Positions 1 to 60,520 of a stretch of DNA of 60,520 nucleotides are shown here, piece by piece. The notes under the pieces were generated by a model. It had not been told where the DNA came from. It saw nothing but the letters and a program-made list of their open reading frames with translations, and searched no databases. The stretch comes from a virus. Position 1 is the stretch's first letter, and each line of letters starts with the position of its first letter. The position numbers and the translations under genes were made by a program. The DNA lies in the IMG/VR virus record IMGVR_UViG_3300001683_000034, positions 1-60,520 of that record; one strand, given 5' to 3'.

Positions 1-15
1 TTTATAATCTGCCAT
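1..15 (-). CDS. 5' end of a further virion gene (partial)
   Basis: An ATG on the minus strand begins at position 15, reads M-A-D-Y-K and runs off the left edge of the window. A GGGGAAG sequence lies upstream at a suitable distance, inside the end of the preceding gene, so the minus-strand operon probably continues past the window. Only five codons are visible, so nothing can be said about the product. Confidence 0.4.
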
Positions 16-19
16 TCAA

Positions 20-508
20 CTAGACTTCCCCAATGATGCCTATTGTAGTAGACGCGCCAACCTCTGAAGGAAGGTTAGCTGGAATAGATTGTTTAATCCA
101 AAGACTAAATGAATTAGTGTCTGCCAGGGGATCTGGGATTGTAAGTGCAGTCGCATTTGCAAGTCCAATAGGTTCGACAAAGACTATAATACCAGGGTTA
201 GATGATGGGTCATCGGCTGTATCATTCCCAACACCAGCAGATATTTGAATCTGTCCAGGATGTTTAACATTATTTAAAAACACTTTTACGTTATTGATTG
301 GACTACCCGACGTGTTCCTTACCCAGATCTTTTGATATCTTACTCGAGCATCTTGTCCTATATAATCACTAACTCCTTCTGGAAAAACATCACTAAGTGT
401 AGCTCCTACTTCGTTGCCTAGGTCTATTGCGCCACCAACAGTATTCGTATCTGGAGGACTAGATATATTCCAATTTGCAGACTGGTAAAAAGTTACATCA
501 AGTGCCAT
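20..508 (-). CDS. baseplate/tail-associated structural protein, unidentified
   Basis: The protein has 162 residues, is rich in Ser, Thr, Asn, Gly and beta-branched residues, and has no signal peptide or membrane segment. This composition fits a beta-structured virion protein. The ATG at 508 overlaps the stop of the frame-shifted end of the baseplate J-like gene in a TAATG junction, so it is translationally coupled to baseplate genes. Its position immediately after gp25-like and J-like genes is where many myoviruses encode a tail-tip (gpI-type) or fibre-attachment protein. The sequence itself is not one I recognise. Confidence 0.6.
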   Translation of the reverse strand: MALDVTFYQSANWNISSPPDTNTVGGAIDLGNEVGATLSDVFPEGVSDYIGQDARVRYQKIWVRNTSGSPINNVKVFLNNVKHPGQIQISAGVGNDTADDPSSNPGIIVFVEPIGLANATALTIPDPLADTNSFSLWIKQSIPANLPSEVGASTTIGIIGEV

Positions 509-663
509 TATTGCCTCACCATTATCGGGTTAATCTCATCTTCGTCAGGAACGAAGAGCTCATCCTCTTCTAATCTTAGGTCTCTTATCGCCTGAACTCT
601 CTTATTTATACAGAGAAATATAACTTCTGCATTTGAAATACTATTATCGGTATTAATAACTTC
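508..663 (-). other. out-of-frame C-terminal continuation of the baseplate J-like gene
   Basis: After the UGA that ends the J-like frame, the +1 frame stays open to a TAA at 508-510. It encodes about 51 residues, beginning EVINTDNSISNAEV and containing LEEDELFVP. This resembles the C-terminal end of gpJ-family proteins, where a short acidic stretch precedes an E-x-F-V-P element. There is no start codon early in this frame, so it is not a separate gene. The +1 frame is closed upstream by a stop at 685-687, so the frame change must lie between 665 and 684, next to a CCC run. It could be a real mutation, a programmed +1 shift, or a one-base sequencing error. Confidence 0.65.
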
Positions 664-1618
664 AGCGATAACTGAGGGAACCGATTAATGATTGAACCCT
701 AGACTCTGCAACATTGATAGTAGATTCTTTAAGAGAATCATTCGCTGAGTTAATAAACTTGACCTGTATCTCAATCTTGATAGGTATATAATCGAATTCT
801 CGTATATTAAATGTTATGCCAAACCCAGAAGTATTAGACAAAATTCTGCTAAGGGCTATGATGGTTGATTGAGAAATTCTGTTACCCGTGGGTATGAGAT
901 AGACATCATAGCTACCTGACCCAGACACACCTGGTCTTATATCGATATTAGCTATGTCCTGAAACTGCTGAATAGCAGTTGCTATTCTCGATTCATTGGC
1001 ACCCTCGGAAGCTACAGACGCAGAAGATATTCTGTTCCTAAATGAATCATCGCTTTCTATTGCCATAGAATGTACTATCCCAGATGTGTTTGTTACAAAG
1101 AGGTTACTTATAGCTAGACTATGCGTTGTCATGGTATTTGGGCCAATATTTACAGAAGTTTCACTAGATAGAGTAGCGCCTACAAATACAAAAGTATCTG
1201 TATCATTGAAATCCACCTGACTAGATACCGTTAAGGATGCGCTACCATCTGTATTAGTGAGTATTACTCCAGCAGAAATAGTATTACTCCCTATTACTCT
1301 TTTTAATGTGTTAACTCCCGTAACGTAGAATTTAATGTTTTTATCACCAGCAGTCGTGGTATATGTATCAGAACGCCCTCTAGACAAACCAAAGAGAGAT
1401 CCTATCAGATCTAGATAATACCCAGATGCTGTATCTAGGTATACCATAGAAGAAGTTCTTGATATTTGAGAAGATAGCTCAGCCATTTGAGTATTCATAA
1501 TATCCGCTATGCTTCTTATAGCGCTTCCTGCAACAACGTTGTTAAATGGGGTATTAGCTAGCAGAAAGTTCATGCTTTCTGCTTGGAACGAACCAAATGT
1601 CTTTCTCTTCTTAGGCAT
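662..1618 (-). CDS. baseplate J-like wedge protein (frame-disrupted near the C-terminus)
   Basis: The in-frame part has 318 residues. The N-terminus has a helical stretch followed by LDTASGYYLDLIGSLFGL, which matches the D-x-A-x-G-x-x-L-D-x-x-G region at the start of phage gpJ / T4 gp6-like baseplate proteins. The middle is beta-rich. Residues from about 195 contain ESDDSFRNRIS and ANESRIATAI, which correspond to the usual E-x-D-x-x-(F/Y)-R-x-R-I and G/N-T core of this family. The product would form part of the baseplate wedge. Its ATG overlaps the stop of the upstream gp25-like gene. The reading frame ends early at 662-664, and the expected C-terminal end is found in the +1 frame down to 508. 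Confidence 0.8.
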   Translation of the reverse strand: MPKKRKTFGSFQAESMNFLLANTPFNNVVAGSAIRSIADIMNTQMAELSSQISRTSSMVYLDTASGYYLDLIGSLFGLSRGRSDTYTTTAGDKNIKFYVTGVNTLKRVIGSNTISAGVILTNTDGSASLTVSSQVDFNDTDTFVFVGATLSSETSVNIGPNTMTTHSLAISNLFVTNTSGIVHSMAIESDDSFRNRISSASVASEGANESRIATAIQQFQDIANIDIRPGVSGSGSYDVYLIPTGNRISQSTIIALSRILSNTSGFGITFNIREFDYIPIKIEIQVKFINSANDSLKESTINVAESRVQSLIGSLSYR

Positions 1619-2046
1619 TATGCTACCGCCTCTAACGTCCCATTATTGAAATCGTATTTATATGCCATTATGTATTCTTTAGCCGCAGCATTATTAGAGT
1701 CTTCTATTATCATCTCATTTATCTTGATTATAATTGCAACATCATGATTATCGACTGGTACTACATTCAACGTATGTGTAGATCCCATGAGTATCCCTTG
1801 GTTCTTGAAAAAATAATCAATATGTAATCTAATACTAGACCTAGTATTAAAACTGTTTGGGTATCCTATAAACCTTTCAGGGCTTGCTCCAAAATGCCTC
1901 TCGGGCTTATAGTCACCATACTCAGTTAATAGACAAAAGTTGATAGTTCTTAGGAGCGATTCAGACGCAGTAGATATGGCTAAATCGCCATTATCCACTA
2001 TCAGGTCACCATTCTCGGTAGTATTTATATCTCTATCAGCGTACAT
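1618..2046 (-). CDS. gp25-like baseplate wedge protein
   Basis: The protein has 142 residues. It contains the ENGDLIVDNGDLAIS start, an LLRTINFCLLTEYGDY segment and the FGAS...G pattern typical of the T4 gp25 / XkdS-type baseplate wedge family. Length agrees with that family, whose members are around 130-150 residues. It sits directly before the J-like gene, the normal order in contractile-tail phages and related particles, where gp25 and J-like proteins form the inner wedge that triggers sheath contraction. The ATG at 2046 follows the stop of the upstream gene by 4 nt. Confidence 0.8.
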   Translation of the reverse strand: MYADRDINTTENGDLIVDNGDLAISTASESLLRTINFCLLTEYGDYKPERHFGASPERFIGYPNSFNTRSSIRLHIDYFFKNQGILMGSTHTLNVVPVDNHDVAIIIKINEMIIEDSNNAAAKEYIMAYKYDFNNGTLEAVA

Positions 2047-2050
2047 CTAT

Positions 2051-2491
2051 CTACTCCGGTTGAAATGAATCATAGTCAAACACTTGATATATGTATTTAA
2101 CATTCACGCTATATTCGTCTCTATCTATTTCGTTAAGACCATTCATTATCTCAGATCCTAAAGCAAATAGAAACAAGTATTTACTATTGTCTGGGCTTAA
2201 TATAGAGAATGGCGTTAGACTGGTTGGCGGGACTTCAGTGGTCAATTTGTTAATCGAGTTCCCGCCAAAACTAATGGATTCTGGTGCTGCATCGATTTGA
2301 ACGCCATCTGATCCTATCCTGGTCATATCCTGATCTATGGTCATTCCCCATTTATCACTACCTATGTCCATACCTGGGGAAAGACTCAGTTTTCCCTTGG
2401 TGAGATTCCAGGTCAATGGCCCTATATTCTCATCGCCATCAGACAGGAAATTTACTGGTATTTGGTGAGAAGAAGGCTCAATACCCATCAT
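2051..2491 (-). CDS. unidentified baseplate-region protein
   Basis: The protein has 146 residues and no membrane segment. It starts with tandem ATG codons preceded by AAAGGA about five bases upstream. A central stretch, PGMDIGSDKWGMTIDQDMTRIG, is beta-rich. The C-terminal half (SVNVKYIYQVFDYD) looks like a beta-strand repeat common in small baseplate or tail-completion proteins. It lies between the giant hub gene and the gp25-like gene. Its function is therefore probably baseplate assembly, by context only. Confidence 0.6.
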   Translation of the reverse strand: MMGIEPSSHQIPVNFLSDGDENIGPLTWNLTKGKLSLSPGMDIGSDKWGMTIDQDMTRIGSDGVQIDAAPESISFGGNSINKLTTEVPPTSLTPFSILSPDNSKYLFLFALGSEIMNGLNEIDRDEYSVNVKYIYQVFDYDSFQPE

Positions 2492-2515
2492 TCAAATCCT
2501 TTCTATCGTAGTAAT

Positions 2516-3307
2516 TCACCGTAGGGACCTCCTACTGGCTTCTGCATCAACCTTGCGCAATTCTATTGTTCTTTTATTGCAATCGTCATTTAATACAGCA
2601 CCTATACCATTTTGTAAATTTTTAGCTACGGAGTTAGCATCATTGACATCAGCATCTTTTATATAGGCAGATACTCCTGAAGGAACAATATCTGTACCTC
2701 TGATATCATTGAGATCTGTATATACTATAGATACTATAGATATATTAGACATCGATTTGGGGCCACTACTTCTAGCTGTAGATATATCAAAGATCACAGT
2801 AGGACCAGGAGACTTTATGAAATCTATCTTATGGGGACCTAGAATAGATTTAGGCATCCTATAGGTATTCTTGAACGCCCAAAATCCTTGATATGCTGCG
2901 AGCCTATTGATAGCGGTAGAAGACAAATCTTCAGGTGGTGATTTATCTGTCGAAGGGGTGTTCTTGAGCGCGTTCATTTCTTTCTCGGTTAAACTTGACT
3001 TATAGAATTCAATTCTTCTTTTTATTTCTTTTTCAGAAGGTGAAGCATCTGGGTCCTTGTCTCTGCCTTTAATGAAACCTTGGAATGTCTGAGACAGGCT
3101 CCTATCCATTAATATGATATATGTATCCAACCCAGATGAGATTTCTCCAGTACAAATAGGAATCCCATCGGAAAAGTTTTCGCTGGAATCCAAGTATGGA
3201 CCCTTATAGACAACTGCAGTAACCCTCTTTTTATAAGAATTTAAACCGATAAACTCGTCTTGTCTGACATAGTCAACTGCTTTTTTAAGAAATGTTTGTC
3301 TAACCAT
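2516..3307 (-). CDS. unidentified baseplate-region protein
   Basis: The protein has 263 residues. It starts at an ATG overlapping the stop of the 2508-aa hub gene (TAATG), with GGTGA upstream. It has a charged helical middle (about residues 85-115), a segment with DRSLSQTFQGF, and a basic C-terminal tail (LRKVDAEASRRSLR). I do not recognise a family. Its place between hub and gp25-like genes suggests a hub- or wedge-associated protein. Confidence 0.6.
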   Translation of the reverse strand: MVRQTFLKKAVDYVRQDEFIGLNSYKKRVTAVVYKGPYLDSSENFSDGIPICTGEISSGLDTYIILMDRSLSQTFQGFIKGRDKDPDASPSEKEIKRRIEFYKSSLTEKEMNALKNTPSTDKSPPEDLSSTAINRLAAYQGFWAFKNTYRMPKSILGPHKIDFIKSPGPTVIFDISTARSSGPKSMSNISIVSIVYTDLNDIRGTDIVPSGVSAYIKDADVNDANSVAKNLQNGIGAVLNDDCNKRTIELRKVDAEASRRSLR

Positions 3308-6300
3308 TAGATTTCACCGACTCTTTTAAGTAGAAGAAGTGGGTCACCTTGCTCAGTTGGGGCAGCCATCCATTCTCTGAACCAGTAGCCTAGCTCAGTC
3401 GAAAGGTCGGACCAGGCGTCGTTGTGCTCTAGGGCATCATACATATTTTCTAGCCCTGATGCGAATGGAGCTCCATTGTATCTTAGTAGATTTATCTTCG
3501 CCGGCAGATAGGCTGTACCAGCATTGAATGTATCATCAGCTCCCTTAGATAAAACACTTGTTTGAGACAACATAGGAGACATGAACTGGTCTACAATATC
3601 CCCTCCTCCTCTCCCGCCTATTCGCAAAACCATTGTTTGCCAGAATACTGCTCTTGCACCTGCAGAAAAACGCTGACCTAGTATCACGCTAGTTGCGGTT
3701 CCCGAACCACGTGCTACTGTTGTCCAGCTGTGCAGTGCTGTTACTCTACTGGCAGCGGTAGCCTTGGCTCCAGCTGCTAATACTGCAGGAGTTGATCGTA
3801 CCGCTTCCAGTACTCCAGGAAGAAATTTATTACCTGTGCCCTTACCTATGGCTATTCCGGCTGCTTTTATCGCAGAAAATGCATTACGTCCTCCTCCTGC
3901 AAATGGTATCAACGCACGCGTAGCCTGGAATGCACCAACCATTGTTCGAATTACTACATTTGCTGCAACTCCTGCAGTCATAACAATTCCACCTAGCATA
4001 GGTACAATCACGGATACTACAGTAAGGATATTCATGGCTTGCCCAAAAGCACGACCATTACCCACTGTATACCAGAATTTCTTCATCAAAGATCTTTCGT
4101 AGGTACCCAACGAACTATTCTCGGTAGATAATGCACAAGGAACTACCGTAGTTGTCCAGCCATTAACCGCGCTGAAATTCTGTATAACTCTTTCCGCCAT
4201 GACTACGCCATACATGTTATTCACATCATCGGCTAGATGTATGGCATCATACGGCTTCATATTCCTACCTATCATAATGAGACTACCGCGATACATTTTA
4301 GATAGCCCTTGAGCTATTCTAAATGTCATTGCACGCTTTGCTAAGTTCGGAGTTGTAGCGTTTATCTCTGTAAAAGTTTCAAGGATATCTTTTGGTGCGG
4401 GGTACATACCTCTATAATTCATCCCAGCTGAATCTGCGTGAGGCCACGAACCAAAGCCTTGATTCGAGGCAATACGGAATACACCCGCACTCCTATCTAT
4501 CCCGTTCTCTTCAATACCATAATTACTAAAACCCCAATTTCCAAAACCGGCTGTTTCATCGACTGTATCGATAGGAACTAGCAATCTAACAGCACTCCAC
4601 ATATCAGATTCTGTTGCAACTATATTATTTGCTATCAGGTCGTGAGTAGTACTTACTACGTGATGATCTCTAAATATTTTATAGTTATATGGTAGCGTAG
4701 TTCTTATGTCCTCATCCCCTGTCATCAATTCTCGGATTGTACTCTCAACTTCATCCGGATCTTCGCTGTCTAAAATTTCAGAAGCTAGCAGTAAAACTTG
4801 TTTGTACGGAATAATAAAATTTCTAACTAGTTCATAATAGTTATTATTATTGTAAGCTCTATATCGAGGAGAAAATACTGCATCTAGATCTACACCATGC
4901 TTTAGAGACCGTGGAGACGGAGAGAAGGGAGAACTAGCGCCGCCCGTAAATTTTTCGGTCCAAGTTTGCTGAGGATTGCTCCGAATATTATATATAAATG
5001 GCTCAAACCTGATTGTGGAGTTATGCCTCTCTCTCCCTCCCCCTAGGCCTCTCAAAAAGCGAAAGTTAACTGTATGATTATGATCCTGTACACCTGTAAC
5101 ACGGGTAGCAAGTTTAAATTTGGCGATATCACCCTTATTAGACATGATAAGATTGGGGGCCAATTCGAGCATATTTACGTCTAGGCCATTTATCTTTAAC
5201 TGAAAATAGCCCATGCCACGCTGACTCCACAAATTGTGGTAGCGTGTCTTATCATAATATGTATCGCCTCCACCTCTTTTATAAATTTCTCCCCCCGGAT
5301 CCTCATAGAACGTGTACATATCTTCCGGAGAACTTCCTGCTGAAGGATGACTCTCGCTATTAAGATAGAATTCACCAACCTGTTGTGAGAGTTTGGCAAG
5401 ATTATAATAATTATCCTGGATATCTTTCTCAGATAGATTTAAGAAAATACCCAGGAGATTGGCATGGACCTCATCTATATGATTCTTCTTATTTCCTGAA
5501 TCGCCTTTTACCCAAGGATTAAAATAAACATTATAAACTAAACGTTCTAAATCTTCATCTTCCCAATGTGTAAGGGATTTAGATTGCTCGGAGGCTATTG
5601 CTTCTCCGCCGGGAGTTCTAGCAGCGATTATTCGTTTATATCCTGTAGTCTCAACAAGCTCGTCTATATGTAGTAATTCTATTGTTTTTATTCTATTGTA
5701 TTGCCCTACTCTTCTTTTTATCGCGTTGCTTAAATTATTTATCTGTTGAAAAAGCATATTATATTTTGCATGCTTACCAAATTCTCGTTCTTGTTGCTTA
5801 TACTTTGATCCAAAATTATATTTAACTTGATATTGACTCTCTTCTTCCGTAGGAGGCCTAAACTGATATACGCCAGCTGGATCACCAATAAATAGAGTCG
5901 CATCCTGTTTATATGGAACTACCGTAACAATAAAATTAGGCATATACCTAGTGACTTCTCTGAGTCCGTCTATGACGGGACCATTAGTGACTAACCATTC
6001 ATTGGCGACATTGACGCTAGCATGGTTAGATGATGTATTATAAATATTCGTAGATAAATCAAATCCGCTAAAGCCAAAATAGTTTCTCTCTAAGCTTTCT
6101 GAAAGCCAACTGTATGTATCACCCCTCATCGTTTCCTGGAATCCTACCACTGTATCAAACTCACCACCAAGTGTTCTGCTTATATCATTATCGGTAGTTC
6201 CATAATCCCATGATTGAGTCCTTTCACTAAAAGGACCACCCTTTTTACGGGGGCTGAATTGAATAGGTTCACCAAGGTGAGACATGCCTTTTCTAAGTAG

Positions 6301-9300
6301 TTTTTTAGATGACGCTATATCTCCTAATAGTATATAATTTATAACATTTAAAAAAGAGCGTGTATGTGGATGCGATACGAATGGTATTAAATGCCGAAGA
6401 TTGCTAATCCAATCCTCTTCCAGAAAACCACCAAAATCATTTTGTAATTCACTTTGAAATCCTTGTGCTACAATTTCAACGATACTGCCGGCCTTAACTT
6501 CTGATATCTCTCCGGTAAATACAGTTTTTAAATGTTCTATATTATTTCCGTAGCCCATTTTTACCATGATATGTATGCCAGGCCTGAGCATAATCTTTCT
6601 AAGGAATTTTTCTCCTTCCTCATCTACGACTCTGTTGGTCTCAACTAAATTAGTACTAGACTCAGTTTTATCTTCTGATTCGGTAGTCTTATCTTCTGAA
6701 CTAGGGCTCTTCTTTATTTTTCTAGTGCTGACATGATCGGAGAAAGCCATGGTAGATAGTACGCCACCAAAGTTAGCTAGTTTCATAGTACATATATCAT
6801 TATCGTAGATATGTGAAGATATCGAGCATTCTACTACCTCACCGAAGCCATAGAAATCATCTTGGTGGTATGCCCTGTCTCGATCTTCTTCTATAAAATA
6901 AAGTCTTATCGTGGGGAAGCTTCTAAGAACAGACTCAGTGTGATCTGGGATATGGGCTATTTGCTGCCTATGTATAGCTTCTATCGCTTCTGGGTCATCC
7001 ATCGCTATGGACAAATCGGATACAGAGCTGTAGTACATTGGTTCTACTGCTTTACCATAATTGACTACTTTATATCCCCAAACAGATTCCTCATCATTTG
7101 CTGTTTTGACATCTGTTCTCTGGACGCCTCCTATAACAGTGCCCTTCTCAGTTAGGAATTCTATATGCAATGCATTGCCGTCTTTATACGCGTTATATAT
7201 ATTTTCTAAAGTCTTATCGTCCAGCTCTGATCCAAGCCCCTTTTGAAACGCGTCTCTCATGTTTTCTACCATAGCTTCAAAAGTAGTATTCCGTGCGGAA
7301 TACATCCCCGCATTTATCCCGGTCATTGCTTCATTCAAAGCTGCGCGCACTCTATCTCCGTTGAGCTGTAGAATTTCATTGTCATCTTTCTTACCAGCAG
7401 CTTCCAGTTTCGCTATAATAAAATCGTATAAACGTGTACTAGTCAATGGCAAAGTGATTGTTCTACCGCTGAGATATTCAGCTGCACCACTAGGTACATT
7501 GGCTTCTTCCGCCATACCTTGCTTATCTCTATGTCGAAAATAAAAGATATCCGGATCTATAAAATGTTCGGGACTTGCAGCAATTGCATCAGAGATATCA
7601 GCTATTGACATAGTTAGTAAATCTGCCATTTTTATATCTGTACCGTCGGGATTTCTATTAGGCAGCACACCTCTATCTCCACATTTTGGAGCAAATATTT
7701 TCATCAAACGATCTATGTTTGTTGACACAGGTGAATTATTAGGCACGATACCAACAGAAGTAGTAAAACTATCATTTATTTGTTTGATTGCTTTTGGATC
7801 ATTAAACAACTCACCATATGTCGGTAGATATAAATCAGGATATAGATTGATTATACTATTATTGAATGAGTTAACTTCTTTAGCTATTTCTTGTATCCGA
7901 GTTATATCTAGTCTTGCAGAAAGTGCTGAAGCTGAAGACTGGGTATCATCTCTTGCTCCATGCATAGACATATTACCAATATTTCTTGGAGAAGAAGAGT
8001 CGTAGTGTCTAGTAAGCTTAGATACTTCGCTTCCACTAGGCTCTGTAGTAATATCAAATATAAGCAAGTGGCGGTATTTTCCCGAGGCCAGGCTGCTTAA
8101 TATCTCAAACGATCTACTCATTTGTCCTTGGCCGACAAAGTCGTCTCCTTCAATCGCTCTAGTATGTATCCGCTCAAAGATACATTTTCCGATACTATCC
8201 CATAGATCCTTAGGCATTATCTTCCCTTGTTTATGGAATATATCTACAAGATTTTTAGCTTGGTATATGTCGAGATCATGCCCTTTAGATCGTATTCCAT
8301 ATACTGTGTTATCTATGCTGGGAGCAGCCGGGGCATAGGCGCTAAGAGGTATATCGATATGTACATCTGTATAGCCCGATTTAAGGGCATAGTACCTATT
8401 CTCAGTTGGATCTACTCCCCAACCAAGAATATTGTCTTGATTATAGCTTCCATCCTTTTCCTTGTATACTTCGGTAAATGGATTCTCGCTAGCCAGCCCA
8501 AAAAATATCCGGTGTAATTCAGGCGAATGAAATATTTTCTGAGTACTGTGCTTATTTTCTGTTTCAAAAATTGATCCAAAGTGAGAATGTAACTGCTGGC
8601 TACCGACGGGAGTAGCCAATAGAGTAGCAGCACTCCTAAAGAAACCTGCCCAAGTAGCCTCAAATTGACGATCCGATCTTATTGCACCCTTGGCAATTTG
8701 AAGTAAATCATTTTGAACTGCATCTCTGTTTACTGGATAGTCGACGAAAGCGGGAAAATCATGTGAAAGAACCCCTGTTGGTTTACTTAGTCTGTGATTC
8801 TCTCTTATCTGCACTATCTGATCGACTATCCCCATAAACACTGGACCATAGAGCACACCATGGACACCCCTACCAGGATTTAATATCGTTGGCAACGTAT
8901 CATCATCCGTGGCTAGTCCAACTACCCGCATAAGCTGTTCAAGTTTATGCACATGGTTTTGATCTATTGGACCATATTGAGTTCTTGAGTTAGACCATGG
9001 CTGGGCTGCTGCCCATATCTTATACAGATCATATAGGTAATCCCATATCATCTCTATGGACTTAAGGCTAATCACACCTTTCTCTAGCTGCAATTTTTCA
9101 TTTCCCATATCTTGATAATTCTCAATGAAATTAATTATTAACCTATATAAATCCGGAGAGTCCGGGTCGGACTCGATCGTTACAGATTGCGGAGTGACCC
9201 TAGATATGCCAAAAGAATTCACTAGTGGATTTTCTATGATACCAAAAGAATTAAACAAAAATTGTGATTTTTCAGCATCTACTATTCTTGCCTTCATAGC

Positions 9301-10833
9301 CATGAAGTCGCTTATTATCTTTTTATCTGTAACAAGAAATATCATCTGAAAGGAACTAGAATTTAATCCCATATACTGACAATTTGGAAACTTACTTCCC
9401 ATGAGCGGCATATCTATCGTCTTAGAATTAAATGCCCCAGATATCTTTTCTAAGATTATTGGCGCCTGAGTATCTGTTCTATCATATCTATCAGATGTAG
9501 TATCAAACAAGATTGGCCCACTAGCGATATCAAAGTAATACAATCTTATATCATTATTACTAACTTTAGAGAACTCTTTTGAATCATGCCCTCCAGGGTT
9601 TACCCCTCTGACTGCTACCTTGTCTAGCTCAAGCTGGCCTATTACTTTCTTTGATGCCAGTGATACATACCTCTTGCCCCAATAGCATTCCCATGGATTT
9701 AGTGTAGGATGCCCTCCAATGTCTTTATATGTTACAGAGCCAAAAGGAAATGCTGGCGAACTAACTATACCAAAAGTGAACCGTCCTAATATGGCTCCCG
9801 GCATATCATGCATAGTCTGCAGGCTAGCGCTTTTAAAGCAAACTGGAACTGGAAATTTAGCTATGCCGTTATCTTGCCCACCAGAATGAAACTCTTTAAG
9901 ACTAAAATCATCACCCAGTAAAGCATCTAAAGTTTGTCCACGTCCAATAATATGATCTAACGCTGCTTCTAATCCTAAATCTAATTCAGCAGATCCTCTA
10001 TTTAGGATACCTTCGAGAACTGCGGTATCACCTATCCCCATCGATTTGACGAAGCCTTGAATCCGTTCTTCTGGTGTACCATTTATCTTACCAAACTCTT
10101 CGGCTGCAAAGCTTTTTGAAATTGTTTTTACGAGCTCTGGGTAAGTATACGCAGACACAAATGCAGTACATAGGGCAGAAGAGTATATAGAATTTATTGG
10201 CATAAACTTAAACATATTATATAGATTTATAAAGCTGGGATAATCTTCTTCTGTAGATGAGAACACCTCGAAATTGGGAAATATAATATCTATTGAGATG
10301 GTATGTTTTGAACTATGATTTGGGATAACCCCGACAGATTTTGACCTTACTGTTGGTACCGGTTGATTGAGCAAATGCTCTTGTATATTAATAGAGCTAG
10401 GAATTATTCTAGGAAAACCTGTACCATTATCTGTCTCTGGAATCTTATAGAATCCAATTTGAGAGACATCGTCGCTAGATGAAGTAATGTCATCAAGGAA
10501 TCCTTGGGTTTGCTGTCTAATCCCTTTTAATACCTTTTGTCCCTGCTCAGGCAAAGTGCTATCGCCGTCAGATGTGAGGTTTGATACATAATTTAATAGA
10601 ATTTCCGTATAAGCTCTCCTGCCATCGGCTACTACGGCATAGCCAGCAGCGGGATACTTATCGTCGAATTCTCCCTTATCAATTCTACGGTGAAGTCCAC
10701 CTATATAATCGCCCATACTCATCAGTCCAACAGCTCCTGCTTGCTGAAGTTTACCGGCATAGACGTGCTCCATGAATACCGACCTATCGATGTCCATATC
10801 GCTTAAGACTTGAGTTATTCCTACTACTGCCAT
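3307..10833 (-). CDS. giant baseplate hub protein with gp27/gpD-like domain
   Basis: The protein has 2508 residues. Around residues 1290-1520 there is a hub-type domain: FGEVVECSIS, then LRPGIHIMVKMGYGNN and FTGEISEVKAGSIVEIVAQG. This is the signature order of T4 gp27 / late-control gpD-like hub proteins, where a motif of the form GYG-x-N...F-x-G-x-I precedes a beta barrel. A conserved-looking segment FRDHHVVSTTHDLIANNI lies near residue 2050. The region MYGVVMAERVIQNFS (about 2205-2220) looks like the final barrel segment of the same family. Residues about 2260-2300 are strongly hydrophobic, followed by a Gly/Ala-rich tail. Known hub proteins are only a few hundred residues long, so the N-terminal 1200 residues and the C-terminal tail are additions. 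The start is coupled to the gene before it, with a weak Shine-Dalgarno. Confidence 0.72.
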   Translation of the reverse strand: MAVVGITQVLSDMDIDRSVFMEHVYAGKLQQAGAVGLMSMGDYIGGLHRRIDKGEFDDKYPAAGYAVVADGRRAYTEILLNYVSNLTSDGDSTLPEQGQKVLKGIRQQTQGFLDDITSSSDDVSQIGFYKIPETDNGTGFPRIIPSSINIQEHLLNQPVPTVRSKSVGVIPNHSSKHTISIDIIFPNFEVFSSTEEDYPSFINLYNMFKFMPINSIYSSALCTAFVSAYTYPELVKTISKSFAAEEFGKINGTPEERIQGFVKSMGIGDTAVLEGILNRGSAELDLGLEAALDHIIGRGQTLDALLGDDFSLKEFHSGGQDNGIAKFPVPVCFKSASLQTMHDMPGAILGRFTFGIVSSPAFPFGSVTYKDIGGHPTLNPWECYWGKRYVSLASKKVIGQLELDKVAVRGVNPGGHDSKEFSKVSNNDIRLYYFDIASGPILFDTTSDRYDRTDTQAPIILEKISGAFNSKTIDMPLMGSKFPNCQYMGLNSSSFQMIFLVTDKKIISDFMAMKARIVDAEKSQFLFNSFGIIENPLVNSFGISRVTPQSVTIESDPDSPDLYRLIINFIENYQDMGNEKLQLEKGVISLKSIEMIWDYLYDLYKIWAAAQPWSNSRTQYGPIDQNHVHKLEQLMRVVGLATDDDTLPTILNPGRGVHGVLYGPVFMGIVDQIVQIRENHRLSKPTGVLSHDFPAFVDYPVNRDAVQNDLLQIAKGAIRSDRQFEATWAGFFRSAATLLATPVGSQQLHSHFGSIFETENKHSTQKIFHSPELHRIFFGLASENPFTEVYKEKDGSYNQDNILGWGVDPTENRYYALKSGYTDVHIDIPLSAYAPAAPSIDNTVYGIRSKGHDLDIYQAKNLVDIFHKQGKIMPKDLWDSIGKCIFERIHTRAIEGDDFVGQGQMSRSFEILSSLASGKYRHLLIFDITTEPSGSEVSKLTRHYDSSSPRNIGNMSMHGARDDTQSSASALSARLDITRIQEIAKEVNSFNNSIINLYPDLYLPTYGELFNDPKAIKQINDSFTTSVGIVPNNSPVSTNIDRLMKIFAPKCGDRGVLPNRNPDGTDIKMADLLTMSIADISDAIAASPEHFIDPDIFYFRHRDKQGMAEEANVPSGAAEYLSGRTITLPLTSTRLYDFIIAKLEAAGKKDDNEILQLNGDRVRAALNEAMTGINAGMYSARNTTFEAMVENMRDAFQKGLGSELDDKTLENIYNAYKDGNALHIEFLTEKGTVIGGVQRTDVKTANDEESVWGYKVVNYGKAVEPMYYSSVSDLSIAMDDPEAIEAIHRQQIAHIPDHTESVLRSFPTIRLYFIEEDRDRAYHQDDFYGFGEVVECSISSHIYDNDICTMKLANFGGVLSTMAFSDHVSTRKIKKSPSSEDKTTESEDKTESSTNLVETNRVVDEEGEKFLRKIMLRPGIHIMVKMGYGNNIEHLKTVFTGEISEVKAGSIVEIVAQGFQSELQNDFGGFLEEDWISNLRHLIPFVSHPHTRSFLNVINYILLGDIASSKKLLRKGMSHLGEPIQFSPRKKGGPFSERTQSWDYGTTDNDISRTLGGEFDTVVGFQETMRGDTYSWLSESLERNYFGFSGFDLSTNIYNTSSNHASVNVANEWLVTNGPVIDGLREVTRYMPNFIVTVVPYKQDATLFIGDPAGVYQFRPPTEEESQYQVKYNFGSKYKQQEREFGKHAKYNMLFQQINNLSNAIKRRVGQYNRIKTIELLHIDELVETTGYKRIIAARTPGGEAIASEQSKSLTHWEDEDLERLVYNVYFNPWVKGDSGNKKNHIDEVHANLLGIFLNLSEKDIQDNYYNLAKLSQQVGEFYLNSESHPSAGSSPEDMYTFYEDPGGEIYKRGGGDTYYDKTRYHNLWSQRGMGYFQLKINGLDVNMLELAPNLIMSNKGDIAKFKLATRVTGVQDHNHTVNFRFLRGLGGGRERHNSTIRFEPFIYNIRSNPQQTWTEKFTGGASSPFSPSPRSLKHGVDLDAVFSPRYRAYNNNNYYELVRNFIIPYKQVLLLASEILDSEDPDEVESTIRELMTGDEDIRTTLPYNYKIFRDHHVVSTTHDLIANNIVATESDMWSAVRLLVPIDTVDETAGFGNWGFSNYGIEENGIDRSAGVFRIASNQGFGSWPHADSAGMNYRGMYPAPKDILETFTEINATTPNLAKRAMTFRIAQGLSKMYRGSLIMIGRNMKPYDAIHLADDVNNMYGVVMAERVIQNFSAVNGWTTTVVPCALSTENSSLGTYERSLMKKFWYTVGNGRAFGQAMNILTVVSVIVPMLGGIVMTAGVAANVVIRTMVGAFQATRALIPFAGGGRNAFSAIKAAGIAIGKGTGNKFLPGVLEAVRSTPAVLAAGAKATAASRVTALHSWTTVARGSGTATSVILGQRFSAGARAVFWQTMVLRIGGRGGGDIVDQFMSPMLSQTSVLSKGADDTFNAGTAYLPAKINLLRYNGAPFASGLENMYDALEHNDAWSDLSTELGYWFREWMAAPTEQGDPLLLLKRVGEI

Positions 10834-10834
10834 T

Positions 10835-13800
10835 TTAAAATACCGAATTCATTCTACTATCGAGATGTTGAGAAATTTCTGTACGAGACATTGTATCATT
10901 CAAGTCAGATCTAAATGAACCTTGAATATTAGGTATATAGCCGTTATGTAGAGCATGCTGATTAGTCATACCCCTGAAATCTGGAGGGCTGCCCATCTTG
11001 CCTGATACATTCAATGAGCTTCTCGCTCCCTGAGACCTAGCTACACGGGCTATACTGGTATTAGGCATAGCATCTGCATGAAAAGTAGGATCATGTGGGG
11101 TAGACATCATTGGAGGTGGAGGCATCGCGTTAGCCGCACTATAGCCAGTAGCAGGCACATTACCTGGAGAGAACCTGTTCATAGCAGATCTGATCGCTTC
11201 GACTCCCGCCAATCCTCCAACTATGGCTGCAGCAGGCTTAAAGTATTTAGTTTGACTGATTTTGGCAAAGAACTCGCCGCTGATTAAAGCATTCCTATAG
11301 CTGCTATTAGGGACATGGGGGCTACTAACTCCACGAGTGTTGGCCATTGATCCAGCACGTTGGTCCTGTACATCAAGTAGCTTTCTACGTTGATTATCTT
11401 CTTGGAGCGAAAGCATGACATCCTGTATGCTACTACGTATAATCTGGTCTGAATCTCCCCCGCCAATAGCTTGGATGTCGGCCATAGCTACAGCACCAGG
11501 AGCTTCTGCGCCCATTATCCTATCCGTCATAAAACCCTGTCGTACTATACCCATATCTCTGAGTACTGACTCAAAGGGCATTCCAAGCGCCGTACTTTTA
11601 CCTTGACCAAAACCTACTTTTAGCTCTTCACTCATCATCTCTACGAATATCATTCTTTTTGCTAAAAGTTTTGCTTGCTGCTCAGCGTGATCTTTCGTGC
11701 CACCGGCTAGCTGATGTAGGATGCTTAAAGTTTGGGGCTCAGTTTCGCTAAGAGCCCTGAGTGTATTCTTGTCATCATTAATCATTTGTGCTGCTCTTAG
11801 TAGATTACTTGCAACATCATCTACTAGTTGACGAGATTTAGCTGTACCATCGCCAACTATTCCAAATAGCTGATCTGAAAACAGAGAACTTTCTGCAGCC
11901 ATACTCGCTCTTGCTTCCACCCCGGCTGCCTTTAAGCTATCTAGAATAACATCAGCTGGAGTCGCAATGCCGCCGTGTGCGACCTTCTTGAGATGCATAT
12001 ATTTTATTAGGTTCCTTGCATCTGTATAATGATATGTGGCAGAACGTCCGCCCCTAGATCCCGGAGACCCGCCCATGATTCCTGCAGCTTTGTCCAAGAA
12101 TCCTGATACTCTCTCAGCATTCGTATCGCCTAGTCTTGATATCAGGTTTTCTCTGAGTATACTCTTGCCCTCGCCACTAGCCTGTACGTCTAAGATCTGT
12201 CCAATCATATGATCTACATAAGACCTGCCTCTGAAATGGGCTTCTATAATAGGAGTAGAGTGTTTAGGCCCGACTATATCTATGAGGGATCTAAACGTTT
12301 CTCCCTTAACAGTACGGTCACGAAATTGATTTGTATCCTCCAGGTCTGATATTAATGAAGTAACGTCACCTATATCGTTGAATGTACCCTTTATCCTCTT
12401 TGCTACTTCTTCTGGCGAAGATTTTAATTTATTGAGAATACCTTCCATCATCTCTACTTGACCAGAGTGTATCCCCTCCATGGTCGAATCAGTCATGCTC
12501 TTTAATCTGAAGATAGATACACTGTCTTTGTCGAGGTCCCCTTCCATGCCATACTGAATCATTGCAGTATTCAAGAAAGCGACTCCGCTAAAGTTAAATC
12601 CTTCAGTTATAGACTTACTAGCAAGCTGAGTATCTTTTAGCAGCTTTACCTTGAGCGCAAGCATCTGGCGACCACCAGCAGCCGGCTCTCTCACAGCCGT
12701 TACATACAGCTTATTGTTTCTTGCCTGAGCAATCATTTTGTCTATATTGGAATATTTATCACCAAAAGCCATAGACCTTAAGGCTTCTTCGGTCACACCA
12801 ACTTCAAATTTGCCTACTTGCGCATGAGTTTGAAGTCTTAGCCTACCTCCTAATTTTAATCCTTTAGGATCTACAGTAGATGAGTAGAAGAGGCCTTGTT
12901 TAGATAGGGTGTTCCCGGCCATCACGCCATATAACTTGTCTAACCTCCCCTCTATCTTAGCAGTATCTGTAACAAGACGTTCGCCTTCTGCACTCTTTAG
13001 TCTTTCAACATCTTGCAATATATCTAGATACATTGACTGTGCTTCTTTGCCGGCGACCCTTCCTTCCTTCATGTTAGCAATAGCATCTATATGCAGCTTA
13101 TCGAAGTTACGATTCCCACCGGGAACTCTTAAGAAACCTGCTTCTTTTGTAAAGCCCATAGCCTTCGCAGAAGGAATAATCATTGGACCATGCTTACCCT
13201 TTACGAGTATGGCTTGATCGGATATTTTAACTACCCCTGTCTTGGGATCTCTTCTCCCAAGAATTGTGTCACCTATTGCTTCGAGAGATGCCTTACCATC
13301 TACGCTATGTTGTTTCTGTGAGAGTAGCTGTTCAATTGAGGTTTTCGCTTCTTTGAATTTTCCTACAGATAAAGTAGAATCTCGGCCAACTTCAATTCCT
13401 TTTGCTGCTCTTTTTAATACAGCTAATTTGCCTATTTTCTCATCGACAAGGGCCTTCTCTATTTTTGAGAACCCTGCAGCATCTTTTTTGAAATAATCAC
13501 GTTGCTGATACATAAGGCTAAGATCATGGTTCTTCTTGAATATACCAGGATGACTGTCGATAAGACTGTCAGCTAGATCTCTCTTCATGTCTAATATTCT
13601 GCGAACACCAAATTCTTTACCGCTGACATCTTTTCTTCCTCTGGCGAAATCTATTGATTCGCCCAACATAGAAATATCTCTTAGTTTTATATTAACCGCA
13701 TCACGACCAAGTTTGACGAGAGGTTCTTCTCCTCTGATGGCTAACTCAGCTGCTATGCTTTTGATCATCCATTGTTGATCACCAACAAGTGCTGGGAGCC

Positions 13801-16800
13801 CTGCAGCTGTTCTTCTTCCTACACCAAGGCGCCTCATAATCTCAGATGTTGATCCTCCTGAGTCTCTGGCGGCCGCTTCTATCGCTACCTGCTCTTGCTT
13901 AGTGGCAGCCTGGTATCCTGGAAGTTCAGCAAGTACTTTAGATAAACTGACTTTAGTAAAAGACTCATCGAGAAGTGCTTGTAGGCCTACTGTCTCTTTT
14001 GCTACAGATTTAAGGCGTGCCATAAAGTCTACATCTGACACGCGTTCAAATGCATCACCAAGACCAGCAAATTGAACAATAGACCTATCACCCACTTTTG
14101 CTATTGTAGCTTCACCACCCATCGCAGACGTAAGTTTTTGTACATTAGATCTGGACAGATCTCCGCCGGCTTCTTCACTAATTAACTGGCCGAGATTCCT
14201 AAGAAGAGTAACATTGAAACCGAATGACTGGCGTCCTTCCTTACCTGCCTCTAACACTCCTCTCGATCGTTCAAGACCGAGATCACCTAATACAAGTTCT
14301 AAGCCGCTACGGCTAGGATCGATCTTGGCTAAACCAAATATACGTTCCTTTGCACCTTTGCTTATTACTTGTCCGACACTTACTCTTTGGGAATCTAGTA
14401 TATACCCTCGATCAACCATGACACGAGCAGGATCTTTTCCGGCGATTCTTTCCGCCATCGTCAGTTCTAATTCCCCAGATCTTGCTATAAGTCTTACGCC
14501 TGTGATAAACGTTTTGCTAGGATCTAATCCACGCTTCTTGGCAATGTTAAGCATGTCATGTGTATGTCGTAAATCTTGCTTAAGGACTTCATCTGCATGT
14601 TTCGCAGATTCACCTAATATTACATGCCCTGTTACCGGTTCTACGTTAAATGCGGCTTCGGCATATGCAGCAGTCCTGCGTCTCTTTAGTCCCTCTTGAG
14701 CATAATGCTCTTTAAAGACTTCTAGCTGAATTTCCTGTCCTGGCTTAAATGTGATTCGTCTACTGCCGCGTTCCAGCATATCTTGGTGCGCTAGAATTGC
14801 ATTATGCAGATCGCTTCTAAGGAAGCCTTGAAAGTTTAATTGCCCAGCAGTAGTGCCGGTTCTAGCAGCGTCTAAGGACCTCAGATTTATTTTATGAGTA
14901 AGTGTGTGTCTAGATAATCCAGACAATGGATCAACATCCATTTGTCTGACAAGATCGCCAGACATGACTACGCCAGAATCTCCAAAGATAAGCCTATTTA
15001 GCTCTTTGTCAAGAAATTGTAGTCCTACAGTTTTTCTACCAAATGCGACATTAGTGTCTTTAAATGCCTTTCTTCCTGGGTCTAGACTAGAGACCTCCTG
15101 TCTTAATGCAGTATTCGCTGCTCCGCTATAACCCATAATCCTTGCTACGGTGGTAGGTAGGTCATCTACTGACCTTATCTGTACGGCGTCTCTGGATAGC
15201 TGAAATTGTTGACCTTTTATAAAGGGTGTTTGCCCCGGCAAAATTGATAAGTCTTTAACGCTCCCTATAGTCGCTTTCAGGTATACTCTCTGTTTTGCTC
15301 TATCCTTGTCTAAAATATTTGGTCGGAAAACTGATTCCCCACTTTGGGGACCCCAGGCAAAGTGGAGATTCTTAAACTTTTTAGCGAATATACTGTTAGG
15401 CTCTTCCAACTCCAGTCTCTCAAGATGCTTCATGACAGCATTTTGGCTCTCTACCATCTCTTTACGAAGCCGGTCTGCACCGAATACTTGGCCGCGGTTC
15501 CTTTCATCAAAACCCGTGTGCCATGCTTTTCTCGCATTATATTCATCTAATAACTTATTATATAATGTGCTATTCGCATCTACTTCCATCAATAGTTGCT
15601 GAGAAGATCCTAGAAGATGCCTACCTAATTTAGGCCTGCCGGCATAATTAACTGGATCAGCTAAACCAGAAGTATTTTTAACTCTTTCTTCCCACATTAA
15701 CGATTCATCGAATAACGAATCTTGAGCACCCAATACATTATTAATAGTCTCCCTAAGCTTGCCTTGACTAATATCGTGATGGTTCTCTAATGATTTGAGT
15801 ACCTCTCTGTATATAACTCGAGAAGCCGTCTCTGGCTCTGATAGTTTGCCTGTATCTCTTCCTATCTTACCTATAAGAGATGGGACACTGTATGCACTGC
15901 CGCCCTTAAACATATATTCAGCAGCATATTCTCCTCCTGTTGCTGCGGCAGATGGATTTATAGCAGTTGAGAATAGGGGAATAGAGACATTCTCTCTGCC
16001 TATCGATCCACCTGTAGCGATTAATTCATTACCTCTGAAAAATAGATTGGCCTTAGACTCTTCTATCCTTTTAAGGAGTGGCTCTAACCCGCCTGTAGCA
16101 AACCCCCTATTCTTTAAGAAATCTGTTGCAGATGCAGCTGTTGGGAGTTGCTCTGATCTAACCCTCAGTGTAGCACCTGTGTACATCCCTATGTGTGTAG
16201 GCCTAGACTCTATCTTCTCGACTAGCTTAAGTTCACGAGCAGTCAATTCTGTGGGCCTAAGAGAATTCTTCCATCCCTCTATCACTCCAAGATCAGATTT
16301 AGTACTTATCGCACGGCCGCCGCCTTTGCTACCGCCGAATACAATGTCCTCAAATGTTTCAGCCCCTGATGCAAATACTCTTGTCCTTGCAGATAGCTTC
16401 TCCTCATATTCACGTAAGGCAGGATTGAATGAGCTGCCCTTGAATACGGTCCTCTCAAATTTTTTCGCTCGAGATATCCAAGCTTCCTCAGTCACGTTGT
16501 TGCCTAGCAGATCTTTATGTTTATGGTATATATTCGCTTCGATTAATTGCCGTAACGCCAGTCTTGTATCTACTGGCCTAGCTTGTCCTTTTCTGCTGCC
16601 ACTTGTGTACTCACCTGGGTGTAACGTTTTACTTAGTCGCTTTTTCCAATAGTCACCCAAGTTTTCCGGCATTAGCTCTTCTAGATGAACTGTTCTACCG
16701 ACCTGTCCGGAAATTGGGCGCAATGGGGATGCGCCTTTGAATGGTTCCGCTAGTTGTAGCTTAAAATCGCTGCGACTTCCACTCTCAAGAGCGAGCTCCA

Positions 16801-17101
16801 CCCCTAGCACACTTCGCGCCTGCTTGGCCAGTTCACCACCGTATCTGTCCCTTCGCTTCGGTACGATCCGCTCACGGTGGAATTTTCTGGTGAGGAGGGC
16901 GTCCCTCTCAAGGGCTCGTATAGGTCGATACATCTTCTCTTGAACAAGACTTTTTCGCGCTGTCCTGTCAGCCTTACTTTTCTCCACTGCTTGGTCAAGT
17001 CGACTTTTGTGGCCTAAAAAGTCAGCTAGTTTAGATCTTCCACCCGTCTCCTTAAGTAACCTACGTAACTGATCAGAAACATTTTCATCTGGTCTTGCCA
17101 T
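10835..17101 (-). CDS. giant virion protein with DPBB RNA-polymerase-like DxDxD signature
   Basis: The protein has 2088 residues and starts at an ATG with GAGGAG upstream. Near the middle it has R-E-P-A at about residue 1471, a strand-rich 50-residue stretch, then MEGDLDKDSVSIF with D1522, D1524 and D1526. The order R-x-P, about 40-55 residues, then D-x-D-x-D followed by hydrophobic strands is that of the second double-psi beta-barrel of cellular RNAP beta-prime (DFDGD), QDE-1-like polymerases and the large crAss-like phage virion RNAPs. The last glycine of the cellular motif is lysine here. I could not place the first barrel with its catalytic lysines. A candidate is around ILVKGKHGPMIIP. 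The C-terminus has a hydrophobic segment (about 1950-1970) and a disordered, proline-rich tail. By context it is a virion protein. An RNAP role is an inference from the motif. Confidence 0.55.
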   Translation of the reverse strand: MARPDENVSDQLRRLLKETGGRSKLADFLGHKSRLDQAVEKSKADRTARKSLVQEKMYRPIRALERDALLTRKFHRERIVPKRRDRYGGELAKQARSVLGVELALESGSRSDFKLQLAEPFKGASPLRPISGQVGRTVHLEELMPENLGDYWKKRLSKTLHPGEYTSGSRKGQARPVDTRLALRQLIEANIYHKHKDLLGNNVTEEAWISRAKKFERTVFKGSSFNPALREYEEKLSARTRVFASGAETFEDIVFGGSKGGGRAISTKSDLGVIEGWKNSLRPTELTARELKLVEKIESRPTHIGMYTGATLRVRSEQLPTAASATDFLKNRGFATGGLEPLLKRIEESKANLFFRGNELIATGGSIGRENVSIPLFSTAINPSAAATGGEYAAEYMFKGGSAYSVPSLIGKIGRDTGKLSEPETASRVIYREVLKSLENHHDISQGKLRETINNVLGAQDSLFDESLMWEERVKNTSGLADPVNYAGRPKLGRHLLGSSQQLLMEVDANSTLYNKLLDEYNARKAWHTGFDERNRGQVFGADRLRKEMVESQNAVMKHLERLELEEPNSIFAKKFKNLHFAWGPQSGESVFRPNILDKDRAKQRVYLKATIGSVKDLSILPGQTPFIKGQQFQLSRDAVQIRSVDDLPTTVARIMGYSGAANTALRQEVSSLDPGRKAFKDTNVAFGRKTVGLQFLDKELNRLIFGDSGVVMSGDLVRQMDVDPLSGLSRHTLTHKINLRSLDAARTGTTAGQLNFQGFLRSDLHNAILAHQDMLERGSRRITFKPGQEIQLEVFKEHYAQEGLKRRRTAAYAEAAFNVEPVTGHVILGESAKHADEVLKQDLRHTHDMLNIAKKRGLDPSKTFITGVRLIARSGELELTMAERIAGKDPARVMVDRGYILDSQRVSVGQVISKGAKERIFGLAKIDPSRSGLELVLGDLGLERSRGVLEAGKEGRQSFGFNVTLLRNLGQLISEEAGGDLSRSNVQKLTSAMGGEATIAKVGDRSIVQFAGLGDAFERVSDVDFMARLKSVAKETVGLQALLDESFTKVSLSKVLAELPGYQAATKQEQVAIEAAARDSGGSTSEIMRRLGVGRRTAAGLPALVGDQQWMIKSIAAELAIRGEEPLVKLGRDAVNIKLRDISMLGESIDFARGRKDVSGKEFGVRRILDMKRDLADSLIDSHPGIFKKNHDLSLMYQQRDYFKKDAAGFSKIEKALVDEKIGKLAVLKRAAKGIEVGRDSTLSVGKFKEAKTSIEQLLSQKQHSVDGKASLEAIGDTILGRRDPKTGVVKISDQAILVKGKHGPMIIPSAKAMGFTKEAGFLRVPGGNRNFDKLHIDAIANMKEGRVAGKEAQSMYLDILQDVERLKSAEGERLVTDTAKIEGRLDKLYGVMAGNTLSKQGLFYSSTVDPKGLKLGGRLRLQTHAQVGKFEVGVTEEALRSMAFGDKYSNIDKMIAQARNNKLYVTAVREPAAGGRQMLALKVKLLKDTQLASKSITEGFNFSGVAFLNTAMIQYGMEGDLDKDSVSIFRLKSMTDSTMEGIHSGQVEMMEGILNKLKSSPEEVAKRIKGTFNDIGDVTSLISDLEDTNQFRDRTVKGETFRSLIDIVGPKHSTPIIEAHFRGRSYVDHMIGQILDVQASGEGKSILRENLISRLGDTNAERVSGFLDKAAGIMGGSPGSRGGRSATYHYTDARNLIKYMHLKKVAHGGIATPADVILDSLKAAGVEARASMAAESSLFSDQLFGIVGDGTAKSRQLVDDVASNLLRAAQMINDDKNTLRALSETEPQTLSILHQLAGGTKDHAEQQAKLLAKRMIFVEMMSEELKVGFGQGKSTALGMPFESVLRDMGIVRQGFMTDRIMGAEAPGAVAMADIQAIGGGDSDQIIRSSIQDVMLSLQEDNQRRKLLDVQDQRAGSMANTRGVSSPHVPNSSYRNALISGEFFAKISQTKYFKPAAAIVGGLAGVEAIRSAMNRFSPGNVPATGYSAANAMPPPPMMSTPHDPTFHADAMPNTSIARVARSQGARSSLNVSGKMGSPPDFRGMTNQHALHNGYIPNIQGSFRSDLNDTMSRTEISQHLDSRMNSVF

Positions 17102-17102
17102 T

Positions 17103-20100
17103 TTATTGACTCCTCAAAATATCTGTAGCTACTGCAAAGAAATTCTCTAGACTGCTTCTAGAAGACATATCATAGTTAACAATATTCTCTAATCCTTGAC
17201 CAAGACTTTCATCAATATCATAATCCGTAATACCGGACAGCATCAGCTCAGCTTCTAGTTGCTGTCTGGCTGCCCCATTTAGCCCTGATCTATTGTAAAA
17301 ATTAAACACACTTAAATCTGGTGAAGGAAATTCTGTCCTTAATTTGGCTGCAACATTCCCAAAAACACCAGATCTATGTAAATCACTACCTACAGATCCC
17401 CAAACAGAATCCATAGTTTTGACCCGAACAGCGTCCATCGCTACATCTGGATGGAACCCTGCCCATGTGGGATCTGGCATGCCGTGGCTTGCAAAATACT
17501 CTGCAGCTCTGGCATCAGGAGATTTTCTTATATTACTGTAATCAAATGCATTGTCTCCTTGCTTGGCCCAAGCAGCCTGATACACAGGCTTTACATATTC
17601 AGGCACGTACTCTAGTATTTGTCTTCGCTTACCAGAAGAAGCGTCCATCGAGCTCATGAAAAGCTGCTTCTCTCTGGTAGGTAAAGCGATTAACGCACTT
17701 CTCATAAACTGCTTTGCGCCTAATGAATAATCTAATGAGGCTACAGTCCTTCCCTTTAAGTCCATAAAGTGACTAGCCAGATCTTGCAGTCCTTCGCCTT
17801 GGGCCTTTTTCTCCAGCCGTCGCATTTTTATATATTCTAAGCTATCAAAATACTCATCCATTCTTCTTCTCTCGGTGACATATCCAGGGACGTAGCCACC
17901 AGTAAGCTTACCGGTACTTATCCCTCTCATAGCTGAGGAAGCCCCGAAATACATCGCTCCAGCAGTAGACATAACTACTTTCGCGATGGGATTTGCACCG
18001 ATAAGAGTACCAGTTATAAAGCCGCCCATAGTTGCTGTAAATGGGTCCGTGGCTTTTAGCTGCTCTGATATTGGTCTAATCATAGTGGTATATGGTTTGG
18101 CCCAATCGTACTCGTCCGTATCATATACTTCTCTTTTTAAATATCCCTCAAGCTCATCTCTTACCGGGAGCATCTTATTCGCAAGCATAGGACCTAAGAT
18201 TGGAACAGTTATACCAATTCTGGACACTATATCGTGACTAAATACCTCCCATGCAGAACCAATAGCCTGCTCGGGTAAGGTATAATAGGTTCTTATGCCT
18301 TCTTGATTCTTTTCATTCTCCGCTTGCTCGACTAGGCTAGTCAGCTGTGGATCAATGGAATTAAACTTTCTAGAAAAGGTTTGGTATCTCTCCAGCCTTT
18401 GCTTAACTCCTTCATGAGTTTTTGCAATCTTATCTGTCCAATACTCATCTACTGTTCCAGACTTGAGTAGCGAGTCTACAAGTATTTTATAATGCTTATA
18501 GGACTCAGAATGTGGTGCTACGTCTGCCAGTACCATTAATCTGTCGACTGCATCATAGACTCCCGGAGAGCCACTATGGAGCCTAAACGCAATCTCTCTA
18601 GCAGCGCCCGGGAGTCTTAATTCCCCATGGGGCATCTTTGAATATGGGTCACCCGTGCTAAAGTCTATATGATAATTTGTGTCCCCTGGGAAAACCCCCA
18701 TAGCCGTATTACCGGTAAAGCTAGATCTAGATCCTGGCAACCATGATGGCATAGTATTGGGAATAGTGTTAGTCGCTTGTCTCTGAGCTTTGAGATAGTC
18801 TACCATCACAAATCTACGAAGAAGCTCGGTATGGCCCATCATGCCACCGACACTCTCATCATAGAATGATCTAGTAATAGAATTCATAAACCCAGGATCA
18901 GCTAACTGAGGGCTAGTCGGCGTAGTAGCTTTAAATGGCATATCCCATAAAGCAAACTTATAGATACCAGTCATTTCGCTCATATGGGCTAGCCCAGTAG
19001 ATAGCATGGGCTTCTTTACTGCTGACCCAAGTTCTGATCTTGCTGGATATGGGTTCATGCCCATCTCTAGAACAGATTCGCCCGGCGTTTGATATGATCT
19101 TAATCCAGGAGAGTTACCCCCAGGTACGCCCATAGTTCCTATAGTCCTATTCGCTAACTCTTCTATACCGAACGCAGTAGGATATGGTCTATCGAATCTA
19201 TGTTTTTGTGCTAAAAACTCAGCTCCTTGAGGATCAAACATCGATCCTATTATAGGAGTATGTTCTATAAGAGAACCTACAAATGGCAGGTTTGTAATTG
19301 GACTAAGAACATTACCAACTAACTCAGGTATTCTGAACAAGTTACTTGGAGTTGGTAGAAAACTTACGTTTCTAAAATATTCTGCTTGTGACCCATATAG
19401 TGTGTCAGTGTACTTATACTCGGATCGCATTCTCGCGAACATGCCAGGAGCGAAGTAGTTTATCCTGCCTCCACCGAATGGCTGCTTACCTAGCATCCAG
19501 TATCTACCTGATCTAATAGGAACTTGTTGCTCACCAGATAGTATATCTATGGTCTCTTTTGGAGTTTCTGTTAGCCCGGGGAATGGCATTTCTCCAACGA
19601 AAGCTGAAACACCTGCAGCTATAAGTAAATTTCCTTTTGTTGGAGCTGTCTTTAGGGCAATAATGAATGGAGCTATTGTTCTAACAAAATCTGAAGCCGA
19701 GCTTTCTACAGAGCCCGGCATCAAATCTTCCATATATCTCGCGGCAGGAGATGCTCCCGTAAATTCCCTTAGGAATTGTGCTGATATCTTAGCTGTGCCG
19801 TACGCATCCATTAGCAGATTGGATGCCTTATACCCACCAGTAGGAACTCCTGTTAGATAATCAGCATACTTGACACCCTCTAGGGCGAGCGCACCTCCTG
19901 CTGCCATCCCAAATATTTTTGCTGTGTTGCCTGCAAAACCGTATCTTCCGGGAGTAGGTCTGAACCCTATTCCCATAGTTGCTCCGATAAGATCGTTAAG
20001 TCTAGTTGTCATAAAGTTAGCAGTGTCTAAAAGCCTGCCACCTAAATCTGACTTATATGCAAATGACTCCATCGGGAGCCATGTCTTATCTCCAACTTCG

Positions 20101-21770
20101 CCGGTTTTAACATCTACTATATTGCTTTTTACTTTTTCCTGAGGTGTTGCTTTGCGTAAACCAAAGTCTGATTCTTTTACTCCTTCTACGCCCTTTATGA
20201 CACGCTCCGTTTGACCTGTCTTAGGATCTGTTAGCAGATGACCTGTCGTAGGATCTGTTCGCAGATATTGAACCTTTGACTCATCGCCTACCGCAGCAAG
20301 GATATCTCTTCTAATCTTAGCAAAGAAGTTACCTGCATCTCTGGTATCTGGTCCGGATTCCTTTTGTATTCTTTGTGCAGATCTACCCACTATGTCTAAT
20401 TCTGATGAATCGACCTTAGAAGTTCCGGTCCTTTTCGCTATCTCTTCTATTACTTCGTCTAATTCAGTAGTTTGTTTTAGGGTAGGAGTTCCTTGAGTTC
20501 TTCTCTTGATGAGATCAACTGTCGAGCTTTTAAGAATAGATTCTTGTGTAGCGAATCTTCTGCCGATGCCTATATCCTCCATGATGGCATCAACAAGCTG
20601 CATCATGGGATTATTAGATTTAGCTCTTATCTGTGCTGGAGTCAGCTTAGATTGACTAGCAAGTTGACCTCTACTAGCTATAACAGCTTCGCCTATTTTA
20701 TCCCTACCTCTAGTACGCCATCCAGAAGCCATGTGCTCTAAACGAAGGGCTTCATCTGGTCTTTCTTTAGGGACAACTCTAAATAAATCTTCTCCTATAA
20801 CTAGTCTTCTGGTTCTAACATTAGCTTTATCGGGTGCTCTAACAAGACCAGAGGCTTCACCTTTACCGAATAAATGCTTAACTGGTGAAGCAAAGATATC
20901 CGTAAATTTTAGATTAACAAATGGCAGCTGTATCTCACCTATAGTCCGTTCTAGTAAACCGCCTAGATGCTTCCCGCTTAATATCCTAGTGTCTATTATT
21001 TCTCCGGTTTTCTTATTAAGAAATATCCTTTCATCTAATCGCTGTTTAGTATCTAATAGACCTAGGTCTCTCGACCTCTTTAGACCTTCTATCTGCTTCT
21101 CACCGAATAAATCGACTATCTGTTTATTCTGAATACTATCTGTGGACATCGATATAATTTTGTCTACAGTTAAATCTTCGATGCCCTCAGCAGAATTGAA
21201 TTGTCTGGAATATCTATCTCTGAGGCTTTCTCGCATCTGATTCGCAATATGTTTTGCACTATCACTTAGAGTCTTCTCGGGTCCCGTGCCTATCCATAGG
21301 CTTCCATCTGTATCCAGCTTATGTAAAGTGTCTAGATTAGTATCTAGATCTTCGAATATTTTAAGGTGAGATATAAGCGGCGTATCATTAGCTGTGGCTT
21401 TGAGAGCTTCGGCTTGCTTACTGGTATATTTACCACTCACCTCTCCTACTGCAGCAGCATATTGTGAGTAGCCTTTTGTTATAGCTCTTTCGGTCTTATT
21501 GAGCATATTGGTAAGCTTGCCAGCCACCTCCATGCCTAGATTCCCTAAGGGTCGTCTAGCGAATAGGCTCGCTGCAGCTGCTATTAATGTGAACTTTGCT
21601 ACCTTGTCGCTAAAGGCATAGTTCTCTCTTAATATTCTTTCTTCATCGAATAGAGGTTCATCATCTCTCGACGCGGCAATTCTGTCTCTAAGTTTGTTTG
21701 GATCCTGAATAAGCTTCCTGTGAAAGCTATAATCTCTTGGGAGATCAGATCTATTTCTTTCTGATGGCAT
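17103..21770 (-). CDS. large internal/tail virion protein, tape-measure position
   Basis: The protein has 1555 residues and an ATG preceded by GGAG. It follows two tail-assembly-chaperone-like genes directly, the normal position of the tape measure protein. Hydrophobic stretches occur at about residues 57-72 (FTLIAAAASLFA), 620-740 (several) and 1245-1285 (ATMGGFITGTLIGANPIAK), the usual kind of segment in tape measure or DNA-ejection proteins. Between them are long charged helical regions. No enzyme motif was seen. The length would suit a long tail if it is the ruler. Alternatively it is an ejected internal protein and one of its giant neighbours sets tail length. Confidence 0.55.
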   Translation of the reverse strand: MPSERNRSDLPRDYSFHRKLIQDPNKLRDRIAASRDDEPLFDEERILRENYAFSDKVAKFTLIAAAASLFARRPLGNLGMEVAGKLTNMLNKTERAITKGYSQYAAAVGEVSGKYTSKQAEALKATANDTPLISHLKIFEDLDTNLDTLHKLDTDGSLWIGTGPEKTLSDSAKHIANQMRESLRDRYSRQFNSAEGIEDLTVDKIISMSTDSIQNKQIVDLFGEKQIEGLKRSRDLGLLDTKQRLDERIFLNKKTGEIIDTRILSGKHLGGLLERTIGEIQLPFVNLKFTDIFASPVKHLFGKGEASGLVRAPDKANVRTRRLVIGEDLFRVVPKERPDEALRLEHMASGWRTRGRDKIGEAVIASRGQLASQSKLTPAQIRAKSNNPMMQLVDAIMEDIGIGRRFATQESILKSSTVDLIKRRTQGTPTLKQTTELDEVIEEIAKRTGTSKVDSSELDIVGRSAQRIQKESGPDTRDAGNFFAKIRRDILAAVGDESKVQYLRTDPTTGHLLTDPKTGQTERVIKGVEGVKESDFGLRKATPQEKVKSNIVDVKTGEVGDKTWLPMESFAYKSDLGGRLLDTANFMTTRLNDLIGATMGIGFRPTPGRYGFAGNTAKIFGMAAGGALALEGVKYADYLTGVPTGGYKASNLLMDAYGTAKISAQFLREFTGASPAARYMEDLMPGSVESSASDFVRTIAPFIIALKTAPTKGNLLIAAGVSAFVGEMPFPGLTETPKETIDILSGEQQVPIRSGRYWMLGKQPFGGGRINYFAPGMFARMRSEYKYTDTLYGSQAEYFRNVSFLPTPSNLFRIPELVGNVLSPITNLPFVGSLIEHTPIIGSMFDPQGAEFLAQKHRFDRPYPTAFGIEELANRTIGTMGVPGGNSPGLRSYQTPGESVLEMGMNPYPARSELGSAVKKPMLSTGLAHMSEMTGIYKFALWDMPFKATTPTSPQLADPGFMNSITRSFYDESVGGMMGHTELLRRFVMVDYLKAQRQATNTIPNTMPSWLPGSRSSFTGNTAMGVFPGDTNYHIDFSTGDPYSKMPHGELRLPGAAREIAFRLHSGSPGVYDAVDRLMVLADVAPHSESYKHYKILVDSLLKSGTVDEYWTDKIAKTHEGVKQRLERYQTFSRKFNSIDPQLTSLVEQAENEKNQEGIRTYYTLPEQAIGSAWEVFSHDIVSRIGITVPILGPMLANKMLPVRDELEGYLKREVYDTDEYDWAKPYTTMIRPISEQLKATDPFTATMGGFITGTLIGANPIAKVVMSTAGAMYFGASSAMRGISTGKLTGGYVPGYVTERRRMDEYFDSLEYIKMRRLEKKAQGEGLQDLASHFMDLKGRTVASLDYSLGAKQFMRSALIALPTREKQLFMSSMDASSGKRRQILEYVPEYVKPVYQAAWAKQGDNAFDYSNIRKSPDARAAEYFASHGMPDPTWAGFHPDVAMDAVRVKTMDSVWGSVGSDLHRSGVFGNVAAKLRTEFPSPDLSVFNFYNRSGLNGAARQQLEAELMLSGITDYDIDESLGQGLENIVNYDMSSRSSLENFFAVATDILRSQ

Positions 21771-21773
21771 TGC

Positions 21774-22448
21774 CTACTCCGTAGATTCTGCTGAGTTCCA
21801 ACCTTCAGGTGGCTGTGGTACACGATAGGAGCCCGGCATCATCTTTCCTGGAATTCCCCTGTTCATCTGTTTCTTCTGCTTTCTTACTTCTTTCGCGACT
21901 TCCTTTTGAGCATACTCTTCATCTAGAAACATTCTTAGATCTATTGGTTGCTCTAACGAAGTCTCTGCAATAGCAAAGAGTCTAGTCAATTCGGACAGTG
22001 TCATATCCTCTAACTCACATGGTTTAACGGCATGAAAATGCCTGGTTATTACAGTCATCATCACTGAGTCCAAGGAGTTAATTGCTATTCTGGCATCGTT
22101 GAAATACTCTGCTATCTCTTCATTAGAGCTAAATCCCGATATATCTATTATACATTTACTAAGCATCTCAAAACACATACATGGTAGATTATAAAGTGGG
22201 TTTTTATCTATATCAATCCAGTTAAACTCTGGCCAGATTATGCAGGATTGGAGTATCTGCTCTGTAGGGTCGCATTCTAAATTGATGTCTTGCTGTAGGA
22301 ATAAAAACTCCTGGCGAGTCATAGGTCTAATCAATATGTTAGACACCTTAGACTCACCAGGCTGACCAGAGAGATCAATTAGGAAGATTTCTTTATAGGT
22401 TCTCCTTAACCCGGGTATTTCTTTTTTAAGTCGTGGATCAAGAAACAC
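21774..22448 (-). CDS. tail assembly chaperone-like protein (second)
   Basis: The protein has 224 residues. Near the N-terminus it contains ILIRPMTRQEFLFL, the I-R-P-(L/M)-T-R-x-E-(F/Y) element typical of proteins encoded just before tape measures. A helical middle and a basic, Gln/Lys-rich C-terminal tail follow. It starts 3 nt after the stop of the related upstream gene with its own AAGG-type ribosome site, so the two are separate genes rather than a programmed frameshift pair. Its likely role is to chaperone the tape measure during tail assembly. Confidence 0.55.
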   Translation of the reverse strand: MFLDPRLKKEIPGLRRTYKEIFLIDLSGQPGESKVSNILIRPMTRQEFLFLQQDINLECDPTEQILQSCIIWPEFNWIDIDKNPLYNLPCMCFEMLSKCIIDISGFSSNEEIAEYFNDARIAINSLDSVMMTVITRHFHAVKPCELEDMTLSELTRLFAIAETSLEQPIDLRMFLDEEYAQKEVAKEVRKQKKQMNRGIPGKMMPGSYRVPQPPEGWNSAESTE

Positions 22449-22451
22449 ATC

Positions 22452-22931
22452 TTAAACCTTAATTGGAGTAGGCGCACTTTGATATCCCGAGATTGCGAGA
22501 ATAGAATCATGTAGTGTAGTAGCTACACCTGAAGCTCTATTCCTTATATCATCTAATTCTAGTGCAGGATGAATAGTACCCTGGGAAGCAATAGCTTCTT
22601 CACTCATCATGTTGAGCGTAGCTCTTACTCCTTCAGGATTAGCCGAGTCTGCTGAAGCATCTACTTCCTTAGCCATAGCTTCGGCCTGCGTCTGAACTAG
22701 ATTACGGTACTCTCGACGATTCAAGCTCCTAATGATAAACCACTCATCGGCGCAATTGACAACATTGACATTGCTAAACTGCTTTTTAGAAGCCTGTATA
22801 ATCGAGATAAATTTTTCATCCCACTCAAGCTCCTTGGCTTGTTGCCAAGTAATATCTAAGCCTGGAATCTTCTCGTCCATATTTTTGAGCTTGGGTTCAG
22901 CCTTACTCTTTTTCTCTGCTACAGTTTCCAA
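22452..22931 (-). CDS. tail assembly chaperone-like protein (first)
   Basis: The protein has 159 residues and a TTG start chosen because AAGGAG lies five bases upstream; no ATG fits better. It contains WFIIRSLNRREYRNL, the same R-x-L-x-R-x-E-(F/Y) element as the gene after it, and a helical C-terminal half. The position between tail-tube genes and the tape-measure-position gene is where gpG/gpGT-type tail assembly chaperones are found. Sequence similarity is limited to the short motif. Confidence 0.55.
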   Translation of the reverse strand: METVAEKKSKAEPKLKNMDEKIPGLDITWQQAKELEWDEKFISIIQASKKQFSNVNVVNCADEWFIIRSLNRREYRNLVQTQAEAMAKEVDASADSANPEGVRATLNMMSEEAIASQGTIHPALELDDIRNRASGVATTLHDSILAISGYQSAPTPIKV

Positions 22932-22945
22932 CGTTTCTCCTTAAT

Positions 22946-23707
22946 CTAAGAGGTTACCTTACTACTAACTGCTTCATCCGCCAAAGGACTATTAGACATT
23001 CTACGTGCTGAAACCTGCTTTTCAAGTACTTCTTTGGCAAAAAAGCTATAGATTTCATAAATAGGAGATCCAGAAGAAGATACGTCTCCACCACCAGTGG
23101 CAGAAGCAGATATCACTTGAGATTGGCCGACTATATATGCATCTTTAATAGTAGTTTCTATATGCTCTTCCATCATTATATCGCCATATGCTACAAGTAT
23201 ATCAAATGTACGTTTTTGCTTATAGGCTTCTGTCGCTTCATTAGATGGGTATGAGCCATAATGTCCTTTGTGCCACTCCTTAAGTACATCGTTGTGGCCA
23301 TATTTGGCTAACCACGATCTGTGCGTAGTAGTTGTTCCTAAGCTATTATCCCCATAATCTTTGGCAGCTACTTGAGCTAGCCATTTTACTCTTCCTATTC
23401 CATCTAAGGACAAGAACTCTTGCATCTCATTAACTTCTTCTCTGTCGTCTATCGGATTTTGATTACGAGTAAACTCAGATATAGCTGTAGCTAAATATCC
23501 AGGATATTTATAATTTATAACTAACCTTCCTGTAACTATCTTTCTACCATTGCTAACTGCAGAGAAAGTATCATCAGCCCAACCGTATAGAGGAGTCTTA
23601 GAATCCCTTGCATCCCAATCGACTCTGAACGCATCAGATAGCCTATATCCACCGATGTATATACCAACGTTACAGGGAGTATAATACCGTTTACCTACAT
23701 CCGCCAT
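22946..23707 (-). CDS. tail-tube-fold paralogue (third of three)
   Basis: The protein has 253 residues. It contains DSKTPLYGWADDTFSAV followed by NGRKIVTGRLVINY. This corresponds to the P-L-Y-x-x-G...(R/N)G-x-(R/K)-x-I-x-G-x-(L/M)-x-(F/I) block found in the two genes before it. The C-terminal half departs from them, with YPGYL, a Trp-rich stretch and a Gly/Ser linker (ATGGGDVSSSGS). It may be a tube-initiator, a tube-terminator or a specialised tube subunit at the baseplate or neck end. The start has GAGAGGCGAGAG immediately upstream. Confidence 0.55.
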   Translation of the reverse strand: MADVGKRYYTPCNVGIYIGGYRLSDAFRVDWDARDSKTPLYGWADDTFSAVSNGRKIVTGRLVINYKYPGYLATAISEFTRNQNPIDDREEVNEMQEFLSLDGIGRVKWLAQVAAKDYGDNSLGTTTTHRSWLAKYGHNDVLKEWHKGHYGSYPSNEATEAYKQKRTFDILVAYGDIMMEEHIETTIKDAYIVGQSQVISASATGGGDVSSSGSPIYEIYSFFAKEVLEKQVSARRMSNSPLADEAVSSKVTS

Positions 23708-23726
23708 CTCTCGCCTCTCTCGTCAT

Positions 23727-24590
23727 CTAATGCTGTATGCCAAAAGAATAGTTATCCGTCCACCAGTCAGATCGAATACCTCCGGGCTGCCAGTTCTTAG
23801 CATAATTGGATCGATGTCCACGATTGGACAGAATATTGTCAGTAACGAGCTCACCTAGATCAGCACCAGCCTCACTGGCTAGTGCATGCATCTTCATTAC
23901 ATGGTTTCTGAGTATCTTCTTATCGCTTTCCCAGCTTGAGGCCGATAGCGGAAAATATTGCTCAGCTACGTATGTATAAGTAGACTCTGTATATATATCA
24001 TCTATAGAGAACGTGGTGCCGAAATTAGTCAGTGTGATGTTTGTAAGCAATGCGCTCGACATACCTCCAAGCTCGTTAGAGGCCTGAAGGACCATGCTGA
24101 ACTTTGGCATTTGGTCAACGAATAGCGTTGGTTCTTTCATTGGCTCTCCATCTGTATAAGATTTAGATAGCATATTAATAAATGCGTCTCTGAGGCCAGA
24201 CGTGAATACCATTGATCCAGCTATAGTCCTAGACCCACGAGCATAAGCGACCGGATTCGTTTCTCCTAATCGCCTCACTGGCATGACGCTTCTTGCAGAA
24301 GAAACCGTCAGGGTCTGTATTTTTTCCTCAATTTCTGAATACCCTGGATCAATTGTAGTTTCATTATAAACAGTTGGAATAGTTATTAAACATAATATAT
24401 CAGATCCAGCATAAGATATTGCTTGTCTCTGAACAACTGGATTTGTTCCCTTTGCGGCTATGTTAGATGCAGTTGCAGCTAATCGCTTTACGCGTAAAGC
24501 CTCATCCGCTTTAATCTTTATATCTTGAGAAATTGCATATCTTTTTATAAGAGCTTCAATGCCGTCTGGAAGGGGTGTACTTAAAGACAT
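23727..24590 (-). CDS. tail-tube-fold paralogue (second of three)
   Basis: The protein has 287 residues. It shares GETNPVAYARGSRTIAGSM and FSIDDIYTESTYTYVAEQ with the tail-tube protein encoded just upstream (ANPRSFSRGKRGIAGSL and MSIDDITTDESCTFVATE). The N-terminus carries an extra Lys/Ala-rich helix of about 50 residues. It is probably a second tube-like subunit. The ATG has no visible Shine-Dalgarno: the preceding bases are AT-rich and follow a strong hairpin, so its expression may be lower than that of the main tube protein. Confidence 0.6.
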   Translation of the reverse strand: MSLSTPLPDGIEALIKRYAISQDIKIKADEALRVKRLAATASNIAAKGTNPVVQRQAISYAGSDILCLITIPTVYNETTIDPGYSEIEEKIQTLTVSSARSVMPVRRLGETNPVAYARGSRTIAGSMVFTSGLRDAFINMLSKSYTDGEPMKEPTLFVDQMPKFSMVLQASNELGGMSSALLTNITLTNFGTTFSIDDIYTESTYTYVAEQYFPLSASSWESDKKILRNHVMKMHALASEAGADLGELVTDNILSNRGHRSNYAKNWQPGGIRSDWWTDNYSFGIQH

Positions 24591-24601
24591 AGTTAAAATT
24601 A

Positions 24602-24630
24602 GGGAGAGGTCGGATTAACCAACCTCTCCC
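24602..24630 (-). terminator. hairpin after the tail-tube gene
   Basis: GGGAGAGGTTGG and CCGACCTCTCCC (minus strand) form a 12-bp stem with one mismatch around a TTAAT loop, followed by TAATTTTAA. It lies between the main tail-tube gene and the next tube-like gene. It may be a partial terminator or a 3'-end stabiliser that raises the yield of sheath and tube mRNA relative to downstream genes. Confidence 0.6.
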
Positions 24631-24654
24631 CCACCTCTCAGTTCTAAAGCTTAG

Positions 24655-25326
24655 TTAACCAGTAGGAGTCTTTGAATTATCGACTGCTTTATCGAACCTG
24701 AGATTTGCTTGTGCGAACCAAGGCTCGACCTCTGTTGCGACGAACGTGCAGCTTTCATCTGTAGTGATATCGTCGATAGACATTCCGCTACCTGCATTCA
24801 TTATCTCAACATTCTTAATCTGCATTCTGCACACATGTCCGTACTCGTTAGCAGCAGATATAGTAATGTTAAATGGTGGCAATTGGTCATGATATGTCGC
24901 GCCAACAGACTCTAAATCTAGGAAGTTTCTTAGGGCAACCACGTCATTGGGGTTATCTGCTGATTTGGTTCCTAATTCTGCATCCATTAAATTAGTTTTA
25001 CCTACACGATCCATAGCACCCATCTGCGACCTGGTTAACTCAGTCTTCTTCATTATGACCCTAGATTCACCAGTTGTATCTTGTCGAGAGATGTCTAGCA
25101 GGGCTGATCTATCAAAGACAAGAAAGATTAGTGATCCTGCGATCCCTCGTTTGCCCCTAGAGAAGGAGCGCGGGTTTGCGGATCCCATCGTATAAAGCGG
25201 CGCTTTCTCCCTTGTAACTGTGTAAGAGACTCCTTGAACCTCTCCTACTGTCACATTTCCGAACGTAACAATCATGTCAACACCGCTAAATGAGTTATAC
25301 GTTTGTGTTACTGCTGATCCTGGCAT
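24655..25326 (-). CDS. major tail tube protein
   Basis: The protein has 223 residues and follows the sheath gene with a TAATG overlap, the standard sheath-tube order of contractile phages. It is beta-rich, with VDMIVTFGNVTVGEVQGVSY at the N-terminus, PLYTMGSANP and RGKRGIAGSLIF in the middle, and MSIDDITTDESCTFVATEV near the end. This pattern fits a T4 gp19/gp54-like tube fold. Two paralogues follow it. A strong hairpin just downstream suggests high expression. Confidence 0.75.
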   Translation of the reverse strand: MPGSAVTQTYNSFSGVDMIVTFGNVTVGEVQGVSYTVTREKAPLYTMGSANPRSFSRGKRGIAGSLIFLVFDRSALLDISRQDTTGESRVIMKKTELTRSQMGAMDRVGKTNLMDAELGTKSADNPNDVVALRNFLDLESVGATYHDQLPPFNITISAANEYGHVCRMQIKNVEIMNAGSGMSIDDITTDESCTFVATEVEPWFAQANLRFDKAVDNSKTPTG

Positions 25327-26876
25327 TATCCTATCCCCTCTCCCTTAGCTAAAGATATCGTAGTATTAATCGTAACCAATTCAAAGGCAGGTACCATACT
25401 CAAGTCAATTGTCACTTCTCCTAGAACCTGCTGATCTGGAGTAGATGATATCGCGAAGTCGTAAGACTTTATTGCACCTCTCTTTAGTGCTCTCTGAAGA
25501 TTTGTATCTATCGCACCTTCTAGCGCTGCGAGGAACGGTCCACTAATTGGTTTACCGATAAACGCTTCACCGGCATCTCTTACTATTTCGCCCATAGCCT
25601 GAGTCGTTCTCATCGTAGTCACTCTAGTATAATCGGATCTCGAGTTGATTCCAGCATTAAATGCTCCAGTTATCCCAGAAGTAATTACATAGCCAGCTGC
25701 TTTTTGAAGCAGCGCTACTATTCTGTGTTGGAGTAATGTCTTGGCTTGAGCTCCACTAATGGTCCTAGTCTGCCCGAGACCAGCAAGAGGCCTATTCGTT
25801 ACACCTATGTGGGGTTGAACTGCAGTAAGCATTCCAGCGTATGAAGCCGCACCATTGCTGTTTACATAGGAAACCGTACCAGCGCTTTTTCCTACAGCAA
25901 ACTTCTTCGCCTCAGTGCCGAACGCTCTGGCTAGTCCTCCGACTACACTAACGTATGCACCGGCGTCAATAGCGTTACCATCGCCGTCGATAGCAATAGT
26001 AGTATCAGTATTATTCGGCTGCATTTTGCTGATATAGTCTGTGTGAGGGGTAGATGCATCAAGGGGGTTTAGAATTGATCCATGGAGATACTTATTCCAG
26101 GTAGAGGAAGTGAATGGTGCACCAGCATAGCTCTCAGCAACACCACTGTATGTAGCAAGGTCTCCAGTCTCATGTGTAAGATACTTCACATATTCATCGA
26201 CAAGAGTAAGACTAGGTGTCATGAACCAAGCGCCTGTGACTGTATCGAACGCATCAACCTTGACAGCTGCGCCATCTTTCCATCCAAGTTGTTTGGCTAC
26301 CTGTCCTAGGGGAGTAGTACCAATAACTCCAAATGCGCTATTGCTTTCTTTTGTTAACTGATAGCAAAACTCTCCGAGTTGAGCAACAAAGCTCTTATCT
26401 GTGCCAAGTAAATCTCCACCAAGAGTCACTGCATCACCAGTGAAACATCCGTCCGCATATGCTCCTGCGACATACACGATATCTACTTCATGATGCTGGA
26501 GCTTACTGTAAGTAGTTGCGAGCGTAGCATATAGATCTGTGGCGTAAGTGCCACTAACAGACCCACTGAATGGTGTGGCGGTACTGGTATCGGTTACTAC
26601 TACTTCGATATTAGTAGCCCCGGCGCCTATCGCCTCTTCTACCGCAAGAGTGAGTTCAGATGGCGAACCATCATCATTCCTTAAATTACGCATAGCCACA
26701 CCGATATTATCTATCAGTAATGGCTCGTTCAATGGGATTAATCCGCCAGTATCTTTAAAACCACCAATAATAGTTAACTTGGGTCCAGGATTAGGCGGAG
26801 CAATCCTGAGTCCAAAATCATTGATAGTAACATTGACAGTTGGTAGACTGTCACTATTCGTAATTCCACTTACCAT
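25326..26876 (-). CDS. tail sheath protein
   Basis: The protein has 516 residues and an ideal GGAGGT ribosome site. The N-terminus starts an extended arm (VNVTINDFGLRIAPPNPGPKL) and a DUF-like central domain with VDIVYVAGAYADG follows. The C-terminal quarter has the conserved sheath ending: TVTTMRTTQAMG-type strand, RDAGEAFIGKPI, TNLQRALKRGAIKSYDFAIS and a final VPAFELVTINTTISL beta strand that inserts into the neighbouring subunit. This shows contractile tail morphology. The next gene is the tail tube. Confidence 0.88.
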   Translation of the reverse strand: MVSGITNSDSLPTVNVTINDFGLRIAPPNPGPKLTIIGGFKDTGGLIPLNEPLLIDNIGVAMRNLRNDDGSPSELTLAVEEAIGAGATNIEVVVTDTSTATPFSGSVSGTYATDLYATLATTYSKLQHHEVDIVYVAGAYADGCFTGDAVTLGGDLLGTDKSFVAQLGEFCYQLTKESNSAFGVIGTTPLGQVAKQLGWKDGAAVKVDAFDTVTGAWFMTPSLTLVDEYVKYLTHETGDLATYSGVAESYAGAPFTSSTWNKYLHGSILNPLDASTPHTDYISKMQPNNTDTTIAIDGDGNAIDAGAYVSVVGGLARAFGTEAKKFAVGKSAGTVSYVNSNGAASYAGMLTAVQPHIGVTNRPLAGLGQTRTISGAQAKTLLQHRIVALLQKAAGYVITSGITGAFNAGINSRSDYTRVTTMRTTQAMGEIVRDAGEAFIGKPISGPFLAALEGAIDTNLQRALKRGAIKSYDFAISSTPDQQVLGEVTIDLSMVPAFELVTINTTISLAKGEGIG

Positions 26877-26891
26877 TTTTTCTTACCTCCA

Positions 26892-28079
26892 TTAACCTGT
26901 ATCTGTAAATCTCTGGTCTATTACGCTGTAGTCTCCATGCAAGTAATTTCCACTTGCGTCATGAAATGCATCAAAAATTGTTGCAAACCTATCTCCGAAT
27001 GGCCCCATCACACTACCTGCTGCTTCTGGACTTTGGCCAGTAGGAGGACTAACTGCACTGTCGCTCCAAGCTACTCTGCTCGACAAATTTATAGAAGTTA
27101 CATTATGAATGACTTCTACTGTGTGTTCTTCAGTTCTAAAATACCACTCTACGGTGTATCCTACTATGTCGTCTCGCCACACCTTAACTTTTTGGTCCGC
27201 TCGTCTCTGCCAATACAGTAGCTCTTGGACACCATTCTTTTTCAGAACCCAAGCATACTTATATAAGAAATCGTTAAACCAAGCTATTAGCTTTTCGGCA
27301 CCAAAATGAGTGCTACTGTAACAAGTAAATCTTAATATATTATCGTACCATTGTCCACGTACCTGGATCGAGTAGTTTTGTGGGTCGTCAGGATGCTTAT
27401 AGATTTCTCTAATTCTAGGCTTAATTTCTTTCATCATGTCAAATGGTCTCTTGCCTACAGTCCCAGGCTCTTGCCGCATGAGCTCTACCGATATCGTTGG
27501 AGTAAACGGCTCAGCCTGAGAGACCCCTATGTCTCCCGAGCTATCTGACATGTCTGTGCCAGGCGTGTCTGGGTAAGCATGTAAGAACTTTACAAGTTTA
27601 GCAGTTTCCGCCCCTATCCCATCTGGGTTGATAAACTCTAGCTTATCACTACCCTTTGGCCCAGTAATCCCTGTCTCGAGAAGGACTGCTCCATAGAACC
27701 TATTGTCTGGCGTTTTGGGTACATATTTAACTGTGTATATTTCTGATGTATTTATATTTCGTAGCTTATCCCCAAATTTAGGCTCTACTATCATGAATGG
27801 GAATACAATTAAAAATGGATTTTTCTTAGAAACAGTAAAATACATCTGATATTTAGGCAGCAATTTACCTATCATATCATATATATCTTGCACATTTGCA
27901 GATCTGTCAGCCATAGACCTAGGCGGTCTAAGGAAGTCTTCTTTCTCAGTAATACCAAGTATTATATTTCTTGCTATAGGGGAAGTATTAAAATACTGTA
28001 GTGTTAGTTCGTCAAAATCCTCAAGGATAGGATCGCCGGACTTATCATTTCTAATTGACATTCCACACACTCTCTTCAC
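26892..28079 (-). CDS. tail completion / neck protein
   Basis: The protein has 395 residues. Its C-terminal half has a block (RFTCYSSTHFGAEKLIAWF, YKYAWVLKKNGVQELLYWQR and VEWYFRTEEH) that I know from neck or tail-terminator proteins encoded directly before phage sheath genes. Those have an aromatic-Cys-x-S/T-K-T/S-x-x-x-A-E...W-F core and end in an R-T-E element. It probably caps the tail or joins it to the head. The first ATG has AGGTG a few bases upstream; the ATG six codons later (28061) would reduce the overlap with the upstream gene from 29 to 11 bases and is also possible. Confidence 0.55.
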   Translation of the reverse strand: MKRVCGMSIRNDKSGDPILEDFDELTLQYFNTSPIARNIILGITEKEDFLRPPRSMADRSANVQDIYDMIGKLLPKYQMYFTVSKKNPFLIVFPFMIVEPKFGDKLRNINTSEIYTVKYVPKTPDNRFYGAVLLETGITGPKGSDKLEFINPDGIGAETAKLVKFLHAYPDTPGTDMSDSSGDIGVSQAEPFTPTISVELMRQEPGTVGKRPFDMMKEIKPRIREIYKHPDDPQNYSIQVRGQWYDNILRFTCYSSTHFGAEKLIAWFNDFLYKYAWVLKKNGVQELLYWQRRADQKVKVWRDDIVGYTVEWYFRTEEHTVEVIHNVTSINLSSRVAWSDSAVSPPTGQSPEAAGSVMGPFGDRFATIFDAFHDASGNYLHGDYSVIDQRFTDTG

Positions 28080-28518
28080 ATAAACACCTGTAGTATATTA
28101 TTTTACCATTAATTCCACGCTGCTCACTCACATCCTGTATGTCGTAGTACTTAGTTATCTTGAAGGGCTTTATCGGCTCCAATGTAGCTTCGTCTATAGC
28201 TAACTCTACTATCCAATCTAGTTCCCTTGGGTTCATGCTATACCTGAGATAAAAGATATATTTGGGTACAGTTATTAATCCTATTGGAGTCCCTAGTTCA
28301 TCAGATCCACCTGATATTCCTACAGGGCTCTTCCTGGCCTTAGTAATGTGATCTGTATATGTATGTCCAGACGTGGTCGTATCTGGTGCAGCAGTCAAGC
28401 CTTCACCAGTAGGACTGTCTACATTGGGAGAGTTAGGGCTAAGCAGCACTTTTCTAAGCGCGATCCAGTACCCATTCTCTTTTACAAACTTCTCAAACTC
28501 TAATCTCATTTGAGTCAT
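28051..28518 (-). CDS. neck / head-tail joining protein candidate
   Basis: From the ATG at 28518 the protein has 155 residues. This start was preferred over one six codons upstream because GGGGAG lies before it and it clears the stop of the fibre gene. It has a helical N-terminus (QMRLEFEKFVKENGYWIALRKVLL), a flexible middle with many Ser, Thr and Pro, and a beta-rich C-terminus (YDIQDVSEQRG, IIYYRCLCEE). A helix followed by a small beta domain that ends in a Cys-containing strand is common in head-closure and connector proteins. It is encoded immediately before the tail-completion and sheath genes, so a neck role is likely but not proven. Confidence 0.5.
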   Translation of the reverse strand: MTQMRLEFEKFVKENGYWIALRKVLLSPNSPNVDSPTGEGLTAAPDTTTSGHTYTDHITKARKSPVGISGGSDELGTPIGLITVPKYIFYLRYSMNPRELDWIVELAIDEATLEPIKPFKITKYYDIQDVSEQRGINGKIIYYRCLCEESVWNVN

Positions 28519-28520
28519 GA

Positions 28521-29261
28521 TTATCCATCTCCCCATAGATTATCGCTAGCATGCGTACCACCTATTTTATCAGACGCTGGCCTAGATATCTGTGTGTCGG
28601 TCGCCGATATCCTGGGATCTTTGTCGGATATAGCACCTTGGGATACACTGTCTTTTAGTGCAGGAACCAGCCTAACCGTTACGTCCAGACTTGAACTGAT
28701 AACAGAATCCAGGAAGATACGAGCGCTTTCAGCAAAGTCCAGAGAGATTGCTGCGCTGGATAGCGCACTAGACACTACATTGCCAACAATGGGAACTATC
28801 AGTCTGGCAGAAGTAACTCCTTCCGAAGAAACCGATCCAGATAAGAGTATAACTTTCTCTGCCCCAGCTATGATTATAGTTTCCCCAGAAATCTGTCCAG
28901 ATAGATCACTACTGAGCGATAGAGAAGCTGAAGTTACACTAGAGCCTACAGTCTCTGCAGATAGAACCTTGTCTCCTGCTATAGACATGCTTGAAGAAAC
29001 AGTACATTCTCCAACAGCAGTTCCGGAAACACTTGATACAGTAGAAATAGTAGCAGTGCTAATTGCACTTCCCGTTGCAGCTGCAGATACACCGTGGACC
29101 AGGAGTGTATCGGCCTCAGCTATAGCCTGACTTGATACAGCTGATTCTAATCCTACACCTAACTGCTGTTCTGAAGTAGCCACTGACTCACTTGAGATAG
29201 ATCCGGAAACATAAGTCGCTACGCTAGTAGAACTAGTAGAAACAGATACTAACGCTACCAA
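28521..29261 (-). CDS. C-terminal part of the split repeat fibre
   Basis: The frame contains 246 codons from a TTG, but no ATG or convincing ribosome site precedes it. It continues the 20-residue repeat pattern of the 837-aa fibre upstream: STSVATYVSGSISSESVATS aligns with LSVVTDLRGSIVTEGTTVS. It is best read as the distal part of the same fibre, displaced by a +1 frame change. It ends with a non-repeat tail (KIGGTHASDNLWGDG). If the frame change is real and unrecovered, this part would not be made. Confidence 0.6.
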   Translation of the reverse strand: MVALVSVSTSSTSVATYVSGSISSESVATSEQQLGVGLESAVSSQAIAEADTLLVHGVSAAATGSAISTATISTVSSVSGTAVGECTVSSSMSIAGDKVLSAETVGSSVTSASLSLSSDLSGQISGETIIIAGAEKVILLSGSVSSEGVTSARLIVPIVGNVVSSALSSAAISLDFAESARIFLDSVISSSLDVTVRLVPALKDSVSQGAISDKDPRISATDTQISRPASDKIGGTHASDNLWGDG

Positions 29262-31746
29262 CAGATACTGCAGTACCTCTGATAGACCCTACACTTTCAG
29301 AAGTAGGTAATGCTGCTGAAACTACTGCCAAACCTGAAGAAGATGCACTCAAGTCAGCGACGAGGTTGAGCACACCTGTAACAACGCTAGTCGAAGTAAC
29401 AGTCGCAGTGAGAGCCGTATCCACGAGTGTGGCACTTATCGCAGTTCCCTCTGTGACTATGGAGCCCCTCAGATCGGTGACCACGCTAAGAGTACTAGCG
29501 GTAACGCTGGTAGAACTAACAGCTGAGACAAGAGTTGTGTCCACTAGTGTGGCGCTTACTGTGGTTCCCTCTGTAATTATGGAACCTCTAAGGTCGGTGA
29601 CTACACTTACACTACTGCTAGAACTAGCAGAGCCGATAGTGCTGGCAACGACGAAAGCATCTGCTGTTACAGCAGAAGTAGCAACTGTCAGTCCCGTGAT
29701 ATCAGAAACTACAACATAATCTACAACTGTAGCCAGCTGAGTAACTGTAGTTCCTATGGCGGACCCAGAAAACTCTGCTACTCCTGCTTCTGTTAGTGCT
29801 GCTGAAATATCACATATTCCTACAGATTCAGCTATACAGCTGTAATCCATAGTTAGCGTAGATATAGCAACAGTTACGCCTACAGATGCTCCAACAGAAG
29901 AGTAGGAGGCAATAGTGCTACAGGTAGCAGTAGCTTCTCCAGAAGCAGTAGCAGATAGATCGGTAACTACACTAAGAGCGCCGGTAGTAACAGCGGTAGA
30001 GGTTGTAGTTGCAGTAAGAGCTGTGACCACGCTGAGTGCACTAGCGGTAACGCTGGTAGAACTAACAGCTGAGACAAGAGTTGTGTCCACTAGTGTGGCG
30101 CTCGCTGTGGTGCCCTCTGTGATTATGGAGCCTCTGAGGTCGGTAACCACGCTGAGTGCGCTGGTAACAACAGAGGTGGAGGATGTGGTTGCAACGAGGT
30201 CAGTAACCACGCTGAGTGCGCTGGTAACAACAGAGGTGGAGGATGTGGTTGCAACAACATACGTTATAACTTCTATCGCAGAAGATATACTCACAGATCC
30301 GACAGTAGATCCAGTAAGTTGCCTGTCCATAGCTTTAGTGAAGTTAGATGAAATTATTGTCCTACTGATAAGCTCAGCTGCTAGATCAGTAACAACGCTA
30401 ATGCTACTTTCAGTAACAGAGGTAGAGCTAATAGATGCAATAAGATCAGTGACCACCAACGTGGCACTTACCGTGGTTCCCTCAGTTACGATGGAGCCCC
30501 TGAGGTCGGTGACTACGCTGAGCGCACTAGTGACAACAGAGGTAGAAGTTGTGGTTGCGACAAGAGTTGTGTCCACCAGTGTGGCACTTACTGTGGTTCC
30601 CTCTGTGACTATGGAGCCCCTCAGATCGGTGACCACACTGAGTGCACTAGTAGTAACGCTGGTGGAGGATGTGGTTGCAACGAGGTCAGTGACCACGCTG
30701 AGTGCACTGGTGGTGATGCTGGTGGAGGTAGTGGTTGCGATAAGGTCGGTAACCACGCTAAGAGTGCTGGTCGTAACGCTCGTGGAGGTCGTGGTTGCAA
30801 CAAGGTCGGTAACTACACTGAGTGCGCTGGTGGTAACACCTGTAGTAGAGATTGAAGCAGCGAGATCGGTGATAACCGAGATACTACTCTCTGTAACCGC
30901 CGGCAAAGAAATTGAAGATCTTAGATCTGTAACAACAGATATATTGCTTGCAGTAATACCTTCAGCGACTATGGAAGCAGCTAGCTGTCTGGCTACCTGA
31001 ACATCGCTGGAAGCAACCGCATCTGACTGAATCGCCCCTATTACATCTGTAGCTACTCCAGCATTACTAGATACAACACTATCGGAAACTACCGATCCTC
31101 TTACATCTGTAACAACACTAATGACTCCCTGGCTGTCAGCTACACCAATGATAGTACCTGTAGCAAGATGGTCGACACCAGCAGGAGCAGAGACTGCCTT
31201 CTGGAACTGTATAGCTAATGGGCCTACGTTCCAATTGCCATTCTTACCTTCTGCAGTAACTCTGAATTGATAAGTTCTACCCTCTACCGCTTGGTCTATG
31301 CCTATAGACCAAGCGCCCTCGGAATGAGTATTTCTGATCTGTGCAGCTACATCTTGAGTTCCATCTGCATCAGTGTCAAATTGTCTAAGCCCTGCTACAT
31401 AAGCGCCACCACCTCCAGCTGCTGTAGTAGCCCTATTGCCATCACTAACTGTGCCTGCGTCTGTAAGTGCATCTACATTAACTAGATGTATTTCATCGCC
31501 AGCAGTTGCATCGACTGTTACGTAAGTGCCACCATCAGCGTTACGCCATTGAAGCCTATGATTACCATTACCAGGACGTAATCTTTCCCCTTCGTCTTGT
31601 ATATGTGTAAATAGGATAAAATCATCTGAGCCAGTATATATAAAAGTGGCTTGAGTATCTGTAGAACCTGGGCCAACACCTTGCGGAGATATAGAATTAC
31701 TTGCCGTAAAACCAGTAGCTAGTACTGTACCTATCTCGCTGGCCAC
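29233..31746 (-). CDS. long Ser/Thr/Val repeat fibre protein
   Basis: The protein has 837 residues, a GTG start and AAGGGGAG upstream. The N-terminal 200 residues are non-repetitive and contain an IYTGSDDFILFTHIQDEG strand region and an FRVTAEGKNGNW fibronectin-like stretch; this may be the particle-binding domain. From about residue 205 to the end there are 20-residue repeats with a consensus near ALSVVTDLxxxxxTxxTTVS, probably a beta-solenoid or fibrous stack. The frame ends at an in-frame TAG inside a repeat, and repeats resume in the +1 frame in the next ORF. It is a likely receptor-contact or head/tail decoration fibre. Confidence 0.65.
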   Translation of the reverse strand: MASEIGTVLATGFTASNSISPQGVGPGSTDTQATFIYTGSDDFILFTHIQDEGERLRPGNGNHRLQWRNADGGTYVTVDATAGDEIHLVNVDALTDAGTVSDGNRATTAAGGGGAYVAGLRQFDTDADGTQDVAAQIRNTHSEGAWSIGIDQAVEGRTYQFRVTAEGKNGNWNVGPLAIQFQKAVSAPAGVDHLATGTIIGVADSQGVISVVTDVRGSVVSDSVVSSNAGVATDVIGAIQSDAVASSDVQVARQLAASIVAEGITASNISVVTDLRSSISLPAVTESSISVITDLAASISTTGVTTSALSVVTDLVATTTSTSVTTSTLSVVTDLIATTTSTSITTSALSVVTDLVATTSSTSVTTSALSVVTDLRGSIVTEGTTVSATLVDTTLVATTTSTSVVTSALSVVTDLRGSIVTEGTTVSATLVVTDLIASISSTSVTESSISVVTDLAAELISRTIISSNFTKAMDRQLTGSTVGSVSISSAIEVITYVVATTSSTSVVTSALSVVTDLVATTSSTSVVTSALSVVTDLRGSIITEGTTASATLVDTTLVSAVSSTSVTASALSVVTALTATTTSTAVTTGALSVVTDLSATASGEATATCSTIASYSSVGASVGVTVAISTLTMDYSCIAESVGICDISAALTEAGVAEFSGSAIGTTVTQLATVVDYVVVSDITGLTVATSAVTADAFVVASTIGSASSSSSVSVVTDLRGSIITEGTTVSATLVDTTLVSAVSSTSVTASTLSVVTDLRGSIVTEGTAISATLVDTALTATVTSTSVVTGVLNLVADLSASSSGLAVVSAALPTSESVGSIRGTAVSVGSVSICFY
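29260..31080 (-). repeat. 60-bp coding repeats in the fibre gene
   Basis: Roughly thirty diverged copies of a 60-bp unit encode 20-residue repeats, with recurring SVVTDL and TTVSATLV elements. Some neighbouring copies are nearly identical at the DNA level (for example around 30140-30250, where a unit recurs almost unchanged), which points to recent duplication or recombination. Such arrays are prone to copy-number change and to assembly collapse. Confidence 0.8.
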
Positions 31747-31756
31747 TTAACTCCCC

Positions 31757-33298
31757 TTAGTCTAGAGTAACTCCAATAAAAATATTCCCAGTCTCAGATC
31801 CAACATAGTGGCTTGGTCCCTGATTAGTAGATAGGTAGTAACTCACACTAGGTAAATTATTAGCCGGGTCTACCTCATATAACGGATCATTTTCAACTAG
31901 ATAGTAATTCGAGAAAACTACATCTTGACCTGAGTTACATATAAAAGTTCCACTCAATGAGAGATAGAAGTCTGAGCCATCCTCAGTGTCCTCATTTATA
32001 GTTGCTAATCCGGGTAAAAGATAAGTTTTACCGTTATAGTAGTCTGTTACTGCTATTCTTAAACCATCAGCCTGAAGTTGGTTAAGGTCTCCATTCACAT
32101 CTAACTGCGAATTTATACTTCTCTCATTAGTAAATAACTTTTCTCTATACACAGTATTCCCATTACCATCCACACCAAATGGTCTACCGTAGAAATCATA
32201 TATAGTTGATTGGCCGACTATACTCGCACTGACTGTATGATCTATTGGGCCTGAGGGGTCCTGGCTTGTTATATCATATGGGTAGCCTAAATCTCGGCTC
32301 GCTAGACTACAATAGTTACGATGAAATGCTGCACTATATGATCCCGCATCTATATATTCGCTGCCTCTACTTATACCAGTGTTATTAAGCCTAAAACAAT
32401 GAGCAAGAGCTGTTTGAGGTACACCACCAGGAGACCCACCAAATGCCTCGTTTTTGCCAGCCTCTAACTGAGCATAAGTACGAACAGAATCCATGCCTGA
32501 TTTCCAGAATCTATGCTCGCAGTGTCCTCCAGCTATACTTTTTGTGGTCCGGGTAGCAGAGCTAGAGTGTTGTTGAGTACCAAGGAAGATGGAGGTCTTG
32601 CTATCAGCGAGAGGAGTACCATTAAGATCTTGCACATCCCAAAATAATAAGAGTGGTCCAACTTCTGGATCAGTATCACCATGATACATCCTGAAATAGC
32701 GTTCATTTCCTGGAGCGTTATACGTCTCCTGTGGTCCCCAAAATCCATTAGTGATATTATCTGGTGTTACTCCTGCAGCATCAGTTCCATCAGAGTTTTT
32801 ACCTAATCTGCCAAGAAGCCATTCCCACTGCGTATTACCGCTATTCCATCTAAGGATCCAATGATACCACTCATCATCAAAGATCCAATCTGTAGGAAAC
32901 AGTGCAGATTCTAATGTAATCTCTCCTGATGAAGTGTCAGAATCGTTACTGCTACGAACATAATAAAATTTATTTTTTAGGGAAAGCTTATTGCTCTTAA
33001 CTTTAACTCTAACCTGCAGGCTCTTTTTAGCAGTACCACCTGTTCCTTTTATTCTTATATCTGCTAAGAATGAAGCCTGCCCCTGATTAAGATGAGAAAG
33101 ATAGAAAAACATTTCTACACATGTAATACCTTCTTTATCAACCCACATAGCCTCTACTTCAGTGCTATTTAGCGGGAAAAATCCCTGAGCGACATGATCA
33201 TGATTGAATATGCCGACATATGAATTCGCACCTTGGTCAACAGCCGTATGGTCTACATCTCCAAGATGGTATGGGGTGTATACTCCGGTGCCTGGCAT
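31757..33298 (-). CDS. tail fibre/adhesin with LamG-like lectin domain
   Basis: The protein has 513 residues. Residues about 55-260 look like a concanavalin/LamG-type beta-jellyroll: CVEMFFYLSH, strands with alternating hydrophobics, then EWYHWILRWNSG and WEWLLGR, the W-H-W/L-R-W pattern of that fold. The C-terminal half is rich in Gly, Asn, Asp and Tyr (YYNGKTYLLPGL; YLSTNQGPSHYVGSETGNIFIGVTL). It probably binds a surface carbohydrate or serves as a structural adhesin. The ATG overlaps the upstream stop with GATAGG upstream. Confidence 0.6.
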   Translation of the reverse strand: MPGTGVYTPYHLGDVDHTAVDQGANSYVGIFNHDHVAQGFFPLNSTEVEAMWVDKEGITCVEMFFYLSHLNQGQASFLADIRIKGTGGTAKKSLQVRVKVKSNKLSLKNKFYYVRSSNDSDTSSGEITLESALFPTDWIFDDEWYHWILRWNSGNTQWEWLLGRLGKNSDGTDAAGVTPDNITNGFWGPQETYNAPGNERYFRMYHGDTDPEVGPLLLFWDVQDLNGTPLADSKTSIFLGTQQHSSSATRTTKSIAGGHCEHRFWKSGMDSVRTYAQLEAGKNEAFGGSPGGVPQTALAHCFRLNNTGISRGSEYIDAGSYSAAFHRNYCSLASRDLGYPYDITSQDPSGPIDHTVSASIVGQSTIYDFYGRPFGVDGNGNTVYREKLFTNERSINSQLDVNGDLNQLQADGLRIAVTDYYNGKTYLLPGLATINEDTEDGSDFYLSLSGTFICNSGQDVVFSNYYLVENDPLYEVDPANNLPSVSYYLSTNQGPSHYVGSETGNIFIGVTLD

Positions 33299-33954
33299 TA
33301 TGAGAACCTATCCGTATCGATATTAGTTCTTCTGCTATTCTTACGTATATTGATAGTTGTTCCATTCCCATAGGGATTAGATGCTAATGCAGAAGTAGAG
33401 TTAGATGCCGATGCTACACTGTTCGCATTAGCCCAGAATTCGCATACTATCGTTACTGCCCCAGTGATAGTGCATCCGGCGGTAAAATCCAATCTCATTC
33501 TAGTCATAGTCGCCAGAACTCCCTGAATTGTTTGATCTTTAAGCGGGAAAATATTTATTCCCCCATCTAGTCCTATCTTAACCACATCATCTACACCGAG
33601 GAGATAGGTATCATTCCATGTGACGCCGGTCATTATATCTTCATCGTCACCTAGATCCTCTCCAGTAGGACTGAAATCATTTGCATGTTCGACATATCCG
33701 TTAATGTCAAATTTGCCGTCTGCTGTTGGTGTATCTATCGGGTTATATATTCTGTAAAACGCATCCTCATAAAAGTCTACGGGATGGGCAGAAAAATAAC
33801 CTGTATATGGCAAATCAATACCACTGAATAGAGTAAGATTTTCACTACTCACAGGTACTTCAGAAGACATATATGCGCCATTATTCCTGGGCATACCTAT
33901 ATGAGAGTTAGGAGTTCCCATGACAGAAATAGAAGTTAATACTCTTCTGGCCAT
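33298..33954 (-). CDS. putative fibre-cluster structural protein
   Basis: The protein has 218 residues, with AGGAG upstream of the start. It has a Pro/Tyr-rich N-terminal region (DLPYTGYFSAHPVDFYEDAFYRIYNP), a beta-rich centre and a basic end (INIRKNSRRTNIDTDRF). No family was recognised. It is co-transcribed with the LamG-like adhesin and overlaps it by one base, so a minor fibre or accessory function is reasonable. Confidence 0.5.
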   Translation of the reverse strand: MARRVLTSISVMGTPNSHIGMPRNNGAYMSSEVPVSSENLTLFSGIDLPYTGYFSAHPVDFYEDAFYRIYNPIDTPTADGKFDINGYVEHANDFSPTGEDLGDDEDIMTGVTWNDTYLLGVDDVVKIGLDGGINIFPLKDQTIQGVLATMTRMRLDFTAGCTITGAVTIVCEFWANANSVASASNSTSALASNPYGNGTTINIRKNSRRTNIDTDRFS

Positions 33955-33963
33955 AGTACTCTC

Positions 33964-34542
33964 CTATAATATGTAGAATGCTTGCCCACTAAGAGAAGCA
34001 GTATGTATCTGGCTTATTGTTAGCGTATTTGCTGCTCCTGTATCGTAGGCTTCTATGAAAGCAATTCTTCCATCTAGATTTCCGCCATGAAATAGGACTG
34101 TTCTATCGACCCATGTACTATTCGTAGAACCTAGATCACTACATATCACAGTAGTTAAAGAGCCTGCGGCAGTCGTAGTAAAACTCTTTGCAAGAGTTGG
34201 GAAGTCCATATCCATTTGGTGCTGGGCGCTGGCGTGACCATAGGTTTCTATAGCTATATGGCTATCCATAAATACTTTTGTGGCGGTAGCATCTTCTATT
34301 TTTAGATCTATATGAGCACCCGACATTTCAGCAGCGGTCAGACTTAACTTATACACTCCGACAAAACTATTGTGCCATTTAGTAGGCTGATTAGTTGTAT
34401 CAGCTGGAGCTCCACCGTTTATTGCTATTAGTGTATCTCCGGACGGCAAACTAGTTACATGATAGAGTTCATCTCCAGCTGTATTATATACAGGAATGAA
34501 TATATCTGTAGCTACACCATATTTTCTCTGAATAGGATTCAT
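33964..34542 (-). CDS. beta-rich virion surface protein
   Basis: The protein has 192 residues, with a strong AGGAG site. The start GVATDIFIPV, a central INGGAPADTTNQPTKW, an LSLTAAEMSGAHIDLKIED strand-turn-strand and IETYGHASAQHQMD form a pattern I know from small structural proteins in environmental phages, where it occurs next to fibre or capsid-decoration genes. No specific function is established to my knowledge. It overlaps the preceding gene by four bases. Confidence 0.55.
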   Translation of the reverse strand: MNPIQRKYGVATDIFIPVYNTAGDELYHVTSLPSGDTLIAINGGAPADTTNQPTKWHNSFVGVYKLSLTAAEMSGAHIDLKIEDATATKVFMDSHIAIETYGHASAQHQMDMDFPTLAKSFTTTAAGSLTTVICSDLGSTNSTWVDRTVLFHGGNLDGRIAFIEAYDTGAANTLTISQIHTASLSGQAFYIL

Positions 34543-35192
34543 CCTACTCTCCTAACTCTACATCTTGCGCCTTGCCAATCAAAAAAGGATGCCGTGATAG
34601 AAGACCATTCTTCATCATCTCTATCCACTGATCCTGAACCACTATGCGACCCTTTGCCGGAAGTGATCTTATACCCAGCCCACAGGGAACATGCATTTCC
34701 TACTGTAGTCAACTGAGTATACCCACTTGGAGTAGTCCAGTCAGGGTTATTTGTGTGACAGGCGGCCATTACTATTAGCTTTCCAGAAAGCTCAGGAGAG
34801 ATAGATGAAAAAGTGATCGTCTCACCTGAACCACTTCCGCTATTTGAGTTAGACTTATCCGCCACTAATTTAGACCTAGTTCCAGAAAACTCCGACACAA
34901 ATACATTATATCTTTCTCTGTCGCCAAAACTAACCGTGAATGATGTAGATTCAGTACCATCTGCGACTTTATACCACAGCACAGATCTGGCATCTGACCC
35001 ATTTGAAACAGTTGTAATCTCTGTCCATGATCCATTCGACTTGCTCGATGGATCATTACTAGAACTTAATCTACCCATTAGTCCTAGAACTAACAGATTG
35101 CCTTTAGTAGGAGAAGAGGATAGGCTTACTGTTATAGTTTTTGTTCCGCTGCCTGAAGTGGAACCAGACTGGACATGGGCTATAGTAGCCAT
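34539..35192 (-). CDS. beta-sandwich fibre-like protein
   Basis: The protein has 217 residues. It is rich in Ser, Gly and Thr, with paired strands (TKTITVSLSSSPTKGNLLVLGL; SWTEITTVSNGSDARSVLWYKV; FTVSFGDRERYNVFVSEFSG). This order of a GNLLV strand, a W-x-x strand and a Y-x-x-x-V-x-E-(F/Y)-S-G strand is typical of a family of beta-sandwich proteins found in phage tails and bacterial surface proteins. It is probably a receptor-binding or decoration module. The ribosome site is weak. Confidence 0.55.
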   Translation of the reverse strand: MATIAHVQSGSTSGSGTKTITVSLSSSPTKGNLLVLGLMGRLSSSNDPSSKSNGSWTEITTVSNGSDARSVLWYKVADGTESTSFTVSFGDRERYNVFVSEFSGTRSKLVADKSNSNSGSGSGETITFSSISPELSGKLIVMAACHTNNPDWTTPSGYTQLTTVGNACSLWAGYKITSGKGSHSGSGSVDRDDEEWSSITASFFDWQGARCRVRRVG

Positions 35193-35515
35193 CAGTAGGT
35201 TAATTCTATATCTATTATTCCCGCCTGATCAGAACTACTTATGACTATATCCATAATTCCCCCAGTGGCAAAATCCAGATCAACAGAATGATCTACTACC
35301 GAAGTAGTTATGTCTATCGCGGTGGCGTACATATTCACCTTATTCTTCTGCATCATTATCGTGGAGTCTGTACCCCCAACTCTGGACACTCTGATACTGC
35401 TAATGGATATACCATCAAGTACCGAAGTAACCACCGACGCTGGTAAAGAAAGCGGCGGATCAGTTACTGGATCATTCGACCCAGTAGGATCCGCCACAAA
35501 GGTCATTATTGCCAC
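35192..35515 (-). CDS. small structural protein, unidentified
   Basis: The protein has 107 residues from a GTG start (a following ATG three codons in is an alternative), and overlaps the next gene by one base. It is beta-rich, with a Pro-rich linker near the N-terminus (DPVTDPPLSLPAS). It has no membrane segment. It probably belongs to the same fibre cluster. Confidence 0.45.
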   Translation of the reverse strand: MAIMTFVADPTGSNDPVTDPPLSLPASVVTSVLDGISISSIRVSRVGGTDSTIMMQKNKVNMYATAIDITTSVVDHSVDLDFATGGIMDIVISSSDQAGIIDIELTY

Positions 35516-35534
35516 GATTAACCTAAACTAGTTG

Positions 35535-35984
35535 TTACTGCTCTTCTATTGTCAAGTTACCAGCTGTTATTCTAACTGAATCCCCAACTGCTACGCTCTT
35601 TTCAGTGTCAAAAACACCGTAATAATATATCTCTCCAGTATGAGTAGCATTAGTTTCCATGCCTGTTGCAGTGCTAATAGTAAATCCAGTTACAGTACCC
35701 CAATCACTAGACACAGATGTACCAAAGTTAATTTCAGTTCCAGCCGAACTCATTACACCAGTGACAGCAGCAGCCATATTAGCTGTACTCAAAAGCTGTC
35801 TTGAATACCCCACGCCGGCAGCAACCTCATGGTTCTTCAATGTTACAGCATTGAGATCACTAAAAGTAGGATTACCAGTGATTAAACCTATATATAGCGG
35901 TCTATCTAGGGCACCTCCATTTCTGAATAAATGCTCCAGAATTAGATTTTCAAAATGATCAGTTTTTGCGCCAACAGTTGCCAT
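35535..35984 (-). CDS. phage tail fibre-like small protein
   Basis: The protein has 149 residues. It has an N-terminal helix (FENLILEHLFRNG), then LDRPLYIGLITGNPT, GVGYSRQLLS, INFGTSVSSDWGTVTGFTIS and a closing GEIYYYGVFD with VRITAGNLTI. This order of L-Y-(I/V)-G-L...G-Y-x-R-Q...W-G-T-V-T-x-F...L-x-x-G-x-L matches a widespread family of small phage tail fibre or adaptor proteins. Start has AAGGAG and overlaps the downstream end of the membrane cassette. Confidence 0.65.
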   Translation of the reverse strand: MATVGAKTDHFENLILEHLFRNGGALDRPLYIGLITGNPTFSDLNAVTLKNHEVAAGVGYSRQLLSTANMAAAVTGVMSSAGTEINFGTSVSSDWGTVTGFTISTATGMETNATHTGEIYYYGVFDTEKSVAVGDSVRITAGNLTIEEQ

Positions 35985-36193
35985 TACTTAGACTCCTTTT
36001 TTGCTTCTTTGCCGAAGTCTGCTAAGCCTTGGCCTCCGAGGTAAGCAATTGTAAGATACAATGTATCTTTCATAGCTTCTTCCGATAAACCAAAAAGCTT
36101 GCCTGTTACGATAAGGATCGCGGCCAATACAAAGGCCTGCGATTTCTTAGATTCTGCTCCACTAAACGGAAGCAACGAAGTTAAAAATTTCAT
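35984..36193 (-). CDS. small membrane protein, holin-like candidate
   Basis: The protein has 69 residues with a GAAGGGGA ribosome site. It has one clear hydrophobic segment (residues about 19-37, QAFVLAAILIVTGKLFGL) and a second weaker one (about 43-60), with a Lys-rich C-terminal tail. Size and topology would fit a small holin. No endolysin gene was found in the window, so this remains a suggestion. Its ATG overlaps the stop of the upstream lipoprotein gene (ATGA). Confidence 0.5.
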   Translation of the reverse strand: MKFLTSLLPFSGAESKKSQAFVLAAILIVTGKLFGLSEEAMKDTLYLTIAYLGGQGLADFGKEAKKESK

Positions 36194-36495
36194 AGATTAG
36201 TCCCCTTCAAAGAGATCTCGAGCTCTTCTTTTCTTTTTCTAGTATACCAGCCTGCTAAAATGCCTACCACCCCAACAACTAGAGTACCCCACTGAGCGAG
36301 AAATGGTGCAGCCAGTGGGGCTATTTTTTCAGCACTTGCCAGTTCTCCGGTTTCGACTACTACAGCGTCTGTTCCCTCGCCAACGATATCTAGCGGCCTA
36401 ACAAATGCATCTGCTTCAAGTTCCGATGCTGGCTGGCCAAAAATTGCACAACCGGATATTGCTAAACATAACAAAGAGATACTAACTATTTTCAT
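36190..36495 (-). CDS. lipoprotein with C-terminal membrane segment (spanin-like candidate)
   Basis: The start at 36495 was chosen because GAGGAGG lies immediately upstream. It gives 101 residues that begin with a lipoprotein signal: basic-hydrophobic N-terminus and LAISGC lipobox. After the lipidated Cys there is an acidic stretch of about 45 residues, then a single membrane segment (WGTLVVGVVGILAGWYT) and a Lys/Arg/Glu tail. A lipidated N-terminus combined with a C-terminal membrane segment is the topology of unimolecular spanins, though the periplasmic part is short. It sits in a small cassette with another lipoprotein and two membrane proteins. Confidence 0.55.
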   Translation of the reverse strand: MKIVSISLLCLAISGCAIFGQPASELEADAFVRPLDIVGEGTDAVVVETGELASAEKIAPLAAPFLAQWGTLVVGVVGILAGWYTRKRKEELEISLKGTNL

Positions 36496-36620
36496 TCTTC
36501 CTCCTCGTAAGGCTCGTACTGTGGATAAATCCAATGTATCCAATGGTTCATTATCACTCTAGGATTATTGCACCCTATTAAGCAGATTATACTTAATCCT
36601 AGTATAGATAGAAACATCAT
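36492..36620 (-). CDS. 42-aa lipoprotein, hidden between neighbours
   Basis: The ATG at 36620 overlaps the stop of the gene before it (TAATGATG; a second ATG follows at 36617), and the stop overlaps the next start (ATGA at 36492-36495). The product has 42 residues: a hydrophobic signal sequence and a LIGC lipobox, a short Trp/His/Tyr-rich mature part (HWIHWIYPQYEPY) and a run of glutamates. Perfect stop/start coupling on both sides supports a real gene. Small lipoproteins of this size act as outer-membrane spanins in some phages, but that is not shown here. Confidence 0.6.
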   Translation of the reverse strand: MMFLSILGLSIICLIGCNNPRVIMNHWIHWIYPQYEPYEEEE

Positions 36621-36955
36621 TACTGAGACTTTCTTACTTCCAGAGAAGATAACTTTCTGCCTAATTCATTGAGCGAAACTCTCATGTTGTCTATTTCTTT
36701 CTGTATATTCTTTATATCACCCTTTAGTAACAACTCCAAGGCCTCAGGATGCCCATCATTTACATGATTTTGAAATCTTTCTTCAAGTTTTTGTAAATCA
36801 TTTAACATAATTTCCTGGTTAATCCTTATTGGAGCAATCTGTCTCTGTAGACTTAACTCCTGCTGGTTAAGCAGCCCCCACATACCTCCGATTAAAGCTA
36901 TTACGGCAGCCAGGCTACCGAAAGCTCTGGCCCCTGATTCTCCATTATTAGCCAC
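36620..36955 (-). CDS. membrane-anchored coiled-coil protein
   Basis: The protein has 111 residues, a GTG start and GTAGGAG upstream. One membrane segment (about residues 10-30, RAFGSLAAVIALIGGMWGLL) is followed by a charged amphipathic helix, about 75 residues, predicted coiled coil (LNDLQKLEERFQNHV; IQKEIDNMRVSLNELGRKL). This topology resembles inner-membrane spanins and XhlA-like lysis accessories. It precedes two small lipoprotein genes, which makes an i-spanin plus o-spanin arrangement possible. Confidence 0.5.
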   Translation of the reverse strand: MANNGESGARAFGSLAAVIALIGGMWGLLNQQELSLQRQIAPIRINQEIMLNDLQKLEERFQNHVNDGHPEALELLLKGDIKNIQKEIDNMRVSLNELGRKLSSLEVRKSQ

Positions 36956-36959
36956 GCTC

Positions 36960-38333
36960 CTACTCCGTATCTATAATACCGGGTATTAAGCTGTTTCTTT
37001 CTCTGGCGGTATTCGCTGCCGGTATTGGGTCAGATACATAGAGGTTCCTTTGTGGATTAAACAGGAAGGGTCCCCTGACCTGTCTAGATCCACGTTTGAC
37101 TACCGACCCTACATCTCTCGTGGCGGATCTTGGCCTGTTCATATAGCCGACCAGGGCCGCCATAGCGGTGTTCATTCTTGTTTGTAGCGCCTGCTCTTTC
37201 TGAGTAGATATAGCTGCACCAGCAGGGAAGTATGATATTCTAAAATCACCCAGTTCTTTACTGGTTCCGGCGGCTAGATCCTTGGTCCCTCTTATATCAT
37301 GAAGTATATCCATTGCAGTCTTGCATTTTATGTATTCGCGGAATGGTCTATTCTTGGAGAATTTAGTTATATTTATATTTGCGCCTAAGTTCTCATATAC
37401 ATCTATTGTATTAGCCCATGACCTGAGTCCTATATAATCATCCAGGTATGTATTGGGAATCATCGTTCCCAGTTCATTCTTAACTGCTCTGATTCCAACT
37501 AGATTCGGATAGGGCTCAGTATGGAACGTAATCTTTTGCGCAGATCCTAGGGTATTGCCACCCGTATCTGCTACGGCTGCAGCGATATGTACCTCAACGG
37601 TCATATTATTAGGCCAGTCTCTAGCAGCATCTGGCGTAATAGTTATTACCTTACCTGCTGTACCTAGAGTGCCTATCGATAGATCTGAATAGTTGCCACC
37701 GGTATTATTAGCATAGAATACACTACCGGTTGCCAGGAGGTGTTCTTCATCCAGAAAAGCATACTGTACCACCTGTACATTATCATTAGTTACAGTAGTT
37801 GCATCAATCGCAGCTGAAAAAGTCAGCTTTATCGTGTCCGTAGTGATGTCGACGCCAAAGGCATGATTGGTAGGAAGACTAGACGCCAATGTGAGAGAAG
37901 TCGAAGTTAAGTTAACATCTCCTGGAAGATTAAGGTCTCCACCAAGTGTAATCTCCTCTGCGGTTCTAGCAACAGAGGTTGTATCTAACTGGCTTCCTGT
38001 TTGAAAGGAAAGGACGCTAGTCGTGACTAGACTATGGCTAGTGTCGGATTTTATAGCCCCAGTAGAAAGAGCCAGATCGCTTCCTATTAAAGTCAGCCTA
38101 TATATGGAGTTAGATATAAGTAAGGTATATGGAACTATTGTTATTTTAGTGCCGGAAACACTAAGAGTAGCATCAACAACAGTATCCAGAGCCACAGATC
38201 TAAGTACCACTGTAGCCCCGGACACTGAAGTAGCATCTAAGCTAGTGTTAAAAGTTACCTCTAATTTTTGATTGAGGTATACGTTGGTAGCACCATCTGC
38301 AGGGGTAGACGCGGAAAAGACTGGTGCTGCCAC
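36960..38333 (-). CDS. head/neck protein with two Big-type Ig-like domains
   Basis: The protein has 457 residues and a GTG start with AGGGG upstream. The N-terminal part has an SbsA-type Ig-like domain: STPADGATNVYLNQKLEVTF...SLDATSV at about residues 9-37. A second copy starts near residue 150 (DTIKLTFSAAIDATTV). The last 170 residues are different and contain VGIRAVKNELGTMI, a Trp-containing helix and a basic tail (RDVGSVVKRGSRQVRG). It lies just after the capsid genes. It may be a head-surface or neck-attached protein with Ig-like display domains. Confidence 0.5.
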   Translation of the reverse strand: MAAPVFSASTPADGATNVYLNQKLEVTFNTSLDATSVSGATVVLRSVALDTVVDATLSVSGTKITIVPYTLLISNSIYRLTLIGSDLALSTGAIKSDTSHSLVTTSVLSFQTGSQLDTTSVARTAEEITLGGDLNLPGDVNLTSTSLTLASSLPTNHAFGVDITTDTIKLTFSAAIDATTVTNDNVQVVQYAFLDEEHLLATGSVFYANNTGGNYSDLSIGTLGTAGKVITITPDAARDWPNNMTVEVHIAAAVADTGGNTLGSAQKITFHTEPYPNLVGIRAVKNELGTMIPNTYLDDYIGLRSWANTIDVYENLGANINITKFSKNRPFREYIKCKTAMDILHDIRGTKDLAAGTSKELGDFRISYFPAGAAISTQKEQALQTRMNTAMAALVGYMNRPRSATRDVGSVVKRGSRQVRGPFLFNPQRNLYVSDPIPAANTARERNSLIPGIIDTE

Positions 38334-38342
38334 AACATACCC

Positions 38343-38927
38343 CTAAATTAGATCTTTATTTTTTGGTGATGTTTCGGCTCCAACACGCATTCCTACATCT
38401 GCTGTCTTATGCCCAACATCTATTGTTCTTTTACCAACGATTGAATCTATTATTTTTCCAGGGCCAGGTATATTATTCAATGCGTATTCTAAGTATTCTA
38501 TGAATCTCGCTCTAGCCTGGCTGTTTTTTTCGTACTCAAGTAGTTCATCTAGTACCACTCTTGCACCATAGTCTTTGGCTATTTTGCCAGAAACGACCGG
38601 AACTATATGAGGATGCAGCTCTTTGATGTTCTTAGAAGATTTTATCTTCTCCTTGAGATCATCAATAAGGCCTACTGGCTTGTCTACAAACGGAATGTGG
38701 ATTTTAGACTGAACCAAGAATCCCATATCTATGGACTTTTGAATTATCTCTCTATCTGCCTTGGAGACCTCTGCAGTAACTTTAGCAGTAGGACTGTCTG
38801 CAGTTAAAACAAAATTGTCAACCGCATAAAACTGCCTGGTCTTCATGTTTAATGAGACATAGGTATTAGTTTTAATTGGCTTCAATCCTATCGGAGACTC
38901 TGCCTCATCTGAGATCTTTATTACCAT
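38343..38927 (-). CDS. unidentified protein after the capsid gene
   Basis: The protein has 194 residues, starting after AAGTAGG. The N-terminus is beta-rich (TNTYVSLNMKTRQFYAVDNFVLTA), the middle is Lys-rich and helical, and the C-terminus has VGHKTADVGMRVGAE. No membrane segment. It is separated from the capsid gene by a strong hairpin, so expression is probably lower than that of the capsid protein. A connector or head-completion role is possible by position only. Confidence 0.5.
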   Translation of the reverse strand: MVIKISDEAESPIGLKPIKTNTYVSLNMKTRQFYAVDNFVLTADSPTAKVTAEVSKADREIIQKSIDMGFLVQSKIHIPFVDKPVGLIDDLKEKIKSSKNIKELHPHIVPVVSGKIAKDYGARVVLDELLEYEKNSQARARFIEYLEYALNNIPGPGKIIDSIVGKRTIDVGHKTADVGMRVGAETSPKNKDLI

Positions 38928-38945
38928 TTTACCTACTTAAATCTA

Positions 38946-38973
38946 AGCCCGGGGGCGAGGAAGCCCCCGGGCT
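38946..38973 (-). terminator. hairpin after the major capsid gene
   Basis: AGCCCGGGGGC and GCCCCCGGGCT form a perfect 11-bp stem with a six-base loop, 26 bases after the capsid stop codon. The bases that follow on the minus strand (TTAGATTT) make only a weak U-tract. It is likely to act as a partial terminator or 3'-end stabiliser that separates high capsid expression from downstream genes. Confidence 0.65.
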
Positions 38974-38998
38974 AATCAGCTCAACTTAACAAACAATC

Positions 38999-40465
38999 CT
39001 AGCTAGGACTGTAAGCACTACCGCCATAAACTGAAGTACTCACTTCACCAGTACCAAATTGAAGCACTGGAGTCGATTCAGGATCTATCGACTTATCAAT
39101 GACTATGCCTTTAGCAGTCCTAATGGCTTGGCCATTATTGATGTTTTCGACAGCATAACGTTCGCGCAATTTGATCTTGCGAATATCACGTGCCGGATCA
39201 TCAAACTCCTCAGTAACAACATCTTCGTCTACTACGAGAACGCCGATCTCATTGGTATCGACCATCCAGAACTCAGTTTTATTGTTAGTAGCGTCGTAGG
39301 GGACAAAAGGACTAACAATGATGTTGAGTGAAGCAGGGAATCCTGCTGGGAGCCTTGACGCAGTAGTAGCAATAGCAGAAGGATCAGTTAACTTAGTTTC
39401 CTGATTTAATCCTCCAACACGGAATTCTCCGCCTGAACCAGGGCTACCAGCATAGTTTTGGAACATTTCGCCGTTGTTGGCAAATCCAAATGCACGCAAT
39501 TGGGGATTAAGTGCGAAGGTGAGCCATCCGAATGGATGCATGATGATTGCATTTGGTACATAACCATCATCGACCATACTGGCATACATACGGAAGATAT
39601 CTTCGATGGTAATCGTACCATTCCTAGCGCCATCAATACCGCGACCAAGACTAGTAACAGTGCCAGCTGCAGGCGCAGTAGCATTATCGATATAACCAAC
39701 ACCAGCAGTAGTAATCATGTTGGCAACTTTTTGCTCCTTATGACGGATCAGAGCACGGCCTGCTGCACGCAGATGCATACTCATTACATCAAACAAGGAG
39801 TACCTAAGCATCTCATCAGTGAACTTGACGGCAACACCCGACTTTCCGATGGTCGCAGTCACTTGACCTGCGAATTCCATCGTCTGTTCTGGGTATTCCC
39901 CACCCTCTGGGATATCAGCAGCAGCGAATGCGCCCATAGCCGGGAAGGTTAAACTAGTTCCAACCTGAAAATTAATCCTCTGAAGCAGGGGAGTAAGAGC
40001 AATTGTTGGTTCAATCGCATCCCTAACAATCTGAGAAACAACTTTTGGTATGAGCATTGGCTGCTCAAACGCAAACTGCGTATCGTAAAACTCATCCCTC
40101 TTGATTTTACCAGCCTCAAAGGAGGACTTACGCTTCTGGTCAGCCTGGATCAAATCATCTAAACTAAACCGATGAGAAGGTGCGCCAGGCAGCACACCAT
40201 TGTTTTGCCAGATGCTATGCATCCGATCAAACTTATCATCGAACTCACGCTTCTTAGGTTGTTCGTCAGTAAAGCGTTTGAGCGCTTTAATAGCCTGACT
40301 ATCCAACCCTTCTTCTTCTAGCTTTTCAGCTAAAGCACCGTCTACGGCGTTGGTGATACCATTCTCAGTATCTTCAACAAGGCGAAGAATCGTATTCTTT
40401 TGCCCCTCATCGAAGTTCTGCTCAATAGCATCTTCGTCAACGCCAATTAACCTATCTTGACTCAT
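38999..40465 (-). CDS. major capsid protein (HK97 fold)
   Basis: The protein has 488 residues and a very good AAGGAG ribosome site. About 120 acidic, helical N-terminal residues could be a scaffold-like delta region. Then come TQFAFEQPMLIPKVVSQIV, a long-loop region with FPAMGAFAAADIPEGGEYPE, KFTDEMLRYSLFDVMSMHLR (spine helix) and MHPFGWLTFALNP, all typical of HK97-type major capsid proteins. Position after portal, protease and a putative decoration gene agrees. A strong hairpin follows. The VKFTDEM-like segment and the P-domain strands are the clearest evidence. Confidence 0.85.
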   Translation of the reverse strand: MSQDRLIGVDEDAIEQNFDEGQKNTILRLVEDTENGITNAVDGALAEKLEEEGLDSQAIKALKRFTDEQPKKREFDDKFDRMHSIWQNNGVLPGAPSHRFSLDDLIQADQKRKSSFEAGKIKRDEFYDTQFAFEQPMLIPKVVSQIVRDAIEPTIALTPLLQRINFQVGTSLTFPAMGAFAAADIPEGGEYPEQTMEFAGQVTATIGKSGVAVKFTDEMLRYSLFDVMSMHLRAAGRALIRHKEQKVANMITTAGVGYIDNATAPAAGTVTSLGRGIDGARNGTITIEDIFRMYASMVDDGYVPNAIIMHPFGWLTFALNPQLRAFGFANNGEMFQNYAGSPGSGGEFRVGGLNQETKLTDPSAIATTASRLPAGFPASLNIIVSPFVPYDATNNKTEFWMVDTNEIGVLVVDEDVVTEEFDDPARDIRKIKLRERYAVENINNGQAIRTAKGIVIDKSIDPESTPVLQFGTGEVSTSVYGGSAYSPS

Positions 40466-40474
40466 TTTTTCTCC

Positions 40475-41410
40475 TTAAAGATCCACTTTGATTACAAGAG
40501 CAAAGAAATCACCACTACCATCTATAGTAGCATGCTCAAACATTGCAGGAATTCCCTGAGTACCAGAACCACTCAAGCCTAAGCCAGGTACAGTTTGTAC
40601 TCTTTTAAGAGTGTTAAACTGCTGATCGGCATTCTGATTACTAACAGTTCCCGCACCGATCAAGCTTGCTACGGTGTCGTTAGTAGTACCAGCAATTGTT
40701 CCAACGCGGTACTTATCGATGCAACGACCAACAACATAGTTGGCTGAAGCTGCAGCACCATCCCAGGCGACTAATCGACCAGGCGAATTTGCAGCAGTTA
40801 CGTTTGTCACAGGATTCCAAGTAGCTGCAGCACCACCGTCTCCATCTACTCTTACAAGGTCTCCCGGCTCAATAGCACGTTCTCCAATAGTGACTGCAGG
40901 AATCACAACAGAGTAGTTACCCATCAACAGAGAAGGCATCAAGTCACGACTGTAATTCGTGTACTTAGTTTTGAGTAGGTTGGAGTAGACCGGGGCAGTA
41001 ATTACACCAACTGGTCTTACTCCAGTCACAGTAGCAGCACTTGCGCCGAGCGGCGCATCTGCGCGTGCAGTAGTACTATCTAGATCGTCGGTCCCAAAGT
41101 CAACATCGTTCTGAGCATATGTTACTGTGTAAGCACCCCAGCACGCAGGGACAAGACCCCTAGCGGCTTCTTCTGCATTCGGGTATGTGTTATCTACACT
41201 TATCGCTGCTGTCGCTGCTCCAGTATTTAACCTACCAACGAATGTTCCAGGAAGCAGGACGATGGGGTCATCATCATGCAACTTGTCTAACATCGCGACA
41301 GGGAGAAAGTTCGCAGCCCTGAGGCCTTGAATCGAAGGACGTACACCTTCGTAAAGTTCTTGGTATGGGTGATGAATTTTCCCATAGCCTCTTCCAGTTC
41401 GAATAGCCAT
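40475..41410 (-). CDS. putative capsid decoration/head-stabilising protein
   Basis: The protein has 311 residues with GAGGT upstream. It is Ala/Gly/Thr-rich and beta-structured, with AIEPGDLVRVDGDGG and PGRLVAWDG, which resemble barrel strands found in capsid accessory proteins. It sits between prohead protease and capsid genes, a common place for decoration proteins. No membrane or enzyme motif was seen. Confidence 0.55.
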   Translation of the reverse strand: MAIRTGRGYGKIHHPYQELYEGVRPSIQGLRAANFLPVAMLDKLHDDDPIVLLPGTFVGRLNTGAATAAISVDNTYPNAEEAARGLVPACWGAYTVTYAQNDVDFGTDDLDSTTARADAPLGASAATVTGVRPVGVITAPVYSNLLKTKYTNYSRDLMPSLLMGNYSVVIPAVTIGERAIEPGDLVRVDGDGGAAATWNPVTNVTAANSPGRLVAWDGAAASANYVVGRCIDKYRVGTIAGTTNDTVASLIGAGTVSNQNADQQFNTLKRVQTVPGLGLSGSGTQGIPAMFEHATIDGSGDFFALVIKVDL

Positions 41411-41423
41411 TTAATTACCTCTT

Positions 41424-43091
41424 CTAAATTTGATCCATTGGATCAATGTCTGTTTTCTTGATAGTCGATACATTTTCCTCTTTCACAGATTTGGCCACAG
41501 GAGGTTTCTCCTCAACCCTATCTTTTATGAAAGATGGTAATCCATTAGACTTGAAACTACTTGCTAGCTCAGGCACTAGATCCTCAATGCTATCTCTAAG
41601 GCTTTCAACACTTCTCGCTGCAACATGAGTCACTGCCTCTCCGAAGCTTTGGTGATCGGCTACCGATTTCACCTGCGGCTTATGGAGTTGCATTTGCATA
41701 GTGACCAGTTGAGAGGCGAGCTGCTTTTTGAATTCCTCAGTAATGGCAGCATTCTCATCCATTAAGCAATTGTACTCACTTATCTTAGTGTCGTACAACT
41801 GCTTTGCCTTCGCCAGTTCTGCTTCAAGTTCTGCAGTTCTAGACTGACTATCTTCTAAAGCCTTTTCCAAGACAACAACTGTCCTATCTAGAGGCTTATC
41901 CGTATCATCCGTATTTTTCGCAACATCGGTATCTTTAATCTCGTTCTCTTTCTTGGTACTCATAATATTTTGAGCATCCTTCCCACCTTCAGGATCATTT
42001 AATTCTCCTGATTGTTTATCGGTATTGATTTTTGAACTACTTATTAATGAACTGCCGGCCAGCTCCTTAATTACTTCATGTTTTAGCATATTTTTAATGC
42101 TGGCAGCCATCTCCTCTATATTGTAGTTGGCGTTTGTGTCGCCTAGACCAAGAGACTTAGGCCAATCTAATTTTTTGCTGCGTGACCCATCTTTATCCAT
42201 ATCGAATCCTTCAGGAACAGCAACCCTTACAGCACGCTTTGCGTTATCTTGCCCATAAGGAATTTCATCTTTATCGTCTGGAGATCTAATCAATTCTGTC
42301 ACCCTGCCTTCTGAGTCCGCTAGCACTATTGAGCAGACTCCACCAAGAGTATCTGCGGTAACAACTTCTACTGTTTGTTCTTTTGATTCTGGAACTATAG
42401 CGCTATCAAAATCTGCGCTTAATATTCCTGCGAGTTCATTGGCGGGGTGGTTCACAAATGAGCATTCCATATATTTCATCTTACCTGTAACAAGATAAGC
42501 TCTATATTTTACTCCTTCTAGGTCGTAGACTCTTCCTGGCCTGTGATTACAGACTTCTTCTTCGTCAGTATCACTTAGCCAATCATGGCCACATATGGAG
42601 CAATATGCCTTGTTGCTGCTTTGTCCAGTAGAAACAGTTTTATATCGTCCGTCTAGTATCTTTTGTTGTGCATCTTTATCAGAAACAGTTCCGCTTATAA
42701 CGATATATCCAGATCCCGGCTTTGTACCATGATCTGGATTCTTCCAATCGTTCTTAAATCGATCATCTTCCCATAGCTGTACAAATTTTTGCGAATCTAT
42801 TCTACCTATCGGTTCAGATTTAGAATCGTGATGCTTCAGGAATGGTTTGTCATAACCAGCTGTGCCTCCATTGTCTTTGGAGACCCAAGAAGATGCGCCT
42901 GCTTTTACTCCACTACCGGGATAAACACGATTATTAAGTAAGTAGCCGGAGTGAGTTGCTTTAATAGTTACCCTGAAGCTAGGGGCATTAATAGAAGAAT
43001 ATAAATCTTCTAAAAGATTGTTAGCGTCAGTATATATATCAGATCTTTCTGGCATACCAAAGAGATCGGTAAATCGAACTTCTCTGTTCAT
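41424..43091 (-). CDS. prohead serine protease with zinc-ribbon insertion, fused to scaffold
   Basis: The protein has 555 residues. The N-terminal 220 residues carry the protease elements in order: PFLKHHD (H87/H88) before PIGRI, TVSTGQSS (S154), and KYMECSFVNHPAN. These are the H, S and E-x-S-x-V/x-x-P-A marks of prohead proteases of the U35/T4 gp21 type. Just after S154 comes an insertion with C164, C167, C181 and H183, likely a metal-binding knuckle. From about residue 400 the protein is a charged coiled coil (AELEAELAKAKQLYDTKI), suited to a scaffold core. The product would process the prohead during maturation. Confidence 0.75.
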   Translation of the reverse strand: MNREVRFTDLFGMPERSDIYTDANNLLEDLYSSINAPSFRVTIKATHSGYLLNNRVYPGSGVKAGASSWVSKDNGGTAGYDKPFLKHHDSKSEPIGRIDSQKFVQLWEDDRFKNDWKNPDHGTKPGSGYIVISGTVSDKDAQQKILDGRYKTVSTGQSSNKAYCSICGHDWLSDTDEEEVCNHRPGRVYDLEGVKYRAYLVTGKMKYMECSFVNHPANELAGILSADFDSAIVPESKEQTVEVVTADTLGGVCSIVLADSEGRVTELIRSPDDKDEIPYGQDNAKRAVRVAVPEGFDMDKDGSRSKKLDWPKSLGLGDTNANYNIEEMAASIKNMLKHEVIKELAGSSLISSSKINTDKQSGELNDPEGGKDAQNIMSTKKENEIKDTDVAKNTDDTDKPLDRTVVVLEKALEDSQSRTAELEAELAKAKQLYDTKISEYNCLMDENAAITEEFKKQLASQLVTMQMQLHKPQVKSVADHQSFGEAVTHVAARSVESLRDSIEDLVPELASSFKSNGLPSFIKDRVEEKPPVAKSVKEENVSTIKKTDIDPMDQI

Positions 43092-45265
43092 TACTCATCT
43101 CCCTTGTCGGTATCTATATCTTCATCTATCACACATGTGGTATTTAACCGTATATGTGGACCAGAAACATCTCTTTTGCTTACCGAAGCAATCGGCATAA
43201 CCACTTCTTTCTCTAGATCAAGTGTTCCATCTTCGTTAATGCTATTATACATAACTCTGATATTCTTCCTACCAGCCTTCTGTAACGTAGTCATGTATCC
43301 GTACTTATAAGCAAAGTCCGCGGTTTGGACTGTCATCATATCTAACTCAACTTTTAATGCGTCAAAGATGCTAGACGCCTTAGCCGGGTCTAAGTCAAGT
43401 TTTACTTCATTATCTAAATCTATCTTCAACATTATCATAGCCTTACGATTGAGCTTTATCAACGGTATACGTATGTGCTTAGACAAAAATAGACTGATAT
43501 CGTCCTTAGATACTAGCTTATTGGTATGTATATCTTTGCGTGCTTTCTTTGCTCCGCTCTCTATTTCAGGCAATAAGTACTTTTTTGCATCAGACATCAT
43601 TGCATCTGTTTTTAATATTAATATTTTCTTTATATCATTAGACTTAGTGACCTTGTTGTACTTACCGTTTCTAGCACTAAGGCCACATATATCCTCACAC
43701 ATTTCTGACCATGAGTAAGAGAACTGATTGAATAGCTCTTTCATCATTAGACTATTCTGAGCAACTGATTTTTTAGTAGTGGCAGTACCATGCTGGTTAG
43801 TCGGGCGAGCTTTATTGGTGACGGTGTTGGCGGATCCTTGTGAACTGCCTGGGCCCTGTTCGTTCATTGCACCAATCTCGGCTAATGGCTTAGTATATAA
43901 CTCGTGGAAAGTATTCTTTCTATCTCCATCAGCATACGGTTCTCGATTGAGATAGTCCGTTCTTAGCTCATCCTCTGTTATAGCATTCTGCATAAATAGC
44001 TGAATACCATGGTTCTGATGAGCTCTAGCCTCTTCTCTATCTATGTCTGGGAATCTCAGAGAGACCCGTACGTCGCTGACTAGGTTAAATCCACCCTCTA
44101 ATAGTATGATATCAACTATCTTGGCGGTGAACATTTCAGAAAATACATTCTGTATTTCTGAACATGCATCGACTAAATTCTTTGTAACCGTCTGCGCAGT
44201 AGCCTTATTCGCAGTATCGCCTCTGCCTAGGTCTATTCCAGATAACCTCAGGCCGCCAAGAACCCTACTCTCAAAGTGAGAGAGATAGGGTTCTAAATCT
44301 AATACCTGGCCTTCTGTGCCAAGCATGTTTATCTCTACTCTTTCAGAGGTGACTAGCCCACCCTCTGGAGGTAATGCATCTACTTGTGCTCCAATAACAT
44401 CTACCTCTGAGAGTGTCTGTCCGTCTGGAGATGTTATATATCCAGCTGGCTTATCTTTTGATCCTACCTTGGCATGGAATAGAGGGAATGTATGCTTGTG
44501 GGTTACTAGCTCGGCTAGTTCCTCTAGCCTTCTCAAAGCTCTGATGTCTTCAAGCACAGGCACTATATATGGTGTACCAAAGGTAAAGCCAGACTTTCTA
44601 TCCAAATGGAAGTGTACAACGTCGGAAGCCCTGAACTTTCTAGTTTTCTCAGAGTCCCATATCTTTTGTTTCCACTCTACTGGCCTGCCAAAATCATTCT
44701 TTTTTACTGCCATACTAGTAGGATCTGCCGGATACAAGCCAGAAATAGGCTGCATCGTTTTACCAAACATCCTAATAGGAGAGCCACTAGACCTAAGGGG
44801 GTCTCTCTTTATCACAAGGATAGCATTGCCGTAGGCAATCAGGTTAGTCAAAAGCTCTCTTACAATAGCAGAGATAGGTTCGCCAGTTATAAGCTCTATT
44901 TCTTCAAATCGTTTTTTTACATACGCTATAGCTTCTTTATCTGTACCGTGCAGATGCCATCCTTCTTTCATGGATAGCTCTCTGTGCCTTCTGACAGAAG
45001 CAGCAAAGAACGATTCTACATCTAGCGTCTTGCCTATTTCCCCAAGGTTGTACATTGGAGTGATATAGTTGCCGTCTCCCCCTAGACTGGGGTAGCCTCT
45101 TGCTGTTAGGCTCGTTTTATAGTAGAGCGTAGATACAGCTTGTCGCGGAGATTCCTTAACAGTAGACTCTACGCTAGAAGGCTTAGTCTTGCGGACAAGC
45201 CTAAGATCCTCTTGCTCTGGTTTAGTAGTAGAGAACACTGACGCTATTCTACCGAGAAGACCCAT
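43091..45265 (-). CDS. portal protein
   Basis: The protein has 724 residues and overlaps the gene before it by 17 bases, with AAGGA upstream. It has the usual portal order: an N-terminal wing with RELLTNLIAYGNAILVIKRD, DVVHFHLDRKSGFTFGTPYIVPVLEDI (the H-F and G-x-P/S elements), a stem with RLSGIDLGRGDTANKATAQ and a crown-like C-terminal region. Portal would form the dodecameric vertex ring for DNA packaging. The C-terminal 250 residues are an extra charged helical domain. Neighbours are large terminase (two genes upstream) and protease. Confidence 0.8.
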   Translation of the reverse strand: MGLLGRIASVFSTTKPEQEDLRLVRKTKPSSVESTVKESPRQAVSTLYYKTSLTARGYPSLGGDGNYITPMYNLGEIGKTLDVESFFAASVRRHRELSMKEGWHLHGTDKEAIAYVKKRFEEIELITGEPISAIVRELLTNLIAYGNAILVIKRDPLRSSGSPIRMFGKTMQPISGLYPADPTSMAVKKNDFGRPVEWKQKIWDSEKTRKFRASDVVHFHLDRKSGFTFGTPYIVPVLEDIRALRRLEELAELVTHKHTFPLFHAKVGSKDKPAGYITSPDGQTLSEVDVIGAQVDALPPEGGLVTSERVEINMLGTEGQVLDLEPYLSHFESRVLGGLRLSGIDLGRGDTANKATAQTVTKNLVDACSEIQNVFSEMFTAKIVDIILLEGGFNLVSDVRVSLRFPDIDREEARAHQNHGIQLFMQNAITEDELRTDYLNREPYADGDRKNTFHELYTKPLAEIGAMNEQGPGSSQGSANTVTNKARPTNQHGTATTKKSVAQNSLMMKELFNQFSYSWSEMCEDICGLSARNGKYNKVTKSNDIKKILILKTDAMMSDAKKYLLPEIESGAKKARKDIHTNKLVSKDDISLFLSKHIRIPLIKLNRKAMIMLKIDLDNEVKLDLDPAKASSIFDALKVELDMMTVQTADFAYKYGYMTTLQKAGRKNIRVMYNSINEDGTLDLEKEVVMPIASVSKRDVSGPHIRLNTTCVIDEDIDTDKGDE

Positions 45266-47183
45266 CTGATTCCTTTAACATCTTTTTAATCTCTTCGTCG
45301 CTAATTTCCATTTTACAAGTCTTAAGTATGTTCCTTATCACTTCTTCTGATGTTTCTGGCTGATTAAACTTATCAATAGCCGGAATAGTCGTAGTATTGC
45401 TCAAACCAAAGAGGCTTGAGCTTTGACTAACTCTTATCGGCTTATTGTCAGAAAAGTACCTTTCTCGTAAATCATCAGGAATATCAATTGTATACTGATT
45501 CGACGGTATACTTAACCCACCTACAACCTCATCTATCATATTATCTACAACATCGTCAGACATATTATAGCATTCATCAAGAGACTGTTCTAATATAGAG
45601 GATAATATCATGTCCATATGGCTTAGTCCTCTTAGCTGCCATTTCGTCTGTACGGTCTCAATATTTCTCCATACTATGATAGACTGCTGTTTTTCGCTAT
45701 CTGTCTCATTAGATCCTATTTCACTAACAATATCTTCGACAAAATCTAACATAGATTTAAACATATCATGGAATAATTTGCATTTTACATAAAGATTTTC
45801 CATTATAGGTGTATTCATTCGAGAAAACCAAGAATTATTTATCCTTCCTATGACGCCCATCACCATATGCTTTATATGTTTTATATACATAAAATCTGCA
45901 TTTGCACCAGATAGCTGTGCAACAGTTTTCTTTGCGTACCTGGCGGATAAATTTACAGAGAGTGTTTTTGACGCGGCTCTTAAAACTACCTTAATTAGCT
46001 TAATAGTTTTTTTATCTGCGATACCGTGCTTAGCCATTATTCTGAATAAGCAGCATATCTGATCTTTAGTAACTCGATAGGCGCTAGTTTGTGCTACATT
46101 GTTTACAAGAACTCTTTGTTCATTCGAATTGAATCTCATGAATTGAGATGTTGTAGCACACATATTTTTAAAATTATTTTTAAAGGCTGCTAGAAACTCA
46201 TCCTTCAAATGGTCTGATACATAATCTTCATTGCCTGATCGAGGTAACTTGTCTCCAAGATTCAGTCTTATATTAGCTTCATGAGAATATGTAGGATAAT
46301 ACCTATACATATCTACCGATGTATTTCTAGATTGCCTAAGACCAACATAGTTTATCCAGAGATCATACTTTGGATCTAAAGATGGATAGATATATCCAAT
46401 CACATAATCTAATATTATTTTATAATCATTTTGAGATATTTTCTCTAAGGCTAACTCATCCATTCTACTAAATGTAAATTCTTCTGGGGCAGATGAAGAA
46501 ACAGAAGATGATGATGAACCACGACCAACATTACGAATTGCCTGAATCAACTCCTTGTTTAGCACATCTATCGCAGAGGCAAAAGCAATAGCAATGACTA
46601 ATTTCATTGCACCATACGCAGCTCCTTCTGGATGTTCTGATGGTGGAGATATTTTAAGTATCTCTGGCACATTAAATATATCTTGAAATTTATGTATTGC
46701 ATAATTCAATAAATAGACTGAATCAAACATTAAAAGATCATTATCGGAAATTCCATGAATAATCCTGTGTTTAAATCTCCTAGTAGTAGTAGAGTCTAAA
46801 CTAGGATTACCTGTCATCGATTCAGAAATAGTTAGAGTGTAATTAAGTTGAACCTGCTCATACTTTTTTACTGCAGTAAGAAATAAATGAAAACTTATTC
46901 TTGCGCCATCCGCTTCCGATGGATCTTTTCTTGCTACGGCGGCCCTTACGTCCTGCACGATAGGATCTACAGGGACATGCGTTGCCCTACACTTCTCATC
47001 TAATAAGTTAAGCAACTCATTAGATAACATTATATTATCTTTTATATCACTAAATATCTCCTGCACTTCCTTTTCTGCTTCGTCCTCTATATTCGTATTA
47101 ATTACTGGCGACCCCTTAGGAGGATCTTCAGTAAGACTCCGCTCTCTTTCAAAGGGTTTTGGTTTTTTAGAGAATATACCCAT
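45249..47183 (-). CDS. orphan helical protein between terminase and portal
   Basis: The protein has 644 residues, no membrane segment and no recognised motif. It is rich in long helices, with a Ser-rich linker (GRGSSSSSVSSSAPE) near residue 240 and a C-terminal acidic stretch (ISDEEIKKMLKESDG). The start codon overlaps the terminase stop (TGATG) with GAGGT upstream. A gene between large terminase and portal in this strand order is not standard. It might be a portal- or terminase-associated factor. The sequence itself does not say which. Confidence 0.55.
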   Translation of the reverse strand: MGIFSKKPKPFERERSLTEDPPKGSPVINTNIEDEAEKEVQEIFSDIKDNIMLSNELLNLLDEKCRATHVPVDPIVQDVRAAVARKDPSEADGARISFHLFLTAVKKYEQVQLNYTLTISESMTGNPSLDSTTTRRFKHRIIHGISDNDLLMFDSVYLLNYAIHKFQDIFNVPEILKISPPSEHPEGAAYGAMKLVIAIAFASAIDVLNKELIQAIRNVGRGSSSSSVSSSAPEEFTFSRMDELALEKISQNDYKIILDYVIGYIYPSLDPKYDLWINYVGLRQSRNTSVDMYRYYPTYSHEANIRLNLGDKLPRSGNEDYVSDHLKDEFLAAFKNNFKNMCATTSQFMRFNSNEQRVLVNNVAQTSAYRVTKDQICCLFRIMAKHGIADKKTIKLIKVVLRAASKTLSVNLSARYAKKTVAQLSGANADFMYIKHIKHMVMGVIGRINNSWFSRMNTPIMENLYVKCKLFHDMFKSMLDFVEDIVSEIGSNETDSEKQQSIIVWRNIETVQTKWQLRGLSHMDMILSSILEQSLDECYNMSDDVVDNMIDEVVGGLSIPSNQYTIDIPDDLRERYFSDNKPIRVSQSSSLFGLSNTTTIPAIDKFNQPETSEEVIRNILKTCKMEISDEEIKKMLKESDGSSR

Positions 47184-49240
47184 CAGATGTTACCTCGACC
47201 AAACCGGTTGCCCCTAGGAGTGTTACCATGATATCTTGTTCTACCTCGAACTGAATCTCCTCTAGAGCGATTAGTGGCCTGTCTCCTAGCGACATACACT
47301 CCTATGTCGTTTCCTCCTACTAATGTTTCTTTATCTTCATCTGTCCTTTTCTCTGGCTTTAGATCTTTTTGCATTTTCTTACTGAATTTCTTTGCCTCTT
47401 CTAAATCTATTTGACGCTCAGTGATATTACTCAACTCGGGAAATGGTGAGTCGTTATCATGGTCACTGCCTACACCAATAGAATAAGCAATATCCATAAC
47501 GTGTTCTACCTTTTTTATATCACTAAACTCTAAGATATGACCCATGATACATAGCATCCATGCGGTAAGAGTATGCTCGTAGTCTTGAGAATAAGTAGGT
47601 ACACCACTTGGACTATACTTAACTATCTTGAATGCTCGCATTTGCTGAACAATACCTATATTTGCGAAGGGTATCTCACTGGGTACGATCCTTGTAGTTG
47701 TATCTTCACCTGCAGGCATTAATACCTGCTTCATCTCCATTGTTCGGCATGACGCATCTACCATGAACTGTTTTACTGGTTTCTTGATAGGCATACCGCT
47801 GACTGGATCGGTTATCTCTATGTTAGAGTTCATAGTCATGGGCTTGACTCGCTCTTTGTAGTTGGTGTGTTCGTTGGGGTAATCCATATCATATTTCCAC
47901 ATCATCTCAACTTGGACGTGTCCATATCCAGCATCTACATAGATATATGCAGTTTGATTACCCCATACTTTATCAAGCTCCATTATTTTCTTGATAGCTT
48001 CTATCTGCTGAAATTCCTGAGTCCGTATTATATGTTTGTCTACTGTTTTATACATGAGTCTACCATCTACATTCATGGCCTCAGTAACAATTATATGTGT
48101 GCCTGTAGTCTTACCCCAGTCTACTCCTATAACGTACTTAGATTCTGTATGTGGGATACAATCTTCATAAGTATAGTCAGCCAGGCACGCGTTAACGTCC
48201 TCACTTCTAAACACACCTTCAGCTTCGTCACCAAACTCAGCAAGAAACTCTCGTTCGTATCCAGTCTTTGAGTAGTTCTGCTTAAACATATGATCTACTT
48301 TTGGAGTCCAACTAGGAGATTCCGCAGATATAAACCAGAACTCTTTAAAGCCTTGGCTCTTGTCACAACACCAGTTATATAGTTTTTTACGTATTCCGGT
48401 AGGTGTGGATGAGACAATGAGTTCGCAAGTCGGATGAGAAGCCATTATCGCCATGATTACTTCGATATCGCTGTCATTGATATAATCAACTTCGTCCATG
48501 ATAATAAAATCTGCGTCCTGACCACGAACCTTATCGGATTTTGCGCCCGAATGTGCACCAGAAGACCAGCCTCGAATAACTCCACCTGAGCTGAATTCAA
48601 TCATTTGTGGATTAAGGACATTCCTCTTAATCATGCCTGGCATATTTAGTGTGGAGGACCGGCCTATAAAATCACGCATAGTGTCAAAAATCTTTGCGAC
48701 CTGTGGCTGATACGGGGCGAGTACTAATATCTCAAATTGCCTATCAGTTAATCCACCATTAGTAAATAATTTCCAAAGAGCAAGAACACTCATCGATTCA
48801 GTTTTACCCACACGACGTCCTGCACGAATGGCCTTAAACTGAGATGAACATCGCATGACCTCTTTCTGATACCATCTAGCCTCCCAGCCAAATTCAAACT
48901 TAGCCCAAGCAACTGGGTCTTGTAGCATTTTATAGTTCTGGAACTCTTCGTCAGATAAGCCTTGATTTTTCATCTTCTTGGCTAGCAGCCGATAGTCGCC
49001 TTCACAGGTAGGTATGAATGGTTCGGAAGTAAAACCCTTGCTATGCATATCTTGATAGTAATCTACACACTTTCTGCAGAAATGACAATCTCGACCAAGC
49101 ATAGGCTTATAGTCGGATCCTTTATAGTCATCCATTGGCCTATATTTTTCACCAAAATCAATGCCTATTTTAATGGGCTTTTCGCCCTCAATCCTAATCT
49201 CATTCTTCTTTTTATCAGACATGCATGAACGTCGCTTCAT
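47183..49240 (-). CDS. terL: large terminase subunit (ATPase-nuclease)
   Basis: The protein has 685 residues from this ATG. The ATG six codons later (49222) overlaps the upstream gene by only 8 bases and is an equally good start. Walker A RAGRRVGKT (139-147), Walker B FIIMDE (D249, E250) and motif III SSTPTG are present. The nuclease domain has VDWGKTTG (D374) and YVDAGYG, the RNase H-like acidic residues. A Cys group (C52, C55, C58, C79) at the N-terminus and an Arg/Gly-rich tail (RGRTRYHGNTPRGNRFGRG) are less usual additions. It powers packaging of genome into the prohead. Confidence 0.88.
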   Translation of the reverse strand: MKRRSCMSDKKKNEIRIEGEKPIKIGIDFGEKYRPMDDYKGSDYKPMLGRDCHFCRKCVDYYQDMHSKGFTSEPFIPTCEGDYRLLAKKMKNQGLSDEEFQNYKMLQDPVAWAKFEFGWEARWYQKEVMRCSSQFKAIRAGRRVGKTESMSVLALWKLFTNGGLTDRQFEILVLAPYQPQVAKIFDTMRDFIGRSSTLNMPGMIKRNVLNPQMIEFSSGGVIRGWSSGAHSGAKSDKVRGQDADFIIMDEVDYINDSDIEVIMAIMASHPTCELIVSSTPTGIRKKLYNWCCDKSQGFKEFWFISAESPSWTPKVDHMFKQNYSKTGYEREFLAEFGDEAEGVFRSEDVNACLADYTYEDCIPHTESKYVIGVDWGKTTGTHIIVTEAMNVDGRLMYKTVDKHIIRTQEFQQIEAIKKIMELDKVWGNQTAYIYVDAGYGHVQVEMMWKYDMDYPNEHTNYKERVKPMTMNSNIEITDPVSGMPIKKPVKQFMVDASCRTMEMKQVLMPAGEDTTTRIVPSEIPFANIGIVQQMRAFKIVKYSPSGVPTYSQDYEHTLTAWMLCIMGHILEFSDIKKVEHVMDIAYSIGVGSDHDNDSPFPELSNITERQIDLEEAKKFSKKMQKDLKPEKRTDEDKETLVGGNDIGVYVARRQATNRSRGDSVRGRTRYHGNTPRGNRFGRGNI

Positions 49241-49973
49241 TGCCCATGGCTGATCTTGTATTCATTTGTGAGTTATGGATAGCCGCCATAGCAGTTTGTC
49301 TTTGAGTGTGACTAGCTCTTGTTTGAGCAAAGCCTTCACCAAGATCTGAATCTGCAGGTGTTTCTCTATTGCGCCTTTCATAAGAAAATGTGGTCATTCC
49401 CTGTATAGCTCCACTTGCAGCAGCAAAACCCATGCTAAATAAATCATTTACTATCCATGCTGAAGACAAGGATCTAAGACCTAGGCCAAAACCCATCCTT
49501 GTTGCATCTCCTATAAAACTTGCTGACTGAGATGCAGTTCCAGCCTTATTTACTTCTTTAAGAAATCGTGATTCACTGGAACCAATAAACCATGTACTGG
49601 GGCTAAGAAACCGCCTAGGCCTAGTCACAGGGCGATTCGCCCAAGGTTTATTTTTCTGATACATCCCTCCTACGTACATGTCAGACGGTCTCGGTGCATG
49701 GACGCGTGGATACGCGTCATGCACCATACTCTCTAAGGCAGATTTCCCAGATCCTTGTACAAAACTGGAGGGCATAACTCCAGGTATCATACCGAGAAGA
49801 GGTCTGCCTCCCGTGCCTATACCCTGTCTACCCATAAGTCCGGCGCCAAGACTTTCCATGCTTATCGCTATGGTAAGATCGGCAACTAAGTTTCCTATGC
49901 CGAAATTCTCATGATCCGATGCAGTTGATATAAACTGAAATCCATGGGAATCTATTGGTCGATTATATTGCAT
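49215..49973 (-). CDS. Gly/Ala-rich internal virion protein candidate
   Basis: The protein has 252 residues. It is Gly/Met/Ser-rich with several weakly hydrophobic stretches (LVADLTIAISMESLGAGL; WIVNDLFSMGFAAASGAI). The C-terminus has MAAIHNSQMNTRSAMGNEA, whose A-I-H-N element resembles C-terminal tails of other large virion genes here (see findings). It is the gene directly before large terminase. It contains a 14-bp inverted repeat (49693-49725). No family was recognised; a DNA-ejection or pilot role is inferred. Confidence 0.5.
   Translation of the reverse strand: MQYNRPIDSHGFQFISTASDHENFGIGNLVADLTIAISMESLGAGLMGRQGIGTGGRPLLGMIPGVMPSSFVQGSGKSALESMVHDAYPRVHAPRPSDMYVGGMYQKNKPWANRPVTRPRRFLSPSTWFIGSSESRFLKEVNKAGTASQSASFIGDATRMGFGLGLRSLSSAWIVNDLFSMGFAAASGAIQGMTTFSYERRNRETPADSDLGEGFAQTRASHTQRQTAMAAIHNSQMNTRSAMGNEATFMHV
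49693..49725. repeat. 14-bp inverted repeat inside a coding region
   Basis: GGTGCAT-g-GACGCGT and ACGCGTC-ATGCACC pair over 14 bp with one bulged base and a four-base loop. The palindrome lies within the 252-aa gene, about 450 bases before the terminase start. A stem this long is unusual within coding sequence and might be a recognition site or an mRNA structure. Confidence 0.6.
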
Positions 49974-49974
49974 A

Positions 49975-51189
49975 TTACATGTTCATTCTATGTGAATGCA
50001 GTGTTGCATTGTAGCTTATGTTACTGAAACTTCTCCCCTGAGGTCTTGGTCTAGCCGTCTGTGTGTTCCTCAGATTGCCTCTTTTTAACGATGTCATACC
50101 AACAGCTGCACCAGCAGCTAATCCAGATATAGTTCCTCCAGCCATTGCTCCACCCATATAAGTCATCGCTGGATCTATTTTTCCCCAGATAGAACCACGA
50201 CCGACCATAGCTCCGGCCATCATACCAGGTAATTTAAGTACAGGTCCGACTAGACTTTTCATAGTATTAAAATTAGAAGCAGTTTTCATTGCGTATGACT
50301 GTTTTATATGGGATTCATGTTTGACTAATCTGCGCTCAGCGAGATTAGCCGACTTAGTAAGACTTTTTTCTGTCTTTAACGCATGTTTAGCAGATTTACC
50401 AAGAGACATAACGGATGTTGCATCTCTAGCGGCCCCCACAGTTTGCTCATGCCTGGTAAGCGCTGGACGCAGGTTTTCTATTTGTGGAACACCGTGACTA
50501 GGTGGCCTATGAGGTCGAGCACCCCATCCATATTTCATCCTCAGGTTACCGGCCAATTTTTCGCCCCGCCTAAGACGTCCTCTCCATGATTGTCCTCCTT
50601 GACCACGTCCAGTTTTAAGTTGAGTCCTAGCACCCGAGGTGGATCTAAGCATTGCCATATCATCGGCACCAGGAGCTGTAGATTTTATGCGATTCCTTAT
50701 ATTATTTACTGCAGCTGCGCCTGCCCCCTTGCTCCCAAATCTTCCACTCGCCAGTATCGCAGTTCTACCAATAGCAGTTACTCCCGTAATACCTGCTGCA
50801 GCAGTAACACCAAATTTGCCTACGCCCGCCATGAAATTACCAAAGCCGGACATTCTGTCTCCGAATGTATCTTGGTATCCAGATATGCCCGCGTTAAGGG
50901 CAGTCGCCGTAATTCCTATGCCTGCGAGCTTGGTAATTTGATGGCCCATAGTCATACCGGCGGCTGCACCAGCCTGGTAATTCATAACACCAACGACCAT
51001 CTCCTCGGTTGCACCGGTAAGAGTTTGCCTACGTGCACCTTGGCTCTTGTTAAAAGCATCTATTCTTCCACGAGTTGACTTTCGTGCTGCTGCTGAATTT
51101 AAACCAGCACCTCGTATAATCCCACGCTCTTGCTTAAGTGACCCTACTATTTTACGTAGAAGTCTTCCTGCGGCGCCTGCTACTGCCAT
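49975..51189 (-). CDS. Gly/Ala-rich membrane-active virion protein candidate
   Basis: The protein has 404 residues. It is strongly basic and Gly/Ala-rich, with hydrophobic glycine-zipper-like stretches (ALNAGISGYQ; GVGKFGVTAAAGITGVTAIG; AGGTISGLAAGAAVGMTSL). The last residues are YNATLHSHRMNM, with an A-T-L-H element similar to other virion tails here. Such proteins often line the membrane channel in DNA-ejection complexes. Start has TAGGTAGG upstream. Not otherwise recognised. Confidence 0.5.
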   Translation of the reverse strand: MAVAGAAGRLLRKIVGSLKQERGIIRGAGLNSAAARKSTRGRIDAFNKSQGARRQTLTGATEEMVVGVMNYQAGAAAGMTMGHQITKLAGIGITATALNAGISGYQDTFGDRMSGFGNFMAGVGKFGVTAAAGITGVTAIGRTAILASGRFGSKGAGAAAVNNIRNRIKSTAPGADDMAMLRSTSGARTQLKTGRGQGGQSWRGRLRRGEKLAGNLRMKYGWGARPHRPPSHGVPQIENLRPALTRHEQTVGAARDATSVMSLGKSAKHALKTEKSLTKSANLAERRLVKHESHIKQSYAMKTASNFNTMKSLVGPVLKLPGMMAGAMVGRGSIWGKIDPAMTYMGGAMAGGTISGLAAGAAVGMTSLKRGNLRNTQTARPRPQGRSFSNISYNATLHSHRMNM

Positions 51190-51202
51190 TTTTAATACCT
51201 AC

Positions 51203-51766
51203 CTAGAATGGGCCAAAATTATTACCGGATCTTATCGCATTAACTGCGGCTAATCCTCCATAACCTACACCAAACATCGCTCCAGGGCTTGCTAATGTTT
51301 TACCACCAGATCTTAAAGCCGTAGCTGTAATGGCAGCATGTGCACCAAGTGTGGCGCCGGCTTTTACAGTTCTGCTCACAAAGTTATCTTCGCCAAGAAC
51401 CATGGGAGCTAATCCAAATGCCGCTATTGCTCCAGCACCTATTGTTCTAGTAGATGCTCTAACTGCGTCATTGTCGTCTTTTATAAATTCCCCAAAAGAT
51501 GTCCGTTTCTTCGGGTCTTCTGATAGTCTAGCTCCTATCTTCTTTCCCTTAAAGAATTCCGATAGACTCATGGCTGGATCGGTACTTGAACCTCGTTTGC
51601 TTCCAACCAAATCCTTCATTGCTTTTGCGTTTCCAAATAAATTTGGATTCTTTTGAGCCGTATTAGCTTTGCTTAACTGGACAGGATTAATATCGTCGAC
51701 CAGATTTAGCAAAAAGTTTCCAAGCTTCACACCACCATACTCATGTATCATTGCAGGTAGTCCCAT
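51203..51766 (-). CDS. small hydrophobic virion protein candidate
   Basis: The protein has 187 residues and an AGGAGG site. The N-terminal half is charged. The C-terminal half is Gly/Ala-rich and hydrophobic (TIGAGAIAAFGLAPMVLG; YGGLAAVNAIRSGNNFGPF). The end GLAAVNAIRSGNNF closely resembles GLAGVEAIRSAMNRF in the 2088-aa protein. The two may share a hydrophobic domain. It may be part of an ejected complex. Confidence 0.5.
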   Translation of the reverse strand: MGLPAMIHEYGGVKLGNFLLNLVDDINPVQLSKANTAQKNPNLFGNAKAMKDLVGSKRGSSTDPAMSLSEFFKGKKIGARLSEDPKKRTSFGEFIKDDNDAVRASTRTIGAGAIAAFGLAPMVLGEDNFVSRTVKAGATLGAHAAITATALRSGGKTLASPGAMFGVGYGGLAAVNAIRSGNNFGPF

Positions 51767-51775
51767 TTTATCCTC

Positions 51776-54700
51776 CTATGTCGTTTGTCTCTGTCTGGAT
51801 CCGTTAGGATGACTGACGCGTGTTCTATATTTTAAAGCATCATTACCATGTAGCGCTGCGTGTTTTCCTTGAGATCTTATTTTAGACTTGCCCTTGAATT
51901 GCTGTGTATTAGTAAGGCTCGTGTGGTTTTCTTGCCTATACACACGTGGCTTTATATGTTTTCCATAATCACCTAGCCCCTTTACGGCAGAATAATCTGG
52001 TGGAGCCATCATTCCGGATGGTAACCCCATGCCCATCCCTACGGCGTTCTGCTGATATTTATCCTGAGTAGCCCTAGATCGGATGTCTTTCACTGACTGA
52101 TATACAGAGTAATTCTGTGTAACATGTCCCTGCCGTCGCAGATCAGACATCATGCCTCTTACGGCACTAACATCTTTTGTCAGTCTTTGTATATCTGTAT
52201 TAATCTTAAAATACTTTATTTTATTTGGATCATTTCTCGCGGCATATCCGATTAACGCGTATGGCTGCTTTAATGCATATGCATAAAAGTTGGCCTGAGA
52301 CACGTGTGCTTCTTTGGGGGATTTTAGGCGTTGCAGCGCCTCAATGTCTTCAACTGATTTTATTTCTAATGGAACACCAGATTTAAGCACCAAGTCTATG
52401 TGCCCCATGACATCCAACTCAGGACTATGTACAACATGCTCATGGGCTTGAGCTATGTCTTTCTTTAGATACTCTGATTCTATTATATTATGTATATTAG
52501 TACCCTTCTCAGATGAATTTGTATAGTCATCAAAAGAAGATCTACCTAGCAGTATATCTCTGAGCCGATCTCCTCTATATCCGAGCATAGAGGATCTAAT
52601 AGTGTTACTACCATATTGCGTACCATATTGTAAGCTAGTCATGGCCTGCGATGAGAAATGATCAACACCAGAACCGAAGGAGTGCAAGAGTGGATCGCCT
52701 GAAGGAGAAACACCACTTATCATATTATGTTTAGAGCCTGGATGTTTTATGGCGCCATTTCTATTGCCTATCAGTGTGAGTCCGGCAAGAGTTAACGCAG
52801 CAGTGGCAAAGACTCCACCTCTTCCTTTTAGCCCCCTAGGTCTTCCCTCTAGTGCTGGTCGACTACTCGTTGCTGCCTCGACTGCAGTATCTCCTGCATT
52901 GCTTATCGTTTGTGGTTCAGGTATAAATTCCCCTATTCTCTCTGAACCTATATTTTGTATCTCTTCAGCAATTATGTACCTATCTATTGCGTTATGTGCG
53001 CTTCTTGTCTTGGAGTGCTCAAGAAATTTCCCCATAAGTCGACCGGAGTGCCCCTCTTCTCCACGAGGATTTTTTAGATGCTCATTAAATACTCTTGTAT
53101 CCACATCCATCATTCTTTTAACGTCGACAGAAGCATCGTGGGCAGACCCCCTAGAGTCGAGCTGCTCTATCTCGAACCCCAGTGCATTTGTCTGATGATT
53201 ATGTGTTTCAGTATAGTTATCTTTTGCAAAGATAAGGCTCTCTGCTACTCCTCCTTGCGCACCAAGCGAATTCCCCATAACGGTGTCAAACCCAGTTGCC
53301 TCGCGAACTCCCATTTCTAGTGTCTCTCTGAGAAGCGAACCCTCTCGTGCAAAACTAAGTTTTCTGGATTGGTCAAATCCCATTATCCCGCCGGTGCCCT
53401 CAGTGTGTCTCCATAGTCTATCGAGCATATTTTCTAAGCCATGGAGATGTCTTAGAGGGTTAAGATGCCTTCTAAAAACTTCCATACTGCTAGCACCGGT
53501 AGCATGCTCAATCTCACCAACTTCTTTGATCATTTTTGCTGCGGTATTAACTATTAGTCCCTCATCCGACTGCCAATACTTAGCTACTCGCTCAGGTGAC
53601 ATATCTCCGCGACCACGGTTCATTCTTTGGAAGAATATCTCTGCTAGATTTCGATGCGTTGGCTTATTGCCCCCTGCTCCTCGATAACTAGCAACATCGT
53701 CAGCAATGGCTCTTATCTGAGTATTGCTTTTTACATAATGGCTTTTAGCTTCAGTTCTATTTTCGCTAAGCTCTTTTAGAACACGATCTGTAATCTGCTC
53801 TCTATTGAGTCCACCATGAGTCAATGATTCTTCTACATGCCTGTGGCTTATATTTTGAACATTATATTTCTCATCATTTACTAAGTTCCAAAACTGAATA
53901 TCTTTTACTTTATCTGCCGCATCAACAGTTCTTATAAGCATATCAGAATGAGTACCATTCGTTCCTACAAATAAAGTCTTAAATATTTCTTTCGCAGATA
54001 ATAATTTATCTTCTCCTCCAGAAAGATTACCGGGGAACAGAAGCTTTACGTTTTTACCATATGTGTCAACTTGGTCTGCCCACTTTGGTAAGTCATAATT
54101 AGTATTCCAGGTTACGATCTCAGCTGTTTTTCCCTGAGCTTTTGCCTCTGAAGCGAAACGCATCATCTTTGTCAGCGACTCTGAAACAAATTTCTCAGAT
54201 GTGATTAGATTCTCTCTACCATACTTAGCTTCAAATACACTTCTACCGAGTACAGTATTCAGAGTTGATCCTACAAGATTAACTCCGATACCAAAACTGC
54301 CTCCTGTAGGATTGGCTAATCTATTCGCTGTAATATTCTTTAATACAGATGGATTTCTTACTACGAACTTTCCTTGAGGTCCGTCTACTCCGCTCATCGC
54401 CTTTTTGGCTATTTCATCCTCAGGACTAAGATTATCGCTAGTCATAATTCGATCTATATCGATATGTTCTATACTCCCTTTCTTGTCTTTATACTCAAAG
54501 AGTAGCTCTGCTTCTTTTGGCGTTATTCCCTTAGGAATATCAAGCTCCATATGTTTATGAAACGCTTGACCGGTTCTTATCTCTTCTTCAGTTCCACCAT
54601 AAAACTGTGTAATCTGAACAGGCGCAGTCATTTTATGCGTAGGCATACCCCCATATCTAGATATGCCACCGCCCCTAGAAAGTTCAGTAACCTTCTTGCC

Positions 54701-56326
54701 TTTTACAATTTTATCTTTATGCTCAAGGCCTATATCAGTCGCTTCAACATCAAGATAAAATCTATGATTACCTGCCGATGAATTCCGTGGTACTGATCTT
54801 GTTGAGTCTGGTGGTAGCGGTAATTCCGGAAATGCAGGTGTAGATCGGTGGCCCCCGATTATGTCTATTCCTGCCCCACCTATTCTCTGCTCACTTAATC
54901 CCAGCTGCCTTTTCCCTGAACTATTTACTGTAGTATGAGGTCTTCCTTCTGTATAATCCCCTACTACTTGATTAGCTGCCTGAGATTTTTGTCGACTACC
55001 AACAGTCACTGTATTTCTATTTTTAAGTTCTTTCATTTGCTCTTGAGTAGCCCGTGTTCCTCCAAGCTCTCTCTCGATTAGACGAGAGTCCCAAGAGGAA
55101 TTTGATTCGGATTTTTTTATACGAGCAACTGTTCCAAGCTTTTCCTTTCCAGTAAGATTTATATCTACTGATCCCTTTGAACGAATCGGCTTGAAATTTT
55201 TATACGCGTCGTCAATGATTCCTACGACATTGCCAGGCACCGCATCTAGTTTCCTCCCACCTGTGGCGCCACCCATTATCAGTTCTGAGAATAAATCGCC
55301 CTGTCCTTTGCCTACTGTAAGTCGATGCTCTTTAAGATTATCTGTAGTTACTTTCTCAAGAGCAATGTCTCTATCAGTCCATAATTTTAGATCATATCCT
55401 GCATCACGCAATACTTGTAACTTTTTAGTCAGCGGCTCATTTACTTTAAGCTTACTGTATTTAGGGTCAGATTGCATTTTCTCTAGATATTTTTCTGGAT
55501 CCTTTCGATAAAGCTTATCTCCAGTATCATCGAAAAGAGTGCTATCTATATCTACCAATATAGTGCCACGACTGCGGGGAGGTGGATTTATCGTGTCTGC
55601 TACTGTGCCACGCTGAGTCGAGGTTGATGCAGGTGTCTTGGGTCTCGCTTTCCCCTGCTTCACTCGTTCCAGCGTTTCCTTTTCGGTCTTGATACTCTCT
55701 ATGTATTTTTTAGACTCTTGTGCAGTTTCAGCCCGCTCGAACATTAGTTCTTCTGGAGCTATATTAGCTTCATGTCTCATCTGGGCATGAAACCGTTTCT
55801 TTTGGACTTTCTTATCTTTTGCGGAGGTAGTCTTATCGTAATGCTCGCCGGGCTCGAAGAGAGTCAATTTTGGTTTGCTTTTTCCCTCAAGTTCAAGCCG
55901 CACCTGCTTCTGCCACTTCTCCGTCTTTTTTCTCTCGGCTAGATGTTCTAGGGCTGCATCCGAATGTGGTAGCAGCCGTTCTCGTGCTGCTTCTTCTGGG
56001 GATAAAGATAGTCGTCTTCGGTACTCTGCTTCTCGCCTTGCAGTTGCAGCTTGTCGTGCTTCCAGCTGCTGCTGCTGCAGCTCGGGCCCCCTCAGCTCTT
56101 TCGCTGCAGCCTGTCTCGCTGGCTCCTGTTTTACTGCAGCTCGCTCGGCTATAACTTTCTCCACTGCTGCCTTAGGTTTTATTCCCGCCGCTTCATCTGC
56201 AAGGCGCAGCATCTCTGCTTTAGTTATCTCGCCGGCATCTTTTCTTGCACGAAGTTCGTGAGATATAGACCTTGTTCCAGGTATTATATCTCCCGGTTTC
56301 CATGGTGGTAATTCCGGAATTGGCAT
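51776..56326 (-). CDS. three-enzyme fusion: HAD phosphatase, DEDD exonuclease, RecB-like nuclease
   Basis: The protein has 1516 residues, and its ATG overlaps the stop of the gene before it. Residues 1-230 are Ala/Glu/Arg/Gln-rich helix. Residues 253-390 have HAD motifs in order: LVDIDST (D259, D261), LKLWTDR (T317), K359 and GIIDDA (D372, D373). Residues about 520-900 have a DEDD-type exonuclease start, FYLDVEATD (D526, E528), and a WNTNYD second motif; the third is less certain. Residues 1250-1400 have a PD-(D/E)XK nuclease of the RecB/Cas4 type: GTNIH (H1279), GHIDLVL (D1311), LEIK (E1321, K1323) and SQANFYAY (Q1344). A hydrophobic, Gly-rich region lies before this last domain and the tail is basic with an A-A-L-H element. 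Position suggests a virion protein. Confidence 0.65.
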   Translation of the reverse strand: MPIPELPPWKPGDIIPGTRSISHELRARKDAGEITKAEMLRLADEAAGIKPKAAVEKVIAERAAVKQEPARQAAAKELRGPELQQQQLEARQAATARREAEYRRRLSLSPEEAARERLLPHSDAALEHLAERKKTEKWQKQVRLELEGKSKPKLTLFEPGEHYDKTTSAKDKKVQKKRFHAQMRHEANIAPEELMFERAETAQESKKYIESIKTEKETLERVKQGKARPKTPASTSTQRGTVADTINPPPRSRGTILVDIDSTLFDDTGDKLYRKDPEKYLEKMQSDPKYSKLKVNEPLTKKLQVLRDAGYDLKLWTDRDIALEKVTTDNLKEHRLTVGKGQGDLFSELIMGGATGGRKLDAVPGNVVGIIDDAYKNFKPIRSKGSVDINLTGKEKLGTVARIKKSESNSSWDSRLIERELGGTRATQEQMKELKNRNTVTVGSRQKSQAANQVVGDYTEGRPHTTVNSSGKRQLGLSEQRIGGAGIDIIGGHRSTPAFPELPLPPDSTRSVPRNSSAGNHRFYLDVEATDIGLEHKDKIVKGKKVTELSRGGGISRYGGMPTHKMTAPVQITQFYGGTEEEIRTGQAFHKHMELDIPKGITPKEAELLFEYKDKKGSIEHIDIDRIMTSDNLSPEDEIAKKAMSGVDGPQGKFVVRNPSVLKNITANRLANPTGGSFGIGVNLVGSTLNTVLGRSVFEAKYGRENLITSEKFVSESLTKMMRFASEAKAQGKTAEIVTWNTNYDLPKWADQVDTYGKNVKLLFPGNLSGGEDKLLSAKEIFKTLFVGTNGTHSDMLIRTVDAADKVKDIQFWNLVNDEKYNVQNISHRHVEESLTHGGLNREQITDRVLKELSENRTEAKSHYVKSNTQIRAIADDVASYRGAGGNKPTHRNLAEIFFQRMNRGRGDMSPERVAKYWQSDEGLIVNTAAKMIKEVGEIEHATGASSMEVFRRHLNPLRHLHGLENMLDRLWRHTEGTGGIMGFDQSRKLSFAREGSLLRETLEMGVREATGFDTVMGNSLGAQGGVAESLIFAKDNYTETHNHQTNALGFEIEQLDSRGSAHDASVDVKRMMDVDTRVFNEHLKNPRGEEGHSGRLMGKFLEHSKTRSAHNAIDRYIIAEEIQNIGSERIGEFIPEPQTISNAGDTAVEAATSSRPALEGRPRGLKGRGGVFATAALTLAGLTLIGNRNGAIKHPGSKHNMISGVSPSGDPLLHSFGSGVDHFSSQAMTSLQYGTQYGSNTIRSSMLGYRGDRLRDILLGRSSFDDYTNSSEKGTNIHNIIESEYLKKDIAQAHEHVVHSPELDVMGHIDLVLKSGVPLEIKSVEDIEALQRLKSPKEAHVSQANFYAYALKQPYALIGYAARNDPNKIKYFKINTDIQRLTKDVSAVRGMMSDLRRQGHVTQNYSVYQSVKDIRSRATQDKYQQNAVGMGMGLPSGMMAPPDYSAVKGLGDYGKHIKPRVYRQENHTSLTNTQQFKGKSKIRSQGKHAALHGNDALKYRTRVSHPNGSRQRQTT

Positions 56327-57090
56327 TATTCACCAAACACTTCTGGCGCAATGGTCTTAGAATCGTTATGCATCTCAATCTCTGTAGCTGTAATATTGCC
56401 GTCAGAATCTTGAGAAGCCATCCGTATCTTCTTGGCCTTTTCCATGAGGTTAGCTGCGACTTTTGAAGGATCAGCATATCCTTTGGAAGCTGCATCTGCT
56501 TTGGACTTCCTTGTAGTGAGGAGCTCACGCATAAGCCTTAGTTTTGTTTTAACCAGTTTTTCGTAGAATTCGGCGGCCTTGGAACTCTCATTACTATAGA
56601 AAGGCTGGCCTGCTGGGCTATACCCGCTTATAACTCTTCGTTCTATCTTTGGATCCATGGCAAGTTGCATGGCGGCTCTCGCCTCTAACGTCATCTGGAA
56701 TACTATCTGGTCTACTAGCATTCTGTCATATGCAGAAGAAGGATCTTCTGGATTTATGCCTGCCGCCTCGCTGAACTGATCTGTCCACTGTCTTATCTGG
56801 TAGGACTCTACAGGACAATCACCTCCAAATGGACGATCTATCTTATTGCGTACCAAAGGGCATTTCTCAAAGTAGGGGCACTGCTCATCTCTACATACCA
56901 TGGGGCCTGCCATGGGAGCAAAGCCAAACTTAACAGATTCTGTATATCTGGCAAGATTTCCTCTTTGGACTTCTGTGAGAGCAGTTTCTTCCTTGCCAGT
57001 CAGGCTATTGTCATTTATTACTACTTCAGGTAAGTTCTCGGCGTTTTCAGGAACAGTAACCCCAGGACCGAAGAGCTCGTTTGAATTCAT
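56326..57090 (-). CDS. Cys-cluster protein, small terminase candidate
   Basis: The protein has 254 residues. Near the N-terminus C66, C71, C77 and C92 form the pattern C-x4-C-P-Y-x3-K-C-P-L...G-G-D-C-P-V-E, a metal- or iron-sulphur-binding motif that I have seen in phage proteins encoded near terminase genes. The C-terminal half is helical (KAAEFYEKLVKTKLRLMREL) and basic, as in many small terminases. The order, a few genes before the large terminase, is consistent. The alternative is an unrelated regulatory or DNA-binding protein. Confidence 0.45.
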   Translation of the reverse strand: MNSNELFGPGVTVPENAENLPEVVINDNSLTGKEETALTEVQRGNLARYTESVKFGFAPMAGPMVCRDEQCPYFEKCPLVRNKIDRPFGGDCPVESYQIRQWTDQFSEAAGINPEDPSSAYDRMLVDQIVFQMTLEARAAMQLAMDPKIERRVISGYSPAGQPFYSNESSKAAEFYEKLVKTKLRLMRELLTTRKSKADAASKGYADPSKVAANLMEKAKKIRMASQDSDGNITATEIEMHNDSKTIAPEVFGE

Positions 57091-57292
57091 CTTTGTTCAC
57101 TCTCATCTCGTTGCCAAAAATCAACCTGAGGCAGGTTCTAGCGTGCATGCAATTCTTACCCCTAGCTGCGGCTACACTTAGATATGTTTTGGTTAACTCC
57201 GGTTGATTACTATAGATGTATTGCATTGCTTCATCTTTGCCGTCCACCAACTTTGCAAATCTTTTAGGTATATATTCTACACTATTAGACAC
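57047..57292 (-). CDS. small protein at the head of the virion operon
   Basis: The protein has 81 residues and starts at GTG with GGAG eight bases upstream. It overlaps the next gene by 44 bases. It is helical and basic, with three Cys residues (CMHARTC; the final GYCS). It is the first gene after the terminator of the ribonucleotide reductase unit, so it may lie at the start of the virion transcript. No family was recognised. Confidence 0.5.
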   Translation of the reverse strand: MSNSVEYIPKRFAKLVDGKDEAMQYIYSNQPELTKTYLSVAAARGKNCMHARTCLRLIFGNEMRVNKDEFKRALRSWGYCS

Positions 57293-57306
57293 TAATCTAC
57301 TCCGTT

Positions 57307-57344
57307 AAAAAATAGAGCCCCACTGCTATTACACAATGGGGCTC
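57307..57344 (-). terminator. rho-independent terminator after ribonucleotide reductase
   Basis: On the minus strand GAGCCCCATTG and CAGTGGGGCTC form an 11-bp stem with one G-T pair, followed by TATTTTTT. It lies between the reductase stop and the first gene of the virion block, so the reductase forms its own unit. Confidence 0.8.
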
Positions 57345-57367
57345 CAAAAGTGAGGATATGTGACATG

Positions 57368-59341
57368 CTATGTTAGCTCGCACCGGTCTCCGGTGCATGC
57401 CCATGTCTTGGCGCCCTCGGTAGTATCTTCAGTTTCGTACATACTGAGATAACGATAATCTATCTCTGGTAAGTTTGCAAGCATTTTATTATATTCTTCT
57501 TCAGTGCACTCTTCGTATGGCGCTTGCTCATACTTACCACCATCATATGGTAAGAATGATACACCATTTATTATGTCCCAGTTTTTATATACCCAATTGC
57601 CTACTTCGAACCACTCATTATCTTTTACATAAACAGTGCAAGACGCATTATGCTCACACCAGTTCTCTTGTATCTTCTTGTATTGCTCCAGCTGCTCCAT
57701 GGCAGTCATGTCTCCTCGTAGGACAGAACCATCAGGAGATTTTACAGGGAAGGATACAACCCAGGTGATAACATCGTCTGCAGACCAGCTTTTTCCTTCC
57801 TTATATATAGCGCATGCTTCTGCGTCACCACCCTCAGCTCTCGCCCAGTCTTCTTTCCTTTGACCAGTTTCAGGAGACATGGGGACCTTTTGATCCTGTA
57901 GCATCCTGAATAATGGGTCAGTAGCAGATATACGATATCTGCGTCTATAGTAGCTTGCATACCTCGTGTGAATACCAGAAGAAGAGTCGACTAATTGGGA
58001 TACGGTTCCGGAAGGTTTTACACAAGTTATAGCAGCAGGCATACTCACGCCCAGTAGTTCAGACGCATGTTTGGCTATTTTAATTGCTTTCCTTTTCATT
58101 GCGCGCAGCGCGTCGGCGCTTAATAGTGTTTTGTTATCCATGATGCCTGTCAACGAGACTCCAAGAAGTCGTTCCTCCTCACAGTTCTCTTTCCACTTAT
58201 CGTTTAAATACGGGAAATCGGTGAAGCAGGACTGTATCACACCTATCCATACGGCGGTCTCTACCTTTTTAAACAGGGTATCCAGGTCATCCTCGGCTCG
58301 TACCACGACCTCGGACAGATTACAGAACTCCTGGTGGCGTAAGCTTATCTCTGCACACGGGTTAGTCCCTGAAATCAAGTAGCCTTGTCTGCGTTTTGGA
58401 GATCTTGTCCTAACAGATTGAACATTAAATATACCCCGTTCCCCCGTCCCAGAGGATGCCAATGTACTCCACTCCTTGAGGAAGTCAGTAGCACTGGGCT
58501 TCTCTAGATACACAGCACTGTTATTAGCCATTGCACGTCTCAGTGGAAAGGGCCACACCTTAGCACTAGCCATTTCTTTGTCAGATAAGTCAGATAAACT
58601 AATTTGACTCGATCTCCGTACACCTCCCACAACAACAATCTCTGCTATCTGGTTCAGTATGTCATGACACTCCAGAGAGGTCAGTTTACGCCCCTGCGCA
58701 TTTTGGAATACCTCACGCATGAATGCATGAAGCTGTACGAGGGGTTCGGGTCCAGAGGACCTACCACCCATTGTATAGAGACGAGATCCTTTAGGTCTTA
58801 TGTTTGTATAGTCCATGTCGACGTCGTGTCCTTCATAGAGGGAGTCGACGAGAAGTTTAACGGATTTAGTCCATCCGCCGCGAGAGTCCTTAATTGTATG
58901 TTGTTTTGTATATGCACCGTCGCGGAAGGTGCCTACCACTGGGAGCTTTTCTATATGTTTAGATTCAACAGAGAAGCCATACCCTGTACCACACATTAGT
59001 ATGTATAGTGCTTCTGAGAAGGCTATTGGGTCATCAATGACCTGGAAGGAGCAGTTATACATGCAGGTATTGTCTTTTTCCGCCGCGGGGCCTGCAGCCC
59101 AGAGCGATCTCATCGATGGCATCACCTCGAACCCCAGTATAGATGAATGAATCTTTTCGTAAGTCTTAAGCGGAACCCTGTCCCCCATGTGTTTACGTAT
59201 GAAATTTACGTACCTGTCTGTGGTCTCACTCCATGTTTCCCTACGGTTTTCCTCGTCTCTCCACCTCGAGTATGTACGCATATATACGAATTCCGCCGCG
59301 TCGTTCGAGAAGCCTGTGTCTAGTCCATCCTGAGTAAGCAT
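57368..59341 (-). CDS. nrdJ: adenosylcobalamin-dependent (class II) ribonucleoside-triphosphate reductase
   Basis: The protein has 657 residues. It has the class II monomeric marks: NCSFQV (C97), TNPCAEI with C329 as the thiyl-radical residue and E331, EFCNLSEVV (C340), and a C-terminal redox pair CTGDRC (C649, C654). The VKPSGTVSQL and R-x-x-x-x-x-x-x-R stretch in the barrel also fits. The enzyme makes deoxynucleotides from ribonucleotides with B12, without oxygen or a second subunit. The Lactobacillus enzyme is longer, about 740 residues. It supplies DNA precursors during infection. It is set apart from the virion operon by a terminator and has a promoter candidate upstream. Confidence 0.9.
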   Translation of the reverse strand: MLTQDGLDTGFSNDAAEFVYMRTYSRWRDEENRRETWSETTDRYVNFIRKHMGDRVPLKTYEKIHSSILGFEVMPSMRSLWAAGPAAEKDNTCMYNCSFQVIDDPIAFSEALYILMCGTGYGFSVESKHIEKLPVVGTFRDGAYTKQHTIKDSRGGWTKSVKLLVDSLYEGHDVDMDYTNIRPKGSRLYTMGGRSSGPEPLVQLHAFMREVFQNAQGRKLTSLECHDILNQIAEIVVVGGVRRSSQISLSDLSDKEMASAKVWPFPLRRAMANNSAVYLEKPSATDFLKEWSTLASSGTGERGIFNVQSVRTRSPKRRQGYLISGTNPCAEISLRHQEFCNLSEVVVRAEDDLDTLFKKVETAVWIGVIQSCFTDFPYLNDKWKENCEEERLLGVSLTGIMDNKTLLSADALRAMKRKAIKIAKHASELLGVSMPAAITCVKPSGTVSQLVDSSSGIHTRYASYYRRRYRISATDPLFRMLQDQKVPMSPETGQRKEDWARAEGGDAEACAIYKEGKSWSADDVITWVVSFPVKSPDGSVLRGDMTAMEQLEQYKKIQENWCEHNASCTVYVKDNEWFEVGNWVYKNWDIINGVSFLPYDGGKYEQAPYEECTEEEYNKMLANLPEIDYRYLSMYETEDTTEGAKTWACTGDRCELT

Positions 59342-59686
59342 ACTTCATGCCCTTGTCTATCTGGGGTATCCAGAAAATTAGTGTGAACGATCCATCGTAG
59401 TACATCTCTGAGGGTATTGCAAATGGGTAAAACGCTATTCAGGAGATGTTTTTTCTGTGAAAAATTTTAAGGAGTTTACCCCCCAGGGTTTATGTCTGAA
59501 AAATATTATTTAGGCATTCATATTGGGCCTTAAAAATATGAATTCGGCTCGCTGTATAGTTTTATTATATGAGCTTTAGGGTGTCTTGGCGATTCATGCC
59601 CACCCCCCCCGCTCATTCCTCGAAGCAATCCGCAGCATTGCATTGAGGATTTTTCTAATTCGCTGCATTGATTGAAAGGAGTTGCC
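59342..59686. other. divergent intergenic region
   Basis: No gene was found in these 345 bases. They separate the minus-strand reductase gene from the plus-strand membrane protein. They contain a promoter candidate for the reductase (59394-59422), a short AT-rich inverted repeat (ATTCATATT...AATATGAAT, near 59517-59543), a C-run near 59604, and a GCATTGA repeat near 59640-59670. A short ATG frame of 12 codons (MSEKYYLGIHIGP) is not thought to be a gene. Confidence 0.6.
59394..59422 (-). promoter_or_regulatory. promoter candidate for the reductase gene
   Basis: On the minus strand TTGCAA (-35) and TACGAT (-10) are separated by 17 bases, about 50 bases before the reductase ATG. The spacing is right, but both boxes are only partial matches to a sigma-70 promoter. 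Confidence 0.35.
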
Positions 59687-60121
59687 ATGAACGTGTATCT
59701 GGCAACGATACTTGCATGTGTTGGGATGTTGAACTTAATAACCTCATACTTCTTTGGACAATCTGGCCTCACGTATGGTCTGGTGGACCAAGGGGTGCTT
59801 ATGCTTGGCGCGTACTTGGGGTGGGAGATCGACCCCTGGATTGCTAAGCACTTCAAGGCTGCTAGGCCTGGGTTGGGTGTCCTCGTGGGGGCGTTAGTAG
59901 GTAACACTGTGAGCGACTGCTTGGGTGCATTGTCTGACCCAAATGTACGATTGATGGTGCTGGGTATCACCAACGGATGCCTTATCCCATTGTTCTTCGT
60001 GCCTCTCATCGAAAAGATGAAGGCACGGAAGGAGGCGAGAGCGGAGAGAGTGAGGGGTACCTCGTCCATCACAGATGGAGAATCACTAGCGGCGGGCACC
60101 GATGACGAAGGCTACTGGTAG
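59687..60121 (+). CDS. small multi-span membrane protein
   Basis: The ATG at 59687 was chosen because AAAGGAG lies 5-6 bases upstream; a TTG five codons earlier falls inside the Shine-Dalgarno region. The protein has 144 residues with four hydrophobic segments (LATILACVGMLNLITSYFF; GLVDQGVLMLGAYLG; LGVLVGALVGNTVSDC; LMVLGITNGCLIPLFFVPLI), then a basic and acidic tail. It is plus-strand, unlike all others here, and looks richer in G+C. It might be a holin or another membrane protein; no family was recognised. Confidence 0.7.
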   Translation: MNVYLATILACVGMLNLITSYFFGQSGLTYGLVDQGVLMLGAYLGWEIDPWIAKHFKAARPGLGVLVGALVGNTVSDCLGALSDPNVRLMVLGITNGCLIPLFFVPLIEKMKARKEARAERVRGTSSITDGESLAAGTDDEGYW

Positions 60122-60130
60122 TCTCAATCA

Positions 60131-60167
60131 AGCCTAATGGGGCGGCATTACGCCATCCCCTTAGGCT
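60131..60167 (+). terminator. hairpin after the membrane protein gene
   Basis: AGCCTAA-t-GGGG and CCCC-TTAGGCT pair over 11 bp with one bulge, with an inner GGC/GCC stem. It starts ten bases after the stop codon. There is no U-run, so termination may be weak or Rho-assisted. Confidence 0.55.
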
Positions 60168-60202
60168 CATAGCCTCTTAACCCTCCTTACCTGTACCCAT
60201 AG

Positions 60203-60256
60203 CCCGCCGTTTGCCATAGGGGCGTAAAAACCCTATATGAACAAGCGGCGGGTTTT
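60203..60256 (+). terminator. long compound hairpin with U-run
   Basis: The outer stem CCCGCCGTTTG/CAAGCGGCGGG has 11 pairs including one G-T. The inner stem ATAGGG/CCCTAT surrounds a GCGTAAAAA loop. TTTT follows directly. It is a likely intrinsic terminator for plus-strand transcripts, though the two-stem form may also be a small structured RNA. Confidence 0.6.
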
Positions 60257-60340
60257 CGATTAGCAACTTGGGTCAAGCACTACGCCCATGTTGTTTACTA
60301 ATAGTAGTGTAATCTTTGATGCTCTTGAAAGGAGCCCATC

Positions 60341-60418
60341 ATGTTGATCTATTACGTACTGCAAGACGGAAGCGTCGTCTCCCAGCAGGAAATGGATGAG
60401 AACAACAAGAGGAGCTAA
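60341..60418 (+). CDS. 25-residue small ORF with strong ribosome site
   Basis: An ATG follows GAAAGGAG at a good distance. The frame encodes 25 residues starting MLIYYVLQDG, polar in the second half, ending at TAA. The Shine-Dalgarno is as good as those of real genes here, so it is probably translated. Its function is unknown. It lies between a terminator and the repeat cluster. Confidence 0.5.
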   Translation: MLIYYVLQDGSVVSQQEMDENNKRS

Positions 60419-60440
60419 GCCTCTTGTTACTGGTGACGTT

Positions 60441-60520
60441 CGTCGACTGGTTCGTTGACTTGCGGGTGCGTTGACTGGTGCGTTGACTTGTGGGTGCGTT
60501 GACTTCGACGTTCGTTGACT
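60441..60520 (+). repeat. CGTTGACT direct-repeat cluster at the edge
   Basis: Six copies of CGTTGACT (the first is CGTCGACT) begin at 60441, 60453, 60469, 60481, 60497 and 60513, spaced 12, 16, 12, 16 and 16 bases. Two adjacent 28-base units are nearly identical. The array continues to the window end and its full size is unknown. It resembles iterons or operator clusters. Confidence 0.7.

Follow-up and report, generated by a model that had tools for sequence, protein, structure and literature searches.

The protein encoded at 10835..17101 on the minus strand of the DNA studied here (hereafter called P0001; 2088 residues) is probably a giant single-chain, two-barrel virion DNA-dependent RNA polymerase (RNAP) that is built into the tail of a contractile-tail phage, ejected from it, and transcribes the first phage genes. 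On the best reading, it belongs to the lineage of 0305phi8-36/ME3-like myoviruses. The argument is built on a putative catalytic motif that recurs, at the same gene position, in phages whose proteins have otherwise diverged very far.

Results

The sequence studied (the window) is a complete IMG/VR virus record of 60,520 bases, which is probably a piece of a larger genome. P0001 is an open reading frame beginning with ATG. Its start and the stop of the upstream gene are one base apart, as are its stop and the start of the downstream gene. The upstream neighbour, P0003 (17103..21770, minus strand), encodes a conserved tail protein of 1555 residues. The downstream neighbour, P0002 (3307..10833, minus strand), encodes a giant baseplate hub of 2508 residues, a sub-stretch of which matches phrog_20474 and a baseplate protein of phage KLEB27-3. 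These neighbours bear out the initial annotation, which had placed P0001 among tail genes, next to the hub and the gene at the tape-measure position. The record also holds genes for a tail sheath, tube-like proteins, a baseplate J-like wedge protein, an MCP, a portal and a terminase. With sheath, MCP, portal, terminase and wedge genes all present, the phage has a contractile tail, as had been claimed.

P0001 carries REPA at residues 1471–1474 (12680..12691, minus strand) and GDLDKD at residues 1521–1526 (12524..12541, minus strand). The arrangement first reported for this protein, REPA about 51 residues before GDLDKDSV, was verified in the sequence: GDLDKDSV begins at G1521, and R1471 and D1522 are 51 residues apart. 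DLDKD is the sole DxDxD in the protein, and D1522, D1524 and D1526 form a candidate Mg-binding triad. Together with K1401, the two motifs would lie in a beta-prime-type catalytic double-psi barrel at about residues 1395–1535 (12497..12919, minus strand). K1401, R1471-x-P and DxDxD show no variation across six aligned proteins that occupy this gene position (hereafter, the slot).

The bare motif is weak evidence because shuffled P0001 sequences contain DxDxD in 32% of cases, and R.P 30–55 residues ahead of D.D.D in 2.3%. More complete versions are rarer: R.P..G ahead of GD.D.D arose in 0.025% of shuffles, and REPA ahead of GD.D.D in 0 of 20,000. The weight of the motif comes from its conservation: it does not vary among orthologues, and it turns up again in very divergent proteins that occupy the corresponding gene position. 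Among 129 open reading frames of at least 800 residues, the pattern R.P..G-27..52-D.D.D occurs in six slot proteins, phi14:2 gp66 and P23-45 gp96, and in no others.

Two viral contigs encode orthologues of P0001 (L004 and L005), with 45% and 52% identity over the whole protein. VREPAAGGRQM and EGDLDKD are identical in all three proteins and are among their most conserved stretches. With the hub and P0001 as queries, no orthologues beyond these two came out of the viral and species-genome contigs searched. The hub as query also led to Bacillus phage KLEB27-3, Moorella phage MTATph1 and Acinetobacter phage ME3. A scan of 2.9 million viral contigs with the DNA pattern EPAxG-N(105-135)-GDxDxD, whose hits were then checked for reading frame, recovered the known members and added two giant proteins, L085 and L193. 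Their genes, on environmental contigs, are flanked by a gene of ~1220–1280 residues and by a hub or hub-like gene. Both were detected through the motif, so that their agreement in motif is not independent; their position in the slot is. The remaining long-frame matches to the pattern were repetitive proteins without the arginine, or a low-complexity and probably antisense frame.

The order conserved tail protein, giant protein, baseplate hub is found in five mutually very divergent phages besides the window type. Seven of the eight slot proteins, all but that of MTATph1, have R-x-P and then a single DxDxD, at a spacing of 40–51 residues. The paired motifs are REPAAG and GDLDKD in the window type (P0001, L004 and L005), REPAQG and GDHDQD in ME3 gp036, REPAQG and GDGDQD in L085, REPAQG and GDFDYD in L193, and RYPTIN and ADYDGD in KLEB27-3 gp034. 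In the alignment of these seven proteins R-x-P and DxDxD are invariant, and members are 15–22% identical to KLEB27-3.

The genes on either side establish that the slot is the same in each group. The upstream gene is one family in the window, ME3-like and KLEB-like groups (hhalign E 1e-31 to 8e-42; reversed-profile controls, E above 0.06), and the hub is likewise common to the three groups (4e-15 and 4e-18; weaker for window versus ME3-like, 1.7e-4). Homologous genes thus lie on either side of the slot in the window, ME3 and KLEB27-3 groups, and so the slot itself is homologous. Full-length hhalign comparisons of the slot proteins between groups were not significant. In the ME3 record gp036, annotated as hypothetical, is flanked by gp035 and gp037, homologues of 0305phi8-36 YP_001429636 and of the hub YP_001429638. 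ME3 gp036 and 0305phi8-36 orf146 have the same flanking genes as P0001. A homologue in phage c-st has been named (PMC7824862).

KLEB27-3 (vB_BauM_KLEB27-3) gp034 shares with P0001 the slot between P0003-like genes and the hub, and is annotated in its record as 'structural protein'. It differs in length (2434 residues) and in having a canonical DxDGD, within NRYPT..ADYDGD, and its overall similarity to P0001 is undetectable. Its N-terminal region is related to an exonuclease-bearing protein of MTATph1. In MTATph1 the slot gene is interrupted: an IS21-type transposase gene and an IstB-like gene lie between an N-terminal piece, CDS0027, which has an RNase_T exonuclease match, and a C-terminal piece, CDS0031. 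No frame of the MTATph1 slot contains DxDxD.

A further shared feature lies near the C-terminus. P0001 has a hydrophobic, glycine-rich stretch at residues 1953–1974 (11180..11245, minus strand), ~115–135 residues before its end, in the same position as predicted transmembrane (TM)-like helices in ME3, L085, L193 and KLEB27-3. In the ME3-type and KLEB27-3 proteins the helix is about 100–125 residues from the C-terminus. The P0001 stretch is less hydrophobic than theirs and scores under the TM threshold used.

One link to known polymerases comes through KLEB27-3. Residues 1877–1944 of gp034 match the catalytic end of Pfam RNA_pol_Rpb1_2 (PF00623, the RNAP beta-prime catalytic domain), with E falling from 0.015 (whole protein) through 7e-4 (fragment) to 7e-5 (six-frame search); the score of 20.2 bits is under the curated cut-off of 25.3 bits. 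In the six-frame search of the 216 kb of KLEB27-3, gp034 was the single PF00623 match. The top PDB match of the gp034 fragment is the AR9 beta-prime chain (E 0.31), in an alignment that includes NR-P and DYDGD. A match of the slot profile to AR9 beta-prime depends on KLEB27-3, because a profile of the six slot proteins without it found no RNAP in the PDB.

Other profile searches were negative. Window-only and ME3-only profiles, searched in six frames under default HMMER filters, gave no matches, and phi14:2 gp66 and P23-45 gp96 as single-sequence queries failed to pick up the slot proteins at their catalytic site. None of the eight records contained a match to PF05183 (RdRP/QDE-1-like). A search with PF00940 was uninformative, as controls gave no match either.

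We also ran a scan free of filters, in which 140-residue window profiles taken along the window-type and ME3-type proteins were compared with 4266 open reading frames. Counting matches outside their own group, the two types enter each other's top three in no windows but those that span REPA..DxDxD, and do so collinearly. L193 ranks 1–2 with window-type profiles, and ME3-type profiles place P0001 first (best independent E 0.019). Moreover, with ME3-type profiles the catalytic site of phi14:2 gp66 ranks 2–3 of the 4266 frames (E about 5). The individual values are weak; in our reading of these comparisons it is their consistent place and direction that constitute the evidence. In the same scan, windows from KLEB27-3 failed to find the other groups at the catalytic site; the link to KLEB27-3 is thus one of synteny and motif, not of sequence score. 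Past the triad (first Asp as position 1), position 7 is hydrophobic and position 9 is V, I or T, in slot proteins and known enzymes alike. The proposal that this region is the active site of a two-barrel RNAP stands in part: motif conservation, the PF00623 match of KLEB27-3 and the ranking of gp66 favour it, but P0001 itself has no significant RNAP match in Pfam, PHROGs, NCBIfam or the PDB.

AlphaFold models made with six sequences reached pLDDT 36 for P0001 residues 770–1950 and 34 for residues 1370–1610, both too low to be usable. A tentative motif for the first (beta-type) barrel may lie at residues 706–740, FGDSGVVMSGDLVRQMDVDPLSGLSRHTLTHKINL (14882..14986, minus strand). Its core is retained in P0001 orthologues, and its counterparts read DG-x-G in ME3, L085 and L193 and DG-x-F in KLEB27-3 gp034. 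QDE-1-like enzymes have DG-x-G-x-I-S, and the RNAP beta subunit has E-D-A-I-L-I-S. The P0001 stretch (FGDSGVVMSGDLVRQ) appears to resemble both motifs, and we offer it as a candidate first barrel and as a lead only.

Discussion

Could P0001 be merely a tail tape-measure protein, with an incidental DxDxD? 0305phi8-36 orf146, at the equivalent gene position, was assigned as the tape measure from tail length (PMC2147016); ME3 gp036 occupies that same slot, and P0001 has both the giant size and the gene position before the hub expected of a tape measure. However, a tape measure has no need of an invariant R-E-P-A..G-D-x-D-x-D, and the P0003 family is just as good a tape-measure candidate. We therefore regard this explanation as unlikely. 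Nor need it exclude a polymerase, because P23-45 combines tape measure and virion RNAP in one protein (PMC10770324).

We consider it improbable that P0001 is a structural or ejected non-polymerase whose DxDxD is a calcium- or metal-binding loop, EF-hand-like or related. Chance readily produces DxDxD, as the shuffles show, and the ME3-group profile weakly matches an EF-hand dynein light chain (E 0.68). Yet P0001 (DLDKDSVSIFRL) and the rest of the slot proteins lack both the G expected at position 6 of an EF-hand loop and the E expected at position 12, on which grounds we rejected an EF-hand/calcium loop identity. Moreover, slot proteins resemble RNAPs, gp66 and gp96 among them, in two respects: an invariant R-x-P, here 40–51 residues ahead of the triad, and a hydrophobic strand pattern following its third Asp.

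The initial annotation had also raised an objection of its own, namely that lysine replaces the final glycine of the motif. In the window and ME3 groups the DxDGD glycine is indeed replaced by K, Q or Y. The objection is answered by phi14:2 gp66, an active enzyme that has DFDID: a non-glycine fourth residue is compatible with activity. A relic of a two-barrel RNAP, perhaps folded but catalytically dead and kept for a structural or DNA-ejection role, is a shade less probable again than a metal-binding loop, for although the replaced glycine would suit it and MTATph1, which keeps the flanking parts of the slot around an IS21-type element with no DxDxD, suggests that the domain is dispensable, a dead enzyme would not need the three metal-binding aspartates that all slot proteins but that of MTATph1 retain, and gp66 works without the glycine.

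For a polymerase of this kind, the nearest precedent had been sought in podovirus-type crAss-like phages. This holds for gp66 of Cellulophaga phage phi14:2, a crAss-like virion RNAP (PDB 6VR4): it too is a giant single chain (2180 residues), its RIPNQG, followed 39 residues on by SDFDID, is comparable to the REPAQG of ME3-group slot proteins, and its gene adjoins virion-protein genes, as slot genes do. By contrast with the slot phages, phi14:2 belongs to the podovirus-type Crassvirales, and gp66 neighbours gp65 and gp67 rather than a hub. There is no overall homology between slot proteins and gp66; alignment is limited to the DxDxD region and is below significance. Precedents are not confined to podoviruses, however, and include the siphovirus P23-45 (PMC10770324) and the myoviruses phiKZ and AR9, whose virion RNAPs are multisubunit.

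In the Thermus siphovirus P23-45, the virion RNAP gp96 resides inside the tail tape-measure protein, is ejected with the DNA and transcribes the first genes (PMC10770324). Like P0001 it is a giant tail-region protein, in which RNPVMG (R741) precedes VDFDGD (D779) at a spacing of 38; the fragment crystallised, 327–1124, indicates a large core around the motif. Unlike P0001, it has its RNAP at the N-terminus of a 5002-residue protein, whereas the P0001 motif sits 73% of the way along the protein and has K rather than G as its fourth residue. The two proteins have no significant sequence similarity. phiKZ and AR9 package a two-barrel virion RNAP in a contractile-tail phage, as we propose for P0001, but their enzymes are split into beta and beta-prime parts and reside in the head. 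The known RdRP-like RNAP of 0305phi8-36, orf99, is encoded by a separate gene elsewhere in the genome. If the RNAP reading holds, the slot family works like P23-45 gp96 or gp66; its membership in the sequence family of either is not supported by our comparisons.

As a virion polymerase, P0001 would be expressed late, together with the tail genes, and assembled into the tail between the tail protein and the hub. The location in the tail operon fits an ejected enzyme, and from it we infer presence in the virion. P0001 would then be ejected along with the genome, as P23-45 gp96 is (PMC10770324), and would transcribe the first phage genes before or alongside the host RNAP. In the beta-prime-type barrel D1522, D1524 and D1526 would hold Mg2+, with R1471 near the substrate, and the beta-type barrel, several hundred residues upstream, would supply lysines. 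The TM-like helix, or the weaker hydrophobic stretch of P0001, might serve to hold the enzyme at the entry pore.

We give an even chance to the broader proposal that the slot across 0305phi8-36/ME3-like myoviruses encodes a family of ejected single-chain two-barrel RNAPs whose metal site, DxD(K/Q/Y)D, is non-canonical. A literature search for an RNAP in this slot found no paper; most subscription journals were outside that search, and novelty is provisional.

Together with their DNA, phages with this slot probably deliver a transcription enzyme of their own into the host. If so, the enzyme for first transcription travels in the tails of an orphan lineage of large phages with contractile tails, and what has long passed for a tape-measure gene encodes, at least in part, a polymerase. 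Tail-borne single-chain RNAPs would extend to myoviruses, as a third type beside crAss gp66 and P23-45 gp96. The tree of two-barrel polymerases would gain a very divergent branch, and with it another case in which the DxDGD glycine is replaceable. KLEB27-3, whose recorded host is Bacillus australimaris, may allow the RNAP reading to be tested directly.

Nature has interrupted this gene in Moorella phage MTATph1 (L008). An IS21-type transposase/IstB pair sits inside its counterpart between the conserved tail protein and baseplate hub genes (L008 10513–17869), and N- and C-terminal parts of the gene are retained on either side. The DxDxD motif, the candidate metal-binding triad, is absent from all frames at this locus. 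Judged by sequence, the candidate polymerase part is naturally lost or disrupted here.

The N-terminal piece, CDS0027, has an RNase_T match. Its exonuclease-bearing stretch resembles residues 68–262 of gp034, the corresponding protein of Bacillus phage KLEB27-3 (L002 8130–15434; tblastn E 2e-3). This resemblance suggests that one tail protein, gp034, would carry both exonuclease and polymerase-like regions.

Adjoining the sheath in the window, two neighbouring proteins (23727–24590 and 24655–25326, both minus strand) match one PHROG labelled major head protein. They are probably tail-tube paralogues, and the label is probably wrong for them. Past the structural genes lies a B12-dependent-type ribonucleotide reductase gene (57368–59341, minus strand; phrog_367, E 2e-155).

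A 1516-aa protein (51776–56326, minus strand) includes a Cas4-like PD-(D/E)XK nuclease stretch (residues 1271–1360; NCBIfam cas4, E 1.4e-5). By eye, HAD-like DIDSTLF and DnaQ-like exonuclease motifs are also visible. Perhaps this is another ejected protein with multiple predicted enzymes.
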